Positions 1-64,000 of a stretch of DNA of 64,000 nt are shown here, one piece after another; position 1 is the first letter of the stretch; every line of letters begins with the position of its first letter. The position numbers were made by a program, and so were the translations under genes. This stretch comes from Allotamlana fucoidanivorans (lineage in GTDB: Bacteria > Bacteroidota > Bacteroidia > Flavobacteriales > Flavobacteriaceae). Location of the stretch: the NCBI RefSeq assembly GCF_006265225.1, contig NZ_VDCS01000011.1:1-64000 (forward strand), in the 5' to 3' direction. The notes below the pieces were generated by a model. The model worked only from the letters and a program-made list of their open reading frames with translations. It had not been told where the DNA came from and did not search any database.

Positions 1-87
1 AATAATAAAAGGAGACATTCCTTTTTAGGAAACAAAACTATAAGAGAATTTGAATTAGATATGTATAACCAAAAACTAGCAGCTTAG
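1..87 (+). CDS. IS3-family transposase, C-terminal fragment (partial)
   Basis: An open frame runs from the first base to a TAG at 85-87 and encodes 28 residues containing RRHSFLGNKTIREFE and ending in YNQKLAA. The pattern (K/R)R-HS-LG-KT--E-E is typical of the extreme C-terminus of IS3-family OrfB transposases (DDE integrase fold), after the catalytic glutamate. The rest of the gene is outside the window, so I cannot say whether the transposase is intact. It lies in the same orientation as the gene remnant that follows. Confidence 0.6.
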   Translation, partial: NNKRRHSFLGNKTIREFELDMYNQKLAA

Positions 88-125
88 TCATTCAACTTAA
101 AGTCCAATTTTTTGTTGCAAGTCCA
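1..125 (+). mobile_element. 3' end of an IS3-family insertion sequence
   Basis: The window opens inside an insertion sequence. Positions 1-87 encode the tail of a transposase, and the following bases look like the element's right end: a stretch at 96-125 that reads, on the other strand, TGGACTTGCAAC at the tip and repeats TTGGACTTTAAG further in, so the element would finish in CA at 124-125 as IS3 members do. The left end and the target duplication lie outside the window, so the boundary is an inference. A disrupted host gene continues directly after it. Confidence 0.6.
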
Positions 126-223
126 GTTGGGTATTTGATATTCATTCTGGAAAGCTTATTGATTTGAAAATAGACTTCAACAAGATTTTAGAAAACGTTA
201 AGTAAATCTACCGCCTTGATTAA
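126..223 (+). pseudogene. beta-carbonic anhydrase C-terminal remnant
   Basis: Directly after the IS end, one frame reads WVFDIHSGKLIDLKIDF and continues to ENVK and a TAA at 203-205, then IYRLD and a second TAA at 221-223. The GW(V/I)YD--(S/T)GKL-DL pattern is the last strand region of bacterial beta-class carbonic anhydrases (Zn enzymes that hydrate CO2). The N-terminal and zinc-binding parts are missing, so this is best read as a gene cut by the IS insertion, with a further in-frame stop just before the old C-terminus. The family call rests on a short stretch. Confidence 0.5.
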
Positions 224-254
224 GGTGAATAAAAAGTAATATCTATTTAAAAGA

Positions 255-290
255 AAATCTCATTACAAACATAAATTTGTAATGAGATTT
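255..290. terminator. Bidirectional hairpin terminator downstream of lpdA
   Basis: A perfect 15-bp stem (AAATCTCATTACAAA at 255-269 with its complement at 276-290) closes a 6-base loop. It lies between the end of lpdA on the minus strand and the plus-strand remnant, and A/T runs at both ends let it act in either direction. The rest of 224-338 shows no gene. Confidence 0.75.
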
Positions 291-338
291 AGCATTTCTA
301 ACCCTTAGGAAATAACTTAGGATTATATTTTATAAGCC

Positions 339-1739
339 TTAAATATGTAGCGCTCTATCTTCCGTAGCTGCTAAAGCCGCTTCTTTAATGGCTTCTGTAA
401 ACGTAGGATGCGCGTGTGACATTCTTGAAATATCTTCGGCACTTGCTCTATACTCCATAGCAACAACGGCCTCTGCAATCATATCAGCTGCTCTTGCACC
501 AATCATATGCACGCCTAAAATTTCATCAGTAGATTTATCTGCTAAAATTTTCACAAACCCATCTAAATCCATACTTGCTCTACTTCTTCCTAAAGCACGC
601 ATAGGGAAAGATCCTACTTTAAATGCAACACCAGCTTCCTTAAGTTGTTCTTCCGTTTTTCCAACTGAGGCAACTTCTGGCCAAGTGTATACCACACCAG
701 GGATTAAATTGTAATCTATATGCGGTTTTTGCCCGGCTATGGTCTCTGCTACAAAAACACCTTCTTCTTCCGCTTTGTGTGCCAACATAGCACCTTTAAC
801 GACATCACCAATGGCATATATATTAGACGCGCTGGTTTGCAAATGATTATTCACTTCTACTTGTCCACGGTCATTTAATTTAACTCCAGCTGCTTCAGCA
901 TTCAATCCATCGGTATAAGGACGACGCCCAACGGATACCAAACAGTAATCCCCCTTAATTTCAACTTCTTCACCTTTTTTATTATCGGCTTTAACAATAA
1001 CTTCATCGCCAATGCGCTCAACAGACTTCACCTTATGAGATACATTCATTGTAAATTTAGCCTTTTTAAACACCTTATTTAGTTCTTTTGAAAGGCCTGC
1101 ATCCATAGTTGGAATAATTCTATCTAAATACTCAACAACAGTAACCTCAGCTCCCAAACGGCGGTACACTTGTCCTAGTTCTAAACCAATAACTCCACCT
1201 CCAATAACAATTAAGTGTTTTGGAATTGCTTTAAGCTTTAAAGCCTCTGTAGAGGTTATGATGCGCTCTTTATCAATAGTAATAAATGGCAAATTGGATG
1301 GTTTGCTACCTGTAGCAATGATGGTATTTTTAGCTTCAATTTCGGTAGTTTCCTCACCAGAAATACTAATATGTGTTGCATCTTTAAAGCTTCCTAAACC
1401 TTGATACACATCAATATTATTCTTCTTCATTAAAAAATCTATTCCTCCTGTAGTTTGATCAACAACCGCTTGCTTCCTAGCAATCATTTTTTCTAAGTTT
1501 ACCTTTACATCTCCAGGAATATCAATACCATGTTCTTCAAAATGCTTTACGGCATCTTCATAATGGTGTGATGAATCTAAAAGCGCTTTACTAGGTATAC
1601 AACCTACATTTAAACAGGTTCCACCAAGTGTGGCATACTTTTCTATGATAGCTGTTTTCATGCCTAATTGTGCACAACGAATGGCAGCTACATACCCCCC
1701 AGGACCAGAGCCTATTACGGCTACATCATATGAATTCAT
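339..1739 (-). CDS. lpdA: Dihydrolipoyl dehydrogenase (E3)
   Basis: This cytoplasmic FAD enzyme reoxidises the lipoyl groups of 2-oxoacid dehydrogenase complexes and the glycine cleavage system with NAD+. The 466 residues match the usual length. An N-terminal FAD-binding GSGPGG lies at residues 10-15, the redox disulfide in TCLNVGC (Cys42 and Cys47), a NAD-binding GGGVIGLE near residue 180, the second FAD motif YAIGDV near 310, and the C-terminal dimer-interface pair His444/Glu449 in AHPTFTE. It stands alone, not beside pyruvate or oxoglutarate dehydrogenase genes, so it may serve several complexes. A well-formed promoter precedes it and a strong hairpin follows it, which suggests a monocistronic unit. 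Confidence 0.97.
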   Translation of the reverse strand: MNSYDVAVIGSGPGGYVAAIRCAQLGMKTAIIEKYATLGGTCLNVGCIPSKALLDSSHHYEDAVKHFEEHGIDIPGDVKVNLEKMIARKQAVVDQTTGGIDFLMKKNNIDVYQGLGSFKDATHISISGEETTEIEAKNTIIATGSKPSNLPFITIDKERIITSTEALKLKAIPKHLIVIGGGVIGLELGQVYRRLGAEVTVVEYLDRIIPTMDAGLSKELNKVFKKAKFTMNVSHKVKSVERIGDEVIVKADNKKGEEVEIKGDYCLVSVGRRPYTDGLNAEAAGVKLNDRGQVEVNNHLQTSASNIYAIGDVVKGAMLAHKAEEEGVFVAETIAGQKPHIDYNLIPGVVYTWPEVASVGKTEEQLKEAGVAFKVGSFPMRALGRSRASMDLDGFVKILADKSTDEILGVHMIGARAADMIAEAVVAMEYRASAEDISRMSHAHPTFTEAIKEAALAATEDRALHI

Positions 1740-1783
1740 ATTTATTTTTTCTTTTTTTGAATTGTCTTATAAAATCAGAATTT

Positions 1784-1814
1784 CAAAAATACAAATGTTT
1801 TATAGTTAAGACAA
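1784..1814 (-). promoter_or_regulatory. Bacteroidota sigma-A type promoter for lpdA
   Basis: Reading the minus strand, TTG (1814-1812) is followed after 20 bases by TATTTTTG (1791-1784), matching the TTG-N17..23-TAnnTTTG consensus. The lpdA start is about 45 bases downstream. Confidence 0.6.
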
Positions 1815-1933
1815 TGAAAAAAGAAGTTAATCAATCATTATTACGATTCACACAATTAACAAAAAAAATATCGATAAAATTTTAACAAAACAGAAGTCTT
1901 TTCGTTAAAGGTTTATGAATATAACTTTTTAAA

Positions 1934-1962
1934 TTGAAACTTATTAAAATTATGTAGCTTTG
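1934..1962 (+). promoter_or_regulatory. Promoter overlapping the start of smpB
   Basis: TTG at 1934-1936, an 18-base spacer, then TAGCTTTG at 1955-1962 form a complete Bacteroidota promoter. Only six bases separate the -7 box from the ATG at 1969, so the transcript probably begins at or next to the start codon. Confidence 0.65.
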
Positions 1963-1968
1963 TGCTTA

Positions 1969-2430
1969 ATGCAGAAAAAGATTAACATACAAAATAAGAA
2001 AGCGCGTTTTCAATATGAGATTTTAGAGAAGTATACGGCTGGCATTGTGTTAACAGGTACCGAAATAAAATCTATACGAAACAGTAGAGCTTCCATTGCT
2101 GAAAGTTTTTGTGAATTTAATGAACAAGGCGAATTATTTGTGATTAACATGACCATTGAAGAATATATTTATGGTACATACTATAATCATAAACCTAAGG
2201 CAGAACGTAAATTACTTCTTAATAAGCGGGAACTAAAAAAGTTACATAAAGAAGTACAAAACACAGGACTAACCATTATTCCTTTACGCTTGTTTATTAA
2301 TGACAAAGGCTTAGCAAAAATGGATATTGCCCTGGCAAAAGGGAAAAAACTTTATGATAAACGGGAAACTTTAAAAGACAGAGATAATAAACGAAACTTA
2401 GATAGAATAAAAAAAACATACAATAACTAA
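1969..2430 (+). CDS. smpB: SsrA-binding protein SmpB
   Basis: SmpB binds tmRNA and delivers it to stalled ribosomes for trans-translation. From the ATG at 1969 the protein has 153 residues, the normal length: a beta-barrel RNA-binding body (INIQNKKARFQYEILEKYTAG, GTEIKSIR, EYIYGTYYNHKP, KRELKKL, IPLRLFINDKG, KGKKLYDKRE) and a basic C-terminal tail (KRNLDRIKKTYNN) that enters the decoding site. A TTG at 1960 would add three residues, but it lies inside the promoter -7 box, so the ATG is preferred. It is followed after two bases by a small exported protein gene, likely co-transcribed. The ssrA gene is not in this window. Confidence 0.96.
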   Translation: MQKKINIQNKKARFQYEILEKYTAGIVLTGTEIKSIRNSRASIAESFCEFNEQGELFVINMTIEEYIYGTYYNHKPKAERKLLLNKRELKKLHKEVQNTGLTIIPLRLFINDKGLAKMDIALAKGKKLYDKRETLKDRDNKRNLDRIKKTYNN

Positions 2431-2432
2431 AC

Positions 2433-2981
2433 ATGAAACATGGATGCTTTTTTCTTTTGGCTTATTTCTGTTTGTTAAGTCTTTATGGGCAAAACGTTAG
2501 CCAAACACCACCTCCTCCCGCCATTGATAGTACCATTGTATTTACTATTGACAGCACAATAAAAGAACTTTATAATTCTATTTCTGGAGAAAAAGATGTA
2601 CCAAGAAACTGGAAACAATTTAAGTTTCTATTTAGAAAAGATGCTAAGCTTATACCATCGGGAAAAGATAAAAACGGAAAATGGAAAACCTTATATATGT
2701 CTCCTGATGACTATATAAAAAGCTCAAAAGATTGGTTAGTTTCCAACGGGTTTATTGAACGAGAAATAAAAAGAAAGGTAGAACGATTTGGAAATATAGC
2801 ACAGGTTTTTAGCTCTTATGAATGCTACCATAACAATGAAGAAGAACGTCCTTTTATGCGAGGTGTTAATAGTATTCAGTTACTAAATGATGGTCAACGT
2901 TGGTGGATTATTAACCTTTTCTGGACACATGAAACGAGTGAAACTCCTATTCCAGACAAATATTTAAGAGCAACGTTTTAA
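2433..2981 (+). CDS. Exported hypothetical protein
   Basis: I do not recognise a named family. The 182-residue product begins with a signal peptide (hydrophobic residues about 5-18, cleavage near YGQN), then a short proline run (TPPPP) and a roughly 140-residue soluble domain. Alternation of WKQFKFLFRKDAKL, MSPDDYIKSSKDWL, VERFGNIAQVFSSYEC and GQRWWIINLFWTHE resembles a SnoaL/NTF2-like fold, in which the tail strand often carries a W-I---FW pattern; this is a structural guess. It follows smpB by two bases on the same strand and runs convergently into pcm, ending two bases from the pcm stop. Confidence 0.75.
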   Translation: MKHGCFFLLAYFCLLSLYGQNVSQTPPPPAIDSTIVFTIDSTIKELYNSISGEKDVPRNWKQFKFLFRKDAKLIPSGKDKNGKWKTLYMSPDDYIKSSKDWLVSNGFIEREIKRKVERFGNIAQVFSSYECYHNNEEERPFMRGVNSIQLLNDGQRWWIINLFWTHETSETPIPDKYLRATF

Positions 2982-2983
2982 CG

Positions 2984-3625
2984 TTAGTTTTTATCTTCCA
3001 ATAAAGGAACAAATCTAAATTCTCCAAACTCATGCTGTTCAAACTCTTTAGGGCCTTTTCTTGTAAACATGGTCATGGTTTGTACCGCATCACCAACAGG
3101 TATTACAAGCCTTCCTCCTATTTTTAACTGACTGAGCAATGGTTTGGGTACAAAAGGAGCTCCAGCGGTAACAATAATACCGTCAAAAGGCGCTTCTTCT
3201 TTCAATCCCACATAGCCATCTCCAAAAATTAATTTCTTAGCACGATACCCCAACTTAGGCAAAAATTTACTCGTTTTCTTAAACAGCTCATTTTGGCGTT
3301 CAATACTATAAACTTTAGCTCCTAACTCACACAATACTGCCGTTTGATAGCCACTACCTGTGCCAATCTCTAAAATTTTATCTCCTGAATTAATATTAAG
3401 TAATTCCGATTGAAAAGCCACAGTATAAGGCTGAGAAATGGTTTGATCTGCCGCAATTGGAAAGGCCTTATCTTGGTAAGCATGATCTAAAAAACTAGAG
3501 TCCATAAACAAATGTCTTGGAATTTTCCCAATGGCCATTAAAACCCTTGAATCTTTTATCCCTTTGTTCTTTAATATATTAACAAGCTGCTGCCTTAAGC
3601 CTTGATGTTTAAAAGTATCTTTCAA
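2984..3625 (-). CDS. pcm: Protein-L-isoaspartate O-methyltransferase
   Basis: Pcm uses S-adenosylmethionine to methylate isoaspartyl residues in aged proteins, starting their repair. The 213 residues match the family: QTISQPYTVA at 61-70 is the substrate-side signature and LEIGTGSGYQ at 85-94 is SAM motif I, followed by acidic IERQ and GDGYVG and then VTAGAP. The start is a TTG at 3625-3623 giving MKDTFKHQGLRQQLV, the N-terminus expected for flavobacterial homologues; no in-frame ATG fits. It is divergent from the oxidoreductase gene at 3782. A 14-bp perfect palindrome (3664-3677) lies in the gap between them. Confidence 0.93.
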   Translation of the reverse strand: MKDTFKHQGLRQQLVNILKNKGIKDSRVLMAIGKIPRHLFMDSSFLDHAYQDKAFPIAADQTISQPYTVAFQSELLNINSGDKILEIGTGSGYQTAVLCELGAKVYSIERQNELFKKTSKFLPKLGYRAKKLIFGDGYVGLKEEAPFDGIIVTAGAPFVPKPLLSQLKIGGRLVIPVGDAVQTMTMFTRKGPKEFEQHEFGEFRFVPLLEDKN

Positions 3626-3757
3626 TGTTGGTGGTGGTTTATCAGGCTAAAATTAGTAAACATTTTTAAGCTTAAAAGCCTAATTCAAATTATTTTTAAA
3701 ATAGAAATTTAACCAAAAAAAAAAATTACAATTACTAAACTTCAAATCTTAAAATCT

Positions 3758-3765
3758 TATTTTTG
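3758..3765 (+). promoter_or_regulatory. -7 box upstream of the oxidoreductase gene at 3782
   Basis: TATTTTTG matches TAnnTTTG and lies 16 bases before the ATG. No clear TTG sits 17-23 bases upstream, so the -33 element is weak or absent. Confidence 0.4.
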
Positions 3766-3781
3766 TTCAAAACAGAAAATT

Positions 3782-4741
3782 ATGCTAAAAGCGGGAGTAC
3801 TTGGTGCAGGTCACTTAGGTAAAATTCATTTAAGACTACTTAACCAATCAAACAAATATGAACTGGTTGGATTTTATGATGCTGATGAAAAAAACGGCAA
3901 GAAAGTAGCAGCTGAATTTGGTTACAAATTTTTCAATTCTGTAGAAGCACTTATTGACGCTGTAGACATGGTTGATATTGTAACGCCTACCCTGTCTCAT
4001 TACGAATGTGCAAAACAAGCTATTGCCAAAGGCAAACATATTTTTATTGAAAAACCAATTACTAATACGGTTGAAGAAGCCGAACACATTAGAGAACTTT
4101 TGGCTAAGCATAATTTACGTGGTCAGGTAGGTCATGTTGAGCGTTTTAATCCAGCTTTCATTGCGGTAAAAGAGCATATAAACACACCCATGTTTATTGA
4201 GACCCACCGTTTAGCAGAATTTAATCCCAGAGGTACAGATGTTCCTGTGGTACTCGATTTAATGATTCACGATATTGATATTATATTGAGTATTGTAAAA
4301 TCAAAAGTGAAACACATTTCGGCCAGTGGCGTCGCTGTTATTAGCGACACACCAGATATAGCCAATGCCCGATTAGAATTTGAAAACGGTTGTGTTGCCA
4401 ATTTAACAGCCAGCCGAATTTCACTTAAAAAAATGCGAAAAGCACGGTTCTTTCAAAAAGACGCTTACATTTCTGTAGACTTTTTAATGAAAACATGTGA
4501 AGTTGTAAAAATGAAAGATGCTCCAGAAAACCCTGGTGATTTTGATATGATTCTTCAAAATGCTGAAGGCGTAAAAAAACAAATTTATTTTGACAACCCT
4601 GTCATTCCAGAAAATAATTCCATTTTAGATGAATTAGAAACCTTTGCTGATGCCATTAATAGTAATACTACTCCTGTAGTAACATTGCATGATGGTACCG
4701 AAGCATTACGTGTTGCTACTCAAATAATAAATAGCTTTTAA
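3782..4741 (+). CDS. Gfo/Idh/MocA family oxidoreductase
   Basis: This is an NAD(P)-dependent dehydrogenase of the glucose-fructose / inositol oxidoreductase superfamily. Residues 1-120 form a Rossmann domain with GAGHLGKIH at 8-16 and the EKP motif at 90-92; the remainder is the alpha/beta substrate domain with a LMIHDIDIILS segment carrying the His-Asp pair typical of the family. No signal peptide is present, so it is cytoplasmic, unlike the Tat-type paralogue at 31.2 kb. Its substrate is not evident. It is one base from the following 3-hydroxyacyl-CoA dehydrogenase gene and probably shares its transcript. Confidence 0.9.
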   Translation: MLKAGVLGAGHLGKIHLRLLNQSNKYELVGFYDADEKNGKKVAAEFGYKFFNSVEALIDAVDMVDIVTPTLSHYECAKQAIAKGKHIFIEKPITNTVEEAEHIRELLAKHNLRGQVGHVERFNPAFIAVKEHINTPMFIETHRLAEFNPRGTDVPVVLDLMIHDIDIILSIVKSKVKHISASGVAVISDTPDIANARLEFENGCVANLTASRISLKKMRKARFFQKDAYISVDFLMKTCEVVKMKDAPENPGDFDMILQNAEGVKKQIYFDNPVIPENNSILDELETFADAINSNTTPVVTLHDGTEALRVATQIINSF

Positions 4742-4742
4742 A

Positions 4743-5633
4743 ATGGAGCATATTGCAGTTATAGGAGCCGGTACTATGGGGAATGGCATTGCTCATACCT
4801 TTGCTCAAAGTGGTTTTAAAGTAAACCTTATTGATATAAACCAATCTGCTTTAAATAAAGGATTGCAAACCATTACAACCAATCTAGACAGAATGGTTGC
4901 TAAAGAGAAAATAACATCTCAAAAAAAAGAAGATACTTTAAAGAATATTTCAACATATACTCATTTAGATACAGGTGTAAAAGGGGTTAATCTAGTGGTG
5001 GAAGCCGCTACAGAACATCTTGATTTAAAATTAAAAATTTTTAAAGAATTAGATGCCTTTTGTGAAACTGGTGTTATTTTAGCAACAAACACATCTTCTA
5101 TTTCCATAACTCAAATTGCAGCCGCAACTTCCAGACCAGAAATAGTAATTGGTATGCATTTTATGAATCCGGTGCCCATCATGAAGTTGGTTGAAATTAT
5201 TAGAGGGTACAATACCAGTGATGCCGTTACACAATCTATCATGACACTTTCAAAACAGCTTGGAAAAGTACCTGTTGAAGTTAACGACTACCCTGGCTTT
5301 GTTGCTAATAGAATACTAATGCCCATGATTAATGAATCTATTGAAACACTCTACAATGGTGTTGCTGGCGTTGAGGAGATAGACACCGTGATGAAATTAG
5401 GTATGGCGCACCCCATGGGACCGCTACAGTTAGCTGATTTCATAGGTTTAGATGTTTGCTTATCCATTTTACATGTGATGTATGACGGATTTAAAAACCC
5501 TAAATATGCCCCATGCCCGCTGCTAGTAAATATGGTTCGTGCAGGAAAACTAGGCGTGAAATCTGGAGAAGGGTTTTATAATTATTCAGAAAGTAAAAAA
5601 GCTGAAAAAATTGCAGCTCAATTTTTAAAATAA
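4743..5633 (+). CDS. hbd: 3-hydroxybutyryl-CoA dehydrogenase
   Basis: The enzyme interconverts 3-hydroxybutyryl-CoA and acetoacetyl-CoA with NAD(P)H, in short-chain fatty acid or butanoate metabolism. The 296 residues match the stand-alone (non-fused) HBD type. The N-terminal GAGTMGNGIAHTFAQSG (from residue 8) is the nucleotide-binding motif; ATNTSSISIT and GMHFMNPVP contain the catalytic serine and histidine region, and NDYPGFVANRILMPMINE is the conserved link into the C-terminal helical dimerisation domain. It follows the oxidoreductase by one base and precedes yggS by about 38 bases in the same direction. Confidence 0.95.
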   Translation: MEHIAVIGAGTMGNGIAHTFAQSGFKVNLIDINQSALNKGLQTITTNLDRMVAKEKITSQKKEDTLKNISTYTHLDTGVKGVNLVVEAATEHLDLKLKIFKELDAFCETGVILATNTSSISITQIAAATSRPEIVIGMHFMNPVPIMKLVEIIRGYNTSDAVTQSIMTLSKQLGKVPVEVNDYPGFVANRILMPMINESIETLYNGVAGVEEIDTVMKLGMAHPMGPLQLADFIGLDVCLSILHVMYDGFKNPKYAPCPLLVNMVRAGKLGVKSGEGFYNYSESKKAEKIAAQFLK

Positions 5634-5671
5634 TTCAAACAGCTGCTTCTAAAACATCAATTAACATTTGC

Positions 5672-6346
5672 ATGTCTATTTCAGAAAATCTTAATCACAT
5701 AAAAGCTAGTTTACCCAACCATGTTACGCTAGTTGCAGTTTCAAAAACAAAACCTGTAAGTGATGTCATGGAAGCTTATCAGGCCGGACAACGTATTTTT
5801 GGTGAAAATAAAATCCAGGAAATGGTTGAAAAACACGAAGCCCTGCCTAAAGATATTGAGTGGCATATGATTGGGCATGTACAGCGCAACAAAGTGAAAT
5901 ATATGGCTTCTTTTGTAAGCCTAATTCATGGTGTTGATAATTTTAAGTTATTAGAAGAAATTAATAAACAAGCCAAAAAGAACAACAGAGTTATTAACTG
6001 TTTACTACAGATAAAAATTGCGGCTGAAGACTCTAAATTTGGCATGTCTGCAATCGAAGCTCAAAAGATATTAAGTTCAGAAGAATTTACTAGGTTAACC
6101 AACATACATGTTACTGGCGTTATGGGTATGGCTACTTTTACCAATAATAATGATCAAGTAAAAATGGAGTTTCAGAACTTAAAAAACATTTTTGACTCCC
6201 TCAAAAGCTATCAAACAGCTAATTTTTCTCCAAAAATAATTTCAATGGGTATGAGTGGAGATTATCCATTAGCCATATCTTGTGGTAGTACCATGGTTAG
6301 AGTGGGAAGCAGTATATTTGGTGCAAGACATTATTACCATAATTAA
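5672..6346 (+). CDS. yggS: PLP homeostasis protein YggS/YBL036C family
   Basis: A cytoplasmic pyridoxal-phosphate-binding barrel protein related to the alanine racemase N-domain, with no known enzyme activity and a role in balancing PLP pools. The PLP lysine is Lys25 in LVAVSKTKP; RIFGENKIQEM, WHMIGHVQRNK, GVMGMAT and SMGMSGDYPLAI are the other family signatures, and the C-terminal VRVGSSIFG holds the phosphate. Its 224 residues are normal length. The following exonuclease frame overlaps or abuts its end, suggesting translational coupling. Confidence 0.95.
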   Translation: MSISENLNHIKASLPNHVTLVAVSKTKPVSDVMEAYQAGQRIFGENKIQEMVEKHEALPKDIEWHMIGHVQRNKVKYMASFVSLIHGVDNFKLLEEINKQAKKNNRVINCLLQIKIAAEDSKFGMSAIEAQKILSSEEFTRLTNIHVTGVMGMATFTNNNDQVKMEFQNLKNIFDSLKSYQTANFSPKIISMGMSGDYPLAISCGSTMVRVGSSIFGARHYYHN

Positions 6347-7721
6347 TACACAGACTATCTACGCAATACTAGACATAGAAACCACGGGAGGCAAGTACAA
6401 TGAAGAAGGGATTACCGAAATTGCTATATATAAATATGATGGTCATGAGGTAGTCGATCAATTTATTAGTTTGGTAAACCCAGAACGCGATATTCAACCT
6501 TTTGTAGTTAACTTAACAGGAATTAACAATAACATGCTAAAGAACGCGCCTAAGTTTTATGAGGTAGCAAAGCGCATTGTTGAAATTACTGAAGATTGTA
6601 TTCTTGTGGCTCATAACGCTAATTTTGATTACCGCATTTTATGTACAGAATTTCGCAGACTTGGTTATGACTATGAGCGTAAGTCACTTTGCACGGTTGA
6701 ACTTGCTAAAGATTTAATACCAGGACAATCCTCATACAGTTTAGGTAAATTAGTAAGGTCACTTGGCATTCCTGTAACAGATAGACATAGAGCCTCAGGT
6801 GATGCTTTAGCTACGGTTAAGCTCTTTAAAATGCTACTTGACAAAGATACAGATAAGCGTATTATTCAAAACTCTGTACGTCTTAACCCAAAGCATCAAT
6901 TAGAACCAAGGCATATTGATATTATTGCTGAACTTCCCTCTATTACTGGTGTGTACTACATTCATAATGCCAATGGAGATATTATTTACATTGGAAAAAG
7001 CAACAATATAAAAAAACGCATCAATCAGCATTTCACGGGAACCAATGCAAAATCAAAAAAAATCCAGTCCAAAGTAACAGCAGTCACCTATGAAGCTACA
7101 GGAAGTGAACTTGTAGCGCTATTAAAGGAGTCTGAAGAAATAAAGCGTATAAAACCTTTATATAATCGTGCTTTACGTCGGTCTATTTTCACACATGCTT
7201 TGTATAGTTTTAAAGATGACAACAATTATCTTAACTTAAAAATTGATGTTGCCGATGGCAGAAAAAAACCCATAACCACGTTTAGTAACAGGCAAAGTGG
7301 TAAAAGTTTTATTACCAAAGCTGTTGAAGATTACAACCTATGCCAAAAACTAACGGGATTATATCAAACAAAATCAAGTTGCTTCAACTATGACATAAAA
7401 AATTGCTATGGTGCTTGCATTGAAAAAGAAACACCTGAAAGCTATAACAGCCGGGTAAATGCTCTAATTGAAACTAATAGCTATTCCAATAAAGACATGG
7501 TTATTATAGATAAAGGCAGAGATGTTGACGAACGCAGTGCTATTCTTATTAAAAATGGTGTATTTAAAGGCATAGGTTTCTTTAATTTAAATTATCAAAT
7601 TAATAATATTGACGTTTTAGAATCGATTATTACCCCTATGCAAAATAATAGAGACACCCAACATATCATTCAAAGTTACTTGAGGCGAAATAAAAGGCTT
7701 AAGATTATAAAAATAACCTAA
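6321..7721 (+). CDS. DEDDh exonuclease / GIY-YIG (UvrC N-terminal-like) fusion nuclease
   Basis: The protein joins a DnaQ-type 3'-5' exonuclease domain to a GIY-YIG endonuclease domain like that of UvrC or Cho. Numbering from the GTG at 6321, the exonuclease ligands are Asp18 and Glu20 (DIETTG), Asp103 (NFDYR), His156 and Asp161 (HRASGDA). The GIY-YIG domain has GVYYI from residue 210, YIG at 223-225, Arg233 and the metal Glu270 in LLKESEEIK. A C-terminal region with C-YDIKNCYGAC cysteines follows. A repair role is likely from family knowledge; the substrate is unknown. The start is uncertain: the open frame reaches a GTG at 6282 inside yggS, GTG 6321 is next, and where homologues usually begin (MYAILDIETTG) this gene has ATC, not ATG. 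Confidence 0.9.
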   Translation: MQDIITIINTQTIYAILDIETTGGKYNEEGITEIAIYKYDGHEVVDQFISLVNPERDIQPFVVNLTGINNNMLKNAPKFYEVAKRIVEITEDCILVAHNANFDYRILCTEFRRLGYDYERKSLCTVELAKDLIPGQSSYSLGKLVRSLGIPVTDRHRASGDALATVKLFKMLLDKDTDKRIIQNSVRLNPKHQLEPRHIDIIAELPSITGVYYIHNANGDIIYIGKSNNIKKRINQHFTGTNAKSKKIQSKVTAVTYEATGSELVALLKESEEIKRIKPLYNRALRRSIFTHALYSFKDDNNYLNLKIDVADGRKKPITTFSNRQSGKSFITKAVEDYNLCQKLTGLYQTKSSCFNYDIKNCYGACIEKETPESYNSRVNALIETNSYSNKDMVIIDKGRDVDERSAILIKNGVFKGIGFFNLNYQINNIDVLESIITPMQNNRDTQHIIQSYLRRNKRLKIIKIT

Positions 7722-7724
7722 CAC

Positions 7725-9686
7725 ATGAACAAAACCATTCTAACCTTATTTTTACTAACTAACCTATTTTTACAATCTCAAGAAAATTACAACGCAGAAT
7801 CTTATAAGGTATCTCTTGGGGATATTACTTCAAAAACCTATACAGTTGATTCAACAGCCCATGCTTTAGTTATTTTTGAAACAGGAAATAGTTATGTTGA
7901 CCCAAACGATTTTGATTTAAGAACAAAAATTAAACGTAAAATAAAAATTCTTACCAAAGAAGGTTCAGAACATGCTAACGTGGTTATTCCGCTTTACATT
8001 ACTAAAACTAATGAAGAAAAAGTAGATGACATTTTAGCCACCACATATAATGAGATTGATGGTAAAGTGATAAAAACCAAACTTCTTGAAAAAGATATTT
8101 TTAGAGAAAATTATAATGAAAACCGTACCCTTGTAAAATTCACCCTACCTAATATTAAACCAGGTTCTGTGATAACCTACAGCTATACCATATCGTCTCC
8201 ATATATGTTTAAATATCACGGTTGGGATTTTCAAGATGAAATCCCCAAACTTTATAGTGAATATCGTACAAGCATTCCTGGTAATTGGGTATATCATATA
8301 AAATTAGTTGGAGGAAAAAAATTAGCAATTAATGATATTTCTATAAAAAAACATTGTATAGACTTTGGACGAGGTGCTTCTGCTGATTGTTCTATAAGTC
8401 ATTATGCCATGAAAAACATACCAGCTTTTATAGAAGAAGATTATATGACAGCAAAGTCAAATTACCTTGCTCGAATTGAATATGAATTAGAAACATTTAA
8501 GAGCCCTGATGGTCGTGTTGATCATATCACCAAAACTTGGAAAGATGTAGATATAGAATTGAAAAGTGAAAAAGATATTGGTAAACAACTGCGAAAAAAA
8601 ATAGAAGTTGAAGAACTGCTACCTCAAGACCTATTAAGTGAAACCGATACTTTAAAAAAGGCACAAGGTATTTACAAGTATGTGCAAAGCAACTTTACAT
8701 GGAATAGAGAATATAAAATTTTTAAAGATGTTTCAATCAAGGAATTATTAAAAAATAAGTCAGGGAATATTTCTTCAATAAACATATTACTGCATAACTT
8801 ATTGAGAGATTCAGGCATTCAAGTTAAACCTATATTATTATCTACAAGAAAAAATGGTTTACCAACAGTTATTTACCCAGTTCTTTCTGATTTTAATTAT
8901 CTAATAACACAGGCCACAATTAATAATAAAACCTATACCCTTGATGCTACCGATAAATTTTTGTACTTCGGACAAATTCCTTTTAGATGTTTAAATAGAT
9001 TTGGTAGGCTTATTGATTTTAAGAATGGAAGTGATTGGATTAACATAAATCCTACGGATAGAACAAATACCATGTACAAGGCAGTGTTCAGCTTTAATAA
9101 AAATGATGAACTTATTGGGCATATAGAATCTAAAAGAACAGGATATCACGCACTCTCTCATAAAAAACGTTATTTTTCTGATCCTGAAGATTACATTAAT
9201 GAATTAGAAAACACTATAACCGACATAGAAATCTCTGATTTTTCTGTGAATACGAATAGTATTGCATCACCAAACTTTGGAGAAAACTATACCCTGACTT
9301 ATCCATCTGAAAAAGCCAGTGATTTAATTTTTATAAGTCCATTCTTTATCAAACTATTTAACACAAACCCTTTCAAACTGCAAGAGCGTTCATACCCTAT
9401 TGATTTTGGTTACAAGGATGGGTATTATTTAAATTATAAACTAGAATTGAATGATGACTATATAGTATCTGAGCTTCCTAAAGATATTGTATTTCACTTA
9501 CCTCATAAAACGGGGCAATTAAGTTTTTCAGCAAAGCACTTTGGAAATAATATTATTTTAACCTTTATGCTTTCTTTTAAAGAAACTGTTTTTGAGCCTG
9601 AGTTTTATCCTTATTTGAAAGAGATAATGCAAAAAGTTATTGATATTCAAAACAATTCAACCATCTTATTAAAACGAAAAAGCTAA
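7725..9686 (+). CDS. DUF3857 / transglutaminase-like exported protein
   Basis: A 653-residue exported protein: signal peptide over residues 1-18 (NKTILTLFLLTNLFLQSQ), an N-terminal beta-rich DUF3857 domain (ITSKTYTVDSTAHALVIFE to about residue 230, with RTLVKFTLPNIKPGSVI), and a transglutaminase-like core around residues 300-400 (AQGIYKYVQSNFTWN, LLHNLLRDSGI, THE-like LDATDKFL). The usual catalytic cysteine position reads NISSINILLHN, so serine replaces it and a protease-like activity is doubtful. A DUF3858-like C-terminal beta domain follows. Function is unknown; such proteins are common in Bacteroidota envelopes. It starts four bases after the nuclease fusion stop. Confidence 0.85.
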   Translation: MNKTILTLFLLTNLFLQSQENYNAESYKVSLGDITSKTYTVDSTAHALVIFETGNSYVDPNDFDLRTKIKRKIKILTKEGSEHANVVIPLYITKTNEEKVDDILATTYNEIDGKVIKTKLLEKDIFRENYNENRTLVKFTLPNIKPGSVITYSYTISSPYMFKYHGWDFQDEIPKLYSEYRTSIPGNWVYHIKLVGGKKLAINDISIKKHCIDFGRGASADCSISHYAMKNIPAFIEEDYMTAKSNYLARIEYELETFKSPDGRVDHITKTWKDVDIELKSEKDIGKQLRKKIEVEELLPQDLLSETDTLKKAQGIYKYVQSNFTWNREYKIFKDVSIKELLKNKSGNISSINILLHNLLRDSGIQVKPILLSTRKNGLPTVIYPVLSDFNYLITQATINNKTYTLDATDKFLYFGQIPFRCLNRFGRLIDFKNGSDWININPTDRTNTMYKAVFSFNKNDELIGHIESKRTGYHALSHKKRYFSDPEDYINELENTITDIEISDFSVNTNSIASPNFGENYTLTYPSEKASDLIFISPFFIKLFNTNPFKLQERSYPIDFGYKDGYYLNYKLELNDDYIVSELPKDIVFHLPHKTGQLSFSAKHFGNNIILTFMLSFKETVFEPEFYPYLKEIMQKVIDIQNNSTILLKRKS

Positions 9687-9707
9687 TCTTTTCATACATT
9701 TGAGGTA

Positions 9708-10559
9708 ATGAGTACCGCAACCACAAACTGGAAAACAAAACTTCATGATATTATTTATGAGGCAGATACCCGAGCAGGCAAACTTTTTGATGTTATATTA
9801 CTAATGGCAATTATTGCCAGTGTGGTTTTAGTGATGTTGGAGAGCATTGAAAGTTTTGACCAGAAATTCCATGATTTTTTAAATATTTCAGAATGGATTA
9901 TTACCGTTCTATTTAGTATTGAATATATTGCAAGAATAGTCACGGTAAAAAAGCCTTTAAAGTACATTACAAGCTTTTACGGTATTATTGATTTACTGTC
10001 TACCATTCCAAAATATATTTCATTAATCTTTGGTGGTATTCATGCATTAGCCGCTTTACGTGCCTTACGTTTATTAAGAGTATTTAGAATACTGAAATTA
10101 GCCCGCTACCTAGGCGCTTCTCAAGTATTAACATCGGCCATTAAAGCAAGTAAAGCAAAAATTTCAGTGTTTTTATTTGCCGTTCTCATACTTTGTATCA
10201 TTTTTGGTACCCTCATGTATCTAATAGAAGGTGCCGCTAGTGGTTTTACAAGTATCCCTGTAAGTGTTTATTGGTGTATTGTAACCCTAACAACCGTTGG
10301 TTTCGGTGATATTGCTCCAGTAACACCAATAGGTCAATTTATTGCAGCACTTATTATGATTTTAGGTTATGGTATTATAGCAGTTCCTACAGGCATTGTA
10401 TCGGCAGAATACACGAGTCATTCCAACAAAAAACAAAATCCTTCAAAACCCAATAATGAACTGCCTTTAAATTCGCAATCTTGTGAAAACTGTCTAGCCG
10501 AAAATCATAGAGATCATGCGCGCCATTGTTATAACTGCGGCGAAAAACTGTATGAATAA
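9708..10559 (+). CDS. Voltage-gated-type K+ channel with C-terminal zinc ribbon
   Basis: An inner-membrane ion channel of the 6-TM Kv type. Hydrophobic segments S1-S3 lie at about 26-45, 62-80 and 88-108; S4 is the arginine ladder LRALRLLRVFRILKLARYL at 117-135; S5 is about 151-173; the pore helix and selectivity filter TTVGFGD lie at 195-201; S6 is about 207-231. The cytoplasmic tail ends in two CxxC pairs (Cys259/262 and Cys274/277), a small zinc ribbon not found in standard Kv channels, which could sense metal or redox or simply stabilise the tetramer. No classical TrkA/RCK domain is present. Confidence 0.92.
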   Translation: MSTATTNWKTKLHDIIYEADTRAGKLFDVILLMAIIASVVLVMLESIESFDQKFHDFLNISEWIITVLFSIEYIARIVTVKKPLKYITSFYGIIDLLSTIPKYISLIFGGIHALAALRALRLLRVFRILKLARYLGASQVLTSAIKASKAKISVFLFAVLILCIIFGTLMYLIEGAASGFTSIPVSVYWCIVTLTTVGFGDIAPVTPIGQFIAALIMILGYGIIAVPTGIVSAEYTSHSNKKQNPSKPNNELPLNSQSCENCLAENHRDHARHCYNCGEKLYE

Positions 10560-10565
10560 TAGTTA

Positions 10566-10652
10566 TGGTGTTCCTACGCTATCGAGTGGTCGGGCTTTCT
10601 TCAGTCGGGTTTTTCAAGGAGCTCCAACATATGCTCCAATCCTTAACACTGC
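10566..10652. repeat. Degenerate flavobacterial intergenic repeat
   Basis: Between the channel gene and miaA is a non-coding stretch with the sequence ACGCTATCGAGTGGTCGGGC, then CTTTC, an inner palindrome GGAGCTCC (10618-10625) repeated as GCTCC at 10633-10637, and an end reading CCAATCCTTAACACTGC. It is more GC-rich than its surroundings. From memory, flavobacterial genomes hold many short intergenic copies with a GGTCGGGCTTTC left part and a CAATCCCTAACGC right part; this looks like a diverged copy. The identification is recollection, not a search. Confidence 0.5.
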
Positions 10653-10738
10653 TATATACCTCTGTTTTTTTACTTCAAACTTTTGCTCTGTTCATTTTTC
10701 AAAGTAACTTTACCCCATATTAATTAAAGCAACGAGAA

Positions 10739-11656
10739 GTCAGTACTCCAACTAAATATCTCATTTCTGTTATTGGCCCAACCGCCATAGGAAAAACAGC
10801 ACTTAGCATTGAGCTTGCAAAACACTTTCATACGGACATTATTTCGACAGATTCCCGACAATTTTTCAAAGACATGCAAATTGGTACAGCAGCACCAAGT
10901 CCAGATGAATTAGCCGCTGTCCAGCACCATTTTATACATCATAAATCAATAACAGAGCATTATAATGTTGGCGCTTTTGAACGAGATGCTTTAACGTGTT
11001 TAGAACACCTCTTTAAAAAGAAAGACGCCGTAATTATGGTTGGTGGCTCTGGTTTGTATGTTGATGCCGTTACCAAAGGATTTGATCATTTTCCTGATGT
11101 TGATCCTAGCATTCGTGAATCATTAAATCATACTTTAAAAACTAAAGGACTAGGCGATTTACAAAATCAATTAAGAACATTAGACCTGACTTCTTACAAC
11201 ACCATTGCTGTTGACAATCCGCATCGGGTCATTAGAGCTTTGGAAATCTGTATAGGAACCCAAAAACCTTATTCTAGTTTTTTAAATCAAGGAAAATCAC
11301 AACGTCCCTTTAAAACGATAAGTATTGGCCTCATGGCAGATAGGACTATAATTTATGAAAGAATCAATCAACGTGTAAATAGTATGATTGATGAAGGCTT
11401 AATTGACGAGGTAAAATCACTTTTACCGTATAAACACCTTAACGCTTTGAATACGGTGGGCTACAAAGAAATTTTTAAATACCTAGAAGGCGAATGGGAT
11501 TTAGATTTTGCTATTTCAGAAATTAAGAAAAATACGCGAAGATTTGCTAAACGCCAACTTACTTGGTTTAAGAAAGATTCAAAAACGCTATGGTTTGATT
11601 ATCAAACACCTGTACAAACTATAGTTGAAGCTATTTCTGAACAGATGCACGTGTAA
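10739..11656 (+). CDS. miaA: tRNA dimethylallyltransferase MiaA (start codon not evident)
   Basis: MiaA adds the dimethylallyl group to adenosine 37 of tRNAs that read UNN codons. The frame that holds KYLISVIGPTAIGKTALSIE (P-loop GPTAIGKT), DIISTDSRQFF, FIHH, MVGGSGLYVDAV and RQLTWFKKD is open from 10724 to the stop at 11656, so the enzyme core looks complete. The frame has no ATG, GTG or TTG before the ATG at 10874, which lies after the P-loop and would leave an inactive protein. Family homology begins near 10739. ATT at 10763 is the first near-cognate start. Either a rare start codon is used, or the start was lost when the adjacent repeat or its flank changed. Confidence 0.85.
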   Translation, partial: VSTPTKYLISVIGPTAIGKTALSIELAKHFHTDIISTDSRQFFKDMQIGTAAPSPDELAAVQHHFIHHKSITEHYNVGAFERDALTCLEHLFKKKDAVIMVGGSGLYVDAVTKGFDHFPDVDPSIRESLNHTLKTKGLGDLQNQLRTLDLTSYNTIAVDNPHRVIRALEICIGTQKPYSSFLNQGKSQRPFKTISIGLMADRTIIYERINQRVNSMIDEGLIDEVKSLLPYKHLNALNTVGYKEIFKYLEGEWDLDFAISEIKKNTRRFAKRQLTWFKKDSKTLWFDYQTPVQTIVEAISEQMHV

Positions 11657-11657
11657 A

Positions 11658-13133
11658 TTATTGCATGGTTACTGTACTGTACTTGGCATTAACAACAATA
11701 CTTTTACCACTAGCTAAATTCCCTGTTGAAAAATTTGACACCTGTTCATTAGGTGATTTTTTGGGATGCGAAAACCTTGATTTTGTGCCATTGTATTGTA
11801 CATTACAATCTACATCAGGTAAATTAATGACCACATCACTGTTTTGAAGAATCATATTTAGGCTGCTAAACTTGTCATCTATATTTAGAATTTTCAAATC
11901 TCCAATAGTCCCATCTATAACAGCACTTTTTAAAAGGTGATTCACATCTACATTTGATGAAGTAGCATTCAACACAAGATGATTGGCATAATCTATTTGT
12001 GCTTTCTTCACATATTTTAAGTTCAATTGTCCCACATGCCAGGTACTTACATATACAGGAGAATAGGAAGCATTAATGGAAGTTAAACTTCCATCAATGC
12101 TTTGCGCTTTAAACTTAGTATACGCTAAATCTGCTCTTAAATTATCAATATTAGCAGCAAACTCTATTTCTCCATGCTTCACATCTACCTTGAGTTTTGT
12201 TCCTTTTGGCATTTTTATTTTTATTGTTTTTTTAACCTTACCATGCGCTTTACCATGTACCAACTCTTCTATACGCTTTTCACGTTCTTTTAATAGAATA
12301 ACGCGTTCCTTTTGGTGATGCTTTAATTCTTCCTGCCGTCTTTTTACCTGAGTTTTTATTGCCTCTGCACGCTCTTTATGTACCTGATTGCGTGCTTCAT
12401 GCGCAATGATTCGCTCTTGATGCGCCTCCATGTTCTCGGCATAACGTTCCCCCCATTCTTCCATTTTTTTATTAAACTCTTCCTCATTCCAGCGTTCTTC
12501 AAACGTTTCACTCCATGCTTGCATCTTTTTTGCAAATGCCTCTCCATAGGCTTCTTCAAATTTCTTTGAATAAGCTTCAAGATATTTTTCACCTTCTTTT
12601 TTGTAAGCATTATAATCAAAAGTTACTGCCCCAACGCCCTCAGGTAAAGGCGGTAATGGTGGTAACTCAGGAATTTCTGGAATCTCAGGTACTTCTGGGA
12701 CTTCAACGTGTACATCGAAATCTATTTCTGGAATTTCTGCCAACTCATATTTTAATTCCTTTATTACGGCTTCAACCGCTTCACCATCACCATGCGTATC
12801 TGTTCTATACACCCAAACATTTGTACCACGTCCTTGTGTTCCAATAGTAACTTTATCCGTTGTTGCATCTATATCTATTTTCCATGATTTTAGTGCATCA
12901 TCCAGTTCTTCTTCACTAAGCTGCTCACCTTCAATATAGGCTTCAATTTCCACAACGTCTTTCTTCCAAGTATCAAAAACAATATTACAATGACTGGTAT
13001 TTAAATTAATATTAACATCACTGTTCACTTTTATTGCCTGAGACACTTTTATGAGTTTCTGTTGTGCCATAACGCCAGTTGCGGTCAACAAACTCAAAGT
13101 GAATACCAAAGATTTTATAATTATTCTGTTCAT
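11658..13133 (-). CDS. Exported coiled-coil protein of the ECF sigma operon
   Basis: A 491-residue exported protein I cannot name. Residues 1-24 are a signal peptide. Residues 27-165 are beta-rich and end in a proline-rich run (EVPEVPEIPEIPELPPLPPL, about 145-164). Residues 175-296 are an almost continuous, highly charged helix with repeated aromatic/charged heptads (EAYSKKFEEAYGEAFAKKM, QAWSETFEERWNEEE) and a His/Arg/Lys-rich end, probably a coiled coil. Residues 303-491 are a beta-helix-like region resembling the DUF4097 putative adhesin family, with short SIDGSLTSINASYS-type strands. It is last in an operon with a sigma factor and an anti-sigma-like protein, so it is likely an output or sensor of that system at the envelope. 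Confidence 0.75.
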   Translation of the reverse strand: MNRIIIKSLVFTLSLLTATGVMAQQKLIKVSQAIKVNSDVNINLNTSHCNIVFDTWKKDVVEIEAYIEGEQLSEEELDDALKSWKIDIDATTDKVTIGTQGRGTNVWVYRTDTHGDGEAVEAVIKELKYELAEIPEIDFDVHVEVPEVPEIPEIPELPPLPPLPEGVGAVTFDYNAYKKEGEKYLEAYSKKFEEAYGEAFAKKMQAWSETFEERWNEEEFNKKMEEWGERYAENMEAHQERIIAHEARNQVHKERAEAIKTQVKRRQEELKHHQKERVILLKEREKRIEELVHGKAHGKVKKTIKIKMPKGTKLKVDVKHGEIEFAANIDNLRADLAYTKFKAQSIDGSLTSINASYSPVYVSTWHVGQLNLKYVKKAQIDYANHLVLNATSSNVDVNHLLKSAVIDGTIGDLKILNIDDKFSSLNMILQNSDVVINLPDVDCNVQYNGTKSRFSHPKKSPNEQVSNFSTGNLASGKSIVVNAKYSTVTMQ

Positions 13134-13144
13134 TTTTTGATTTT

Positions 13145-13720
13145 TTAAATGGATTGTTTTTCTGCATTTATGTTTTCGGAAACGTTAAATTGTTCTAACT
13201 GCGATCGTAACCGATACAACAGGTTTAAACGCAGTTTTAAATTATCTATTAAGGCATTAACAGTCAACTCACTGAGACCCGATTCAGTTAACTCTAATGA
13301 AAGCTTTTGGTAATCTTCATCAAGCGTGGCTATTTGCTCCAAATAACCATCAAATAACTCCTTAGTTTCTGGGGTGTAACTCATCTTAGATAATTCTAAG
13401 TTGATACTTGCCAAATAGTAGTCTTCTACTTTTTTTAGTCCAGGAGAAATGTCTCCTAGAGTTTTGGTAGCAATCACTTTTTTGGAGTTATCTACATTAA
13501 CAGGTTCTATCTGGGACGGACTTAAAAAACGATAAGTTCCAAACGAAAGTCCTAAAAACACCACCACGCTAGCGGCCACTTTCATCCAACTTATACCTGT
13601 TCTTGAACTTACGGGCAAGGCTATATCTAATTTCTTTTGAAAACGGTTTTGATGATTCTTAGGCATCGTTTCATTTGACATTTTATCATCCTTGAATAAA
13701 TCTCTAATATCTTGTGCCAT
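13145..13720 (-). CDS. Putative anti-sigma factor, single-pass membrane protein
   Basis: The 191-residue protein has a short cytoplasmic N-terminus (1-43, with LFKDDKMSNETMPKNHQ), one transmembrane segment at about 45-66 and an extracytoplasmic helical domain rich in Leu/Glu (75-180). Its gene overlaps the sigma factor gene by 17 bases and is the second gene of the operon, which is the usual place for the membrane anti-sigma factor of an ECF system. No zinc-binding HxxxCxxC motif is present, so it is not a ZAS-type anti-sigma. The role is inferred from position and topology. Confidence 0.7.
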   Translation of the reverse strand: MAQDIRDLFKDDKMSNETMPKNHQNRFQKKLDIALPVSSRTGISWMKVAASVVVFLGLSFGTYRFLSPSQIEPVNVDNSKKVIATKTLGDISPGLKKVEDYYLASINLELSKMSYTPETKELFDGYLEQIATLDEDYQKLSLELTESGLSELTVNALIDNLKLRLNLLYRLRSQLEQFNVSENINAEKQSI

Positions 13721-14255
13721 TTTGCTTTTGTATTAATAGTTCCTGTAATTTTGCCTTACCTCTTGATAGTTGTGTTCTTGATGCTACCTCAGTGATATCA
13801 AGGATTTCAGAAATCTCTTGGTGGTCATACCCCTCAATTAAATAGAGCATCACCACGTATTGATATTTATTTGGTAACTTATTAATAGCCACTTTAACAT
13901 CTGTAAGGGTAATAGTGTCATCTACCAACCATTTGTCGTCTTTTTGAGTATCAACCACTTTAAGGTGCACCTCATCCAAAGCCACTAGCTGCTGTTTTTT
14001 AGATTTTAAAAAGTCGATACTCTTATTAACAACAATACGTTTTAACCACGCGCCAAAAGTAACGTCTCCTTTATACTGATGTAATTTTGTAAAGGCCTTT
14101 ATGAAGGCCTCTTGTACCACATCTTCAGCATCAGCAGCGTCTTTTAAAAACCGTTTAGCTACAATATACATGCCATCGCAGTACTGGCTGTACAACTGCA
14201 TTTGAGCTTTCCGATTGTTCTGTTTACATTGTTCTATAATGTCAACTTGAAACAT
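13704..14255 (-). CDS. ECF (sigma-70 family) RNA polymerase sigma factor
   Basis: This 183-residue protein carries sigma region 2 (about 25-90: YIVAKRFLKDAADAEDVVQE, FIKAFTKL, GDVTFGAWLKRIVVNKSIDF) and region 4 (about 125-175: KLPNKYQYVVMLYLIEGYDH, QEISEILDITEVASRTQLSR), with no regions 1 or 3, as in extracytoplasmic-function sigma factors. Region 4 contains the helix-turn-helix that reads the -35 box. It heads an operon with an anti-sigma-like membrane protein and an exported coiled-coil protein. A matching ECF-type promoter lies 40-65 bases upstream, which suggests autoregulation. Confidence 0.95.
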   Translation of the reverse strand: MFQVDIIEQCKQNNRKAQMQLYSQYCDGMYIVAKRFLKDAADAEDVVQEAFIKAFTKLHQYKGDVTFGAWLKRIVVNKSIDFLKSKKQQLVALDEVHLKVVDTQKDDKWLVDDTITLTDVKVAINKLPNKYQYVVMLYLIEGYDHQEISEILDITEVASRTQLSRGKAKLQELLIQKQNGTRY

Positions 14256-14292
14256 ACTGATGTTACTTCTGGTTTGTGTTAGTTCATATTAA

Positions 14293-14320
14293 AGACGATA
14301 AAAAAAATGGGGTGTTGCAA
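14293..14320 (-). promoter_or_regulatory. Candidate ECF-type promoter of the sigma operon
   Basis: On the minus strand, TTGCAAC (14320-14314) and CGTCT (14297-14293) are separated by 16 bases. An AAC-containing -35 box and a CGTC -10 box at this spacing are characteristic of ECF-controlled promoters. No good TAnnTTTG promoter is seen for this operon. The predicted transcript would start about 30 bases before the ATG of the sigma gene. Confidence 0.55.
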
Positions 14321-14381
14321 AAACCTTCTATTTTTTTAATCTACCTGAAACAAAGCTAAATAAATGTCGTTTCCATTTTAG

Positions 14382-14389
14382 TAGTTTTG
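14382..14389 (+). promoter_or_regulatory. -7 box for the DUF2911 gene
   Basis: TAGTTTTG matches TAnnTTTG exactly. It lies about 40 bases before the ATG at 14429 and overlaps a more upstream possible start at 14387, which argues that the upstream start is not used. Confidence 0.5.
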
Positions 14390-14428
14390 CCTTTTAAATT
14401 ATCTTTACGTCTCAAAAAAATTGCTCAT

Positions 14429-14983
14429 ATGAACGCCTTCTTAAAACGAACCTTAATTCTTTTGTCTATCATCGCATTGGGGTTATTTTTATATTCTGTA
14501 TTTGTTGAAAACATTTTTTCACCGCGATTAAGTCCGAAAGACACCGTTGAATTCAAATTAAACGATTTAAAACTTGAAGTTTTCTATAATAGGCCTTACA
14601 AAAAAGGAAGAGAAATTTTTGGAGCGCTAGTACCTTACAATCAGGTATGGCGTACTGGAGCAAATGAGGCTACCACTTTTGAAACCAACCAAACACTTGA
14701 TGTTAAAGGTATGCCGTTAACCCCTGGAAAATATACTTTATGGACGGTTCCTAAAGATTCTGCTTGGACCGTAATTTTTAATTCGAAACAGTATAAATGG
14801 GGCGTTAATGCGCAAATGCAACCTATGTGGGATCCTAACTACGATGTTATTAATGTGGATGTTCCCGTGGAAAAACTTGCTAATCCCGTAGAGCAGTTCA
14901 CCATTAGTTTTGATAATTCAACCGATAATTTATTTTTAACCATGGCTTGGGATGATGTTAAAATAGCCGTTCCGCTTCAATAA
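14429..14983 (+). CDS. DUF2911 domain protein, membrane-anchored
   Basis: From the ATG at 14429 the product has 184 residues: an N-terminal transmembrane anchor or uncleaved signal (RTLILLSIIALGLFLYSVF) and a DUF2911 domain with the hallmarks FYNRPYKKGREIFGALVPY, QVWRTGANEATTFET, GMPLTPGKYTLWTVP and WTVIFN. The fold is a beta-sandwich of unknown function, common in Bacteroidota. An in-frame start at 14387 would add 14 residues but lies in the promoter. The gene is divergent from the ECF operon and followed after 70 bases by meaB. Confidence 0.85.
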   Translation: MNAFLKRTLILLSIIALGLFLYSVFVENIFSPRLSPKDTVEFKLNDLKLEVFYNRPYKKGREIFGALVPYNQVWRTGANEATTFETNQTLDVKGMPLTPGKYTLWTVPKDSAWTVIFNSKQYKWGVNAQMQPMWDPNYDVINVDVPVEKLANPVEQFTISFDNSTDNLFLTMAWDDVKIAVPLQ

Positions 14984-15052
14984 CTATTTTTAGCATCCTC
15001 TGGTAATCCCTTGCAAGAATATTGTAAATTTAAGCAACTAATTATCTGAGAA

Positions 15053-16129
15053 TTGACGAAAGAAAAGAAATCGGCATTACAAGAAAAAGGAGGTGTTTCA
15101 ATTTCAGAAATCACCAACAGAAAGTCTATTGAAAACCTTAAACAAAAACGTAAAGTAAAACTTGACGCTAAAACCCTTTTAACCGATATTCTTCAAGGAG
15201 ATGTTGCAGCGCTTAGCAGAGGGATTACCTTAGTTGAGAGCGTAAACAGTAAACATATAGCAATTGGAAACAAGCTTCTAAAAACCTGCCTTCCATATGC
15301 TAACAAATCTATACGCATTGGTATTACGGGTGTTCCCGGTGTAGGTAAAAGTACATTCATTGAGGCTTTTGGAAAGCATTTAACGTCACAAGGAAAACGT
15401 GTGGCAGTTTTGGCTATTGACCCAACAAGTTCCATTACAAAAGGTAGTATTCTGGGGGATAAAACCCGAATGGAAGCACTTGTTAAAGATGAAAATGCTT
15501 TTATCAGACCTTCTCCCTCGGGGCATTCGCTTGGCGGTGTTGCCAGAAAAACCAGAGAATCTATTGTGCTATGTGAAGCCGCTGGTTTTGATATCATTAT
15601 CATAGAAACGGTTGGTGTGGGGCAAAGCGAAACTACCGTACATAGCATGGTTGATTTCTTTCTACTTTTAAAATTATCTGGGGCTGGTGATGAACTACAG
15701 GGTATTAAACGGGGTATAATTGAAATGGCCGATGCTATAGTGATTAATAAAGCTGATGGCGATAATGAAAAAAAGGCAAAGTTTGCCGCAAATGAATTCT
15801 CTAGAGCTTTGAAACTTTATCCTGAAAAAGAGTCTAAATGGTCTCCTAAAGTATCGGTTTGCAGTGCATTAAACCATGTTGGCATAACCCTTATCTGGAG
15901 CATGATAACAGATTATATATGTGTAACCACAAAAAACGGTCACTTTGATATAAAACGACAAAAGCAAAATAAATTCTGGCTGATTCAAACTATAGAATCC
16001 CAACTTAAATCAGATTTTTTTAATCAACCAAAAATTAAAAAAGCACTAGAATCTCAGCTTATTTTAATAGAAAACAACCATACCACCCCCTTTGCGGCTG
16101 CTGAGTTTTTACTAAAATTAAAAGCTTAA
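15053..16129 (+). CDS. meaB: Methylmalonyl-CoA mutase-associated GTPase MeaB
   Basis: MeaB is a G3E-family GTPase that protects and reloads the B12-dependent methylmalonyl-CoA mutase. Residues 88-101 hold the P-loop ITGVPGVGKSTF; AVLAIDPTSS, GSILGDKTRM, FIRPSPSGHSLGGVARKTRE and IETVGVGQSE are family signatures, and INKADGD is the base-specificity motif. The 358 residues fit the family. The start is a TTG (15053) giving MTKEKKSALQEKGG; there is no in-frame ATG upstream. The mutase genes are not in the window. It ends convergently with a four-base overlap onto the PAP2 phosphatase gene. Confidence 0.94.
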   Translation: MTKEKKSALQEKGGVSISEITNRKSIENLKQKRKVKLDAKTLLTDILQGDVAALSRGITLVESVNSKHIAIGNKLLKTCLPYANKSIRIGITGVPGVGKSTFIEAFGKHLTSQGKRVAVLAIDPTSSITKGSILGDKTRMEALVKDENAFIRPSPSGHSLGGVARKTRESIVLCEAAGFDIIIIETVGVGQSETTVHSMVDFFLLLKLSGAGDELQGIKRGIIEMADAIVINKADGDNEKKAKFAANEFSRALKLYPEKESKWSPKVSVCSALNHVGITLIWSMITDYICVTTKNGHFDIKRQKQNKFWLIQTIESQLKSDFFNQPKIKKALESQLILIENNHTTPFAAAEFLLKLKA

Positions 16130-16695
16130 TTCTTAACATATTTTGCCAAAACATATTGGCTTAATTTGTAAAATAAAAAACCTGAAAGCGCTCCAAATGT
16201 CATTCCACAAAAAATATCAAGCGGATAATGCACTCCAACATAAATTCTGCTATAAGCCACAATAAAACTCCAAAAAACAAGAAGCAGAATCAAATTTTTA
16301 AAATATGGCTTTAAAAGTAATCCTGCAAAAACAGCAACCGCCATAGAGTTTGATGAGTGCCCTGAGAAAAACCCATATTTCCCACATCGCACTGCAATAA
16401 AACGTATCTGATCTGCCAAATCGGCCACTCCACATGGTCTTGGTCGCTGAAATGTTCGTTTAAACACATTTGTTATTTGATCGGTAAACGTGATCATTAG
16501 AGCTATAGCCACCACAAAAATTAACAGTGATTTTAACCCATATTTCTTATACAACATGAATAACAAAACTAAATAAAGAGGAATAAAGGTAAGTTTGTTA
16601 GTAATGACCAGCCATAAGCTGTCCCAGGTAATTGACCCTAAATTATTCAAAAAAATGAATAGTTCTGTATCTAATCTAATCAGTTCATCTACCAT
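16126..16695 (-). CDS. PAP2-family phosphatase
   Basis: An inner-membrane phosphatase of the type-2 phosphatidic acid phosphatase family, which removes phosphate from lipid or undecaprenyl phosphates outside the membrane. The 189 residues have about five membrane segments and all three signature motifs: KRTFQRPRP (79-87), SGHS (111-114) and SRIYVGVHYPLD (149-160, with the catalytic His). Substrate could be undecaprenyl pyrophosphate or phosphatidylglycerol phosphate; the sequence does not decide. It follows a 75-residue gene by seven bases. Confidence 0.92.
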   Translation of the reverse strand: MVDELIRLDTELFIFLNNLGSITWDSLWLVITNKLTFIPLYLVLLFMLYKKYGLKSLLIFVVAIALMITFTDQITNVFKRTFQRPRPCGVADLADQIRFIAVRCGKYGFFSGHSSNSMAVAVFAGLLLKPYFKNLILLLVFWSFIVAYSRIYVGVHYPLDIFCGMTFGALSGFLFYKLSQYVLAKYVKN

Positions 16696-16702
16696 AACAC
16701 TT

Positions 16703-16930
16703 CTATTCTTCGTACTTAGCTATTTCACTGTCATAAAATTCAGTTGCTAATTTTATGGCATGTTCAGTTTCTGTTTCTAATTCCTTCTGATCTTCAGCAT
16801 CAAAATCTTCAAACCACTCCAGATCATCATTTTCCAAATTAATTATAAATCGTGGAAACTCAGTGTGAATAACATAAATAGCGTTGGGAAATTCAGTATT
16901 ATCCCCTAATATAAACTTTGGAAGACTCAT
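16703..16930 (-). CDS. Small acidic conserved-type hypothetical protein
   Basis: A 75-residue cytoplasmic protein with no recognised domain. It has an N-terminal beta-like part (PKFILGDNTEFPNAIYVIHT, EFPRFIINLEN) and a very acidic helix (EWFEDFDAEDQKELETETEH). The clean spacing (seven bases from PAP2, six from the MATE gene) and dense coding organisation support it as a real gene. I recall similar small proteins in other Flavobacteriaceae but know no function. Confidence 0.75.
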   Translation of the reverse strand: MSLPKFILGDNTEFPNAIYVIHTEFPRFIINLENDDLEWFEDFDAEDQKELETETEHAIKLATEFYDSEIAKYEE

Positions 16931-16936
16931 TGGTTT

Positions 16937-18316
16937 TTATTTTTCGTTAGACAAAATTAATCTTTTGGTTAAATAATTAAACCTAATATATAACAAAATA
17001 GCTGCGGTAGTTAATCCTGCTAACAGCCCTAACCAAATACCAAAACTTCCGTAGGCTTCTTCCTTTCCTAAAAACCAGCTCATTGGAAATCCCACTAACC
17101 AGTAAGAAACAAACGTAATAAGCGTGGGTATTTTAACATCTTGCAACCCTCTTAAAGCTCCTAAAACGAGTACCTGAATGCTATCGCTAATCTGAAAAAT
17201 GGCGGCAACAATTAATAAATTTGAAGCAATACCAACCACTTCTTTATTATCTAATAAGTTAACCACATCATCATAATCAACGTAAACTTTGGGGAGTTGA
17301 TTATGAAATACTAAGAAAAATAATGCAAAGCACGTGGCAAATAAAGTCCCCATTAAAAATAAAGAAAATGCAATACGCCTCAGTTCATAGAAAGCTTTCA
17401 ACCCTTTTTGGTTTCCAACCCGAATCATAGCGGCAACACTTAAACCTGTAGCCACCATAAAGGTCATTGAACTTAAGTTTAAGGCAATTTGATTAGCTGC
17501 TTGCGGATTTTTACCCAATAGCCCGCTGAGCCAAATAGCTGCTGTAAAAATAGCCACTTCAAAAAACATCTGCATAGCACTAGGTGACCCAAGATCAAGC
17601 AATTTTTTCAGCATTGATTGTTTTAATTGAAAGAATTTAATCTTAGTCACAAAAGCCTTCGATTTTTCTTTTGATTTTAACAAAAACCATAAATACCAAA
17701 TCATAAGTAACCTTGCTACTAAAGTGCCGTAAGCGGCTCCTACAATACCCAATTCAGGAAAACCAAATTTTCCAAAAATAAGTAAGTAATTTAAAAAAAC
17801 GTTTACTATGTTTCCAAACAATGTAGCATACATAGGATATTTAGTCATAGACATGCCATCACTAAACTGTTTGAATGCCTGAAAAATAACTAAAGGAATT
17901 AGTGAAAAGGCTACTAAATTCAGGTAAGGAATTGCTAAATGTACTACCTCTTCGGGTTGTTTCATCAAATACATTAAAGACTTTGAAAAATAAACCAGTA
18001 AAAAAAGTAATATGCCAATAACGGTACATAAAAATAGCCCATGCTTAAAGGCTGATTTTCCTTCCTTAAAATTATTTGCGGCATCAGCCTCTGCCACCAA
18101 GGGAGTTATCGCTGTAGAAAACCCAATACCTAAAGACATGGCTATAAAGAGAAAACTATTCCCTAAAGAAACAGCTGCTAATTCTGCCGTTCCTAGTTGC
18201 CCCACCATAATATTATCAACAAAACTCACAAAGGTATGCCCTAACATACCTAACATTACTGGTGCCGCTAACTGCCAATTATACTTAAATTCCTTCGTGT
18301 ATTTTTCTAAATGCAT
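16937..18316 (-). CDS. MATE family efflux transporter (NorM/MdtK type)
   Basis: A 459-residue inner-membrane multidrug and toxic compound extrusion protein with about 12 transmembrane segments in two homologous halves. The first half carries WQLAAPVMLGMLGHTFVSFV followed by DNIMVGQLGTAELAAVSLGN, and the second LDLGSPSAMQMFFEVAIF, with NPQAANQIALNLSSMTFMVA. It likely exchanges Na+ or H+ for cationic compounds; the substrate is unknown. The start ATG at 18316 is only four bases after a TATTTTTG box, so the mRNA may be leaderless. Confidence 0.93.
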   Translation of the reverse strand: MHLEKYTKEFKYNWQLAAPVMLGMLGHTFVSFVDNIMVGQLGTAELAAVSLGNSFLFIAMSLGIGFSTAITPLVAEADAANNFKEGKSAFKHGLFLCTVIGILLFLLVYFSKSLMYLMKQPEEVVHLAIPYLNLVAFSLIPLVIFQAFKQFSDGMSMTKYPMYATLFGNIVNVFLNYLLIFGKFGFPELGIVGAAYGTLVARLLMIWYLWFLLKSKEKSKAFVTKIKFFQLKQSMLKKLLDLGSPSAMQMFFEVAIFTAAIWLSGLLGKNPQAANQIALNLSSMTFMVATGLSVAAMIRVGNQKGLKAFYELRRIAFSLFLMGTLFATCFALFFLVFHNQLPKVYVDYDDVVNLLDNKEVVGIASNLLIVAAIFQISDSIQVLVLGALRGLQDVKIPTLITFVSYWLVGFPMSWFLGKEEAYGSFGIWLGLLAGLTTAAILLYIRFNYLTKRLILSNEK

Positions 18317-18320
18317 TTTG

Positions 18321-18328
18321 CAAAAATA
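18321..18328 (-). promoter_or_regulatory. -7 box directly before the MATE gene start
   Basis: On the minus strand TATTTTTG is followed by CAAA and the ATG. It is an exact TAnnTTTG match; the TTG -33 element is not clear at the usual distance. Confidence 0.5.
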
Positions 18329-18430
18329 CTCTTTATTTGCCGTGAATTAGAATATTTATACTGTTGACAGGTGTTAACATTTGTTAATAAATACCTTGAT
18401 TTTAAAGTAAAAATATCATTACAAAATATT

Positions 18431-18568
18431 TACATTTGCCTTTCAATAATAATATCTCATTAAGACTATATAGCACATAAGAAACTTCGTGCTCTCATTT
18501 TTTAAGGGTTAGGAAAATAATTGCTAAGTTTCAAAGCATAAAAAAGGAGAATTTAATTTCTCCTTTTT
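18431..18568 (+). ncRNA. Candidate small RNA between the MATE and FabK-like genes
   Basis: The 261-base gap between two minus-strand genes holds, on the plus strand, a TACATTTG -7 box (18431-18438), then about 100 bases with small possible hairpins (AGCAC/GTGCT around 18474-18495; TGCT/AGCA around 18521-18538), and ends in a strong intrinsic terminator at 18541-18568 with a T run on the plus strand. No open frame of note is present. This could encode a small RNA, or the terminator may simply serve the FabK-like gene on the minus strand. Speculative. Confidence 0.25.
18541..18568. terminator. Bidirectional intrinsic terminator
   Basis: The 11-bp stem AAAAAGGAGAA (18541-18551) / TTCTCCTTTTT (18558-18568) with a 6-base loop and A and T tracts at each side lies just beyond the stop of the FabK-like gene (minus strand). 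Confidence 0.75.
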
Positions 18569-18577
18569 TTAAACAAG

Positions 18578-19531
18578 TTACTTGAAATAAGTGGTTTTGC
18601 AAACTTCTAGTTTAGCAGCTTCAAATTCTTTAACTACATCACTTACTATTTTTGAAACAGGTTTTATATCATGAATAAGTCCTGAAATCTGACCAATTTC
18701 TAGCTCACCTTCTTCTAAATCGCCCTCAAACATGCCTTTTTTTGCACGAGCTCTCCCTAACAATTCTTTTAATTGTTCCTTTGTAGGACAGGTTTTATAT
18801 AAATCCTGAATTTGATTATAAAATGAATTTTTAATCAGTCTTACAGGAGCTAATTCTTTTAACGTTAGCTGTGTATCGCCTTCTTTAGCATCAACCACAG
18901 CTTGTTTAAAATTTTGATGGGCAGAACTTTCTAAACTTGCAACAAACCGAGAGCCTATTTGCACACCATCTGCTCCCAGAATCATTGTGGCTAACATACT
19001 TTTACCTGTTGCAATACCGCCAGCTGCTATCAGTGGAATCTGTATATGTTCTTTAACTATAGGAACGAGGGTTAAGGTAGTCATTTCATCCCTTCCATTA
19101 TGTCCACCAGCTTCAAAACCTTCAGCCACAATAGCATCTACTCCAGCTTCTTGCGCTTTAAGTGCAAACTTTAAACTGCTTACAACATGTACTACAGTAA
19201 TTCCCTTTTCTTGTAACCAAGAAGTCCAGATTTTAGGGTTTCCAGCAGAAGTGAAGACTATTTTAACGCCTTCGTCTACAATGATATTCATGATATTTTC
19301 AATATCTGGATATAACATGGGCACATTCACCCCAAATGGTTTGTTCGTTGCTTTTTTGCATTTTTTAATGTGATCTCGTAATACTTCGGGATACATAGAT
19401 CCTGCTCCTATAAGCCCTAAAATACCCGAATTACTTGAAGCCGCTGCAAGTTTCCATCCGCTATTCCACACCATACCTGCCTGTATAATGGGATATTTTA
19501 TTTTAAAAAGCGCTGTTATTTTATTTTCCAT
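18578..19531 (-). CDS. Nitronate monooxygenase / FabK-like FMN enzyme
   Basis: A 317-residue TIM-barrel flavoprotein of the 2-nitropropane dioxygenase / enoyl-ACP reductase II family. Signatures are IKYPIIQAGMVW at the N-terminus, GLIGAGSM, PFGVNVPM, VAEGFEAGGHNG (the catalytic-region His is in GGHNG), PLIAAGGIATG and GADGVQIGSRFVAS, the FMN phosphate site. A trans-2-enoyl-ACP reductase role is possible but fabI is present at 51 kb, so oxidation of nitronates or another reduction is equally open. Its start overlaps the stop of the subtilase gene by one base, so the two are likely co-transcribed. Confidence 0.88.
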   Translation of the reverse strand: MENKITALFKIKYPIIQAGMVWNSGWKLAAASSNSGILGLIGAGSMYPEVLRDHIKKCKKATNKPFGVNVPMLYPDIENIMNIIVDEGVKIVFTSAGNPKIWTSWLQEKGITVVHVVSSLKFALKAQEAGVDAIVAEGFEAGGHNGRDEMTTLTLVPIVKEHIQIPLIAAGGIATGKSMLATMILGADGVQIGSRFVASLESSAHQNFKQAVVDAKEGDTQLTLKELAPVRLIKNSFYNQIQDLYKTCPTKEQLKELLGRARAKKGMFEGDLEEGELEIGQISGLIHDIKPVSKIVSDVVKEFEAAKLEVCKTTYFK

Positions 19532-21150
19532 TATTGTTTGATCATTTTATAGGTCTTTGAAAATGACTTGGTTTCTACACTAATTATATAAAGTCCCTCT
19601 GCTAAGAATGACAAATCAAAATATTCTTGTGTGATCTCTAAAGGAGTTTCTAAAATGAACTTTCCCTGAATGTTGAAAATGGACATTTTAAAAGATTCTA
19701 TATCGTCATCTGTAATTCCACTTACATACAATTTATCCTCTATAGGATTTGGATACAGCACAAATGTTTGATCGTCCCACTCTTCCAACTTTTCAGTATT
19801 CAGTACCTGTTCCAAGTTTGGAATACCATAACCCAGAAAAAAATCTGGAGTCTCATATTGAGATGCCGACATTCTAACGGCTTGCATAATTTCTGCATTT
19901 GATTTTTCAGGTAAAGCTTGCCATAAACAGGCCACGCCTCCTGCTAAAATGGGAGAGCTGAAAGAGGTACCATTAGCCTGTGCTATAACATCATTTTCAG
20001 TGATTACATAACTTCGCTGACCTTGAGCAACCACATCTGGCTTTTGTGTTGGTTGCTCCTCATTCCCTTTTGAACTAAATGATGCGTAGTTTCCATTTGC
20101 ATCAACAGCTCCTACACTTAGCACACCAGAGGCATCAGCAGGAGCTCCTACTATTTGCCAGGCATCATTTGGGCTACCCGAATTTCCTGCTGAAGTAACT
20201 AAAAGCATCCCTTTTTCAAATGCAATATTTGCGCCACGTGTTATGAAAGTTGTATTGCCATTCATATCAGCAGGCGTATAACCATAACTTGAATTATCAT
20301 ATGTAGTATATCCTAACGAAGTATTAATGATATCAACCCCTAAACTATCGGCACGTTCGGCAGCCTCTACCCAATAACTTTCTTCAATTGGTGTTTCGCT
20401 TGTGGCATCTTCTGTAACAAACAGATAGTAAGACGCGTCAGGTGCTGTTCCTACAAATTGATTTTCTTTAAGCCCAGCCATAGTACTTAACACCAAAGTA
20501 CCGTGGTTACTTGTTGCATTATTAAAAACATCAACCTCTCGATTTACAAAATGATAACTTCCTAAAAGTTTGCCTGCATCTCTTAAATGCTTAAAAGCAG
20601 ACATTTGGTTTACATTTGGAAATCCAGCATCTAAAACAGCAATGGTTATGCCGCTACCTGTATATCTTCTTTGATGCAGTTTATCACCACGAAACATAGC
20701 TATTTGATTCCATGAATTTCCGTAGTTAAAATCTACCACTACTTGCCCAGTCATAAATTTTGACTTACTTTTTAATGTTTTACCTGTCCCTAACTGGGCA
20801 TCGGCATAAATCACATGACTCACAAAGTTCAAACTTTTTAAAGACTCAATATCAGAAAAACTTCCTTGAACATGAATGGCATTAAACCACTTTGATTTAG
20901 CCTTGACTTGAATGCCTGTACTATTTTTAAGCATTTCAATATAGGCTTCGTTAACAGGAACATCTCGTTCATCAATAGCAACACCATGAGCTATTTTCCT
21001 ATCGATTGCCTTTTGTGAAAGTATGGTAATTGGATGTTCTATAGACGCCTGAACATCCTCTTTATCTACAAAATAAATCCATGCATCTTGTTGCGCCAAT
21101 ACATTAATGCTAAGAAAAAAAAATAAGCACTTTAAGATTCCTATTTTCAT
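19531..21150 (-). CDS. Subtilisin-family serine peptidase with T9SS C-terminal domain
   Basis: A 539-residue secreted protease. Residues 1-20 are a signal peptide, and 21-125 resemble an inhibitor-I9-like propeptide. The S8 catalytic triad is Asp174 (AVLDAG), His216 (NHGT) and Ser396 (GTSFSSP), with oxyanion Asn323 in AGNSG. The last 75 residues (from VLYPNPIEDKLYVSG to SKTYKMIKQ) are a type IX secretion type A sorting domain, so the enzyme should cross the outer membrane and be released or anchored on the surface. The gene is followed directly by the FabK-like enzyme. Confidence 0.94.
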   Translation of the reverse strand: MKIGILKCLFFFLSINVLAQQDAWIYFVDKEDVQASIEHPITILSQKAIDRKIAHGVAIDERDVPVNEAYIEMLKNSTGIQVKAKSKWFNAIHVQGSFSDIESLKSLNFVSHVIYADAQLGTGKTLKSKSKFMTGQVVVDFNYGNSWNQIAMFRGDKLHQRRYTGSGITIAVLDAGFPNVNQMSAFKHLRDAGKLLGSYHFVNREVDVFNNATSNHGTLVLSTMAGLKENQFVGTAPDASYYLFVTEDATSETPIEESYWVEAAERADSLGVDIINTSLGYTTYDNSSYGYTPADMNGNTTFITRGANIAFEKGMLLVTSAGNSGSPNDAWQIVGAPADASGVLSVGAVDANGNYASFSSKGNEEQPTQKPDVVAQGQRSYVITENDVIAQANGTSFSSPILAGGVACLWQALPEKSNAEIMQAVRMSASQYETPDFFLGYGIPNLEQVLNTEKLEEWDDQTFVLYPNPIEDKLYVSGITDDDIESFKMSIFNIQGKFILETPLEITQEYFDLSFLAEGLYIISVETKSFSKTYKMIKQ

Positions 21151-21171
21151 AACAGCAGGTTTTCTGCTAAT

Positions 21172-22359
21172 TTACGAAATCACGCCCGAACCTATTAACT
21201 CATCTTGAATATACCATGCCACAAACTGCCCTTCGGTTATGGCCGATTGTAAATTTTCAAATTCAACATACAACCCATGTGGTACTTTATATAATGTTGC
21301 CAATTCTAAAGGTTGTCTGTATCTAATTCTAGCCTTAACCTTCATAGAATTTCCTGTTTTTAATTCTAAATCTTCTCGTATCCAATGTAACTCTTCGTTT
21401 GACACAAAAAGGGCTTTTTTTAGAAGACCTGGATGTGATTTTCCCTGTCCTGTATAAATCACATTATCTTCAACATTGGTATCAATGACGAATAAGGGCT
21501 CAACTGTACCTCCAACGGCTAAACCTTTTCTTTGCCCTTTAGTAAAATAATGCGCACCTTGGTGGTTACCTACTATTTTACCATGATTTGGTGTATAGTC
21601 AAATTTCCTTGACAAATAACTTAATTCTTTTTCTTTTGAATCAAAAACTGGTGGAACTTCTTGATATAAATCTGCATCTTTTGAAATCTCTATAATATCA
21701 CCTGCTTTTGGTTTAAGTTGCTGTTGAAGAAAATCAGGTAATTTTACTTTGCCAATAAAACATAAACCTTGTGAATCCTTCTTTTCTGCCGTTACCAAAT
21801 CTAATTTTGTAGCAATCGCTCTTACCTCTGGTTTAGTCAACTCACCTATAGGAAATAAAGACTTGGCCAATTGATCTTGTGATAGTTGACATAAAAAATA
21901 AGACTGATCTTTATTGCCATCAACACCCGCCAATAATTGATATATGGTTTTATTATCTTTAGTAATAGTGCCTTTTCTACAATAGTGCCCAGTGGCCACA
22001 TAATCGGCTCCCAAATTTAAAGCAATGTCCATAAAAACATCAAACTTTATCTCTCTATTACACAAAACATCAGGATTTGGTGTTCTTCCTTGTTCATATT
22101 CCTTAAACATGTAATCAACAATACGTTCTTTATACTGTTCACTCAAATCAACCGTTTGAAAAGGTATACCCAATTTCTCAGCAACAAGCATAGCATCATT
22201 ACTATCATCTAACCAGGGGCATTCATTGGATATGGTAACCGAGTCATCATGCCAATTTTTCATAAATAGCCCTATAACCTCATACCCTTGTTCTTTCAAC
22301 AAATAAGCAGCCACACTAGAATCTACGCCACCTGATAACCCAACAATTACTCTTTTCAT
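21172..22359 (-). CDS. mnmA: tRNA-specific 2-thiouridylase MnmA
   Basis: MnmA thiolates uridine 34 in the wobble position of tRNA Lys, Glu and Gln using ATP and a sulfur relay. The PP-loop [10 protein letters not shown] is at 7-16. The catalytic Cys100 lies in [12 protein letters not shown] and the second Cys200 in [15 protein letters not shown]-type region [13 protein letters not shown] and the C-terminal beta-barrel follow. The 395 residues are normal. It lies 21 bases upstream of the subtilase gene in the same direction and has its own exact -7 box. Confidence 0.96.
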
Positions 22360-22376
22360 TTTAAAAAATTAGGGCA

Positions 22377-22384
22377 CAAAGATA
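22377..22384 (-). promoter_or_regulatory. -7 box for mnmA
   Basis: On the minus strand GTATCTTTGTGC contains an exact TAnnTTTG (TATCTTTG) 17 bases before the mnmA ATG. The same core with identical flanks (GTATCTTTGTGC) precedes fabI at 51.85 kb. The -33 TTG is poor. Confidence 0.5.
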
Positions 22385-22445
22385 CTGAATATTAGCGAAA
22401 TTTTATATACGTGAACTTAGTCCTATTTATAGATGCAATACTGTT

Positions 22446-22522
22446 TTGTTTATTATTTTAATATTTTTATTAAACAATATTTGTTTTTTTGTTTAATTTT
22501 TTTATATATTTGTTAAACAATT
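22446..22522 (+). promoter_or_regulatory. Half-site array and promoter upstream of the FAS1 lipoprotein gene
   Basis: Four TTGTTTAAT-like half-sites alternate in direction: about 22446-22454 (TTGTTTATT, one mismatch), 22469-22477 (ATTAAACAA), 22489-22497 (TTGTTTAAT) and 22513-22521 (TTAAACAAT). The middle two form a perfect 9-bp inverted repeat. Centre-to-centre spacing is about 20-24 bases, near two helical turns. The last site abuts the promoter TTG (22481-22483) N21 TATATTTG (22505-22512). This looks like an operator array for the downstream gene; AT-richness makes some of it possible by chance. Confidence 0.4.
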
Positions 22523-22540
22523 AATGTGAACTAAAAAATT

Positions 22541-24811
22541 ATGAAAATGAAAGCATCAAATTTTATTAAAAAAACAGGACTACTTGTTCTGAGTCTTTTT
22601 TTGTTGTGGTCTTGTAACGATGATGACGATACCCCAGTAATTAGAGAATTTAACATTGTTGAATTGGCATTAACTTCACCAGACTTAACCAGTTTAGTTG
22701 CTGCCTTAGAAAAAGCAGATTTAGTAGCTACCCTTCAATCAGGAGACTACACAGTTTTTGCACCTACAAACGAAGCCTTTGCGGCGTTTTTAAATGCAAA
22801 GGGATTTGCTTCTCTTGAAGCTGTGCCCAACGATGTGTTAAGAACCATCCTTTTAAACCATGTGGTTGTAGGTGGCGCTAGAGCCAACCAATTAACTACT
22901 GGATACATTGAAACCTTAGCTGAAGAAGCCACAACAAAGAACACTATTAATATGTTTGTTAACACCAGTGGAGGTGTTAAGCTAAATGGTGTTTCAGATG
23001 TTATTACTCCAAATCTAGTAGCAACAAATGGTGTTGTACACATTGTAAATGCGGTAATTGATTTGCCAACAGTTGTAGATTTTGCTGTAGCAGATCCAAC
23101 ATTCTCTATCTTAGTGCAAGCTTTAACTAGAGACGATTTAACGTTTGATTATGTTGCAGCGCTTTCAACTATGAGTGGAACAGCACCTGCTCCATTCACA
23201 GTATTTGCGCCCACAAATGACGCTTTTGCCATGTTATTAACTGAATTGGGAGCAAGCGCTTTATCTGATATTGATGAGCCTACCTTAAAGGCTACTTTAG
23301 ACTTACATGCCGTTTCTGGCGCTAATGTTTTAGCTAGCGGTTTATCAGACAATTTAACGGTGACAACATTAGGTGGCGACATTACGGCCAACGTAACTGG
23401 AGGTGCAACGCTTACAGATTCAAACGGACGCGTGAGTAATATCATTGTTACTGATGTTCAAGCTGCAAATGGTGTAATACATGTCATTGACAAGGTGGTT
23501 TTACCTAAATTACCATCAACAGTAGTTGGTATTGCATTAGATACACCTGAATTAAGCATACTTGTTCAAGCCTTACAAGCTGCTGATGGCGACTTAGTAA
23601 GCGTATTAGGCGGAGAAGGTCCATATACAATTCTTGCTCCTGACAATGCAGCTTTTCAAGCCTTGCTTGACAGCAACCCAGCATGGAATTCGTTAGCAGA
23701 TATAGATACTGCTGTATTATCACAAGTTCTTTTAAATCACGTATTACCTGGTAAACTTATGTCAACTGATTTAGTGGGATTAGGGTCTGGATATGCTTCA
23801 ACAGAGGCAACTGGTGCTGGCGGTAATAAAATGAGCATCTTTTTTGATGCATCTAACGGTGTGAAATTTAATGGTGTCTCAACAGTAAAAATGGCCGATA
23901 AGGAAGGAACTAACGGTGTAATACATATTGTTGATGCCGTAATAGGTTTGCCAACAATTGTTGATCACGCCGTTGCTAATCCTGGATTAAGCAGTTTAGT
24001 AAGTAATTTAACAATGGGAGGTAATACAACATTCACAGATTTGTTATCTACTCCGGGTGACTTTACGGTTTTTGCTCCAACAAATGATGCTTTCACTGCA
24101 TTTTCAAATCCTAATAGCAACGCTTTAGATGCTATATTATTAAATCATGTGGTGGTTGGTGCTACCGCTGTGTCATCCGGTTTAACAAACACCTATGTGA
24201 AGACAGCTGCAACCTATGGAAACACAGATAATAACTTAAGTTTATACATAAATACAGATAGCGGGGTAACATTAAATGGAATAGCTGATGTTTCTAAGGC
24301 TGACATCATTGCTAGTAACGGAGTCATTCATACCGTTGATGCCGTAATTGATATTCCAACAGTGACTACATTTGCGGTGGCTGATCCAACATTTTCAACC
24401 TTAGTAACTGCATTAACAACATTAACACCGAGTACAGATTTTGCAGGAATATTATCAACAGCTAATGGAACAGCCCCTGCTCCATTCACTGTATTTGCTC
24501 CTACAAACGATGCGTTTGCTGCAATTACAGTACCATCAGATGAGGGTGTATTAACAAACATTTTACAACACCACGTCATAGCTGGTGCCAATGTAACATC
24601 GGCTGATTTAAATAATCCAGGAACAACTACTGCGCCTAGTTTAGAAGGTGATGACCTTACTATCACGCTTCCAGGCACTAGTCCTAATATAGCAAATTTA
24701 ACCGACGGCTCTGGTAATTCTGACATTGGAATTATTGCCGTTGATGTACAAGCTGGAAATGGTGTAATCCATGTTATTAATAAAGTGGCTATACCAAATC
24801 TTACAAATTAG
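22541..24811 (+). CDS. Lipoprotein with five fasciclin (FAS1) domains
   Basis: A 756-residue lipoprotein, probably on the outer face of the outer membrane. The lipobox is in LLWSC with the lipid Cys at residue 26, and the mature start CNDDDD has the acidic run seen in Bacteroidota surface-export signals. Five FAS1 domains of about 140 residues follow in tandem, each with YTVFAPTNEAF or a variant (TVFAPTNDAF four times, TILAPDNAAF once) and an end like NGVIHIVDAVIDLP. FAS1 proteins mediate adhesion and matrix binding. Domains 2 and 5 share an extra SGTAPAP/NGTAPAP insert, suggesting recent duplication. The gene is monocistronic with a terminator. Confidence 0.93.
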   Translation: MKMKASNFIKKTGLLVLSLFLLWSCNDDDDTPVIREFNIVELALTSPDLTSLVAALEKADLVATLQSGDYTVFAPTNEAFAAFLNAKGFASLEAVPNDVLRTILLNHVVVGGARANQLTTGYIETLAEEATTKNTINMFVNTSGGVKLNGVSDVITPNLVATNGVVHIVNAVIDLPTVVDFAVADPTFSILVQALTRDDLTFDYVAALSTMSGTAPAPFTVFAPTNDAFAMLLTELGASALSDIDEPTLKATLDLHAVSGANVLASGLSDNLTVTTLGGDITANVTGGATLTDSNGRVSNIIVTDVQAANGVIHVIDKVVLPKLPSTVVGIALDTPELSILVQALQAADGDLVSVLGGEGPYTILAPDNAAFQALLDSNPAWNSLADIDTAVLSQVLLNHVLPGKLMSTDLVGLGSGYASTEATGAGGNKMSIFFDASNGVKFNGVSTVKMADKEGTNGVIHIVDAVIGLPTIVDHAVANPGLSSLVSNLTMGGNTTFTDLLSTPGDFTVFAPTNDAFTAFSNPNSNALDAILLNHVVVGATAVSSGLTNTYVKTAATYGNTDNNLSLYINTDSGVTLNGIADVSKADIIASNGVIHTVDAVIDIPTVTTFAVADPTFSTLVTALTTLTPSTDFAGILSTANGTAPAPFTVFAPTNDAFAAITVPSDEGVLTNILQHHVIAGANVTSADLNNPGTTTAPSLEGDDLTITLPGTSPNIANLTDGSGNSDIGIIAVDVQAGNGVIHVINKVAIPNLTN

Positions 24812-24880
24812 TTTGGTTTGTTGGTTTTGTAGACAATCACATTCTTACTTCCATCTGAATGATTATCTATGAAAAAAGAG

Positions 24881-24910
24881 ACTCCTTAAGTAATTAAGGA
24901 GTTTTTTTTA
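24881..24910. terminator. Convergent terminator, FAS1 gene and YwqK-like gene
   Basis: ACTCCTTAA (24881-24889) pairs with TTAAGGAGT (24894-24902) over a GTAA loop and is followed by a T run. It overlaps the stop codon of the minus-strand gene. Confidence 0.75.
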
Positions 24911-25595
24911 TGTATTTGGGATGATAGGTAAAATCCTTTTCGTCTACTAACTTTCCATTTTCATAATACTTCCAAATGCCATTCTTTTTATCTCTTTTAT
25001 AGGCGCCCTCCGTGATTAATTCACCCTTAGGGTTATAAAATGCCGCTGGTCCATGTAATTCACCACCATCATACTGTAGTTTTTTTAAAACCACTTCTTT
25101 TTCAGAGTAAATTATAGATTCCCCTTGTAATTGTCCGTTAGCATAGTTTTGTTTTTCTGCTATGTTACCATTTGGATAATACACCAAACGTTCTCCTATG
25201 AGTTTACCTTCATCATTATACGCTTCAAGAGTAAGTAATTTATCAGACGTTTTTTGATAATACTTCCATTCTCCAATATACATTTTACCGTTCATCAATC
25301 CTTCACTAATCACTTTACCATTTGAAGCCATAAATTTTACCTCAACTATATTATCATTTGCATTAAAAGTCTTTGTTGCAGACAGAATACCTTTTCCTTT
25401 ATACAGTTTATAAAATTTAAACACGCCAATTTCTTTACCATGATGAAATTGCCCTTCATATCTTAAAATATTGGTATCATCAAAATATTTTTTCCAGATA
25501 CCATGTCGCTTGCCTTGCGCATCAAACTGATTAATATTTTGACTAAAAAGGGTGCTTGTAAAGAGTAACACCAAAATCACTAAATGCTTCATCAT
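24894..25595 (-). CDS. Exported MORN-repeat / YwqK-like protein
   Basis: A 233-residue protein with a signal peptide (HLVILVLLFTSTLFSQ) and a series of short beta hairpins of the form G-W-YY---L--EG-Y--G (DAQGKRHGIWKKYFD, RYEGQFHHGKEIGVFKFY, EGLMNGKMYIGEWKYYQ, GERLVYYPNGNIAEKQNYAN, GAYKRDKKNGIWKYYENG). This is the toxin-antitoxin YwqK-family / MORN variant pattern, but the signal peptide and lack of a toxin partner argue against an antitoxin role. Its function is unknown; it could bind an envelope partner. Confidence 0.85.
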   Translation of the reverse strand: MMKHLVILVLLFTSTLFSQNINQFDAQGKRHGIWKKYFDDTNILRYEGQFHHGKEIGVFKFYKLYKGKGILSATKTFNANDNIVEVKFMASNGKVISEGLMNGKMYIGEWKYYQKTSDKLLTLEAYNDEGKLIGERLVYYPNGNIAEKQNYANGQLQGESIIYSEKEVVLKKLQYDGGELHGPAAFYNPKGELITEGAYKRDKKNGIWKYYENGKLVDEKDFTYHPKYIKKTP

Positions 25596-25670
25596 AAAAA
25601 AAATTATTGCTTTCGAGGAAATTATAAATATAGTAACGTTTTATTTGCTTTTATCTTATAACAAAAAAGC

Positions 25671-25696
25671 TGCCAAAATATAATTCTGACAGCTTG
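25671..25696 (-). terminator. Terminator downstream of yidC
   Basis: On the minus strand AAGCTG and CAGCTT pair (with flanking CAGAA/TTTTG) and are followed by TTTTTTG. It lies 20 bases past the yidC stop. Confidence 0.6.
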
Positions 25697-25716
25697 TATT
25701 CATAAAACCAATATTA

Positions 25717-27609
25717 TTATTTACGTTTTTGTTGTGCCTGTCTTTGTTGCTCCGCTTGTTCCATCATTTCGGCCATTTTTTTCTGAAAACGATTTTGCTT
25801 TTTGGGTTGCTTCTTCTTCTCTTGCATCTCGGCATGAATTTTATCTTCATCTAAAATATAATGCTTAATCACTAAAATGATTCCAATACTAATTAAGTTT
25901 GAAATAAAGTAGTATAAACTCAAACCAGAGGCATAGTTATTAAAGAAGAATAGCATCATAATTGGAGAAAAATACATCATGTATTTCATCATTTTCCCCA
26001 TGTCGGGCATACCTTCTTGTTGTGGTTGCGCCTGCACATTTTGCCCTGTGGTTAAACGCATATAGAAGAAAATAGCAATAGAAGCCAAAATTGGAAACAA
26101 ACTTACATGATTACCATAAAAAGGAATATTAAAAGGTAAGTTGGCTACCGTATCATATGATGATAAATCTTCAGCCCATAGGAAGGATTTTTGTCTTAAA
26201 TCAAATGCCGAAGGGAAAAATTGAAACAAAGCATAAAACACAGGCAACTGTATTAATGCTGGTAAACATCCAGCCATTGGGCTGGCACCTGCCTTGGTTT
26301 GAAGCGCCATAGTTTCTTGCTGCGCTTTCATTTTATTGTTTTTATACTTTTCTCTTATAGCATCTAATTCGGGTTTTAAAATTTTCATCTTAGCCTGAGA
26401 CAAAAACTGCTTATACTGCACAAACGACAATAAAATTTTCACCAAAATAGTCATCACCACAATAGCGATACCATAAGGCATAAAACCACCAAGAAAACTA
26501 AACAATGGCATAAACACATAACGGTTTATCCAGCCAAAAATACCCCAACCAAATGGCACCAATTCATCTAAATTCCGTCCGTAAGCATTAAGCACTTTAA
26601 AATCACTAGGACCATAATACCAATCCATAGATTCATTTAATTCACCGCCTTGCAATTCTAACGGCATTTTTACTTCAAAAGCCTTAGTGTAAACCGTATC
26701 TATCTCTTCTTTCTTAACTAAATTTTCAGCTATTATATGCGCTTTTTTAAACGCCTTATCTGTTAATAACACCGACGAAAAAAAGTGTTGTTTATACCCA
26801 ATCCAAGTTACATCCAATACTTCTTCATCAGCATCTCTAGGCCCGGTATAACTATCTTTTCCATCTTCATATTCATAATGAATATCGGTATACCTGTTTT
26901 CATAAGAAATACTTTTAGCATGACGGTATCCTTTTAAACTCCAATCTAAATGAATATCTTGTGAACCATTTATAACATCATTTAAGCCTTGTGAACGCAC
27001 AGAAAAACCAATCATATAATCGTTTGGTTTTAACTCATATCTGTATTCTAAAAATTTGCTTTCAGATACTTTTAGCTTCATGGAAACGATAGTATTCTCA
27101 CCGCTCTTGGTAACTGAAGGTATAAATGGTAAATCTTTAGTATTTAATATTCTACTGTCTGTTGTACCAAAATTAATATTGAATGAGGCATTATTATTTT
27201 TTATCAAATAAATAGGTACTGAATCATAATCAACAAACTTTTTTAGCCTAACTTCTGATAAATACCCGCCTTTATTACTAAATGTTAAAGCTAACAGGTC
27301 TGTTTCAACTGTAGTTTCTTTGTTTGTTGCATTAATAGCAGAATAAGCAAACGCCCCTAATTTATTCTGTAATTGTATTTGTTGCAAAGAATCAACACCA
27401 GAACCAACTGCATAATCAGCTACTGCAGTATCCATAGATTGTTGCTGTGCTTTGGCTTTTTCTTCAGCTTGAATTTGTTCTTGTTTCGCTTTTTCTTGGG
27501 CTTCTAACTCTTCAGGCGTTGGTTGGTTTTGCCAAAGCATATAAGCCAATATTCCAAAAATGAGCACGAAGCCAATAATTGAATTGATATCTAATTTTTT
27601 TTCTTCCAT
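25717..27609 (-). CDS. yidC: Membrane protein insertase YidC
   Basis: YidC inserts and folds inner-membrane proteins, alone or with SecYEG. This 630-residue protein has an N-terminal transmembrane segment (IIGFVLIFGILAYMLWQ, about 6-22), a coiled Glu/Gln/Ala-rich stretch (33-65), a large periplasmic beta domain (to about 350) and the conserved C-terminal five-TM core, with GWGIFGWINRYVFMPLFSF, a cytoplasmic helical loop (KMKILKPELDAIREKYKNN) and a basic tail (KKQPKKQNRFQKKMAEMME). The longer linker and basic C-terminus are usual for Bacteroidota. It follows pyrG by 75 bases, and the two may be co-transcribed. Confidence 0.96.
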   Translation of the reverse strand: MEEKKLDINSIIGFVLIFGILAYMLWQNQPTPEELEAQEKAKQEQIQAEEKAKAQQQSMDTAVADYAVGSGVDSLQQIQLQNKLGAFAYSAINATNKETTVETDLLALTFSNKGGYLSEVRLKKFVDYDSVPIYLIKNNNASFNINFGTTDSRILNTKDLPFIPSVTKSGENTIVSMKLKVSESKFLEYRYELKPNDYMIGFSVRSQGLNDVINGSQDIHLDWSLKGYRHAKSISYENRYTDIHYEYEDGKDSYTGPRDADEEVLDVTWIGYKQHFFSSVLLTDKAFKKAHIIAENLVKKEEIDTVYTKAFEVKMPLELQGGELNESMDWYYGPSDFKVLNAYGRNLDELVPFGWGIFGWINRYVFMPLFSFLGGFMPYGIAIVVMTILVKILLSFVQYKQFLSQAKMKILKPELDAIREKYKNNKMKAQQETMALQTKAGASPMAGCLPALIQLPVFYALFQFFPSAFDLRQKSFLWAEDLSSYDTVANLPFNIPFYGNHVSLFPILASIAIFFYMRLTTGQNVQAQPQQEGMPDMGKMMKYMMYFSPIMMLFFFNNYASGLSLYYFISNLISIGIILVIKHYILDEDKIHAEMQEKKKQPKKQNRFQKKMAEMMEQAEQQRQAQQKRK

Positions 27610-27684
27610 TATTTTGAATCGATTAAGAAATAATCTTGCATTAAGAATGAGAATAACTTAGCAAGAAGCTATCCAAAATTCAAA

Positions 27685-29328
<1,644 letters not shown>

Positions 29329-29339
29329 TTAAACGCAGG

Positions 29340-29347
29340 CAAATTTA
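29340..29347 (-). promoter_or_regulatory. -7 box for pyrG
   Basis: TAAATTTG on the minus strand, about 20 bases before the pyrG ATG, matches TAnnTTTG exactly. A convincing -33 TTG at the usual distance was not found. Confidence 0.45.
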
Positions 29348-29461
29348 CAAAATTAAAATAGTTAATTCGGAATTGTTTTTTAGTTATTTAAACTTGACTT
29401 GTTAACAATGAAATGCTAATTATTAATGGAGTATCTAACTTAAAAGAAAATGATAGCAAAC

Positions 29462-29725
29462 CTAGTTTTCTTTTTTTAGCAAATAAGTATAAATCCACAT
29501 TAAGGTAAATGTGGGAATAATATCTAAACCAGGTACAGCTTCTTCAACAAAAGCGACAATACCAGCAACTTTTCCTGATTTTCCCTCATATAACTTGGTC
29601 ATCAACCAACCTGCTATTGGTGCCCAAATAATATCTACAAATTCACCAATACCAGGAATTATATAAGATACACATCCTATAGCATCCAATAAAATACCTA
29701 TTAATAGTTTTTTTGTTTTACTCAT
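29462..29725 (-). CDS. Small membrane protein of unknown function
   Basis: An 87-residue, very hydrophobic protein with two or three membrane segments (KLLIGILLDAIGCVSYIIPG, DIIWAPIAGWLMTKLYEG, DIIPTFTLMWIYTYLLKK). The sequence has Gly/Pro-rich turns and the IWAPIAG motif. I do not recognise a named family. It is a single gene between pyrG and folE with about 140 bases on one side and 40 on the other. Confidence 0.75.
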   Translation of the reverse strand: MSKTKKLLIGILLDAIGCVSYIIPGIGEFVDIIWAPIAGWLMTKLYEGKSGKVAGIVAFVEEAVPGLDIIPTFTLMWIYTYLLKKEN

Positions 29726-29765
29726 AATATTTTTTGAAATCTGAAAAACAAGAAATATACCAAAC

Positions 29766-30353
29766 CTACTTACCTATCAACTTTAAAAATTCATTTCGGG
29801 TTTCAATTTTTTCAAATTGCCCTCTAAACCCTGATGTTGTGGTTACTGAATTTTGTTTTTGAACACCACGCATCATCATACACATATGAGAAGCTTCAAT
29901 AACTACGGCCACTCCTTGAGGTTTTAAGGTATCATTTATACAGTCTAAAATCTGCTCTGTTAAACGTTCCTGCACTTGAAGTCGTCTTGCAAAAATATCT
30001 ACAATGCGCGGTAATTTGCTTAACCCTACAATATAGCCATTGGGAATATATGCAATATGTGCTTTTCCAAAAAAAGGTAATATATGATGCTCGCACAGTG
30101 AGTAAAGCTCTATATCTTTCACAATAACCATCTCATTATAAGATTCTTTAAACATAGCCCCTTTTAACACTTCTACAGGGTCTTGTTCATAGCCTTGCGT
30201 TAAAAACTGCATAGCTTTTGCTGCACGCTCAGGCGTTTTTTTAAGACCATCTCTTGAAATATCTTCCCCTAAATCTTTAATAATGTTTTTATATCTGTCT
30301 TTAACATCATCTGTAACTTGCATATTATATTCTTCAAAACTCTTGTAAGGCAT
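29766..30353 (-). CDS. folE: GTP cyclohydrolase I
   Basis: FolE makes 7,8-dihydroneopterin triphosphate from GTP, the first step of folate (and tetrahydrobiopterin) synthesis. In the 195-residue protein the zinc ligands are Cys87, His90 ([17 protein letters not shown]) and Cys158 ([14 protein letters not shown]), and [19 protein letters not shown] and the TTS-GFRG end are family signatures. An alternative in-frame ATG at residue 11 is possible, but the first ATG gives the usual length. It is monocistronic and divergent from the ABC ATPase gene. Confidence 0.96.
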
Positions 30354-30471
30354 AATCGTTTAATTTGAATCTCTTTAAATATAAAGTTAAAAATGAATTT
30401 AGCAATAAATAGTGTTCATAATTGTGCATCAACTTTTAATATATTAATTTCACAGCTCTTATTTAAAAAGC

Positions 30472-31137
30472 ATGATTCAGGCAAAAAATATTCACAAATA
30501 TTACGGGGATTTACAGGTTTTAAAGGGTGTAGATTTACATATTAAAAAAGGAGAAATAGTATCAATTGTTGGTGCTTCTGGTGCTGGAAAAACAACCTTG
30601 TTACAAATACTAGGAACTTTAGACAAAGCTTCCTCAAAAGAGAACTATGAACTAACTATTAATAACACTAACATAAGAACTCTAAAAGATAAAGCCCTAG
30701 CTAAATTTAGAAATGAACATATTGGATTTATTTTTCAATTTCATCAATTACTTCCTGAATTTACAGCCCTAGAAAATGTATGTTTACCTGCTTTTATAAA
30801 AGGTACAAAAAAGAGCGAAACTGAAGCTAGAGCAAAAGAACTCCTCAATTTTCTCAATCTAGAAAAACGTTATGAGCATAAACCGAATGAATTATCTGGT
30901 GGTGAGCAACAACGTGTTGCAGTGGCTAGAGCTTTAATCAATAACCCTAGTCTTATTTTTGCTGATGAGCCTTCGGGAAACTTGGATAGTGAATCTGCTG
31001 AAAATTTACACAATTTATTCTTTAAGCTTAGAGATGAATACGGACAAACCTTTGTTATTGTAACACACAATGTAGATTTAGCTGATATGGCGGACCGTAA
31101 ACTTACTATGGTAGACGGTAAAATTATTAGCCACTAA
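30472..31137 (+). CDS. ABC transporter ATP-binding protein (LolD/MacB type)
   Basis: The 221-residue ATPase has Walker [10 protein letters not shown] (34-42), Q-loop [18 protein letters not shown], signature [15 protein letters not shown] and Walker [13 protein letters not shown], with the H-loop in VTHNVDLA. The [11 protein letters not shown] segment is typical of LolD, the ATPase of the lipoprotein-release complex, and of the related MacB/FtsE group. No permease gene is adjacent, so its partner is elsewhere; LolD is the best guess. It ends at a strong bidirectional terminator. Confidence 0.9.
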
Positions 31138-31156
31138 TACCACAAATCACACTATA

Positions 31157-31194
31157 AAAAAAGGTCTCTACTACAACATTTAGAGACCTTTTTT
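31157..31194. terminator. Bidirectional terminator between convergent genes
   Basis: A 14-bp perfect stem, AAAAAAGGTCTCTA (31157-31170) with TAGAGACCTTTTTT (31181-31194), around a 10-base loop, separates the ATPase gene (plus) and the oxidoreductase gene (minus). Confidence 0.8.
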
Positions 31195-31207
31195 ACACTA
31201 TATTCTT

Positions 31208-32539
31208 TTATAATTTAGGTTCCCAACCTTTTTCATAATCACGCTTCCATAGCATTTCAGCCCCTTTATTATTCAAAACACGCCCAGTTTTGATATCTAT
31301 ATTTAAACTTTCCTTCAAATCTTGAGCAATATTACCCAAGTGACATAATTGCGTAGAAATGGCAGCATCGGCAATGGGTGAGTTTAATTTTTCTCCCTTT
31401 AAAATAGCATTAATAAAATTTTGCATATGACTAACGGTTAAGCCATCAAATCCAATTGTATCTGATGTTTTATTAGCTTTTGACTCTTTTGTTTGATTCT
31501 CATATTGCTCATTCACTTTTTTTCCATTTATATCGAGGTGTACATACTTAGAACGATCTAAATGAATACTACCTTCTGTACCAAAAATAACAGCTCCTCT
31601 GCCTCCTATAGACTTAAAAGCGTTGCAACTTCTACCATCCCAAGTTAATAACTTACCACCATCAAACTCATAGTTAACCATTTGTGTATCAAAAAACTCC
31701 CAATCATCTTTATGACTTAACCTTCCACCTGATGACACGACTCTATTTGGGTAATCTACACCTAATGCCCAACGACAAATGTCTATTTCATGCGTACCGT
31801 TATTATGTATTTCTCCAGTACCCCAAGCTCTAAACCAGTGCCAATTATAAGGGTGCACATTATCTCGATACACTTCTCTTGGCGCTGGACCTTGCCATAA
31901 ATCCCAATCTAAGGTTTCAGGGACTGGCACTTCTTTTCCTATACCTATTGGCTTTCTTGCATTGGCATAAACAGCCTTAGCAGCATATACATCGCCAATT
32001 ATGCCATTTCTTATATCCTGTACCGCTAATGCTGAGGTTCTAGAAGATCTTTGTTGATTTCCCATTTGGCAAATCATTCCGTATTTTTTTTGAACCTCAA
32101 CGATTAATTCATTTTCATGAGGATTATGACTACAAGGTTTTTCAACATAAACATGTTTTCCTGCTTGCATTCCCATTATAGCCATTGGAGCATGCCAATG
32201 CTCAGGTGTAGCTACAACAATGGCGTCAATATTTTTATCCTCTAATAAATTCCTAAAATCCTTTTCAGTTTTAGGCTTCGATCCAATATCTTTTTTACAA
32301 AATTCTTTAAAAGCATTCAATCTAGTGGCGTCAACATCACAAATAGCAGCTATTTCACCTTGCTCAATATCTCCTATAGCTTTTGCTAAACCATAAGCCC
32401 TACCACCACAGCCTATTATAGCGAATTTAATTTTATCATTGGCTCCTAAAATCATTCCATAAGAGTTTGCAGATGTTAACAATGTAGCCCCTGCAACTCC
32501 CATAGCTGTATTTTTTATAAATGTTCTACGTGAAGTCAT
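31208..32539 (-). CDS. Tat-exported Gfo/Idh/MocA oxidoreductase
   Basis: This 443-residue protein has a twin-arginine signal (SRRTFIKNTAMGVAGATLLT), then a Rossmann domain (KFAIIGCGGRAYGLAKAI) with the EKP motif in VYVEKPCSHN, and a C-terminal domain with HNWHWFRAWGTGEIHNNGTH-type motifs. It belongs to the secreted oxidoreductase clade common in sugar and glycoside utilisation clusters of Bacteroidota, where cofactor folds in the cytoplasm before Tat export. It follows the DUF1080 gene by about 22 bases and is likely in one operon with it, which points to oxidation of a sugar or processing of 3-keto-glycosides in the periplasm. Confidence 0.93.
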   Translation of the reverse strand: MTSRRTFIKNTAMGVAGATLLTSANSYGMILGANDKIKFAIIGCGGRAYGLAKAIGDIEQGEIAAICDVDATRLNAFKEFCKKDIGSKPKTEKDFRNLLEDKNIDAIVVATPEHWHAPMAIMGMQAGKHVYVEKPCSHNPHENELIVEVQKKYGMICQMGNQQRSSRTSALAVQDIRNGIIGDVYAAKAVYANARKPIGIGKEVPVPETLDWDLWQGPAPREVYRDNVHPYNWHWFRAWGTGEIHNNGTHEIDICRWALGVDYPNRVVSSGGRLSHKDDWEFFDTQMVNYEFDGGKLLTWDGRSCNAFKSIGGRGAVIFGTEGSIHLDRSKYVHLDINGKKVNEQYENQTKESKANKTSDTIGFDGLTVSHMQNFINAILKGEKLNSPIADAAISTQLCHLGNIAQDLKESLNIDIKTGRVLNNKGAEMLWKRDYEKGWEPKL

Positions 32540-32561
32540 AATTGGTTTTTATTTAATATGT

Positions 32562-33938
32562 TTAGTTTAATTCTTTAATCTTGATATTTTTAAAATGCAC
32601 CTCGTCGCCATGATCTTGTAAAAGAATTAGGCCTTCTTTTGCTTCTCCAAAATTTGGCCAATCTTTATATTTACTATACTTTACTAAAGCTCTCCATTGC
32701 TGTGTTCCTCGAATATATTCAACCATTTTACAACCATTTAAATAGTGTTGTACCTTAGCGCCATCTACTACAATTCTAGCTCGGTTCCATCCATTTTTAT
32801 TGACATATTTTTTGGTATATAACGAAGGAATATACTCTTGAGCATCTCCTCTTATAAGGTCATAAAGAGATGATAAGGTACGGTTACCATCCACTCCTTT
32901 CTTGGCATCTGGATGAAGCTGATCGTCTAAAATTTGAAACTCACAACCAATAGCAGACCCTTTTCCTTTATTTAAATCTGTATCTACAAAATATTTTATA
33001 CCACTATTTGCTCCTTGGGAAAATTTAAAATCTACCTCTAAAATAAAATTTTTATACGGTTTTGTTGTCACAATATCTCCTCCATGTTCAGATTCAGCAC
33101 CTCCCGAAGCTTGCACTGATAAAACACCATCATTAACAGCCCAACCTTTTTTAGGAAACTCATCAAGCTTTGCTCCTCTCCAACCGTTTGTGGTTTTTCC
33201 ATCCCAGAGTAAAGTCCAACCCTTTGATTTTTCTTCAAGAGTTAATTCGTTTTTTAAAAAACTAATCACTGGAGCCGTTGTTTCAAACGAAAAGTCTTCC
33301 GGGATTTCAGTCAATTTAATATTTCGCCATTTTATTTCTTTACCTGCTTTTTCTTTGCTTCCTCCAATAGCATGAACTTGTAATGCAATAAAACCAGTTT
33401 CAATGTTTTCTTCATATAAATTTGTACAATTTACTCCATTAACCCAAGTGGCAATATGATGCCCGGCAGCAATAACTTTTATTTTATTCCATTGCCCTTG
33501 CTTATAAGCTTTTTTTACTTCTGGGTTATACTCCAGAGGGTATCGCCATCCTAATCTGGCTTCATCAAAAAGACCTCCAAACCAATTTCTTGGAGAGTCA
33601 TCTGCTTCTACCTGCAAGCCATGTACTCGTCCGTCATTATAATCCTTATTACTATGACTTCTAATTTGAACTCCAGAATTTAAGCCACTGCCTAAAAACA
33701 TATCATACTCCAAAATAAAGTTAGTATACTCCTTCTTTGTTGCTAAAAATGTATTCGGTGTACCCATCTTAGAAACACCTACTATGGCGCCATCTTCAAC
33801 ATGATACTCAGCAGTACCATTCAACACTTTCCAACCCTTTAAGTTTTTACCATTAAATAATTCAATTGATTTTCCTTGAGCACCAGCCATTACTACAAAT
33901 GACAACATGATTATTGCACTCAAAATACGTTTGTTCAT
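32562..33938 (-). CDS. Double DUF1080 (3-keto-disaccharide hydrolase-like) protein
   Basis: A 458-residue exported protein (signal peptide 1-20, [18 protein letters not shown]) with two tandem concanavalin-like DUF1080 domains: one at about 24-215 ([20 protein letters not shown], with [20 protein letters not shown] and [18 protein letters not shown]) and one at about 238-458 ([17 protein letters not shown]). DUF1080 proteins have been linked to hydrolysis of 3-keto-glycosides. Each domain keeps the G--SG--(I/V) surface, but the two differ greatly, so they may bind different ligands. The gene faces the winged-helix membrane protein across a region with an inverted repeat. Confidence 0.88.
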
Positions 33939-34025
33939 ACTGTTCTGTCTTTAAATTTGTTTAGATTTTTTTCAAGTAGCCTTGCTAAACATAAATTGTG
34001 GTGATACCAACACTTACTTGAATCT

Positions 34026-34033
34026 CAAATGTA
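34026..34033 (-). promoter_or_regulatory. -7 box for the DUF1080 / oxidoreductase operon
   Basis: TACATTTG on the minus strand (34033-34026) matches TAnnTTTG. It leaves a leader of about 80 bases before the DUF1080 ATG. A TTG lies 14 bases upstream, shorter than consensus, so an activator may be needed. Confidence 0.45.
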
Positions 34034-34068
34034 GTGAATTGACATACCAATTTGAAGTTTTAACATGC

Positions 34069-34093
34069 TTTAATGGTTGTTTTAACCATTAAA
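34069..34093. promoter_or_regulatory. Candidate operator: perfect inverted repeat in the divergent region
   Basis: TTTAATGGTT (34069-34078) and AACCATTAAA (34084-34093) are perfect 10-base arms around GTTTT. The site lies 57 bases before the start of the winged-helix gene and upstream of the minus-strand -7 box by about 35-60 bases, the usual place for an activator site. A direct repeat GTTTTAAC also occurs at 34057-34064 and in 34079-34086. The remainder of the 211-base gap shows no gene. Confidence 0.5.
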
Positions 34094-34149
34094 ACAAAGT
34101 TGCTCATTGCACAAATTTTCCTTTACTTTACCACTCAATTTATTTTATA

Positions 34150-35319
34150 ATGATTCAAAAAGAAGACAAAATAGAAGTACTTAATCGTTTATTGACGAGC
34201 AATGCTTTTTCAAAAACAACCACAAGTAATGTGCTTCTTAAGTACTTAATTGAATCTTCAATAAATAACAAGAATCTTAATGCCACAGATATTAGTTTAG
34301 AAATCTTCGGATCGCAATACGAACCCGAGAAAAGTGAAGCAACCATTAGAGTAAATATTTATCACCTTAGAAATAAGCTTAAAAAATATTTTGATAACGA
34401 AGGTGTAAACGATGATATATTTATTGAAATAAAACGGGGACAATATGGTGTTAGTTTTTACAGAAAAAGTAAGCCTACCCCAAAATACACAAGCAAGCAA
34501 AAACTGCTTATTCTTGGTGTTCTACTTTCGGCAATAGTTGGTATTATTTTTTCAATTATAAAACTAAATCAAAAGGATCCTATTTGGGAACCTTTCTTTG
34601 CCAATAAAAAAGAAAATACGCTATACCTGTTTGATATTTTTGGTTTTGTGGGGCCTAATATTTTTGGATCATCAGGTTTCCACAGAGACTACAATATCAA
34701 TTCTGTTGATGAGTTTTACAAGGAAATTAAAAAGCATCCTGAACAAATGAAAGATTATAGCCCAGGAAGAAATGTTTATGTAAACTTTTTAAGCGCCTAT
34801 TCTGTAAAAGATCTATCCAAACATTTTTATAGAAATCATAGTGAATTTAAAATTCATAAATTAAAGAATTTAACTACCCAACAATTAAAAGAACAAAACT
34901 CTATTTATTTAGGACCTTTAAAATATGATAATTCGTTCGTTGACTTTTTCAACCTAAAATCAAAACGAATTCAAATTACAAAAAATAATGAGGCGTATAA
35001 CGACGGGCATATTACCTATAAAGATTTAAAAAAGAACATAGACACAATAATAAAACTAAATTCTAATGGGCACAGTCATGAACACGTTTTAATAGCTAAA
35101 TTAAATGGTGACAATGACACCTCTAACCTTATGTTCTTTTCTAACCACGGTTTTGGAGCCACTGCAGCTGTAGATTATTTCACTAATAAGGACTCTATCA
35201 TTAAGTTTAATGATAATTACTTAAAAAACAGTGCTGAATTTATCGCTCTATTTGAGGTTACGGGTAAAGAACGGGCAAGTATAAAGGTAAAACAAATAGT
35301 ATTTGACAACAATAATTAA
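34150..35319 (+). CDS. ToxR-like membrane protein with N-terminal winged-helix DNA-binding domain
   Basis: A 389-residue one-component regulator candidate. The N-terminal part up to 105 holds a winged-helix fold (LNATDISLEIFG, then EATIRVNIYHLRNKLKKYFD as recognition helix, and FIEIKRGQYGVSF as wing), like the trans_reg_C domain of OmpR/ToxR/CadC. A single transmembrane segment follows at 117-138 (KLLILGVLLSAIVGIIFSII). Residues 140-389 are a periplasmic domain of unknown fold, with YLFDIFGFVGPNIFGSSGFH, LNSNGHSHEHVLIAKLN and FFSNHGFGATAAVDYF. It lies divergent from the DUF1080 / oxidoreductase operon, so it probably senses a periplasmic ligand (a sugar?) and controls that operon; this is an inference from layout. 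Confidence 0.8.
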   Translation: MIQKEDKIEVLNRLLTSNAFSKTTTSNVLLKYLIESSINNKNLNATDISLEIFGSQYEPEKSEATIRVNIYHLRNKLKKYFDNEGVNDDIFIEIKRGQYGVSFYRKSKPTPKYTSKQKLLILGVLLSAIVGIIFSIIKLNQKDPIWEPFFANKKENTLYLFDIFGFVGPNIFGSSGFHRDYNINSVDEFYKEIKKHPEQMKDYSPGRNVYVNFLSAYSVKDLSKHFYRNHSEFKIHKLKNLTTQQLKEQNSIYLGPLKYDNSFVDFFNLKSKRIQITKNNEAYNDGHITYKDLKKNIDTIIKLNSNGHSHEHVLIAKLNGDNDTSNLMFFSNHGFGATAAVDYFTNKDSIIKFNDNYLKNSAEFIALFEVTGKERASIKVKQIVFDNNN

Positions 35320-35354
35320 AAAAGGCCACTCTTAAATTAAGAGCAGCCTTTTTA
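35318..35354. terminator. Convergent terminator
   Basis: An imperfect stem (AAAAAGGC with GCCTTTTT and CTCTTAA with TTAAGAG, two unpaired bases) ends both the winged-helix gene and the lipoprotein gene on the minus strand. Confidence 0.6.
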
Positions 35355-35373
35355 TTGTGTTTTTAAAATATAC

Positions 35374-36180
35374 CTACTTTATACCCCAAGGATATGTATT
35401 CCCCAAAATGGTAACTGTTGCATTATTAAAGTTCAATTTAATGTTTTTTATTTGTCCTATATCAAGATCTAAAATTCCAGATGTTATACTTCTTGGTAGT
35501 AAAACAAAATGTAGTGATTCTTCAATAGTTAAGGTATATGCTACGCCTCTAGAACTCATACCAGATTGCGTTCCATCTAAAAGATATTCATCATCCCAAA
35601 TGTTCAAAGGGGTATCGGCACCTGCAACCCAAGTTCTAAACGAGTTTTCTTTATACTGCACGCTATGGTCATTTCCATCAGTGATTTTACCATCGTTAAT
35701 GGTTACGCTATATTTTAATTCTCCATCTTCATTTTCTCCCAAATTTTTTACCACATGTGCCCCTTCAACTTTATAACCTTCATGATAATACCCATCAAAA
35801 GTTGTAGTGTGTTCACTCCCCAATGCTCCATACCAACCCGTTGAAACAATTTTCACAATACCTTTCCGAGTTACACCATCTTTACAAAGGATACCTGTAC
35901 CAAAATCAACCGTTATTGTTTTAGGAAACTCTGTTAAATTGGCTGGTTCTACATGTATAACGGGATCTTCTTTGGAGCCGCTAATTTTAGCAGTATTTGA
36001 ACTTTCTGCTTTTAAAACAGCATCTCCAGCATTGTTCCCAACATCTTGAAACACTCTGTTTGCCAATTCATACTCGTTTAAAGTTTCTACCACTGAAGCT
36101 GTTACATCAGTAGGTTTTAAATCATCTTCTTGACAACTCATGAAAAGAAGAACTAGAATGGGAACTATAATTTTTTTCAT
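35374..36180 (-). CDS. Lipoprotein of unknown function
   Basis: A 268-residue lipoprotein. The lipobox is FMSC with Cys16, and the mature N-terminus CQEDD has an acidic run like surface-export signals in Bacteroidota. The rest is predicted beta-rich, with paired strands such as KTITVDFGTGILCKDGVTRK, GIVKIVSTG, EGYKVEGAHVVKNL, SVTINDGKITDG and YTLTIEESLHFVLLPRSITS. The layout (KGIV--V-G------G----T-FDGYY-EGYKVEG) is typical of a repeated beta-sandwich seen in many Bacteroidota surface lipoproteins, but I know no name. It converges with the winged-helix gene. Confidence 0.8.
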   Translation of the reverse strand: MKKIIVPILVLLFMSCQEDDLKPTDVTASVVETLNEYELANRVFQDVGNNAGDAVLKAESSNTAKISGSKEDPVIHVEPANLTEFPKTITVDFGTGILCKDGVTRKGIVKIVSTGWYGALGSEHTTTFDGYYHEGYKVEGAHVVKNLGENEDGELKYSVTINDGKITDGNDHSVQYKENSFRTWVAGADTPLNIWDDEYLLDGTQSGMSSRGVAYTLTIEESLHFVLLPRSITSGILDLDIGQIKNIKLNFNNATVTILGNTYPWGIK

Positions 36181-36381
36181 AAACTTAAATTTTGTTGACT
36201 ATTACAAATAACGAAAATTGCATTAAATTTAGTTTAATTTGCAGTCCTTTAAATGGCAAAACCGATGCAAAAACAACACTTAATCGATAAAAATAACCAT
36301 TTAAACATTTTATTTTCCAGGAAAAGCTTCTTTTTTATCGTATTTTCGCTACAGGAATCACTTTAATTTATAATCTCAAAT

Positions 36382-37146
36382 TTGAATTTAACAGACCTAA
36401 AAGAGTTTTTAGACGAAAAGGTTGTATTGTATAACCGTCCTGATTTTATATTAACAGACCCTATTCAAATTCCACACTACTTTACTTTGAAAGAAGATAT
36501 AGAAATTAGTGCGTTTTTAACAGCAACTATAGCTTGGGGAAACAGAAAAATGATTATTAATAATGCCAGGAAACTCATGCAGCTGATGGATGATGCGCCA
36601 TACGATTTTATTTTAAATCATGCTGAATCTGATTTAGAAAGGTTTAACGGATTTGTTCACAGAACGTTTAATGCTGATGATTTAAGGTTTTTCATCACCT
36701 CAATAAAAAATATTTATTTAAACCATCAAGGTATGGAGACTGTCTTTCAAAAGTATTTAACCGAAACTAGCACACAACTTGCCATTCATGAGTTTAAAAA
36801 ACTGTTTTTTTCTCTTGAACACCCAAAACGCACAGAAAAGCATGTTGGAGACCCAAACAAAGGATCGGCCGCCAAAAGACTAAATATGATGTTACGATGG
36901 CTTGTAAGAAGTAATCATACAGGTGTTGATTTCGGTATTTGGAAATCTATCCCAACATCTGCTTTATCCTGCCCTCTAGATGTACATTCTGGAAATGTAG
37001 CTAGAAAATTAGGGCTTTTAACCAGAAAACAAAATGACGCTAAAGCATTAGCAGAGTTAGACATCTCCTTAAGAAAGCTTGACCCTATAGACCCAGTAAA
37101 ATATGATTTTGCACTATTTGGTCTTGGTGCGTTTGAAAATTTTTAA
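36382..37146 (+). CDS. TIGR02757 family protein
   Basis: A 254-residue cytoplasmic protein of the conserved TIGR02757 family found throughout Bacteroidota, of unknown function. Features are EKVVLYNRPDFILTDPIQIP at the N-terminus, ISAFLTATIAWGNRKMIINN, KGSAAKRLNMMLRWLVRSN, GIWKSIPTSALSCPLDVHSG and NVARKLGLL. The helical repertoire and the PLDVHSG-NVARKLGL segment resemble base-excision DNA glycosylase (HhH) folds, which is recollection and not proof. The start is a TTG (36382) with no in-frame ATG nearby. Confidence 0.88.
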   Translation: MNLTDLKEFLDEKVVLYNRPDFILTDPIQIPHYFTLKEDIEISAFLTATIAWGNRKMIINNARKLMQLMDDAPYDFILNHAESDLERFNGFVHRTFNADDLRFFITSIKNIYLNHQGMETVFQKYLTETSTQLAIHEFKKLFFSLEHPKRTEKHVGDPNKGSAAKRLNMMLRWLVRSNHTGVDFGIWKSIPTSALSCPLDVHSGNVARKLGLLTRKQNDAKALAELDISLRKLDPIDPVKYDFALFGLGAFENF

Positions 37147-37188
37147 CATTAGTTTTTTATCTTTAACTACTAATCTTGATTTCATACT

Positions 37189-38685
37189 ATGAAAACGCAT
37201 CTCACTATCCTTTTAACATTATCTAGTATTTTAACTTTTAGCCAAAATATTAAAATCCCTTCAGACACTATGGTTGTAACCACACACACCACAACCGTAA
37301 AAGGCGCAAATATTAACTATACAGCAAGCACAGGCACACAGCCTGTTTGGGACAAAAAAGGTATTCCTATTGCTTCGCTTTTCTACACTTATTATGAACG
37401 GAATAACGTAAAAAACAGAGCTGAACGTCCTTTAATTATTTCGTTTAACGGTGGACCTGGATCTGCATCGGTTTGGATGCACATAGCCTATACGGGACCA
37501 AAAGTTCTAAATATAGACAAAGAGGGGTATCCTGTGCAACCATACGGTGTAAAAAATAATCCAAACTCAATACTTGATATAGCTGATATTGTTTACGTAA
37601 ACCCTGTTAATACTGGATATTCAAGAATGATTCCCAATAAAGAAGGCGAATTACCCAAACGAGAAACCTTTTTTGGTATTAATGCCGATATTAAATACTT
37701 AGCAGCATGGATTAATACCTTTGTAACAAGAAAAAGTCGTTGGGAATCGCCCAAATACATTATTGGGGAAAGTTATGGAGGCACACGCGTAATGGGCTTA
37801 GCTAATGAATTACAAAACAATCAATGGATGTACTTAAACGGTGTTATTTTAGTATCTCCAGCCGATTATAAACTTTACAACACAAGTCAGCCCGTATACT
37901 CTGCCCTAAACCTACCATATTTTACGGCAGCTGCATGGTACCAAAACGCACTTCCTAAAGTACTTCAGGAAAAAGATTTACTTGATATTCTTCCTGAATC
38001 TGAACAATACGCCATTAACACCTTAATGCCTGCTTTAGCTAAAGGCGGATTTATTAGTGCGGAAGAAAAGGAAACAGTCGCCAACAAAATGGCGTTTTAT
38101 TCTGGCTTAAGTAAAAAAGTAATTCTCCAGAATAATTTGGATGTGCCTACGTCCTTCTTCTGGAAAGAACTTTTAAGAGATAAATCAGGTTATACCATTG
38201 GACGTTTAGATTCTAGATATTTAGGTATTGATAAAAGAGAAGCCGGTAGTAGTCCTGATTTTAATGCCGAACTCACCTCATGGATGCATTCTTTTACGCC
38301 GGCTATTAATTTCTACATCAGAACACATCTAAATTTTAAAACAGATATAAAGTACAATATGTTTGGTGACGTACATCCTTGGGATAATCGTAATAACAAT
38401 ACTCGTGATGACTTAAGGCAAGCCATGGCTCAAAACCCTTACTTAAAGGTTTTAGTACAGTCGGGATATTTTGATGGCGCCACCACCTATTTTGGCGCAA
38501 AATACACCATGTGGCAAATTGATCCTAGCGGAAAAATGAGAGAACGCTTTTCTTTTAAGGGATACCGCAGTGGCCATATGATGTATTTAAGACAAGACGA
38601 TTTAGTTGCTGCTAATGATGATCTCAGGGCTTTTATAAAAAATTCTTTAAGCAATGGTAAACCTGCTAAATACGAGAAAGATTAG
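37189..38685 (+). CDS. Exported serine carboxypeptidase (S10 family)
   Basis: The 498-residue protein has a signal peptide (THLTILLTLSSILTFSQ) and an alpha/beta-hydrolase fold of the S10 carboxypeptidase family. LIISFNGGPGSASVWMHIAY is the oxyanion region, YIIGESYGGTRVMGLA holds the nucleophile serine, and the Asp is in GYFDGATTY and the His in YRSGHMMYLR. It likely removes C-terminal residues from peptides in the periplasm or outside. Its product is convergent with the M61 peptidase across a strong terminator. Confidence 0.92.
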   Translation: MKTHLTILLTLSSILTFSQNIKIPSDTMVVTTHTTTVKGANINYTASTGTQPVWDKKGIPIASLFYTYYERNNVKNRAERPLIISFNGGPGSASVWMHIAYTGPKVLNIDKEGYPVQPYGVKNNPNSILDIADIVYVNPVNTGYSRMIPNKEGELPKRETFFGINADIKYLAAWINTFVTRKSRWESPKYIIGESYGGTRVMGLANELQNNQWMYLNGVILVSPADYKLYNTSQPVYSALNLPYFTAAAWYQNALPKVLQEKDLLDILPESEQYAINTLMPALAKGGFISAEEKETVANKMAFYSGLSKKVILQNNLDVPTSFFWKELLRDKSGYTIGRLDSRYLGIDKREAGSSPDFNAELTSWMHSFTPAINFYIRTHLNFKTDIKYNMFGDVHPWDNRNNNTRDDLRQAMAQNPYLKVLVQSGYFDGATTYFGAKYTMWQIDPSGKMRERFSFKGYRSGHMMYLRQDDLVAANDDLRAFIKNSLSNGKPAKYEKD

Positions 38686-38709
38686 TTACTAAACACCTCC
38701 CTATAAAAA

Positions 38710-38750
38710 GAAAACCGACCAAAAAGGATATCACTTTTTGGTCGGTTTTC
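38710..38750. terminator. Bidirectional terminator between peptidase genes
   Basis: A perfect 16-bp stem, GAAAACCGACCAAAAA (38710-38725) with TTTTTGGTCGGTTTTC (38735-38750), lies between the convergent S10 and M61 genes. Confidence 0.85.
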
Positions 38751-38767
38751 TTTAAATAACTAAAAAC

Positions 38768-40660
38768 TTAACCTCTTAGCCAAGCTTCTCTTAATTCCTT
38801 TTGCGCCTGGGTAGCATCAGCCTTTTCAAGAATACCTTGCCCCTTAGTAAAAGTTTTTGTAGTAGTGGTATTAATTACTATTTCTTCACCGTCTCTGTCT
38901 AATGTCACTTCCACCGCTCTCCCTGGTTTCCACATAAAAACTTCTTGTAGCAAGGTGTTGGCATTTGCCATAGTCAATGCTTTTCCATCAATTGTTTTAA
39001 TGACATCATTCGGCATTGCTCCGTTTTCAACCCAAAAACTATTTTTTGCTACCATTTCAGAAAAGTAAATAGTGCCTTTATGAGGATCTCCACCTACAAT
39101 TGGAACTCCACTCATCAATATATAATTTGTTTCTACATCTCCTTCCCCAATTTCAAGACCTACTTTTTCAAGAAAATCATTATAATTAATTGGAATATCA
39201 CCTACAACATGATCTGCAAAAAATTCTCCTAAAGAAGGATAGGTTAAACTGACAATTTCATCAATTAGCTTATCATCTTCAAAAGGTTTATTTTTTCCGT
39301 ACTTATTGGTAAGTTCCTTCATCAATGATAAAATACCACGCTGACCTCCACTTTCTTCACGCATCAAAATATCAATACACATACCAATTAAAGCACCTTT
39401 TTGATACACATTAAGATATTCATCTTTATAAGGAGCCTTTAATACATTTTCACTCATAATGGTAAAACTCATAGCGTCGTTTAAGCGCCTTGAGTTTTCA
39501 ATCTTGCTCATTATTTCTTTGTAAAACTCAGCGTCATCAACCAAACCTTGATCTACCTGAAATAAGGTAGCGAAATACTCAGTCACACCTTCATACATCC
39601 ATAAATGCTTAGAAAACGTTGGATTGTTATAATCAAAATAGTGAATATCTTCTGAGTGCACTCCCAACGGGGTTACAATATGAAAAAACTCATGAGACAC
39701 CACATCAATCATACTATCTGCAAGTGCTTCTTCAGACATACTCTCAGGGAATACTACTACTGTGGAGGTATGATGCTCTAAAGCACCATAGCCCTTCGGA
39801 GAATCTTCCTTTTCTTCTGAAAGATACAGGTATATATCATAGCGCGGAGTTGCGTTTATATCGCCCAAATACGTTTTTTGAGCCTTCATCATTTTATAAA
39901 CAGTTTCCTTTAGAGAGGCAGCAGAATGCACTTTATTGGGAGAATACACACTCAAAACAATTTTAATATCACCCACTTGAAACTCTTCAACATCTAAATC
40001 ACCATACATCATTGGGTTATCGGTAATATCAAAATATCTTGGCGCGTAATAACTGGTTGTTACTACTTTACCATCATCACTGGTTTTAGAGCTTACCACT
40101 TGAAGTGCAGAGGTTCTTACAAAATCCGCCGATGCCGATACATCCAATTTGTATTGGTTGTTTTTTAACGAATCAAAATAACCTATAAAACCATGTAAAT
40201 TCAAAACATAATTTTTAGGTTCTATATTTGTTCCAGAAGGCGAAAAAGGCACCTCTTTACCAATACCTCCCGTAATCTCAACATCATAAGTATCATTAAC
40301 CAAATAGGTGATTTTATCTAACTCTTTGGCATTAGAAATAGTCCAAGAGTTTGTATCAATCTTTTCTACTGGCATTTCATTTCCATTATAATCAATAGCC
40401 TTAAAATCATCAACGTACTTTCCAAAATCACTAACCGAATAGGTGCCTTGAACTACTTTTGGTAGCCTGTAAGTTACCTTTGGAGTAGTAAATCTACCTG
40501 GATTAATAGTTACCGGTGCTCTATCACTATCTATATCAACTAAATTTATTTCAGCTTGAATAGGTAAATTTACCGCTAAATCATTTTTTGTGTTTTTGGT
40601 TGAACTACAACCTACTAATATTAAACCAGTAAAAAATACAGCTAAAATTCTATTGTTCAT
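38768..40660 (-). CDS. M61 glycyl-type aminopeptidase lipoprotein with PDZ domain
   Basis: A 630-residue lipoprotein (LILVGCSS, Cys18). The N-terminal beta domain is at about 35-240, and the gluzincin core contains HEFFHIVTP (zinc His323 and His327, catalytic Glu324) with the third ligand Glu in MYEGVTEYFA about 30 residues later. A PDZ-like domain (GGDPHKGTIYFSEMVAKNSF, GAMPNDVIKTIDGKAL) ends the protein. M61 peptidases cleave small N-terminal residues from peptides; the lipid anchor suggests periplasmic or outer-membrane location. Confidence 0.93.
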   Translation of the reverse strand: MNNRILAVFFTGLILVGCSSTKNTKNDLAVNLPIQAEINLVDIDSDRAPVTINPGRFTTPKVTYRLPKVVQGTYSVSDFGKYVDDFKAIDYNGNEMPVEKIDTNSWTISNAKELDKITYLVNDTYDVEITGGIGKEVPFSPSGTNIEPKNYVLNLHGFIGYFDSLKNNQYKLDVSASADFVRTSALQVVSSKTSDDGKVVTTSYYAPRYFDITDNPMMYGDLDVEEFQVGDIKIVLSVYSPNKVHSAASLKETVYKMMKAQKTYLGDINATPRYDIYLYLSEEKEDSPKGYGALEHHTSTVVVFPESMSEEALADSMIDVVSHEFFHIVTPLGVHSEDIHYFDYNNPTFSKHLWMYEGVTEYFATLFQVDQGLVDDAEFYKEIMSKIENSRRLNDAMSFTIMSENVLKAPYKDEYLNVYQKGALIGMCIDILMREESGGQRGILSLMKELTNKYGKNKPFEDDKLIDEIVSLTYPSLGEFFADHVVGDIPINYNDFLEKVGLEIGEGDVETNYILMSGVPIVGGDPHKGTIYFSEMVAKNSFWVENGAMPNDVIKTIDGKALTMANANTLLQEVFMWKPGRAVEVTLDRDGEEIVINTTTTKTFTKGQGILEKADATQAQKELREAWLRG

Positions 40661-40736
40661 GAATTAAAGTTTTTTGAGTTTTGTAAATGACGTGCAAAAT
40701 ACTACTATGTTACGTGCAGACTTCTTAAGGTTTTGT

Positions 40737-40744
40737 TAAATTCG
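40737..40744 (+). promoter_or_regulatory. -7-like box at the start of the glycosyltransferase gene
   Basis: TAAATTCG matches TAnnTTTG at seven of eight positions and lies only four bases (CCAA) before the ATG at 40749. A TTG lies immediately upstream but not at -33. The mRNA may be leaderless. Confidence 0.3.
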
Positions 40745-40748
40745 CCAA

Positions 40749-41756
40749 ATGAAAACCCCACTAGTAAGCATTTTAATTCCGTTTAAAAATACAGAATCAT
40801 TTCTATCTGATTGCCTAATCTCAATAATAAATCAAACTTATAGTCACTGGGAAGTTATTATTATTGACGACCACTCTACTGATAACAGCCGCCATATTGT
40901 AAAATCATTTTCGGAAAAGGATGAACGAATACATCTTTTCAACAATATTGGAACAGGTATTATTGATGCCTTAAGACTAGCCTTTAAATACAGTAAAGGT
41001 GTGTTAATAACCCGCATGGATAGCGACGATGTGATGCCAGAACACAAAATTGACACCATGGTAAAAAGTTTGATAAAATCAGGAAAAAATCATGTAGCTA
41101 CGGGGCGTGTGGCTTATTTTTCCGATCGCGGTATAAGTGATGGCTACAAAAAATATGAAGATTGGCTAAACCGTTTAACTGAACAAGGTCAGAATTATTC
41201 TGAAATTTACAAGGAGTGTGTCATAGCCTCTCCTTGTTGGATGATATACCGAGAAGACTTTGTAGCTTGTGGCGGTTTTAACCACGACAGATATCCTGAA
41301 GATTATGATTTAACCTTTAGATTCTATAAAGCCCAATACAAAATTATTCCAAGTAGTGATATGCTTCATTATTGGCGCGACTATCAAACTCGTACCTCAA
41401 GAACGCACAGTAATTATGCTGAAAACACATTTTTAGATATCAAATTACATTATTTTTTAGAGTTAGATTTTGATAACTCAAGACCTTTAGTCATTTGGGG
41501 TGCTGGTTTTAAAGGAAAAACTATTGCCAAAAAACTGGTAGAAAAACAAATAGCATTTACATGGATTTGCGATAACCCAAAGAAAATTGGTAAAGAGATT
41601 TATGATCAGGAACTTAAACCTTTTACGCACCTTGAACACATAAACCAAGCGCAAAGTATTGTAACTGTAGCCAACCCTAAAGCTCAAAACGACATAAAAA
41701 GTTATTTTGAAAAGCAAGATATGCATGCAATGACAGACTATTTTTTCTTTTGCTAG
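40749..41756 (+). CDS. Family 2 glycosyltransferase with appended C-terminal domain
   Basis: The first 220 residues are a GT-A glycosyltransferase: VSILIPFKNTESFLSDCLIS, IIIDDHSTDNS, TRMDSDDVMPEHKI (the metal-binding DXD is DSD) and EDYDLTFRFY. Residues 245-335 (RPLVIWGAGFKGKTIAKKLV, with WICDNPKKIGKEIY) look like a small nucleotide-binding Rossmann-type domain of the kind found in sugar-modifying enzymes, an unusual addition. The enzyme probably adds a sugar to a polysaccharide or glycolipid, but the acceptor is unknown. Confidence 0.88.
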   Translation: MKTPLVSILIPFKNTESFLSDCLISIINQTYSHWEVIIIDDHSTDNSRHIVKSFSEKDERIHLFNNIGTGIIDALRLAFKYSKGVLITRMDSDDVMPEHKIDTMVKSLIKSGKNHVATGRVAYFSDRGISDGYKKYEDWLNRLTEQGQNYSEIYKECVIASPCWMIYREDFVACGGFNHDRYPEDYDLTFRFYKAQYKIIPSSDMLHYWRDYQTRTSRTHSNYAENTFLDIKLHYFLELDFDNSRPLVIWGAGFKGKTIAKKLVEKQIAFTWICDNPKKIGKEIYDQELKPFTHLEHINQAQSIVTVANPKAQNDIKSYFEKQDMHAMTDYFFFC

Positions 41757-41779
41757 TGACAAAATTTTATGTAGGTTTG
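41750..41779 (+). promoter_or_regulatory. Promoter of the BatA / dihydroorotase-like operon
   Basis: TTG (41750-41752), 19-base spacer and TAGGTTTG (41772-41779) form a complete Bacteroidota promoter. It overlaps the stop codon of the glycosyltransferase gene; the ATG is at 41798. Confidence 0.65.
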
Positions 41780-41797
41780 GATTAATCTAAATGACCT

Positions 41798-43723
41798 ATG
41801 CAGTTTAAACACCCAGAATTTCTTTACGCTTTATTTTTACTGCTCATACCTATTATTGTTCATTTATTTCAATTACGAAAATTCAAAAAAATTGCATTTA
41901 CCAACGTCACTTTTTTAAAAGAGGCGGTTATTCAAACAAGAAAAAGTTCTCAAATAAAAAAATGGCTAATACTCTTTACCAGACTTTTACTTTTAGCAGC
42001 CTTAATTTTTGGATTTTCCCAACCTTTTACCTCTAAAAGAAATGTTTTAAATACAGAAAAAGAAACTGTTATTTACATAGATAATTCGTTTAGCATGCAA
42101 GCTAAAGGCAGTCAAGGTGAACTTTTAAAAAGAGCCATTCAAGATGTTATTGAGTTCCTACCAAACAATGAAACAATATCAATTGTAACCAATAATAGTG
42201 CGTTTAAAAACATAACTATAAACAGCATAAAAAATGATTTATTAGCTATTGATTATACTTCAGAAAAAGTTTCTACCAAGGCCGCTTTTTTAAAATCTAA
42301 ACGCTATTTTTCTAATAAGAATAGTACGTTAAAACGCTTGATCTTTATCTCAGATTTTCAAGAAGACAAAAGCCATTTTAATCTGGAGTTAGACACGCTT
42401 ATCCACACCTATTTTATACAAACTCTTCCTATAGACAAAAACAATAGTTATATAAAAAACATCTCATTATCAGAAACTTCAAATAACTCATTGAAACTAA
42501 AAGTTGAATATAAAAACAATATATCAGATTCTAGAGACGTCCCCATATCATTATACAATAATAACAAATTAATTGCCAAAACATCTATAAAAAATAGTGA
42601 TTCTGAAGCATCTGAATTCTCATTACCAAGCAACAAAACCATTAACGGAAAAATAGTTATTGATGACGGCAATTTACAGTTTGATAACACCTTTTATTTT
42701 AACATTAATTCAAATTCCAAAATAAACATTTTAGCTATTAACGGTATTGAAGACTCTTTTTTAAAACGCCTTTATAAGGAGAGCATATTTTCATACCAAG
42801 GCGTGCCTGAAACTCAATTTGACTATAATGTTATAGACCAGCAAAATCTTATCATTCTAAACGAACTAAAAACCATCCCAAATGCTCTAGTTTCTGCCTT
42901 AATTCAATTCACCAAAGCAGGCGGATCCCTAATTATTATTCCTTCAGAAAACGCAGATAACACAAGCTACAATGCTCTATTGACTGCAAACGGGTTACAT
43001 TTTGGCAGTTTTAATACGTATGAAAAGCTTATAACAACCATTAATTTTTCGCATGCATTATACAATAACGGTGTTTTTGAAAAAGAAGTCAGGAACTTTC
43101 AATATCCTAAAGTAAATGGTTTTTATGCTCTTTATTCAAACAACATAACATCAGCCTTATCTTTTGAAGACCAGCAACCTTTTTTAATTAACAACCAAAA
43201 CACATACATATTCTCAGCTCCACTTAACACCCTTAATTCTAACTTTAAAAATTCTCCTTTAATTGTGCCTACGTTTTTCAATATTGGAAAACAAAGCCTT
43301 AAAAGTCCTCAACCGTTTTACACTATAGGCAACAACAACCATATTGAGATTGAAACCACTATACCATCTGATGCTGTGTTAACACTCTCAAAAGACAACA
43401 CTAACCTTATTCCTAAACAGCAGTATTTAAACAATAAAGTTATTATTAATACAGACAACGAACCTTCCGAAGCTGGAATTTACGCCATTAAAAAACATAA
43501 CGACACCTTACAAAACATAAGTTTCAACTATTCAAGAGAAGAAAGTGAACTAAAATATAGGAGGCTTGCCCCCTCAAAAAACAGTGAGGTGAATAATTCC
43601 ATAAGCCAAGTAGCAAACACCTTAAAAAGTGAGACAAAAGTTAACTACCTATGGAAATGGTTTGTTATTTTTGCATTAGCGTTATTGATTATTGAAATGC
43701 TCATCTTAAAATTCTTTAAATGA
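41798..43723 (+). CDS. BatA/vWA-type membrane protein
   Basis: A 641-residue inner-membrane protein. The N-terminus (MQFKHPEFLYALFLLLIPII then VHLFQLRKFKKIAFTNVTFL) is the BatA N-terminal domain seen in aerotolerance-type proteins, with a second transmembrane segment at about 55-75, and residues about 85-200 resemble a vWA domain (ETVIYIDNSFSMQAKGSQGE holds a DxSxS-like site). A middle GATase-like part contains AGGSLIIIPSE. A C-terminal transmembrane segment (KWFVIFALALLIIEMLI) ends the protein. It heads a four-gene operon: its TGA overlaps the next ATG by four bases. Confidence 0.88.
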   Translation: MQFKHPEFLYALFLLLIPIIVHLFQLRKFKKIAFTNVTFLKEAVIQTRKSSQIKKWLILFTRLLLLAALIFGFSQPFTSKRNVLNTEKETVIYIDNSFSMQAKGSQGELLKRAIQDVIEFLPNNETISIVTNNSAFKNITINSIKNDLLAIDYTSEKVSTKAAFLKSKRYFSNKNSTLKRLIFISDFQEDKSHFNLELDTLIHTYFIQTLPIDKNNSYIKNISLSETSNNSLKLKVEYKNNISDSRDVPISLYNNNKLIAKTSIKNSDSEASEFSLPSNKTINGKIVIDDGNLQFDNTFYFNINSNSKINILAINGIEDSFLKRLYKESIFSYQGVPETQFDYNVIDQQNLIILNELKTIPNALVSALIQFTKAGGSLIIIPSENADNTSYNALLTANGLHFGSFNTYEKLITTINFSHALYNNGVFEKEVRNFQYPKVNGFYALYSNNITSALSFEDQQPFLINNQNTYIFSAPLNTLNSNFKNSPLIVPTFFNIGKQSLKSPQPFYTIGNNNHIEIETTIPSDAVLTLSKDNTNLIPKQQYLNNKVIINTDNEPSEAGIYAIKKHNDTLQNISFNYSREESELKYRRLAPSKNSEVNNSISQVANTLKSETKVNYLWKWFVIFALALLIIEMLILKFFK

Positions 43724-44976
43724 ACATACTTATAAAATCGGCCACGATTATTGATCCAAAAAGCGAATTTCACAATTCTACCCAAGACATATTAATTGAA
43801 AACGGTACGATTTCTAAGATTGCAAACCAGCTTGACATCCCAAAAGGATATCAGGTAATAACCCTTGATGATTTACATGTATCCCAAGGTTGGTTTGATA
43901 GTAGTGTAAGTTTTGGGGAACCCGGTTTTGAAGAACGTGAAACCATAGAAAACGGATTAGCAACAGCGGCAAAATCAGGATTTACAAGTATAGCCGTGAA
44001 TCCAAACACCCATCCTGTTATTGATTCCAATGCTGATATTACCTTCATAAAAGCAAAATCAAACAACCATCCCGTAACCTTACTTCCAATTGGTGCCCTA
44101 TCCGCTGGTAGTAAAGGTGAAGATTTAGCTGAACTCTATGATATGAGTACAGCTGGTGCCGTAGCCTTTTACGATTATAAAAGCGCCATTAGCAATCCTA
44201 ACCTAATGAAAATTGCCCTGCAATACACAGGTAGTTTTGATGGCTTAGTATGTTCTTTTCCTCAGGAAAACAGAATTTCAGGACATGGTGTTGTTAATGA
44301 ACATATTACCAGCACTAAACTTGGCTTAAAGGGAATCCCGGCTCTTGCTGAAGCATTACAAGTGGCAAGAGATTTATTTTTATTGGAATATACTGATGGA
44401 AAATTACACATTCCTACTATTTCAACCGCCAAATCAGTTGAACTTATTAGATCTGCTAAAAAGAAGGGGCTCAATGTAACCTGTAGTGTAGCCATCCACA
44501 ACTTATATTTTACCGACAGCACATTAACAGAGTTTAATACAAATTTCAAGGTTTTACCTCCTTTAAGAACTCAAGCAGACGTTGAAGCTTTGATTAAAGG
44601 CGTAAAAGATGGTACCATTGATATGGTTACATCTGACCATACCCCTATTGATATTGAACAGAAAAAAGTAGAGTTTGATCATGCCCAATACGGCAGCATT
44701 GGTTTAGAAAGTGCCTTTGGAGCCTTACAAACTATTTTTACTACTAAAAAAACTATAGAGCTCCTTACTAAAGGAAAAGCAAGATTTGGACTAGAGGCCT
44801 CACCAATACAAATAGGCCAAAAAGCCAATCTTAGCTTATTTAACCCTAATGAAAAATACCGTTTTAACAAAACAAACATCTTTTCTAGATCAAAGAACGC
44901 CATTTTTGAAAATGAAACTTTAAAAGGAAAAGTTTACGGTATTATTTCAAACAATAAAGTAGTTTTAAATTCCTAA
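43720..44976 (+). CDS. Dihydroorotase-like protein lacking metal ligands (pseudo-DHOase)
   Basis: The 418-residue amidohydrolase-fold protein is related to type I dihydroorotases, but it lacks key residues. The canonical D-x-H-V-H is DSSVS (residues 60-64; Ser62 and Ser64 replace both zinc-binding histidines) and the arginine before EPG is Gly66. The HCED, CHVST and PHH positions read SFPQE, IPTIST and AIH, leaving only the SDHTP stretch. The pyrimidine pathway step is thus unlikely to be catalysed here. Such inactive paralogues act as structural partners of aspartate transcarbamoylase in some bacteria. It overlaps the BatA gene by four bases. Confidence 0.9.
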   Translation: MNILIKSATIIDPKSEFHNSTQDILIENGTISKIANQLDIPKGYQVITLDDLHVSQGWFDSSVSFGEPGFEERETIENGLATAAKSGFTSIAVNPNTHPVIDSNADITFIKAKSNNHPVTLLPIGALSAGSKGEDLAELYDMSTAGAVAFYDYKSAISNPNLMKIALQYTGSFDGLVCSFPQENRISGHGVVNEHITSTKLGLKGIPALAEALQVARDLFLLEYTDGKLHIPTISTAKSVELIRSAKKKGLNVTCSVAIHNLYFTDSTLTEFNTNFKVLPPLRTQADVEALIKGVKDGTIDMVTSDHTPIDIEQKKVEFDHAQYGSIGLESAFGALQTIFTTKKTIELLTKGKARFGLEASPIQIGQKANLSLFNPNEKYRFNKTNIFSRSKNAIFENETLKGKVYGIISNNKVVLNS

Positions 44977-44981
44977 AACCA

Positions 44982-45314
44982 ATGACTGAACAGGATATTG
45001 AAAAAGGGCGTAAAAATGCCATAATTAGCTATATTACCATATTTGGGGTTATTATAGCATATTACCTAAACAACGAAAACAAAAGCGCCTTTGCTAGTTT
45101 TCATATCAGGCAATCTCTTGGGCTTTGGCTTACCTTTTATGCGCTTGGTTACATGGTAAGCAACTTTGATAGCTGGCCTTTAACTTCTGGCTTTTATTTA
45201 TTTTTTGCAGTACTTTTTATTTATGGATTGTCAACAGCCATAAACAAAAAAGCACAACCCGTACCTTTAGTGGGACATTTATATCAAAAACTTTTTTCAA
45301 ACTTAGGAAGCTAA
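44982..45314 (+). CDS. Small membrane protein (DUF4870-like)
   Basis: A 110-residue protein with three probable transmembrane segments (AIISYITIFGVIIAYYL, about 14-30; LGLWLTFYALGYMVSNF, about 46-62; SGFYLFFAVLFIYGLSTAIN, about 69-88). The pattern resembles DUF4870 proteins. Function is unknown. It starts five bases after the dihydroorotase-like gene and ends three bases before the esterase gene, so it is almost certainly part of the same operon. Confidence 0.82.
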   Translation: MTEQDIEKGRKNAIISYITIFGVIIAYYLNNENKSAFASFHIRQSLGLWLTFYALGYMVSNFDSWPLTSGFYLFFAVLFIYGLSTAINKKAQPVPLVGHLYQKLFSNLGS

Positions 45315-45317
45315 TTC

Positions 45318-45977
45318 ATGGAAAACACAACATTGTCTTTAGAACATATTATTCGCCCTTCCAGTCTTTCAGAAAACGCCCCACTGCTTATCATGATGCA
45401 TGGTTATGGTAGTGATGAAAATGATTTATTTTCTTTTGCTTCTGAATTACCCGAAGAACTTTTTATTATCTCTGTAAAGGCTCCATACGCTATGCAACCC
45501 TACGGTAATGCCTGGTACGCTATAAATTTTGACGCTGACAGAGGAAAATGGAACGATATTGAACAAGCAAAATCATCTAGAGATTTAATTGCGACATTTA
45601 TTGATGAAGCAACAGAAACTTACCCAGTTAAAAATACAGATGTAACACTTTTAGGGTTTAGCCAAGGGGCTATTTTAAGCTATGGTGTTGCTTTAACCTA
45701 CCCTGAAAAAGTAACAAATATTGTGGCCTTGAGTGGTTATATTGTTCAAGATATTTTTCCTGAGAACCTAAGCGCACACAACTATTCACATTTAGATTTT
45801 TATTGCTCACATGGTAGCGTAGATCAGGTAATTCCTGTAGACTGGGCCAGACAAACACCTAACTTTTTAAATAGTTTAGGCATAAAAAATAAATATTCAG
45901 AATTTCCGGTTGGCCATGGTGTAGCCCCACAAAATTTTTATGAATTTAAAAACTGGATAAGTGAACAACTTGTATAA
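45318..45977 (+). CDS. Alpha/beta hydrolase (carboxylesterase/phospholipase type)
   Basis: A 219-residue cytoplasmic esterase of the YpfH/carboxylesterase-2 type. PLLIMMHGYGSDENDLFSFA is the oxyanion region, LLGFSQGAILSYG holds the nucleophile serine, the Asp is in HGSVDQVIP and the His in GHGVAP. Substrates are short-chain acyl esters or lysophospholipids. It is last in the operon and ends at a terminator. Confidence 0.9.
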   Translation: MENTTLSLEHIIRPSSLSENAPLLIMMHGYGSDENDLFSFASELPEELFIISVKAPYAMQPYGNAWYAINFDADRGKWNDIEQAKSSRDLIATFIDEATETYPVKNTDVTLLGFSQGAILSYGVALTYPEKVTNIVALSGYIVQDIFPENLSAHNYSHLDFYCSHGSVDQVIPVDWARQTPNFLNSLGIKNKYSEFPVGHGVAPQNFYEFKNWISEQLV

Positions 45978-45990
45978 TAATTTTATATAA

Positions 45991-46022
45991 TCAAAAAATC
46001 CAGCCTTCGCTGGATTTTTTGA
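45991..46022. terminator. Bidirectional terminator
   Basis: TCAAAAAATCCAGC (45991-46004) pairs with GCTGGATTTTTTGA (46009-46022) across a CTTC loop. It ends the esterase operon and the response regulator gene from the other side. Confidence 0.85.
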
Positions 46023-46044
46023 TATCATTTAAAGCAATTATTAC

Positions 46045-46749
46045 TTAATCATTCACTACCAACCTAAAGCCTTCACCATGAATGTTAAGTATTTCTACTT
46101 TCTCGTCTAATTTTAAATATTTACGCAGCTTAGCAATATATACATCCATACTTCTTGACGTGAAGTAATTGTCATCTCGCCATATCTTTGTTAAAGCTAA
46201 TTCTCTTGGCATTAAATCATTTTCATGAAGCGCTAATAAACGTAGTAGTTCATTTTCCTTTGGAGATAGCTTTACTGGATCCCCACCATCAAATCGTAAA
46301 AATCGGAGTTTTGAATTAAGATCAAAACGACCTATCTTAAATTCAAACTGTTTACTATCTGAAATAGTTTCAGTAGCCTTACGCTGAATGATGGCTTTAA
46401 TTTTCATTAACAGCACTTCACTATCAAAAGGTTTATTCAAATAGTCATCAGCCCCAACCTTATACCCTTTCAAAACATCTTCTTTCATGGTTTTAGCAGT
46501 TAAAAAGATAATAGGCACATCTGAATTTTTTTCCCTTATCTCTTTAGCTAAAGTAAAGCCATCCTTATAAGGCATCATGACATCAAGAATACATAAATCA
46601 AAATCATCCTTTCTGAATTTTTCAAAGCCCTCCATACCATTTTTGGCATGAGTTACCTCATAATCATTCATCATTAAGTAATCTTTTAGTACGGTTCCAA
46701 AATTAGGATCGTCTTCTACTAATAATATTCTTTTTTTGAATTCTTCCAT
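46045..46749 (-). CDS. rprY: OmpR-family response regulator (RprY-like)
   Basis: The 234-residue protein has a receiver domain with phospho-acceptor Asp56 (LCILDVMMPYKDG), Thr/Lys switch residues (FLTAKTMKE, LNKPFDSEVLL), and a C-terminal winged-helix domain (about 130-230: ENELLRLLALHENDLMPREL, DVYIAKLRKYLKLD). It resembles Bacteroides RprY. The kinase gene ends two bases before it, so both are one operon. The symbol is by resemblance only. Confidence 0.92.
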   Translation of the reverse strand: MEEFKKRILLVEDDPNFGTVLKDYLMMNDYEVTHAKNGMEGFEKFRKDDFDLCILDVMMPYKDGFTLAKEIREKNSDVPIIFLTAKTMKEDVLKGYKVGADDYLNKPFDSEVLLMKIKAIIQRKATETISDSKQFEFKIGRFDLNSKLRFLRFDGGDPVKLSPKENELLRLLALHENDLMPRELALTKIWRDDNYFTSRSMDVYIAKLRKYLKLDEKVEILNIHGEGFRLVVND

Positions 46750-46751
46750 AA

Positions 46752-48317
46752 CTATGATATTAGCGGAAGTTTTATAATAAATGTACTTCCTTTGTCTTTT
46801 TCTGATTCTACTGATACATGACCTTGATGGTCTTCAACAATACGTTTAACGTAGGCCAATCCTAAACCATGACCCTTCACATTATGAATGTTTCCTGTAT
46901 GTTCTCTATAAAATTTCTCAAAAACTCTTTTGGCAGCAGCTTTACTCATTCCGCTGCCATGATCTTTAACTTTCAATATAATGTTTGTGCCTACATTCTC
47001 TGTATAAACTTCAATCTTTGGCGCTTCTGGCGAATACTTAATAGCATTGTCCAATATATTTACAATAACGTTGGTAAAATGAGTTTCATTCGCTAAAACA
47101 GACGATTTATCTGCATTTAAATAGGTTTTAATATATCCTTTTCTGTCTTCTACAATAAGTTCTACATGCGTAATAGCATCACTTATTAAATCATGCAGTT
47201 TTACTCTATCTTTACTAATATTAAGCTCATTCTTTTCTAACTTAGATATACGCAACACATTTTCAACTTGAGCATGCATTCGTTTATTCTCTTCCTTTAT
47301 CATTGAAAGATAACGAATTACCTTCTCTTTATCATCAATAACCTTAGGATTTTTTATAGCATCAAGAGCAAGATTAATGGTTGCTATTGGTGTCTTAAAT
47401 TCGTGGGTCATATTATTGATAAAATCTGTTTTAATTTGAGCGATTTTACGTTGTTTGATTAATTGATAAAGAGCACTTGAATAGGCAATGATAATAATGG
47501 AAGTAAAAATTACCGAAAGCATAATCATCCCTATCACTCCTGAGAGAATAAACTTTTTATCTCCTGGAAAATTTACTAATAAGCGATAAAGCCCTCTATT
47601 GTTTTCATCTCTAAACAACGACACATCAAACGTTGACTTTGCTTCATTCTCAAAATTATCACTGTGTACTTTGGTTAACAAATCACCATCATACACCGCA
47701 AACTCAAAATCAATATTAATACCGTATTTGTTTAGGCGTTCAGACAATAAGTTTCTTATTTCGTTTTCTGAAACGCGTTTATGCACGGGCTTCCTTTTAG
47801 AAACTTCCTTAAAACTTTTATCAAAACTAAGACGTTGGGCTTCATCAATAGCACCGCTTCTTACTATTTTAGAAATTGGACTTTTTAAATCCTTTTCAGA
47901 ACCTACATCAGTAAAAATTTCGGTTGTTGAATTTCCAATAATATTGTTTATATCTAAACTATCTAAACCAATGTCAAAGAGCGACGAAGACAATTTATAA
48001 TCTTCTTCAAGCACATTACTTTTATAAATAAGCGTTTCTTTGGTACTGTTATTCTTTTGATAAATTAGTAGTTGAGAAACGGCATCTTCATCTGTTTTCT
48101 TTTCTTTATCAAGACTCATATATTCAGCAAAATACTTCTCAGACTCATTGTCTTCAATAGTATTTGCCACATAATTCAATACCGTAAGAACGTTAAATTT
48201 AAAACGGTCTTTTTCGTTGTTTACAGCATCATTTATATAGTAAGCCTGTATGGAAATAATACCGATAAGCGACAAGCTCATGAGTATTATTAACAGGATG
48301 AATTTTCTTTTGCTCAT
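46752..48317 (-). CDS. rprX: Sensor histidine kinase (RprX-like)
   Basis: A 521-residue membrane kinase (ATG at 48317; a TTG just before is probably not the start). It has two transmembrane segments (about 7-27 and 259-281) around a roughly 230-residue periplasmic sensor domain. The HisKA phospho-acceptor histidine is in NNMTHEFKTPIATINLALDA and is followed by an HATPase domain with N box NILDNAIKYSPEAP, G1 KDHGSGMS and G2 GHGLGLAYVK. No HAMP domain is evident. It pairs with the response regulator. Its ATG lies four bases after a -7 box. Confidence 0.92.
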   Translation of the reverse strand: MSKRKFILLIILMSLSLIGIISIQAYYINDAVNNEKDRFKFNVLTVLNYVANTIEDNESEKYFAEYMSLDKEKKTDEDAVSQLLIYQKNNSTKETLIYKSNVLEEDYKLSSSLFDIGLDSLDINNIIGNSTTEIFTDVGSEKDLKSPISKIVRSGAIDEAQRLSFDKSFKEVSKRKPVHKRVSENEIRNLLSERLNKYGINIDFEFAVYDGDLLTKVHSDNFENEAKSTFDVSLFRDENNRGLYRLLVNFPGDKKFILSGVIGMIMLSVIFTSIIIIAYSSALYQLIKQRKIAQIKTDFINNMTHEFKTPIATINLALDAIKNPKVIDDKEKVIRYLSMIKEENKRMHAQVENVLRISKLEKNELNISKDRVKLHDLISDAITHVELIVEDRKGYIKTYLNADKSSVLANETHFTNVIVNILDNAIKYSPEAPKIEVYTENVGTNIILKVKDHGSGMSKAAAKRVFEKFYREHTGNIHNVKGHGLGLAYVKRIVEDHQGHVSVESEKDKGSTFIIKLPLIS

Positions 48318-48321
48318 CAAT

Positions 48322-48391
48322 CAAAATTAACATTTTAACATTTAGCCTCCTGTCCTTTTAACCTAATGTTAACAAAAATGTTAAAATTTAA
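48322..48391. promoter_or_regulatory. Upstream region of the rprXY-like operon with inverted repeats and -7 box
   Basis: On the minus strand TAATTTTG (48329-48322), an exact TAnnTTTG, is four bases before the kinase ATG. Upstream are two imperfect inverted copies of a double AATGTTAA-like unit, TTAACATTTTAACATTTAG at 48327-48345 and CTAATGTTAAC plus AAAAATGTTAA around 48363-48384. They may be binding sites for the response regulator. AT-rich chance similarity cannot be excluded. Confidence 0.35.
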
Positions 48392-48971
48392 TATTTGTAA
48401 TGATTTCCTTATGAATTTGAGCAACTTTCTCTTTAGTCTTTTCAAGATTTATATTTTCAATAACAAAATCAGATCGCTCTATACGGGCTTCATCTGTCCA
48501 TTGATTTCGCATTATAGCTTCTATTCTAGCTACCGAAGTATGATCGCGTTTCAATAAACGCTTTATTCTGGTTTCTTTAGGCGCCGTCACTGTTATCACA
48601 TAATCACATACCTTGTACCCACCATTTTCAAATAGTATAGCAACTTCTTTTATCACATATGGCACATTTTGTTTTGCTATCCATTTCTCAAAATGCCGCG
48701 CCACTCTGGGGTGAATAATTGAATTCATTTTTTCCAGAAAAACCTCATTATTAAAAATAGCATCTGCAAGAAAAGGTCTGTTTAACACCCCTCCTTTATA
48801 GGCTTCTTCACCAAACAACTGAATCAATTTTCGCTTGATAACCTTTGATTGATTCATAAGCTTTTTAGCTTCTATATCTGCAATGTATACGGGAACACCA
48901 AAATCTTCAAAAAGTTTTGCTACTGTGGTTTTACCACTACCAATACCTCCAGTAAGTCCAACAACTATCAT
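48381..48971 (-). CDS. coaE: Dephospho-CoA kinase
   Basis: CoaE phosphorylates the 3' hydroxyl of dephospho-CoA, the last step of coenzyme A synthesis. In the 196-residue protein the P-loop is GLTGGIGSGKTTVAK (5-19), with DADIxA-like YIADIEAKKLM, LIHPRVARHFEKW and ENGGYKVCDYVITV-TAPKETRIKRLLKRD. It overlaps ybbR by four bases. The stop is 60 bases before the kinase gene start. Confidence 0.95.
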   Translation of the reverse strand: MIVVGLTGGIGSGKTTVAKLFEDFGVPVYIADIEAKKLMNQSKVIKRKLIQLFGEEAYKGGVLNRPFLADAIFNNEVFLEKMNSIIHPRVARHFEKWIAKQNVPYVIKEVAILFENGGYKVCDYVITVTAPKETRIKRLLKRDHTSVARIEAIMRNQWTDEARIERSDFVIENINLEKTKEKVAQIHKEIITNIKF

Positions 48972-49927
48972 TTTACAATTATAAATTCTATTTGTTTCTG
49001 ACTCAGTTTTACATTTCTTACCGTTTTAGGTATTTCAACCACCTCTAATTTTAAAAACGCTTGATCTCCTTTTGCATTATTAAAGTCACCGACCACCTTA
49101 AAACTTTTATTTGTGACACTCTTGAAGTTTGACAAACTTACATAGTAAGATACTGAAATATCCTTTGGAAAATATTTAACCTTCACACCATTGGGTACAT
49201 TTATTAAAGTTACAGGAACTTTTACAGCACCTTCGGTAAACTTTTCTACTCCAGCTTTTATAACCACCTTTTTGTGAGAGAATTTTAAATCAGGTTGATT
49301 TTGTGGTAAATTAATAGCCACAGGTTGTGAGATATGGCTTCTAACATCCTTCAACACCAATGGTTCTGTTTCTAAAAAACTAAACGAAGACACCAGAGCT
49401 TTAGGCCCAATAATCACAATAGAGTCTGGTTCTGAAACCATATTTGAAGCCTTATCATAACCTGGACTAAAAGCAATTTGTGTGTTTATCTTTACTGGTA
49501 ATTTTTTAACCTGATTCACATCAAATTTGAAGGTCAATTTTTCTGGATTTATATTAAGCAACTCCACAGCCTTATCAAACTGCGTATTATTTAGATATGC
49601 CTTCGATTTACTATAAACAAAAAAGCTACCTTCTTTATACACATCTTTTTTAAAATCTACTTTTATTTTAGGTTTAGAAAAATAATAACTAAGCCATTTA
49701 AACCCATGTGTTTTAAGGGTAATATTCACTTTTGCTGTATCGTTTAAAATGACATACTCCTGCGGGACATGCATTTTCTGAATGGCAAAAGGAATGGTAT
49801 TTGTATATTCCTTTGAAAGCTTGGTGAAAATTAAAATGACAAATGCCAATACAAAAAACAAAAGAAAAACATTTATTTTTCTGTTTTTAATAGAAGCGAT
49901 TAATAATGATCTTAATTGTTTTATCAT
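48968..49927 (-). CDS. YbbR-like domain protein, membrane-anchored
   Basis: The 319-residue protein has one N-terminal transmembrane segment (KINVFLLFFVLAFVILIFTK, about 18-37) and then two or three YbbR-type beta domains (IPFAIQKMHVPQEYVI, LPVKINTQIAFSPGYD, EPLVLKDVRSHISQPVAINL, AVKVPVTLINVPNGVKVKYF). YbbR domains are extracytoplasmic and their role is unclear; in Firmicutes they regulate c-di-AMP synthase. It sits between a glycosyltransferase and coaE, with four-base overlaps at both ends, so translation is coupled. Confidence 0.88.
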   Translation of the reverse strand: MIKQLRSLLIASIKNRKINVFLLFFVLAFVILIFTKLSKEYTNTIPFAIQKMHVPQEYVILNDTAKVNITLKTHGFKWLSYYFSKPKIKVDFKKDVYKEGSFFVYSKSKAYLNNTQFDKAVELLNINPEKLTFKFDVNQVKKLPVKINTQIAFSPGYDKASNMVSEPDSIVIIGPKALVSSFSFLETEPLVLKDVRSHISQPVAINLPQNQPDLKFSHKKVVIKAGVEKFTEGAVKVPVTLINVPNGVKVKYFPKDISVSYYVSLSNFKSVTNKSFKVVGDFNNAKGDQAFLKLEVVEIPKTVRNVKLSQKQIEFIIVK

Positions 49928-50931
49928 GGGGCTTCAAAAAATAACTTAGGAAAGTATACTTCAGGCGCTCTTTTACATATAAAAACCACTATGGTAGACT
50001 TCAAAAACCCTATACCATAGCCAAAAAATTGAATAATAATAGCAGGAATAACTAACAAGGCTACCTTAACGTTTTTCTCACTAATAAACCCTAAAACAAA
50101 AGCCATTAAAAAATATAGTACATATAAAAAAATAGGCCATTTTATATCTAACCCCAATAACACTATAGAAGCTATGAGCCCCAAACTAAAACATGTAGGA
50201 AACCAATAGGTTATTTTTTTTGTTGACGGATGCCATTTATTTAAAATAGGGCGTACCAAACCAAACTTGTTCACTTGCTTGTAAAATGTTTGCCATGAAA
50301 TTCTACGTTTGTGATACACAAAAACTTTTGAGATTAACTTGGTTCTATAACCCAAATCCCATAGTCTAATTGATAAATCGGGGTCTTCACCAGGGTGTAT
50401 TCGTCCAAAACCTCCTGAGGCTTCAAAGGCTTTTTTTGATAAGCCCATATTAAAACTCCTTGGCTGAAACGTATCTAAATGCTTTTTACCCCCTCTTATT
50501 CCGCCCGTTGTTAGAAAAGAGGTCATTGAAAAATTTACAGCCTTTTGCAAATTGGTAAATGAATGATGTGCCGCATCTGGTCCACCAAAACAATCTACAT
50601 AATCCTCGTTTAAACTCCTTTTTACTTCAGTTAAATACTGTGGTGGCAAAATACAATCAGAATCTAAAATGATAAAATAATTGCCTTTTGCTTTTCTCAT
50701 ACCATAGTTTCTAGAATCTCCAGGACCTGAATTTTCTTTAAAGTAGTATGACACATGTAATGTGTCATTAAAAGCCTCAACGATTGATTTTGAAGGCAAT
50801 GTAGAGCCATCTTCAACAATTACAATTTCAAACTCCTTTTTACCTTCAAGCTCCATAAAACTCTCTAAAAGTTCTTGAACTTCGTCTGGCCGGTTGTACA
50901 CGGGAATGATAAATGAAAACTGCAATGCCAT
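49924..50931 (-). CDS. Family 2 glycosyltransferase with membrane C-terminus
   Basis: The 335-residue enzyme has a GT-A domain (FSFIIPVYNRPDEVQELLES, IVEDGS, YFIILDSDCILPPQYL with DSD, and GGFGRIHPGEDPDLSIRLWD) and about three transmembrane segments from residue 237 on. It likely works on a lipid-linked sugar at the inner membrane; substrate unknown. It leads the ybbR-coaE set and overlaps ybbR by four bases. Confidence 0.88.
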   Translation of the reverse strand: MALQFSFIIPVYNRPDEVQELLESFMELEGKKEFEIVIVEDGSTLPSKSIVEAFNDTLHVSYYFKENSGPGDSRNYGMRKAKGNYFIILDSDCILPPQYLTEVKRSLNEDYVDCFGGPDAAHHSFTNLQKAVNFSMTSFLTTGGIRGGKKHLDTFQPRSFNMGLSKKAFEASGGFGRIHPGEDPDLSIRLWDLGYRTKLISKVFVYHKRRISWQTFYKQVNKFGLVRPILNKWHPSTKKITYWFPTCFSLGLIASIVLLGLDIKWPIFLYVLYFLMAFVLGFISEKNVKVALLVIPAIIIQFFGYGIGFLKSTIVVFICKRAPEVYFPKLFFEAP

Positions 50932-50950
50932 AACACAAATGTAATGAAAA

Positions 50951-50972
50951 AGCCACCGTTTTTACGGTGGCT
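50951..50972 (-). terminator. Terminator downstream of fabI
   Basis: A 9-bp GC-rich stem, AGCCACCGT with ACGGTGGCT around TTTT, is followed on the minus strand by TTTTTC. It lies 22 bases past the fabI stop. Confidence 0.8.
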
Positions 50973-50994
50973 CAATCTGTATATTTTATCTTAA

Positions 50995-51813
50995 TTATTC
51001 TTCGTCTCCAACAAAAGCAGACATCACAGCATCACTCACACCCATATTACTAAAACCTCCATCATTATAAAGGTTTTGAAGTGTTACGCGTTTTGTTAAA
51101 TCACTGAATAATGTCACAGTATAATTAGCACAATCTAAAGCCGTTGCATTTCCTAGTGGAGACATTTTTTCTGCATAAGATATAAAACCATCAAATCCTT
51201 TTACACCACTTCCTGCCGTTGTTGGTGTAGGAGATTGTGAAATAGTATTTACTCTTACTTTTTTATCTCTTCCAAAGAAATATCCAAAACTACGCGCAAT
51301 GCTTTCTAAATATGCCTTATTATCAGCCATATCATTATAGTCAGGGAACACACGTTGCGCAGCCATATAACTCAACGCAACAATACTTCCCCATTCATTC
51401 ATGGCATCTTGCTTGTAAAGCACTTGCATAACTTTATGAAAAGACATGGCAGAAACATCTGTTCCTTTCTGAGTCCAATCATAATTTTGATCTGTATAAT
51501 GTCTTCCTTTTCTAACATTAATAGACATACCTATAGAATGTAATACAAAATCAATTTTACCTCCCAATATTTCCACGGACTTTTCAACTAGATTTTGTAA
51601 ATCTTCCAATGATGTGGCATCAGCTGGAATAATTTGAGAACCTGTTTTTTCGGCAAGTTCATTAATTTGCCCCATACGCATGGCAACAGGTGCGTTAGTT
51701 AACACAAACTGTCCACCTTCTTCATGAACACGTTCGGCAGTTTTCCAAGCAATTGAATTTGAATCTAATGCTCCAAAAATGATTCCTCTTTTTCCTTTTA
51801 ATAAGTTATACAT
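50995..51813 (-). CDS. fabI: Enoyl-[acyl-carrier-protein] reductase (NADH), FabI
   Basis: FabI reduces enoyl-ACP in the last step of each fatty acid elongation round. The 272 residues have the SDR form with the FabI-type cofactor motif GIIFGALDSNSIAWKTAE, the catalytic tyrosine-lysine pair YNDMADNK (Y-x6-K) and RVNTISQSPTPTTAGSG near the substrate loop. It has its own exact -7 box and terminator, and lies downstream of recN. Confidence 0.95.
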   Translation of the reverse strand: MYNLLKGKRGIIFGALDSNSIAWKTAERVHEEGGQFVLTNAPVAMRMGQINELAEKTGSQIIPADATSLEDLQNLVEKSVEILGGKIDFVLHSIGMSINVRKGRHYTDQNYDWTQKGTDVSAMSFHKVMQVLYKQDAMNEWGSIVALSYMAAQRVFPDYNDMADNKAYLESIARSFGYFFGRDKKVRVNTISQSPTPTTAGSGVKGFDGFISYAEKMSPLGNATALDCANYTVTLFSDLTKRVTLQNLYNDGGFSNMGVSDAVMSAFVGDEE

Positions 51814-51851
51814 GTATATTGAATTTGTATTTTAATTGGTTATTCAGCGCA

Positions 51852-51859
51852 CAAAGATA
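51852..51859 (-). promoter_or_regulatory. -7 box for fabI
   Basis: TATCTTTG on the minus strand (within GTATCTTTGTGC, as for mnmA) lies about 38 bases before the fabI ATG. The -33 element is unclear. Confidence 0.5.
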
Positions 51860-51863
51860 CTAA

Positions 51864-53516
51864 TTAATTGAGTAATTCTTTTGCATGTGCTATAGCTGAA
51901 GTTGACACCTCTTTTCCTCCAAGCATTTGAGCGATTTCAACGATACGTTCATCATGGTTCAATTTACGCAAATTGGTTTGCGTTATATCATCAACATCTT
52001 TTTTATAAACCTTGAAATGCGAGTGTCCTTTGGCTGCAATTTGCGGTAAATGCGTAATAGAAAACACCTGCATGGTTTTACTCATTTGCAACATAATATC
52101 ACCCATTTTATTTGATATTTCACCCGAAACCCCTGTATCAATCTCATCAAACATAATGGTAGGAAGCTGAATATACTGAGCTAACACCGACTTAATAGCC
52201 AGCATGATTCTAGATAATTCACCACCTGAAGCCGCTTTTTTCAATTCGTTAAAATGCCCCCCTTTATTGGCTGAAAACAAAAACGTTAAATTATCTTTCC
52301 CGTTAGCATAGAAGGTGTCACTCTTAGTAATATCTATATGAAATTGGGCATTTGGCATCCCTAAATTACTTAAAACAGACTCCAATTGTTGTTTTAAATT
52401 AGGTACCACCTCTAAGCGCTTCTTATGAATATTATCCGATAATTCATTTAGTTCTGTTTCTTTTAAACAAATTTCTAGGGTTTTCTTTTCAATATTTTCA
52501 TCTAAATGTTGCGTTTCAAAAACCTTTTCTTCTAGTTTTAATTTAACTTCAATCAACTCTGAAACATTCGACGCTACATGTTTTTGCATTAAATTATGCA
52601 ATATTTTAAGCTTAGTATCAACTTGCTCTAAACGTATCGGATCGGCATCTAAGCCCTCTTGTAAATCATGTACTTCACTAAACAAATCATCTAACTCGAT
52701 AAAACTACTATTAACTCTTTCATAAAGCTCCTGATACTTTGATGATACCCCAGAAAGCTTTTGAAAAACCTGTTTTAAATGATTTAACGAAGTGATTATT
52801 CCAATTTGTTCATCTTCTAGTAAATGATGAGCTCCCGCCAAAAGCTCTTTGATTTGCTCAACATTATTTAAGGTTTCAAATTCTTCTTCGAGTGCTTCTT
52901 CTTCTCCTTCCACCAATTGAGCTTCAACTAATTCATTTAATAGAAACGAATTATAATCGTATTCTTTAAGTGCTTCAGCCTTAAACAATTCCAATTCTTT
53001 CAAGGCCGTTTGTAACCTTTTAAAACGTTTAAGTTCAGCTTGATATATTTCTAAATCCAGACCATTATCTGCTAAAGCATCAATGATTTGAAACTGAGAG
53101 TCTTGATTGGTTAATTGTAATGTTTGATGTTGCGAATGAATATCTATTAAACGTTCTCCCAAAACCTGTAAACCTGATAAATTTACTGGCGAATCATTAA
53201 CAAATGCCCTTGATTTCCCCGAAGGTAAAATTTCTCTTCTTATAATAGTAAAGTCATCATAATCAAAACCCATATCTTTAAAAAGGGACTGCAATTTGTA
53301 ACCAGAAACATTAAAAACGGCCTCAATGATACATTTTTGGGTAGCATCTTTCAAGCTACTTAAATCTGCCCGTTTTCCTAAAATTAATGACAAGCCCCCT
53401 AATAGAATAGATTTCCCTGCTCCAGTTTCACCTGTTATAATTGAAAATCCATTATTAAAATCTACTTGAAGTTGATCAATTAATGCATAATTTTTTATTG
53501 ATAGTGATGCTAACAC
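51864..53516 (-). CDS. recN: DNA repair protein RecN
   Basis: An SMC-like ATPase that acts at double-strand breaks. The 550-residue protein has the N-terminal Walker A GETGAGKSILLGGL, RRExLxSGKSRAFVNDSPVN, long coiled coils around residues 150-370 (LQTALKELELFKAEALKEYD, ELIEVKLKLEEKVFETQHLD) and C-terminal signature ASGGELSRIMLAIK plus Walker B IMFDEIDTGVSG. The start is a GTG (53516), giving MLASLSIKNYALI, the expected N-terminus. Confidence 0.96.
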   Translation of the reverse strand: MLASLSIKNYALIDQLQVDFNNGFSIITGETGAGKSILLGGLSLILGKRADLSSLKDATQKCIIEAVFNVSGYKLQSLFKDMGFDYDDFTIIRREILPSGKSRAFVNDSPVNLSGLQVLGERLIDIHSQHQTLQLTNQDSQFQIIDALADNGLDLEIYQAELKRFKRLQTALKELELFKAEALKEYDYNSFLLNELVEAQLVEGEEEALEEEFETLNNVEQIKELLAGAHHLLEDEQIGIITSLNHLKQVFQKLSGVSSKYQELYERVNSSFIELDDLFSEVHDLQEGLDADPIRLEQVDTKLKILHNLMQKHVASNVSELIEVKLKLEEKVFETQHLDENIEKKTLEICLKETELNELSDNIHKKRLEVVPNLKQQLESVLSNLGMPNAQFHIDITKSDTFYANGKDNLTFLFSANKGGHFNELKKAASGGELSRIMLAIKSVLAQYIQLPTIMFDEIDTGVSGEISNKMGDIMLQMSKTMQVFSITHLPQIAAKGHSHFKVYKKDVDDITQTNLRKLNHDERIVEIAQMLGGKEVSTSAIAHAKELLN

Positions 53517-53582
53517 AGTGATTTATTGGGTTAAATTTAAAACTTAAATATAGGTGTAAAACCGTTTTAAAACAAGGCTGAT

Positions 53583-54470
53583 TTAAAACCTTATACTTTG
53601 CCACTTTGTACTATACATGGGCGCCACTTTTTGAAGAGCGTCTTTTACGCTAGCTATATTTACCTGAGGGCCTCCAGAGAAAATTTGTTCAATTTCATCA
53701 GACTTAGCATCAAAAAAAGTACGTAACAAAAAGGAGTTTGGTCTTCTGCTATTCATAGGTAAAAACATTTTTATAGCTTCTGCTATTTCTGTTTTACCTG
53801 TTTTTACATCACTACTCATCACATCTAAACCTTTTCTGTGATAATTGTAAAGCACCGCCCTATATTCTTTAAAGGTTGGAGAAAGCACATTATCTATCAG
53901 TGCAAACCTACTTTGTAAACCATCTTCTACTTTCCAGCCTTTATAATTCCCTTGCTGGGAAAAATTAGTAATTATTTGCGCTTGTTTATAATATTCATCA
54001 CCTCCTTTTTCTGAAAATGTATCGGCATCTAAGGCTAATATCATATACACATGAAACGCTAACACGGATATTAAATTAGATTCAAATTGGGTAGGATTGT
54101 ATATAAGGTTTTGAAACTCTAAATACCTAAAATTAAAATCTTTATCATTAAAATTATAAATAGGTGTACTAAATGATGATTCGAAAACAGGTCTTGACGA
54201 TTGAACTTGCAAAGCGGCCTGAAACGATTCTCCACTATAGTTATTTACATTAATAACCATAGTGCAATTAATACGCTCCTGAGTTTTGAATGTTTTATCT
54301 GTCCATTTTGTATTGTTAACAAACTCCGTAATTTGCTTTTCAAGTGTTTTGAAAATAGGAAAATTTTCATTCCCAGTTTGCTGAGCATTAACAACCACAT
54401 TGCAATTCAACTCTTGTGAAAAACCTTTAATGGTTAAGCAGCATACTATTAAAACTAAAATGTTACGCAT
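53583..54470 (-). CDS. DUF4835 exported protein
   Basis: A 295-residue exported protein (signal RNILVLIVCCLTIKGFSQ) of the DUF4835 family, always close to coaBC and recN in Bacteroidota. Features are FPIFKTLEKQITEFVNNTKW, YNPTQFESNLISVLAFHVYM and SSRPVFESSFSTPIYNFNDK. No function is known; the neighbours (coaBC, rpoZ, bamD) suggest an envelope assembly role. Its start overlaps the coaBC end by eight bases. Confidence 0.9.
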   Translation of the reverse strand: MRNILVLIVCCLTIKGFSQELNCNVVVNAQQTGNENFPIFKTLEKQITEFVNNTKWTDKTFKTQERINCTMVINVNNYSGESFQAALQVQSSRPVFESSFSTPIYNFNDKDFNFRYLEFQNLIYNPTQFESNLISVLAFHVYMILALDADTFSEKGGDEYYKQAQIITNFSQQGNYKGWKVEDGLQSRFALIDNVLSPTFKEYRAVLYNYHRKGLDVMSSDVKTGKTEIAEAIKMFLPMNSRRPNSFLLRTFFDAKSDEIEQIFSGGPQVNIASVKDALQKVAPMYSTKWQSIRF

Positions 54471-55674
54471 TAATTTCTAACATAATTTTGTTAAGCAAAT
54501 CTGAAGCTACCTCCGTTTTAGACTTCAATTGATGTGCGGTCACCACCTCTTGATCATCAATAAAAGTAACTTTATTGGTATCGGTTTTAAATCCAGCCCC
54601 TTTATCATTCAACGAATTTAAAACAATTAAATTTAAATTCTTCTTTTTAAGTTTTTCTTTAGCATGTTTTAATTCGTTGTTGGTTTCTAAAGCAAAACCT
54701 ACCAGATACTGCTTTGTTTTAATAGCTCCCAATGACGCCAATATATCTTTAGTTTTACTTAATTCTATTATTAACGTATCTGAAGCCTTTTTTATTTTTT
54801 GCACAGCTACTTCTTTTGGTGTAAAATCTGCTACGGCAGCCGATAATATAGCAATATCACATGCTTCAAAGTACTTATGAACCTCATCATACATGTTTTG
54901 AGCACTTACCACTGGAACAACAGTAACTAGAGCATGATTTAAACTTTCATGTGTAGGCCCACTTACCAAAACAACCTGTGCTCCTAAATTTGCAGCAACT
55001 TTGGCAATCTCAAACCCCATTTTCCCACTGGAATGATTCCCAATAAAACGCACCGGATCTATCGCTTCATAAGTTGGTCCTGCTGTAATTAAAACTGTTT
55101 TATCTTTTAGTGGCAGTTTATTTAAAATATCCTGCTCCAGAAAACACACAATATCCTCTGGTTCAGCCATTCGGCCTTCACCAACTAACCCACTGGCTAA
55201 TTCTCCACTGGTAGCAGGAATCATAACATGCCCAAAAGCGTTGAGTTTTTCAAACGATTTGATGGTTGAAGGATGCTTGTACATATCCAAATCCATAGCT
55301 GGTGCGTAATAAATTGGACATTTAGCCGATAAATATGTAGCTAATAACAGATTATCACAAACCCCATTAGCCATTTTACTCATGGTATTTGCTGTTGCTG
55401 GTGCTACTACAAACAAATCGGCCCACAACCCTAAATCTACATGACTATTCCAAACAGCATTATCATCTGATTCATCTGTAAAAGAAGAATATACTGGATT
55501 TTTTGAAAGCGTTGATAACGTTAAGGGTGTTATAAAATCTTTTGAAGATGGCGTCATGACTACTTTTACATGTGCACCAGATTTTACAAACAGCCTTACT
55601 AATGAAGCAGTTTTATAAGCGGCAATACCACCAGTAATACCTAACAGGATGTTCTTACCGCTTAATATACTCAT
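54463..55674 (-). CDS. coaBC: Bifunctional phosphopantothenoylcysteine decarboxylase/synthase CoaBC
   Basis: CoaBC makes phosphopantetheine in CoA synthesis. The CoaC flavin domain (about 1-175) has LLGITGGIAAYK, catalytic His78 in NSHVDLGLWAD and PAMDLDMY, where the usual PAMN asparagine is aspartate. The CoaB domain (about 188-403) has ITAGPTYEAIDPVRFIGNHS then SGKMG and the Lys in IKKASDTLIIELSKTKDIL. A Cys near residue 156 lies in VCFLEQ. The Asn-to-Asp change may be usual in Bacteroidota but I cannot check. Confidence 0.95.
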   Translation of the reverse strand: MSILSGKNILLGITGGIAAYKTASLVRLFVKSGAHVKVVMTPSSKDFITPLTLSTLSKNPVYSSFTDESDDNAVWNSHVDLGLWADLFVVAPATANTMSKMANGVCDNLLLATYLSAKCPIYYAPAMDLDMYKHPSTIKSFEKLNAFGHVMIPATSGELASGLVGEGRMAEPEDIVCFLEQDILNKLPLKDKTVLITAGPTYEAIDPVRFIGNHSSGKMGFEIAKVAANLGAQVVLVSGPTHESLNHALVTVVPVVSAQNMYDEVHKYFEACDIAILSAAVADFTPKEVAVQKIKKASDTLIIELSKTKDILASLGAIKTKQYLVGFALETNNELKHAKEKLKKKNLNLIVLNSLNDKGAGFKTDTNKVTFIDDQEVVTAHQLKSKTEVASDLLNKIMLEINA

Positions 55675-55680
55675 AAGAAA

Positions 55681-56010
55681 TTATTCCTGAGAATCGTCCT
55701 CAGTATTTCTAAAATAAACTTTATCTGTTAACCATTCTTGAACGGCTAATGCATGAGGTTTTGGTAATTTTTCATAAAATTTTGAGACCTCAATTTGCTC
55801 TTTATTTTCAAAGATTTCTTCAAGACTATCATTGTAAGTAGCAAACTCTTCTAACTTATCAATAAGTTCTTTTTTAATCTCTGTGTTAATTTGATCTGCA
55901 CGTCTAGCAATGATAGAAATTGATTCATAGATGTTTCCAGTTGGTTCATCTATTTGATTTCTGTCATACGTTACTGTATTTACAGGAGCATTGATTTTTT
56001 TTAAATCCAT
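55681..56010 (-). CDS. rpoZ: RNA polymerase omega-subunit-type protein RpoZ
   Basis: The 109-residue protein fits the flavobacterial omega family: TGNIYESISIIARRADQINT is the conserved alpha-helix (AR-A-QI) that clamps the beta' C-terminus, followed by an acidic region and PKPHALAVQEWLTDKVYFR. It lies in the conserved bamD-rpoZ-coaBC order. Bacteroidota omega is longer than the E. coli protein. Confidence 0.9.
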   Translation of the reverse strand: MDLKKINAPVNTVTYDRNQIDEPTGNIYESISIIARRADQINTEIKKELIDKLEEFATYNDSLEEIFENKEQIEVSKFYEKLPKPHALAVQEWLTDKVYFRNTEDDSQE

Positions 56011-56023
56011 TGTTACTATTTGT

Positions 56024-56824
56024 TTAACTTTTTGAGCTGTAATTTTTTAATTCCTTTTCTATAATATTTGCCATATCATCAACGTCTTCAATATACTTTG
56101 AACTAGCAAATAATTTCTTGAATGCTTTAGAATAATCTTTAGCTGTTTCAAGTCTATCTTGTCGTTTTCTTTCTACACTATTAACTGCTAATTTATAAGC
56201 TGAATCTAACCTATAAAACAAGGCTTCTTCTTTTAGTTTTGATCCTGGAAATTCAAATATAAAGTTGTCAAAAGACCTGATTGAAGCTTGATAATCTGAT
56301 ATGGTATTATATTGTTTAGCTATTTCAAAAGCCTTCTTTTCTAATTTAAAAACCAATTCTTTTACCATTTGATTTGCTTCAGGCACATACTCTGAGTCTG
56401 GAAACAGGTTTATAAACTCTTGTAACTTTTCAACCGCTTCTTTAGTCTCTTTTTGATCTTTACTATACCTTGGCGAAAGCATAAAATAACTTTTCACCGC
56501 ATAAAAAGACGCCTCCTCTAGTTTTTCACTTTTAGGGTAACTTGAAGCAAAACGCTCAAATTGATAACCTGCAACGTAGTAATCTTTCATTTTATAGAAA
56601 GAACTTGAGTACAGATACATCAGTTTTTCTGCTTGTGGCTTCCCTCTGTAATTTGGTACAATTTGAGCAAATAACTTATTCGCTTTAGCATACTTGCCAT
56701 CATTATAAAGCGCTTCGCCTGCTTTAAACTTTGCACCAATATCGGTTGACTTTAATACCTTTTGATATTCGCTACAACTACTTAAAACAAAGAAAGTTAT
56801 TAATATGTATAAAAATTTATTCAT
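56024..56824 (-). CDS. bamD: Outer membrane assembly lipoprotein BamD
   Basis: BamD is the TPR lipoprotein of the BAM complex that folds outer-membrane proteins. The 266 residues begin with a lipoprotein signal (LITFFVLSSC, Cys17) then TPR-like helical repeats (AGEALYNDGKYAKANKLFAQ, SSFYKMKDYYVAGYQFERFA, AVEKLQEFINLFPDSEYVPE, SDYQASIRSFDNFIFEFPGS). It follows the K+ channel gene and precedes rpoZ by about 14 bases. Confidence 0.94.
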   Translation of the reverse strand: MNKFLYILITFFVLSSCSEYQKVLKSTDIGAKFKAGEALYNDGKYAKANKLFAQIVPNYRGKPQAEKLMYLYSSSFYKMKDYYVAGYQFERFASSYPKSEKLEEASFYAVKSYFMLSPRYSKDQKETKEAVEKLQEFINLFPDSEYVPEANQMVKELVFKLEKKAFEIAKQYNTISDYQASIRSFDNFIFEFPGSKLKEEALFYRLDSAYKLAVNSVERKRQDRLETAKDYSKAFKKLFASSKYIEDVDDMANIIEKELKNYSSKS

Positions 56825-56932
56825 AGATTTTTAAACAGAATGCAAAATTAAGTTAATAATATGGATTTTAAAAATAATATTTCAAGCTAAAGTAATGGCT
56901 AAATATAAGCATTCACAAGGTTTAAGTTATAT

Positions 56933-57856
56933 TTAACTTTTTAAGGGTTCAATAGCATCAAACAATTCATGATCAAGAATCATGTCACCGGCATCATTGT
57001 AATAATAGGCCTTTATAAATTTACAATTAAGCTTTGTATCCTTTAGTAAATAAGAATATAACTGGTGAACTTCCTGATTAAACGACTCATCATAATAACT
57101 CACCATAATGAGCAACTCCCCATGTTGCTTGATAAGTGCTTCATCTGAGTACCCAAAAAGCGGGCTATCTTGGTCAATTTCATGAACCAAAGTCCAGGTA
57201 GTAGGCAAGTACTTAATGGTATCTCGCTCTAACTTTAAAGCGTAAAAGTCATTAACATACTCACCTTTCTCATTTTCTTTGGTATGCACAAAAGTCACCG
57301 AAACTTTAGGGTTTATCATGGTGCTTTTTCGGTCATTTTCAATTCTAAACATAAGCGCCTTACCGTCTTCAAAATCTCTTAAAACCATATATTCACTAAA
57401 ACGAATAGCGGCTCTTGGTTTTGAAAAGCGGCCATACAATAAACCTGTGGTAAAAGCAAAAAACATGAGTCCTACAAAAGCTTCTATTGAAGACACAATA
57501 CCACTAAAAATACCTTTGGGGGCCAAGACACCATAACCAACTGTTGTAAATGTTTGGGATGAGAAAAAAAAGGCTTTTAAAAAATCTTTAAACACATCAC
57601 CACTAGGTTGTGTAATATCTTCAATACCCAACAACAAGTAAATCAATGCAAACAAAACATTGGCCAACATGTATGTTATAAGAGAAAGACCAAAGAACTG
57701 CGACCAAGAAATAGTAACCAAATAGTTGTAGGCTTCAGAAAAACGACGCGGTTTATTTTCATGCAACACATTAAAGCTTCCACGGTTGTTAATCATGCGT
57801 TTTGCAAATTGCACCGATACATTTCCTACCCCTGGATCTTTAATCTTCCTTCCCAA
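56933..57856 (-). CDS. Inward-rectifier-type potassium channel (Kir/KirBac)
   Basis: A 307-residue inner-membrane K+ channel. Two transmembrane segments (about 52-76 and 117-140) flank the pore helix and the filter TTVGYG (104-109). The cytoplasmic C-terminal beta sandwich (about 145-300: ISxxAxIRF-like AAIRFSEYMVLRDFEDGKAL, RIENDRKSTMINPKVSVTFV, TWTLVHEIDQDSPLFGYSDE) is characteristic of the Kir/KirBac fold. The start is a TTG (57856), two bases after the dapA stop, giving GRKIKDPGVGNV, an N-terminus typical of the family. It lies between dapA and bamD, unlike the usual gene order. Confidence 0.92.
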   Translation of the reverse strand: MGRKIKDPGVGNVSVQFAKRMINNRGSFNVLHENKPRRFSEAYNYLVTISWSQFFGLSLITYMLANVLFALIYLLLGIEDITQPSGDVFKDFLKAFFFSSQTFTTVGYGVLAPKGIFSGIVSSIEAFVGLMFFAFTTGLLYGRFSKPRAAIRFSEYMVLRDFEDGKALMFRIENDRKSTMINPKVSVTFVHTKENEKGEYVNDFYALKLERDTIKYLPTTWTLVHEIDQDSPLFGYSDEALIKQHGELLIMVSYYDESFNQEVHQLYSYLLKDTKLNCKFIKAYYYNDAGDMILDHELFDAIEPLKS

Positions 57857-57858
57857 AA

Positions 57859-58734
57859 CTAGAATGCTTCTACAAAACTTTTTATGTTTTCTTTTAATGC
57901 TTGTGATGCCGATACGAGAGGTAAACGTACCCTATCTGCACATAAACCTAAAGTTTCTAATACCGCTTTAATACCTGCTGGGTTATTTTCAGCAAAAATA
58001 TACCCAATAACATCCATTAACTTAAAATGTAGTTTAAAAGCTTCTTTGGCATCTCCTTGCAAGCCCAATTTAATCATTTGAGAAAATTCTTTAGGAAATG
58101 CTTGCCCAATTACAGAAATCACACCAGCACCTCCAGCTAAAACAACCCCTAAAGCTAAATCGTCATCACCAGAAATGATTAAGAAATCTTCAGGTTTATT
58201 CTTAATAAGCTCATAATATTGAGACATATTATTACCTGCTTCTTTCACACCAATAACATTCGCAAAATCATTGGCCAACCTCAAAGTGGTTTCTGGCTCC
58301 ATATTTTTTGAGGTTCTTCCTGGTACATTATATAAAATAACATCTACAGGCGATGCTTCTGCAATCGCTTTGAAATGCTGATAAATACCTTCTTGAGTTG
58401 GTTTACTATAATAAGGTGACACAGATAAAATAGCGTCAATATCTCTTAAATCTGTAGACTGAATCTCTTCAATGATAGACGATGTATTATTCCCCCCAAT
58501 ACCTAACACCAAAGGCACACGCCCATGGTTAGCTTGCACTATAATTTGAATAACCTTTTTTTTCTCTTCTTTGGTAAGTGTAACACTTTCTCCTGTAGTA
58601 CCACATATTACCAAATAATCTGTACCGTTTTCTATATTATAGTTTACAATATTAGTAAGCGCTTCATGATTAACGCTTAAATCTTCATTAAATGGGGTAA
58701 CGAGTGCAACACCTGTCCCTAAAAATTTACTCAT
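57859..58734 (-). CDS. dapA: 4-hydroxy-tetrahydrodipicolinate synthase
   Basis: DapA condenses pyruvate and aspartate semialdehyde at the branch to lysine and diaminopimelate, a cell wall component. The 291-residue protein is a TIM barrel with Schiff-base Lys164 (IGVKEAGN), Tyr136 (LYNVPGRTS), [14 protein letters not shown] and [20 protein letters not shown]. It follows the DUF6913 gene by one base and probably shares its transcript with the K+ channel. Confidence 0.95.
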
Positions 58735-58735
58735 T

Positions 58736-59257
58736 CTACTCTATTTTATTTAATATTTTTAAATACTTAAAGACTTCCTCTTTAAATACATCGAATGCTT
58801 TTAATGGTATTTTAATAATTAAATCATTTAATCGCATATCAGACTCTAATGTTCCAATTTTAAACATTGCTTTTGACGATGCTGTTATCAATTTCAATTC
58901 TAACTTATCTTGCTCATAATAACTAATAAGCACATCAAAATTAGTGTCTAAAAAGGATTGCAAACTTGTATTTTTCACTGCTCCATCCCAAGAAAAATCT
59001 TTAGGATTGTAACGTTCATCCCAAGTATTTAAATCTTCTGTTATATGCTCTGAAAAAGAAATAACTTTTAGTCTATTAGCATTAACACCCAAGGTTGAAA
59101 CTAATTGCTCAAAGACATCAATACTTTCAAACTCATCAATATTTACAACAACACCAACGCTAGCTACCTTATTATCAGAAGTATTAACACATCGTTCTGA
59201 CAACAATTTATTTAACTTCTTTTTAATAGATTTTTCTTTAAAACCTTTTAAAATCAT
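58736..59257 (-). CDS. DUF6913 family protein
   Basis: A 173-residue cytoplasmic protein of a family I recall as DUF6913, always near dapA in Flavobacteriaceae. It has [60 protein letters not shown] and [20 protein letters not shown]. An ORF can extend 13 codons upstream to 59296, but a TACCTTTG -7 box (59284-59277) lies in that stretch, so the ATG at 59257 is the likely start. Function unknown. Confidence 0.8.
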
Positions 59258-59276
59258 TCTACCTTTATGGTTTGCG

Positions 59277-59284
59277 CAAAGGTA
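59277..59284 (-). promoter_or_regulatory. -7 box for the DUF6913-dapA unit
   Basis: TACCTTTG on the minus strand matches TAnnTTTG and lies about 20 bases before the ATG at 59257; it supports this start over the upstream one. The nearest TTG is 13 bases upstream, so -33 is weak. Confidence 0.5.
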
Positions 59285-59315
59285 ACAAAAGTACATTCAA
59301 TTTATCTTTTTTCAT

Positions 59316-60077
59316 ATGAGGATTACACTTTTCTTTATTTTGTTAAATTTTTTATTTTTTTTTAGTTGTAAAAACAAATCATGGCATTTAACAAAAATTG
59401 AAGCCAACCAAATCACAGTTTCAGACTCGCTTTTAAAAAAGTCTGAGGTTGAAGATTTTATAGAGCCTTACCGTACTCATATAAAAAAAGACTTGGATAG
59501 TGTTTTAGCCTACTCAGTAAAAACATATGCTAAAACAAACGGCACATTTAACACGGCAATTGGGAACTATATGGTAGATATTATTTTTGATGAAGCCAAC
59601 CCCGTATTTAAAAAAAGAACAGGTAAAAATATTGATATGGTGCTATTAAATTATGGAGGTATCCGATCAAATTTACCACAAGGAAATATTACAGCAAGCC
59701 ATGCTTATGAACTTATGCCTTTTGAAAACAGCATCGTTGTAGTACCGCTTAAAGGAACGACCATATTTAAAATGATAAACTACTTAATTCAGTCAAAACA
59801 AGCGCATCCTATTTCAAAATTACAACTTGTAATCAATAAAAATTATGAATTAGTAAAAGCCGAAATAAATAATGAAGCTATTAATCCTGAAAAAAAATAT
59901 TACGTAGCAACAAGTGATTATTTACATCATGGAGGAGACCATATGGACTTTTTTAAAGAAAGTGATACTGTTTTCAACTTAAATTATAAAATTAGATCTA
60001 TCATTTTAGATAATTTTAAAAAAATAGACACCATACAACCTGTTATTGACAACAGATTTATTCAAATAAACAACTAG
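59316..60077 (+). CDS. 5'-nucleotidase C-terminal-domain lipoprotein
   Basis: A 253-residue lipoprotein (FFFSC, Cys18) made of a 5'-nucleotidase C-terminal (substrate-binding) domain alone. FNTAIGNYMVDIIFDEANPV, VLLNYGGIRSNLPQGNIT, YELMPFENSIVVVPLKG and YYVATSDYLHHGGDHMDFF are its motifs. The catalytic metallophosphatase domain is the next gene, ten bases later, so a normal one-chain enzyme is split over two genes, with the C-terminal half first. Confidence 0.9.
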   Translation: MRITLFFILLNFLFFFSCKNKSWHLTKIEANQITVSDSLLKKSEVEDFIEPYRTHIKKDLDSVLAYSVKTYAKTNGTFNTAIGNYMVDIIFDEANPVFKKRTGKNIDMVLLNYGGIRSNLPQGNITASHAYELMPFENSIVVVPLKGTTIFKMINYLIQSKQAHPISKLQLVINKNYELVKAEINNEAINPEKKYYVATSDYLHHGGDHMDFFKESDTVFNLNYKIRSIILDNFKKIDTIQPVIDNRFIQINN

Positions 60078-60087
60078 TTGAAAGCAC

Positions 60088-61005
60088 ATGAAGCGTAGAT
60101 ATTTTCTTCAAAAAGCAACAGCAGCAACGGCACTAACCGCTATAGGAGGTTTTGGCATACAGTCATTTTCTTCTTTAGGTGCGCAAAAACAAATTACCAT
60201 TCTGCATACTAATGATGTACACAGTCATATTGACGCTTTTAATTCAAGTGGCAACAAGAATGCTAAACAAGGTGGTGTGGCCAGACGTGCTAGTTTGATT
60301 GATTCCATTAGAAAAGAAAATCCAAACACCCTTTTGCTCGATGCTGGCGACATATTTCAAGGCACTCCTTATTTTAACTATTACGGTGGTGAACTTGAAT
60401 TTAAACTTATGAGCATGCTAAAATATGATGCTGCCACTTTGGGAAATCATGATTTTGACAACGGTATTGACGGTTTGTATGACCAATTACCGCATGCTGA
60501 GTTTGAATTTATAATAGCTAATTATGATTTTTCAAACACCATCATGCACACACATACAAAACCTTACAAAATTTTCTTTAAAAACGACATTAAAATAGGC
60601 GTGTTTGGATTAGGTATAAAATTAGATGGCTTAGTAAATCATGAATTATTTAAAGAAACCAAATATTTAGACCCTATTGAAACAGCTCAGGAAATGACCC
60701 GAATATTAAAACACGAACAGGATTGTGATTTAATCATTTGCCTATCTCATCTTGGATATTATTATAAAAACACCCCCGATAAAATATGCGATCTAAATCT
60801 AGCCAAAGGCACCAATAATATTGATTTAATAATAGGCGGACACACTCATACCTTTTTACCCAAACCAACTATTGTAAAAAATGTCGATGATAAACATGTA
60901 TTAGTAAATCAGGTGGGGTGTTATGGCATCAATTTAGGACGCATAGATTTTTACTTTGACAAAGAGAATGAAAAATCGGCAGAAGGAACTTCTATATTAA
61001 TTTAA
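60088..61005 (+). CDS. 5'-nucleotidase metallophosphatase-domain protein
   Basis: A 305-residue exported protein (KRRYFLQKATAATALTAIGG with paired basic residues, a possible Tat signal) that is the calcineurin-like catalytic half of a 5'-nucleotidase. Metal-binding motifs are LHTNDVHSH, DAGDIFQGTP, TLGNHDFDNG, IICLSHLGY and GGHTHTFL. It likely releases phosphate from nucleotides outside the cytoplasm and acts with the C-terminal-domain lipoprotein of the gene before it. A possible terminator downstream is not obvious. Confidence 0.92.
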   Translation: MKRRYFLQKATAATALTAIGGFGIQSFSSLGAQKQITILHTNDVHSHIDAFNSSGNKNAKQGGVARRASLIDSIRKENPNTLLLDAGDIFQGTPYFNYYGGELEFKLMSMLKYDAATLGNHDFDNGIDGLYDQLPHAEFEFIIANYDFSNTIMHTHTKPYKIFFKNDIKIGVFGLGIKLDGLVNHELFKETKYLDPIETAQEMTRILKHEQDCDLIICLSHLGYYYKNTPDKICDLNLAKGTNNIDLIIGGHTHTFLPKPTIVKNVDDKHVLVNQVGCYGINLGRIDFYFDKENEKSAEGTSILI

Positions 61006-61076
61006 CAAGATTTATCCAGGTGTGATTCATCTTATTTTAGCAAAAAAGAAACACATGACAAGCAAAACTTACGCGC

Positions 61077-61835
61077 TTATTCAACCATCATATATTTCTC
61101 TTCCTCTTTTCTATAAATAACATCTCTAAACTTAGTTTGCTTACAATAAAAATAAAATGCAGCTAATGTTAAAGAAGCAGCCGTTACATTCAAAATACTT
61201 TTCTGATCAATGTAGATATAAGCTACATCAAGTACTTCAGCAAACACAATGCATAATGTACCCAAAAACATAAATAGAGAACGTTTGTTTTCTCTATAAA
61301 AGTAATTAAGTAGAGCGGCAGACAATAATAAAAGGACTATAATATTATAAACCAATTCTACACTATATTCATACTCATATTCAAGATCTTTATTAATAAT
61401 GTTTTGCAATACATATACCAAATAAACACTCAGTCCGATTAATACAATAACATGCACTTTCAAATGCCTTAAAACATGAAAAAAGGATATTTTAGAGGCA
61501 ACTCTAATCAATAAAAACACATATGAAAAAATATACAAAGTATTCCCTATATAGTAATCATACTTGTAAAAAACCAAAGATTCCGGTTCACTAAGATTAT
61601 AATAAGTTAGTACATGCGTAACAACCCCTATAATATCTGAAAGCGTATAAAACAGTAAGAATAATAAGAAGAAAATATTCTTTGGCGTTTTTGAATAAAA
61701 ATAAGCCACACCTATTAGGGGTACCATTAATGAATCTAAAAGAAAAGCGAAACTGTAATGCTCGCTAAATTCTAAAATCATAAAGACTAGATAGACTATA
61801 AAGACTATACCTCCTATTATTTTGGATTTTTGCAT
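61077..61835 (-). CDS. Multipass membrane protein of unknown function
   Basis: A 252-residue inner-membrane protein with about eight transmembrane segments, from KIIGGIVFIVYLVFMILEF to ASLTLAAFYFYC. The hydrophobic pattern (TPKNIFFLLFLLFYTLSDII, GTLCIVFAEVLDVAYIYI) is loosely like the YhhN family, but no signature makes this firm. It lies alone between the nucleotidase pair (convergent) and ligA (same strand). Confidence 0.72.
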   Translation of the reverse strand: MQKSKIIGGIVFIVYLVFMILEFSEHYSFAFLLDSLMVPLIGVAYFYSKTPKNIFFLLFLLFYTLSDIIGVVTHVLTYYNLSEPESLVFYKYDYYIGNTLYIFSYVFLLIRVASKISFFHVLRHLKVHVIVLIGLSVYLVYVLQNIINKDLEYEYEYSVELVYNIIVLLLLSAALLNYFYRENKRSLFMFLGTLCIVFAEVLDVAYIYIDQKSILNVTAASLTLAAFYFYCKQTKFRDVIYRKEEEKYMMVE

Positions 61836-61921
61836 AATAACAACTTCGAGTTAGTACACAAACATAAAAAACTATTTAAAAAAATCGTTAAAAAACATAA
61901 TTTTATCGATGAAATACACTA

Positions 61922-64000
<2,079 letters not shown>

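Follow-up and report, generated by a model that had tools for sequence, protein, structure and literature searches.

A three-gene operon of Flavobacteriaceae that joins an ECF sigma factor and a likely membrane inhibitor to an exported Toastrack protein probably switches itself on

Results

A conserved ECF sigma operon behind a conserved promoter

In the window, that is, the whole stretch of 64,000 nucleotides from Allotamlana fucoidanivorans analysed here, the genes for an ECF sigma factor, a single-pass membrane anti-sigma candidate and an exported protein make up a single conserved operon, preceded by an ECF-type promoter that is conserved as well. The open reading frame calls on the minus strand place the sigma gene at 14255-13704 (183 aa), the membrane protein gene at 13720-13145 (191 aa) and the third gene at 13133-11658 (491 aa), with a 17 bp overlap between the first two and an 11 bp gap from the stop of the second to the third. 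A promoter with three tightly spaced genes at these positions is what the preliminary description had reported. Those neighbours of the operon that the Pfam scan covered are miaA, DUF2911, MeaB and an ion channel.

14293..14320, minus strand: ECF-type promoter TTGCAAC-N16-CGTCT (sequence; spacer conservation in relatives)
13704..14255, minus strand: ECF sigma factor, 183 aa (PF04542, PF08281, TIGR02937)
13145..13720, minus strand: membrane anti-sigma candidate, 191 aa, 17-bp overlap with sigma (position, conservation, AF2)
13640..13654, minus strand: H-x-x-R-F motif in the presumed cytoplasmic segment, residues 23-27 (81 of 81 members)
13526..13591, minus strand: predicted transmembrane helix, residues 44-65 (AF2 helix, hydrophobic sequence)
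13154..13459, minus strand: predicted periplasmic three-helix domain, residues 88-189 (AF2, invariant residues)
11658..13133, minus strand: exported Toastrack protein with inserted arm, 491 aa (sequence, AF2, structure comparison)
13065..13133, minus strand: signal peptide, about residues 1-23, ..GVMA/QQ (sequence; AxA-like site)
12837..13061, minus strand: Toastrack domain, first part, residues 25-99 (AF2 strands, Toastrack structure alignment)
12615..12836, minus strand: Pro/Glu-rich linker, partly disordered, residues 100-173 (pLDDT, composition)
12249..12614, minus strand: charged helical arm, residues 174-295 (AF2, periodicity, charge pairs, 19-residue spacing)
12207..12233, minus strand: invariant KKTIKIKMP strand directly after the arm, residues 301-309 (81-member comparison)
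11661..12236, minus strand: Toastrack domain, second part, beta-helix, residues 300-491 (AF2, structure comparison)

The first gene product contains sigma-70 regions 2 and 4 within a short protein of 183 aa (Pfam Sigma70_r2, 2.6e-16; Sigma70_r4_2, 2.7e-13; both above the cutoff) and matches the NCBIfam sigma70-ECF model at 2.9e-26, which identifies it as the ECF (group IV) sigma factor that had been proposed. The ECF-looking promoter lies 37 bp 5' of its start codon (14320-14293), and both its position and its spacer are conserved in close relatives: 77 of 78 upstream regions (the window plus 77 of 80 loci; L084 and L085 were too short and L113 had no called start) fit G(C/T)(A/C)ACA-N12..16-NCGTC, a pattern that itself fixes the -35 and -10 letters and leaves the spacer free within 12-16, and the spacer was 14 every time. 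Among genus-level genomes, 57 of 77 have the promoter, with its 14-base spacer, ahead of the sigma gene, and the -35 box drifts. The operon is carried by 78 of 120 genomes, 43 of which have the strict promoter pattern at the operon. We examined 34 of the 35 remaining operon regions (the contig of G048 was too short): 14 fit the G(C/T)(A/C)ACA-N12..16-NCGTC pattern, all with a spacer of 14 (reversed-text control, 0 of 34); a further 14 carry the variants GCAACG or GAAACA at an unchanged spacing of 14 bases, spotted post hoc and not as a test; and 6 have little or no promoter pattern. The promoter is under selection, which makes it likely, judging from sequence, that the sigma factor autoregulates its operon.

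The three genes are also conserved together, with sigma and anti-sigma adjoining the third gene in all 80 loci fetched via that gene. Among 199 genomes of the family Flavobacteriaceae, drawn from sampled genera, 126 have both the anti-sigma (E ≤ 7.3e-40) and the third protein (E ≤ 1e-5), 73 have neither and 0 are discordant. A further 25 related loci (L122-L146) encode a Toastrack protein without the inserted arm; the sigma gene adjoins in 22 of these and the anti-sigma, by profile, also in 19, and one such armless sigma/anti-sigma/Toastrack operon is found in the window's own genome. Since these sister operons, with their genes likewise in the order sigma, anti-sigma and Toastrack, keep Toastrack beside sigma and anti-sigma, the pairing is independent of the arm.

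The second gene product is a membrane anti-sigma candidate

AF2 models the second gene product as a short N-terminal segment, a single long hydrophobic helix and a helical bundle, with helices 93-112, 120-147 and 151-189 in the predicted periplasmic part (pLDDT 86-97 over residues 91-180); its orientation is presumably N-in. H23, R26 and F27 of the H-x-x-R-F motif are invariant, as are Y101, Y102, N107, Y137, N160 and R164 in the periplasmic domain. The zinc (ZAS) motif HxxxCxxC occurs in 0 of 81 members and no member has a Cys in its first 45 residues, in agreement with the earlier view of a membrane anti-sigma-like protein lacking a zinc motif. For the window protein, Pfam gave no family at 0.01 and Foldseek with the model gave no match at E ≤ 0.001, and the VIA structure list consisted of generic helical bundles headed by a designed protein (Z 10.5). 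A CnrX/CnrY-like reading was among those considered. The adjoining sigma gene, the short N-terminus and the one predicted transmembrane helix are those of a membrane anti-sigma factor, and suggest that this protein is a likely candidate membrane inhibitor of sigma.

The third protein contains a single Toastrack domain split by an arm

An AxA-like cleavage site before Q or E is present in 78 of 81 members of the third protein family and a lipobox in 1 of 81; a T9SS C-terminal sorting domain was absent from the window protein in NCBIfam and Pfam up to E 1. In the AF2 model, the first Toastrack part has pLDDT 85-95 (residues 31-100), the linker 41-53 (residues 101-150) and the second part 82-98 by block; the pTM is 0.59, and the placement of the arm is thus uncertain. 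Over the members, linker residues 100-171 contain 13% Pro, 21% D+E and 5% K+R, and the longest invariant run among the 81 is KKTIKIKMP. Structure comparison of residues 23-491 gave 3lyc (Z 18.4, 223 aligned, rmsd 3.3) and 4opw (Z 17.5, 219 aligned, rmsd 3.4), with 4qrk at Z 13.5 (156 aligned, rmsd 2.4), and 4qrk was also the top Foldseek match (probability 0.99, E 2.5e-3). In these models the beta parts form one Toastrack (DUF4097-type) domain, split after its N-terminal part by the linker and arm. This replaces the several separate beta domains envisaged in the preliminary description, whose exported protein with beta parts, a Pro-rich stretch and a charged helix was otherwise recovered by sequence and AF2, with a signal peptide at its N-terminus.

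The Pfam Toastrack family (PF13349) has no match in the window protein; it matches 2 of 81 close relatives (best 4.5e-10) and the relative L125 (1.6e-5, above cutoff), with none in 5 other Toastrack relatives scanned alongside. DUF2884, which is mentioned beside Toastrack genes in excerpts of PMC11237479, matches 18 of 81 members by profile (best 1.2e-6). Inspection of seven members found one DUF2884 match (L081), below cutoff and within the arm, and we take these matches as low complexity.

The arm is a charged helix with a 94-degree stripe

AF2 predicts arm helices at 174-180, 182-196, 198-214 and 217-295. The mean hydrophobic periodicity of the 81 members peaks at 94 degrees (power 7.8, versus 1.2 at 103) and heptad periodicity near 102.9 degrees is absent, which does not support the coiled coil first suggested for this region in its heptad sense. 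The signal is a family average; in the window protein alone the peak of 5.9 stays under the shuffled 95% value of 6.5 and lacks significance (p = 0.08). In the first half a hydrophobic stripe with a step of 94 degrees from residue to residue reaches power 11.4, the second half has a weak 100-degree peak only (2.4), and successive M-x-x-W motifs are spaced by 19 residues in 91 of 146 pairs. Opposite charges are in excess at i+4 (z 18.2) and i+3 (z 11.2) over the members, and E+K+R+D make up a mean of 49% of the arm (45% in the window protein). An E/K/R-rich composition together with the i,i+4 excess is the sequence signature of a single alpha-helix (SAH), and full extension, with 0.15 nm for each of its 122 residues, would make the arm a rod about 18 nm long at most. 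Excerpts of PMC5347031 describe SAH domains as rich in R, E and K and stabilised by salt bridges; the arm is alike in charge content and pairing, but the regular aromatic 19-residue repeat of its first half falls outside that description.

The winding stripe of the first half could pack helices, and the spaced M-x-x-W motifs would also suit a right-handed oligomerising coiled coil that clusters Toastrack domains instead of providing reach. We regard this as quite improbable given that no heptad-angle signal is seen, that the second half has only its weak peak and that the i,i+4 charge pairs resemble those of a monomeric single alpha-helix. A PDB sequence search gave a weak apolipoprotein A-I match over residues 163-292 (E 0.011), and Pfam an apolipoprotein match in 1 of 81 members, which would suggest a lipid-binding amphipathic helix. 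Helices of that type have a period of roughly 98-100 degrees; since that of the arm is 94 degrees, we consider such a helix less likely and treat the matches as composition.

Motif searches point to the Toastrack protein as the probable main output

The genome search with TTGCAAC-N16-CGTCT that had been put forward to find the regulon recovered none: in the own genome TTGCAACN{14,19}CGTCT had 3 sites versus 2 for the reversed pattern, no more than chance would give for the motif by itself. With a -35 box of the window type, from which other genomes have drifted, TTGCAACAN{13,15}TCGTC gave 74 sites in 120 genomes, 43 at the operon and 31 elsewhere (reversed control, 36; sites assigned by hand against anti-sigma positions, with one of the 31, in G088, ambiguous), and GCAACAN{14,15}CGTCTT gave 45 sites in 60 genomes, 19 at the operon and 26 elsewhere (control, 35; hand count). 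With this box, both multi-genome sets show no motif excess away from the operon over the reversed-pattern control. We therefore rejected the motif hits as evidence for a wider regulon, to which sites of divergent sequence may yet belong. As no other promoter is above chance, the main output of the circuit is probably the Toastrack protein itself.

The third protein would likewise be the obvious output if sigma and anti-sigma sense stress alone, through the periplasmic bundle and regulated proteolysis, and the Toastrack protein is only an induced scaffold or shield, propping or patching the envelope. The empty regulon search is no less consistent with such an effector than with a sensor, the strict co-occurrence in 126 of 199 genomes is equally expected for a sole effector, and the arm is rod-like. 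Against it, Toastrack genes without the arm still lie next to sigma in 22 of 25 sister loci, and in 19 of the 25 next to anti-sigma too, and we consider this account rather unlikely.

Discussion

The operon appears to be a novel form of an already known type of envelope-sensing circuit. The rpoE-rseA-rseB and algU-mucA-mucB operons run in the order sigma, anti-sigma and third protein, and share with the present operon the layout of a sigma factor, a single-pass anti-sigma and an exported third gene product. RseB and MucB have a LolA/LolB-like N-terminal domain, whereas here the fold is Toastrack; no RseB/MucB or RseA family was among the operon's Pfam hits up to E 1, and, unlike in rpoE/algU-type systems, window-type motif scans revealed no wider regulon. 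According to excerpts of PMC7400510, MucB and RseB bind to the periplasmic part of the anti-sigma and shield it until lipid brings about its release. In Flavobacterium psychrophilum, SM6 promoters likewise have a CGT-containing -10 box, which is attributed to ECF sigma factors; one of these promoters lies upstream of an ECF/anti-sigma pair, and SM6 covers many genes including T9SS parts (PMC9723704, excerpts). The motif in the window is longer and without excess beyond its own operon.

The preliminary description knew of no described function for such a protein. For the family this has to be revised, as excerpts of PMC11237479 tie Toastrack (DUF4097/DUF2807/DUF2154) to stress signalling, among other things through a sigma factor encoded in the same operon, and propose a role in stress-signalling complexes. 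The third protein has the fold in common with 4opw and 4qrk, which are cited there, and with related putative adhesins; Toastrack is predicted in that source to be intracellular, whereas here it lies behind a signal peptide. The excerpts contained neither a helical arm that splits a Toastrack domain nor an ECF/anti-sigma/exported-Toastrack triad, and open-access literature on ECF/anti-sigma, Bacteroidetes/Flavobacteriaceae, DUF4097, LiaX and Toastrack yielded no paper on it among the matches listed. A further likeness is with LiaX of Enterococcus, whose alpha-helical sensing part binds antimicrobials and whose PF13349 beta part inhibits signalling by an envelope-stress regulator (PMC10269926, excerpts). 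Both proteins unite a helical part and a Toastrack part within one exported or surface protein, but the helical part of LiaX is a separate N-terminal domain while the arm is inserted inside the Toastrack domain, and LiaX acts on LiaF/LiaS of a two-component system while the partner genes here encode an ECF sigma and an anti-sigma. LiaF, LiaS and LiaR genes were absent from the operon and its scanned neighbours.

Taking LiaX and RseB/MucB as analogues, we tentatively favour, with a little less than even confidence, a self-contained and probably autoregulated envelope circuit: the exported Toastrack protein would maintain inhibition by the anti-sigma, and the arm would make contact with the envelope. 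At rest, the anti-sigma would have the Toastrack core docked on its periplasmic helical domain and would be held by it in a sigma-sequestering state, as RseA/MucA are by RseB/MucB, while the arm would engage an envelope partner. Damage would draw the Toastrack protein off, the anti-sigma would release sigma, and the freed sigma would fire the operon, whose fresh Toastrack protein would reset the switch. The main rival of this brake-like role is that of an effector only, against which speaks the inhibition of signalling by LiaX and LiaF in the excerpted sources. The operon, fold and co-occurrence facts leave the sign of the interaction unset, and would also suit a positive carrier, an exported protein that takes up a ligand and without which the anti-sigma would not come off, in which case loss of the third gene would blind the system and not leave it constitutively on; this seems improbable to us, the excerpted analogues LiaX and RseB/MucB both being negative regulators.

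In the circuit that we favour, the third protein could possibly span or sense the envelope gap, as first supposed. A bolder version, to which we give only a slim chance, is that the arm is a molecular ruler, its length set by the number of 19-residue repeats, that reaches from the anti-sigma in the inner membrane to peptidoglycan or the outer membrane in a one-product envelope-spacing homeostat. If so, the operon would fire only to supply further rods after a change in spacing or attachment.

ECF circuits are abundant in Bacteroidota and, to our knowledge, the extracytoplasmic partner that instructs the anti-sigma is rarely known. The third protein family is a candidate for such a partner, found in 126 of 199 sampled genera of Flavobacteriaceae, and through it the Toastrack fold, which Gram-positive envelope-stress systems use, is connected with ECF signalling in a two-membrane group. 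Together with LiaX, the exported Toastrack protein speaks against the prediction, in the excerpts of PMC11237479, that Toastrack acts inside the cell. If the arm is a spacer or sensor, the operon, with its simple genetics, would lend itself to studying how a cell gauges its envelope, and the sets with and without the arm inside one genome provide a natural comparison.

A conserved ECF sigma factor operon

The three ORFs of the preliminary description were present in the window, all on the minus strand, and the promoter proposed for them was also found:

14320-14293, minus strand: promoter TTGCAAC-N16-CGTCT (sequence match)
14255-13704, minus strand: ECF sigma factor gene
13720-13145, minus strand: membrane protein gene (anti-sigma candidate)
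13133-11658, minus strand: third-protein gene

The sigma and membrane protein genes overlap by 17 bp, identically in 76 of 79 measurable relatives. Scanned against genome contigs, the third protein gave 136 relatives, and the best 80 became our locus set, with titles naming Flavobacteriaceae genera or MAGs labelled Flavobacteriaceae, Flavobacteriales, Bacteroidia or Bacteroidetes. Anti-sigma and sigma genes lie directly upstream of the third gene in all 80 loci (the sigma gene of L084 is cut by the contig end). Because these loci were retrieved via the third gene, they show its partners and not the reverse. In a less biased test covering 199 Flavobacteriaceae genomes, one per genus, the third protein (E <= 1e-5) occurred in 126, and anti-sigma profile matches (E <= 7.3e-40, a cut-off set after a gap in the matches had been seen) fell in the same 126 genomes; both were absent at those levels from the remaining 73. 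Weaker anti-sigma matches alone (1.1e-25 or worse) in 31 further genomes are probably paralogues. The proposal that these genes are conserved together is borne out, and the operon is real and well conserved.

Conservation often extends to the upstream neighbours: among 73 loci with complete flanks, DUF2911 is kept in 69 and MeaB in 66. It is lower downstream, where miaA is kept in 22 of the 73. Since neighbours are often conserved too, part of the operon linkage may be general synteny. The DUF2911 and MeaB genes of the window (14387-16129) are divergent from the operon, and their adjacency could reflect a functional link or plain synteny. The MiaA frame upstream of 10874 (10724-10873) encodes the expected P-loop GPTAIGKT, but from the previous stop codon up to the P-loop there is no ATG, GTG or TTG, and the listed ORF begins after it. 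The start codon may be a rare one or may have been lost, or the assembly may be wrong here.

Promoter conservation and target genes

We compared 78 upstream regions (the window and 77 of the 80 loci). TGCAAC-N15..19-CGTC occurred in 71 and TTGCAAC-CGTCT with a spacer of 14-19 in 56; with variants permitted at two -35 positions, 77 regions matched, every one with spacer 14 (12-16 allowed), L100 being the sole exception. Columns left free by the pattern were constrained as well: 2.0 bits for the TT that stands two bases past CGTC, and 1.4-1.8 bits for runs of T that precede the -35 box or lie within the spacer; columns further before the box stayed below 0.5. Across a wider genus-level set of 77 operon-bearing genomes the -35 box drifts, with the strict pattern in 43, the relaxed pattern in 14, only a variant noticed afterwards in 14, and little or nothing in 6. 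The sequence comparisons support a functional ECF promoter ahead of the operon. ECF operons are usually autoregulated, so the operon's own sigma factor would be expected to use it. ECF promoters of F. psychrophilum are reported to have a CGT -10 box (PMC9723704).

The regulon that a motif search had been proposed to reveal did not emerge: for two patterns in genome searches, sites away from the operon were not above the reversed control. In the genome that holds the window, TTGCAACAN{13,15}TCGTC matches at the operon and nowhere else, the reversed control giving one match. On the simplest reading, the operon itself is the main conserved target of its sigma factor.

A split Toastrack domain carrying a charged arm

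The AF2 model of the third protein (81-row alignment, mean pLDDT 83.7, pTM 0.59) contains a signal helix, strands at 25-99, a region of low confidence near 103-145, helices at 174-295 (217-295 continuous) and then a beta-helix at 300-490. Foldseek gave no match to this model below E 0.001, the top two being 4qrk (E 2.5e-3) and 3pet (E 2.7e-2), each with probability 0.99. VIA-align, run on Foldseek's own match list, aligned about residues 23-491 with 3lyc (Z 18.4, 223 residues, rmsd 3.3), 3ljy (Z 17.7), 4opw (Z 17.5) and 3jx8 (Z 17.4), and scored lyase-type beta-helices lower (Z 10 and below). PMC11237479 counts 4QRK and 4OPW among the Toastrack structures. Because Toastrack structures align across this range, the two beta parts, previously described as separate domains, are in the model one split Toastrack domain. 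Sequence also backs this reading: shorter relatives, within a single protein of about 360 residues, match the profile first near positions 1-115 and again at about 310-433. The model also aligned with chain 7muc_AM from the C1 reconstruction of Legionella Dot/Icm (Z 14.7, 218 residues), a Toastrack-like fold within a secretion machine.

Across the 81 members (window and 80 loci), the inserted arm spans 112 to 192 residues, 49% of them charged (45% in the window protein). The excess of opposite charges is largest at i,i+4, with z 18.2, followed by i,i+3 with z 11.2 and i,i+1 with z 7.6; at i,i+2 such pairs are depleted (z -8.7). For hydrophobic residues, periodicity is strongest at 94 degrees (7.8, versus a shuffled maximum of 1.2) and reaches just 1.2 at 103 degrees, which argues against the coiled coil first suggested, if taken in the heptad sense. 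The 94-degree signal sits in the first half of the arm (11.4), the second half having a weak peak at 100 (2.4); taken by itself, the window protein shows no significant peak. M-x-x-W motifs are spaced by 19 residues in 91 of 146 successive pairs, and 19 residues over five turns give 94.7 degrees. Right after the arm comes KKTIKIKMP, the protein's longest run of invariant residues.

Armless sister systems

We examined 27 further loci (L120-L146: the best-match loci of the relatives search and four chosen by hand). Sigma adjoins the Toastrack gene in 24 and, by profile, anti-sigma also in 21; L133, L137 and L140 have neither beside it. Two of the 27, L120 and L121, resemble the arm type. In the remaining 25, no stretch of 60 residues is more than 45% charged, versus 53-57% in three arm-type references, and sigma adjoins in 22 of them, anti-sigma also in 19. 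One such set (L143, contig C107, 3131-5334) is a second sigma/anti-sigma/Toastrack set in the window's own genome, with a Toastrack protein of 362 aa without the arm. A tree of the sigma factors groups the 18 arm-type sequences included (those of the window, L120, L121 and 15 of the 80 loci) in one clade (support 0.97, read after midpoint rooting) that adjoins armless sets. The third-gene homologue of L121 (G283:C8:106227-107225) has an in-frame TAA inside the match and is possibly a pseudogene. In L126 (minus strand, 1483-2832), a helix-like charged stretch stands before the Toastrack domain and not inside it, a part order resembling that of LiaX.

The anti-sigma candidate and a proposed mechanism

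The anti-sigma AF2 model (mean pLDDT 76.9) has three confident helices, with a short N-terminal segment including helix 21-34 and a long helix spanning 44-65 that we read as a predicted transmembrane segment. H-x-x-R-F is present in all 81 members and a zinc motif in none, as had been noted for the window protein; Foldseek and VIA structure comparison identified no known fold for the model.

We propose, drawing on LiaX and MucB/RseB (PMC10269926 and PMC7400510, respectively), that the Toastrack core would act on the periplasmic helices of the anti-sigma, that the arm may reach an envelope partner, and that induction would refill the Toastrack-protein pool. This mechanism does not rest on the promoter claim. 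Neither co-occurrence nor the lack of a wider regulon separates a Toastrack protein that keeps the anti-sigma inhibiting from one that is merely an induced product. Computation establishes the operon, the promoter conservation, the split Toastrack domain, the arm chemistry and the armless sister systems. The operon is partly explained by a known fold; new here is a split Toastrack domain with a repeat arm in an ECF setting.
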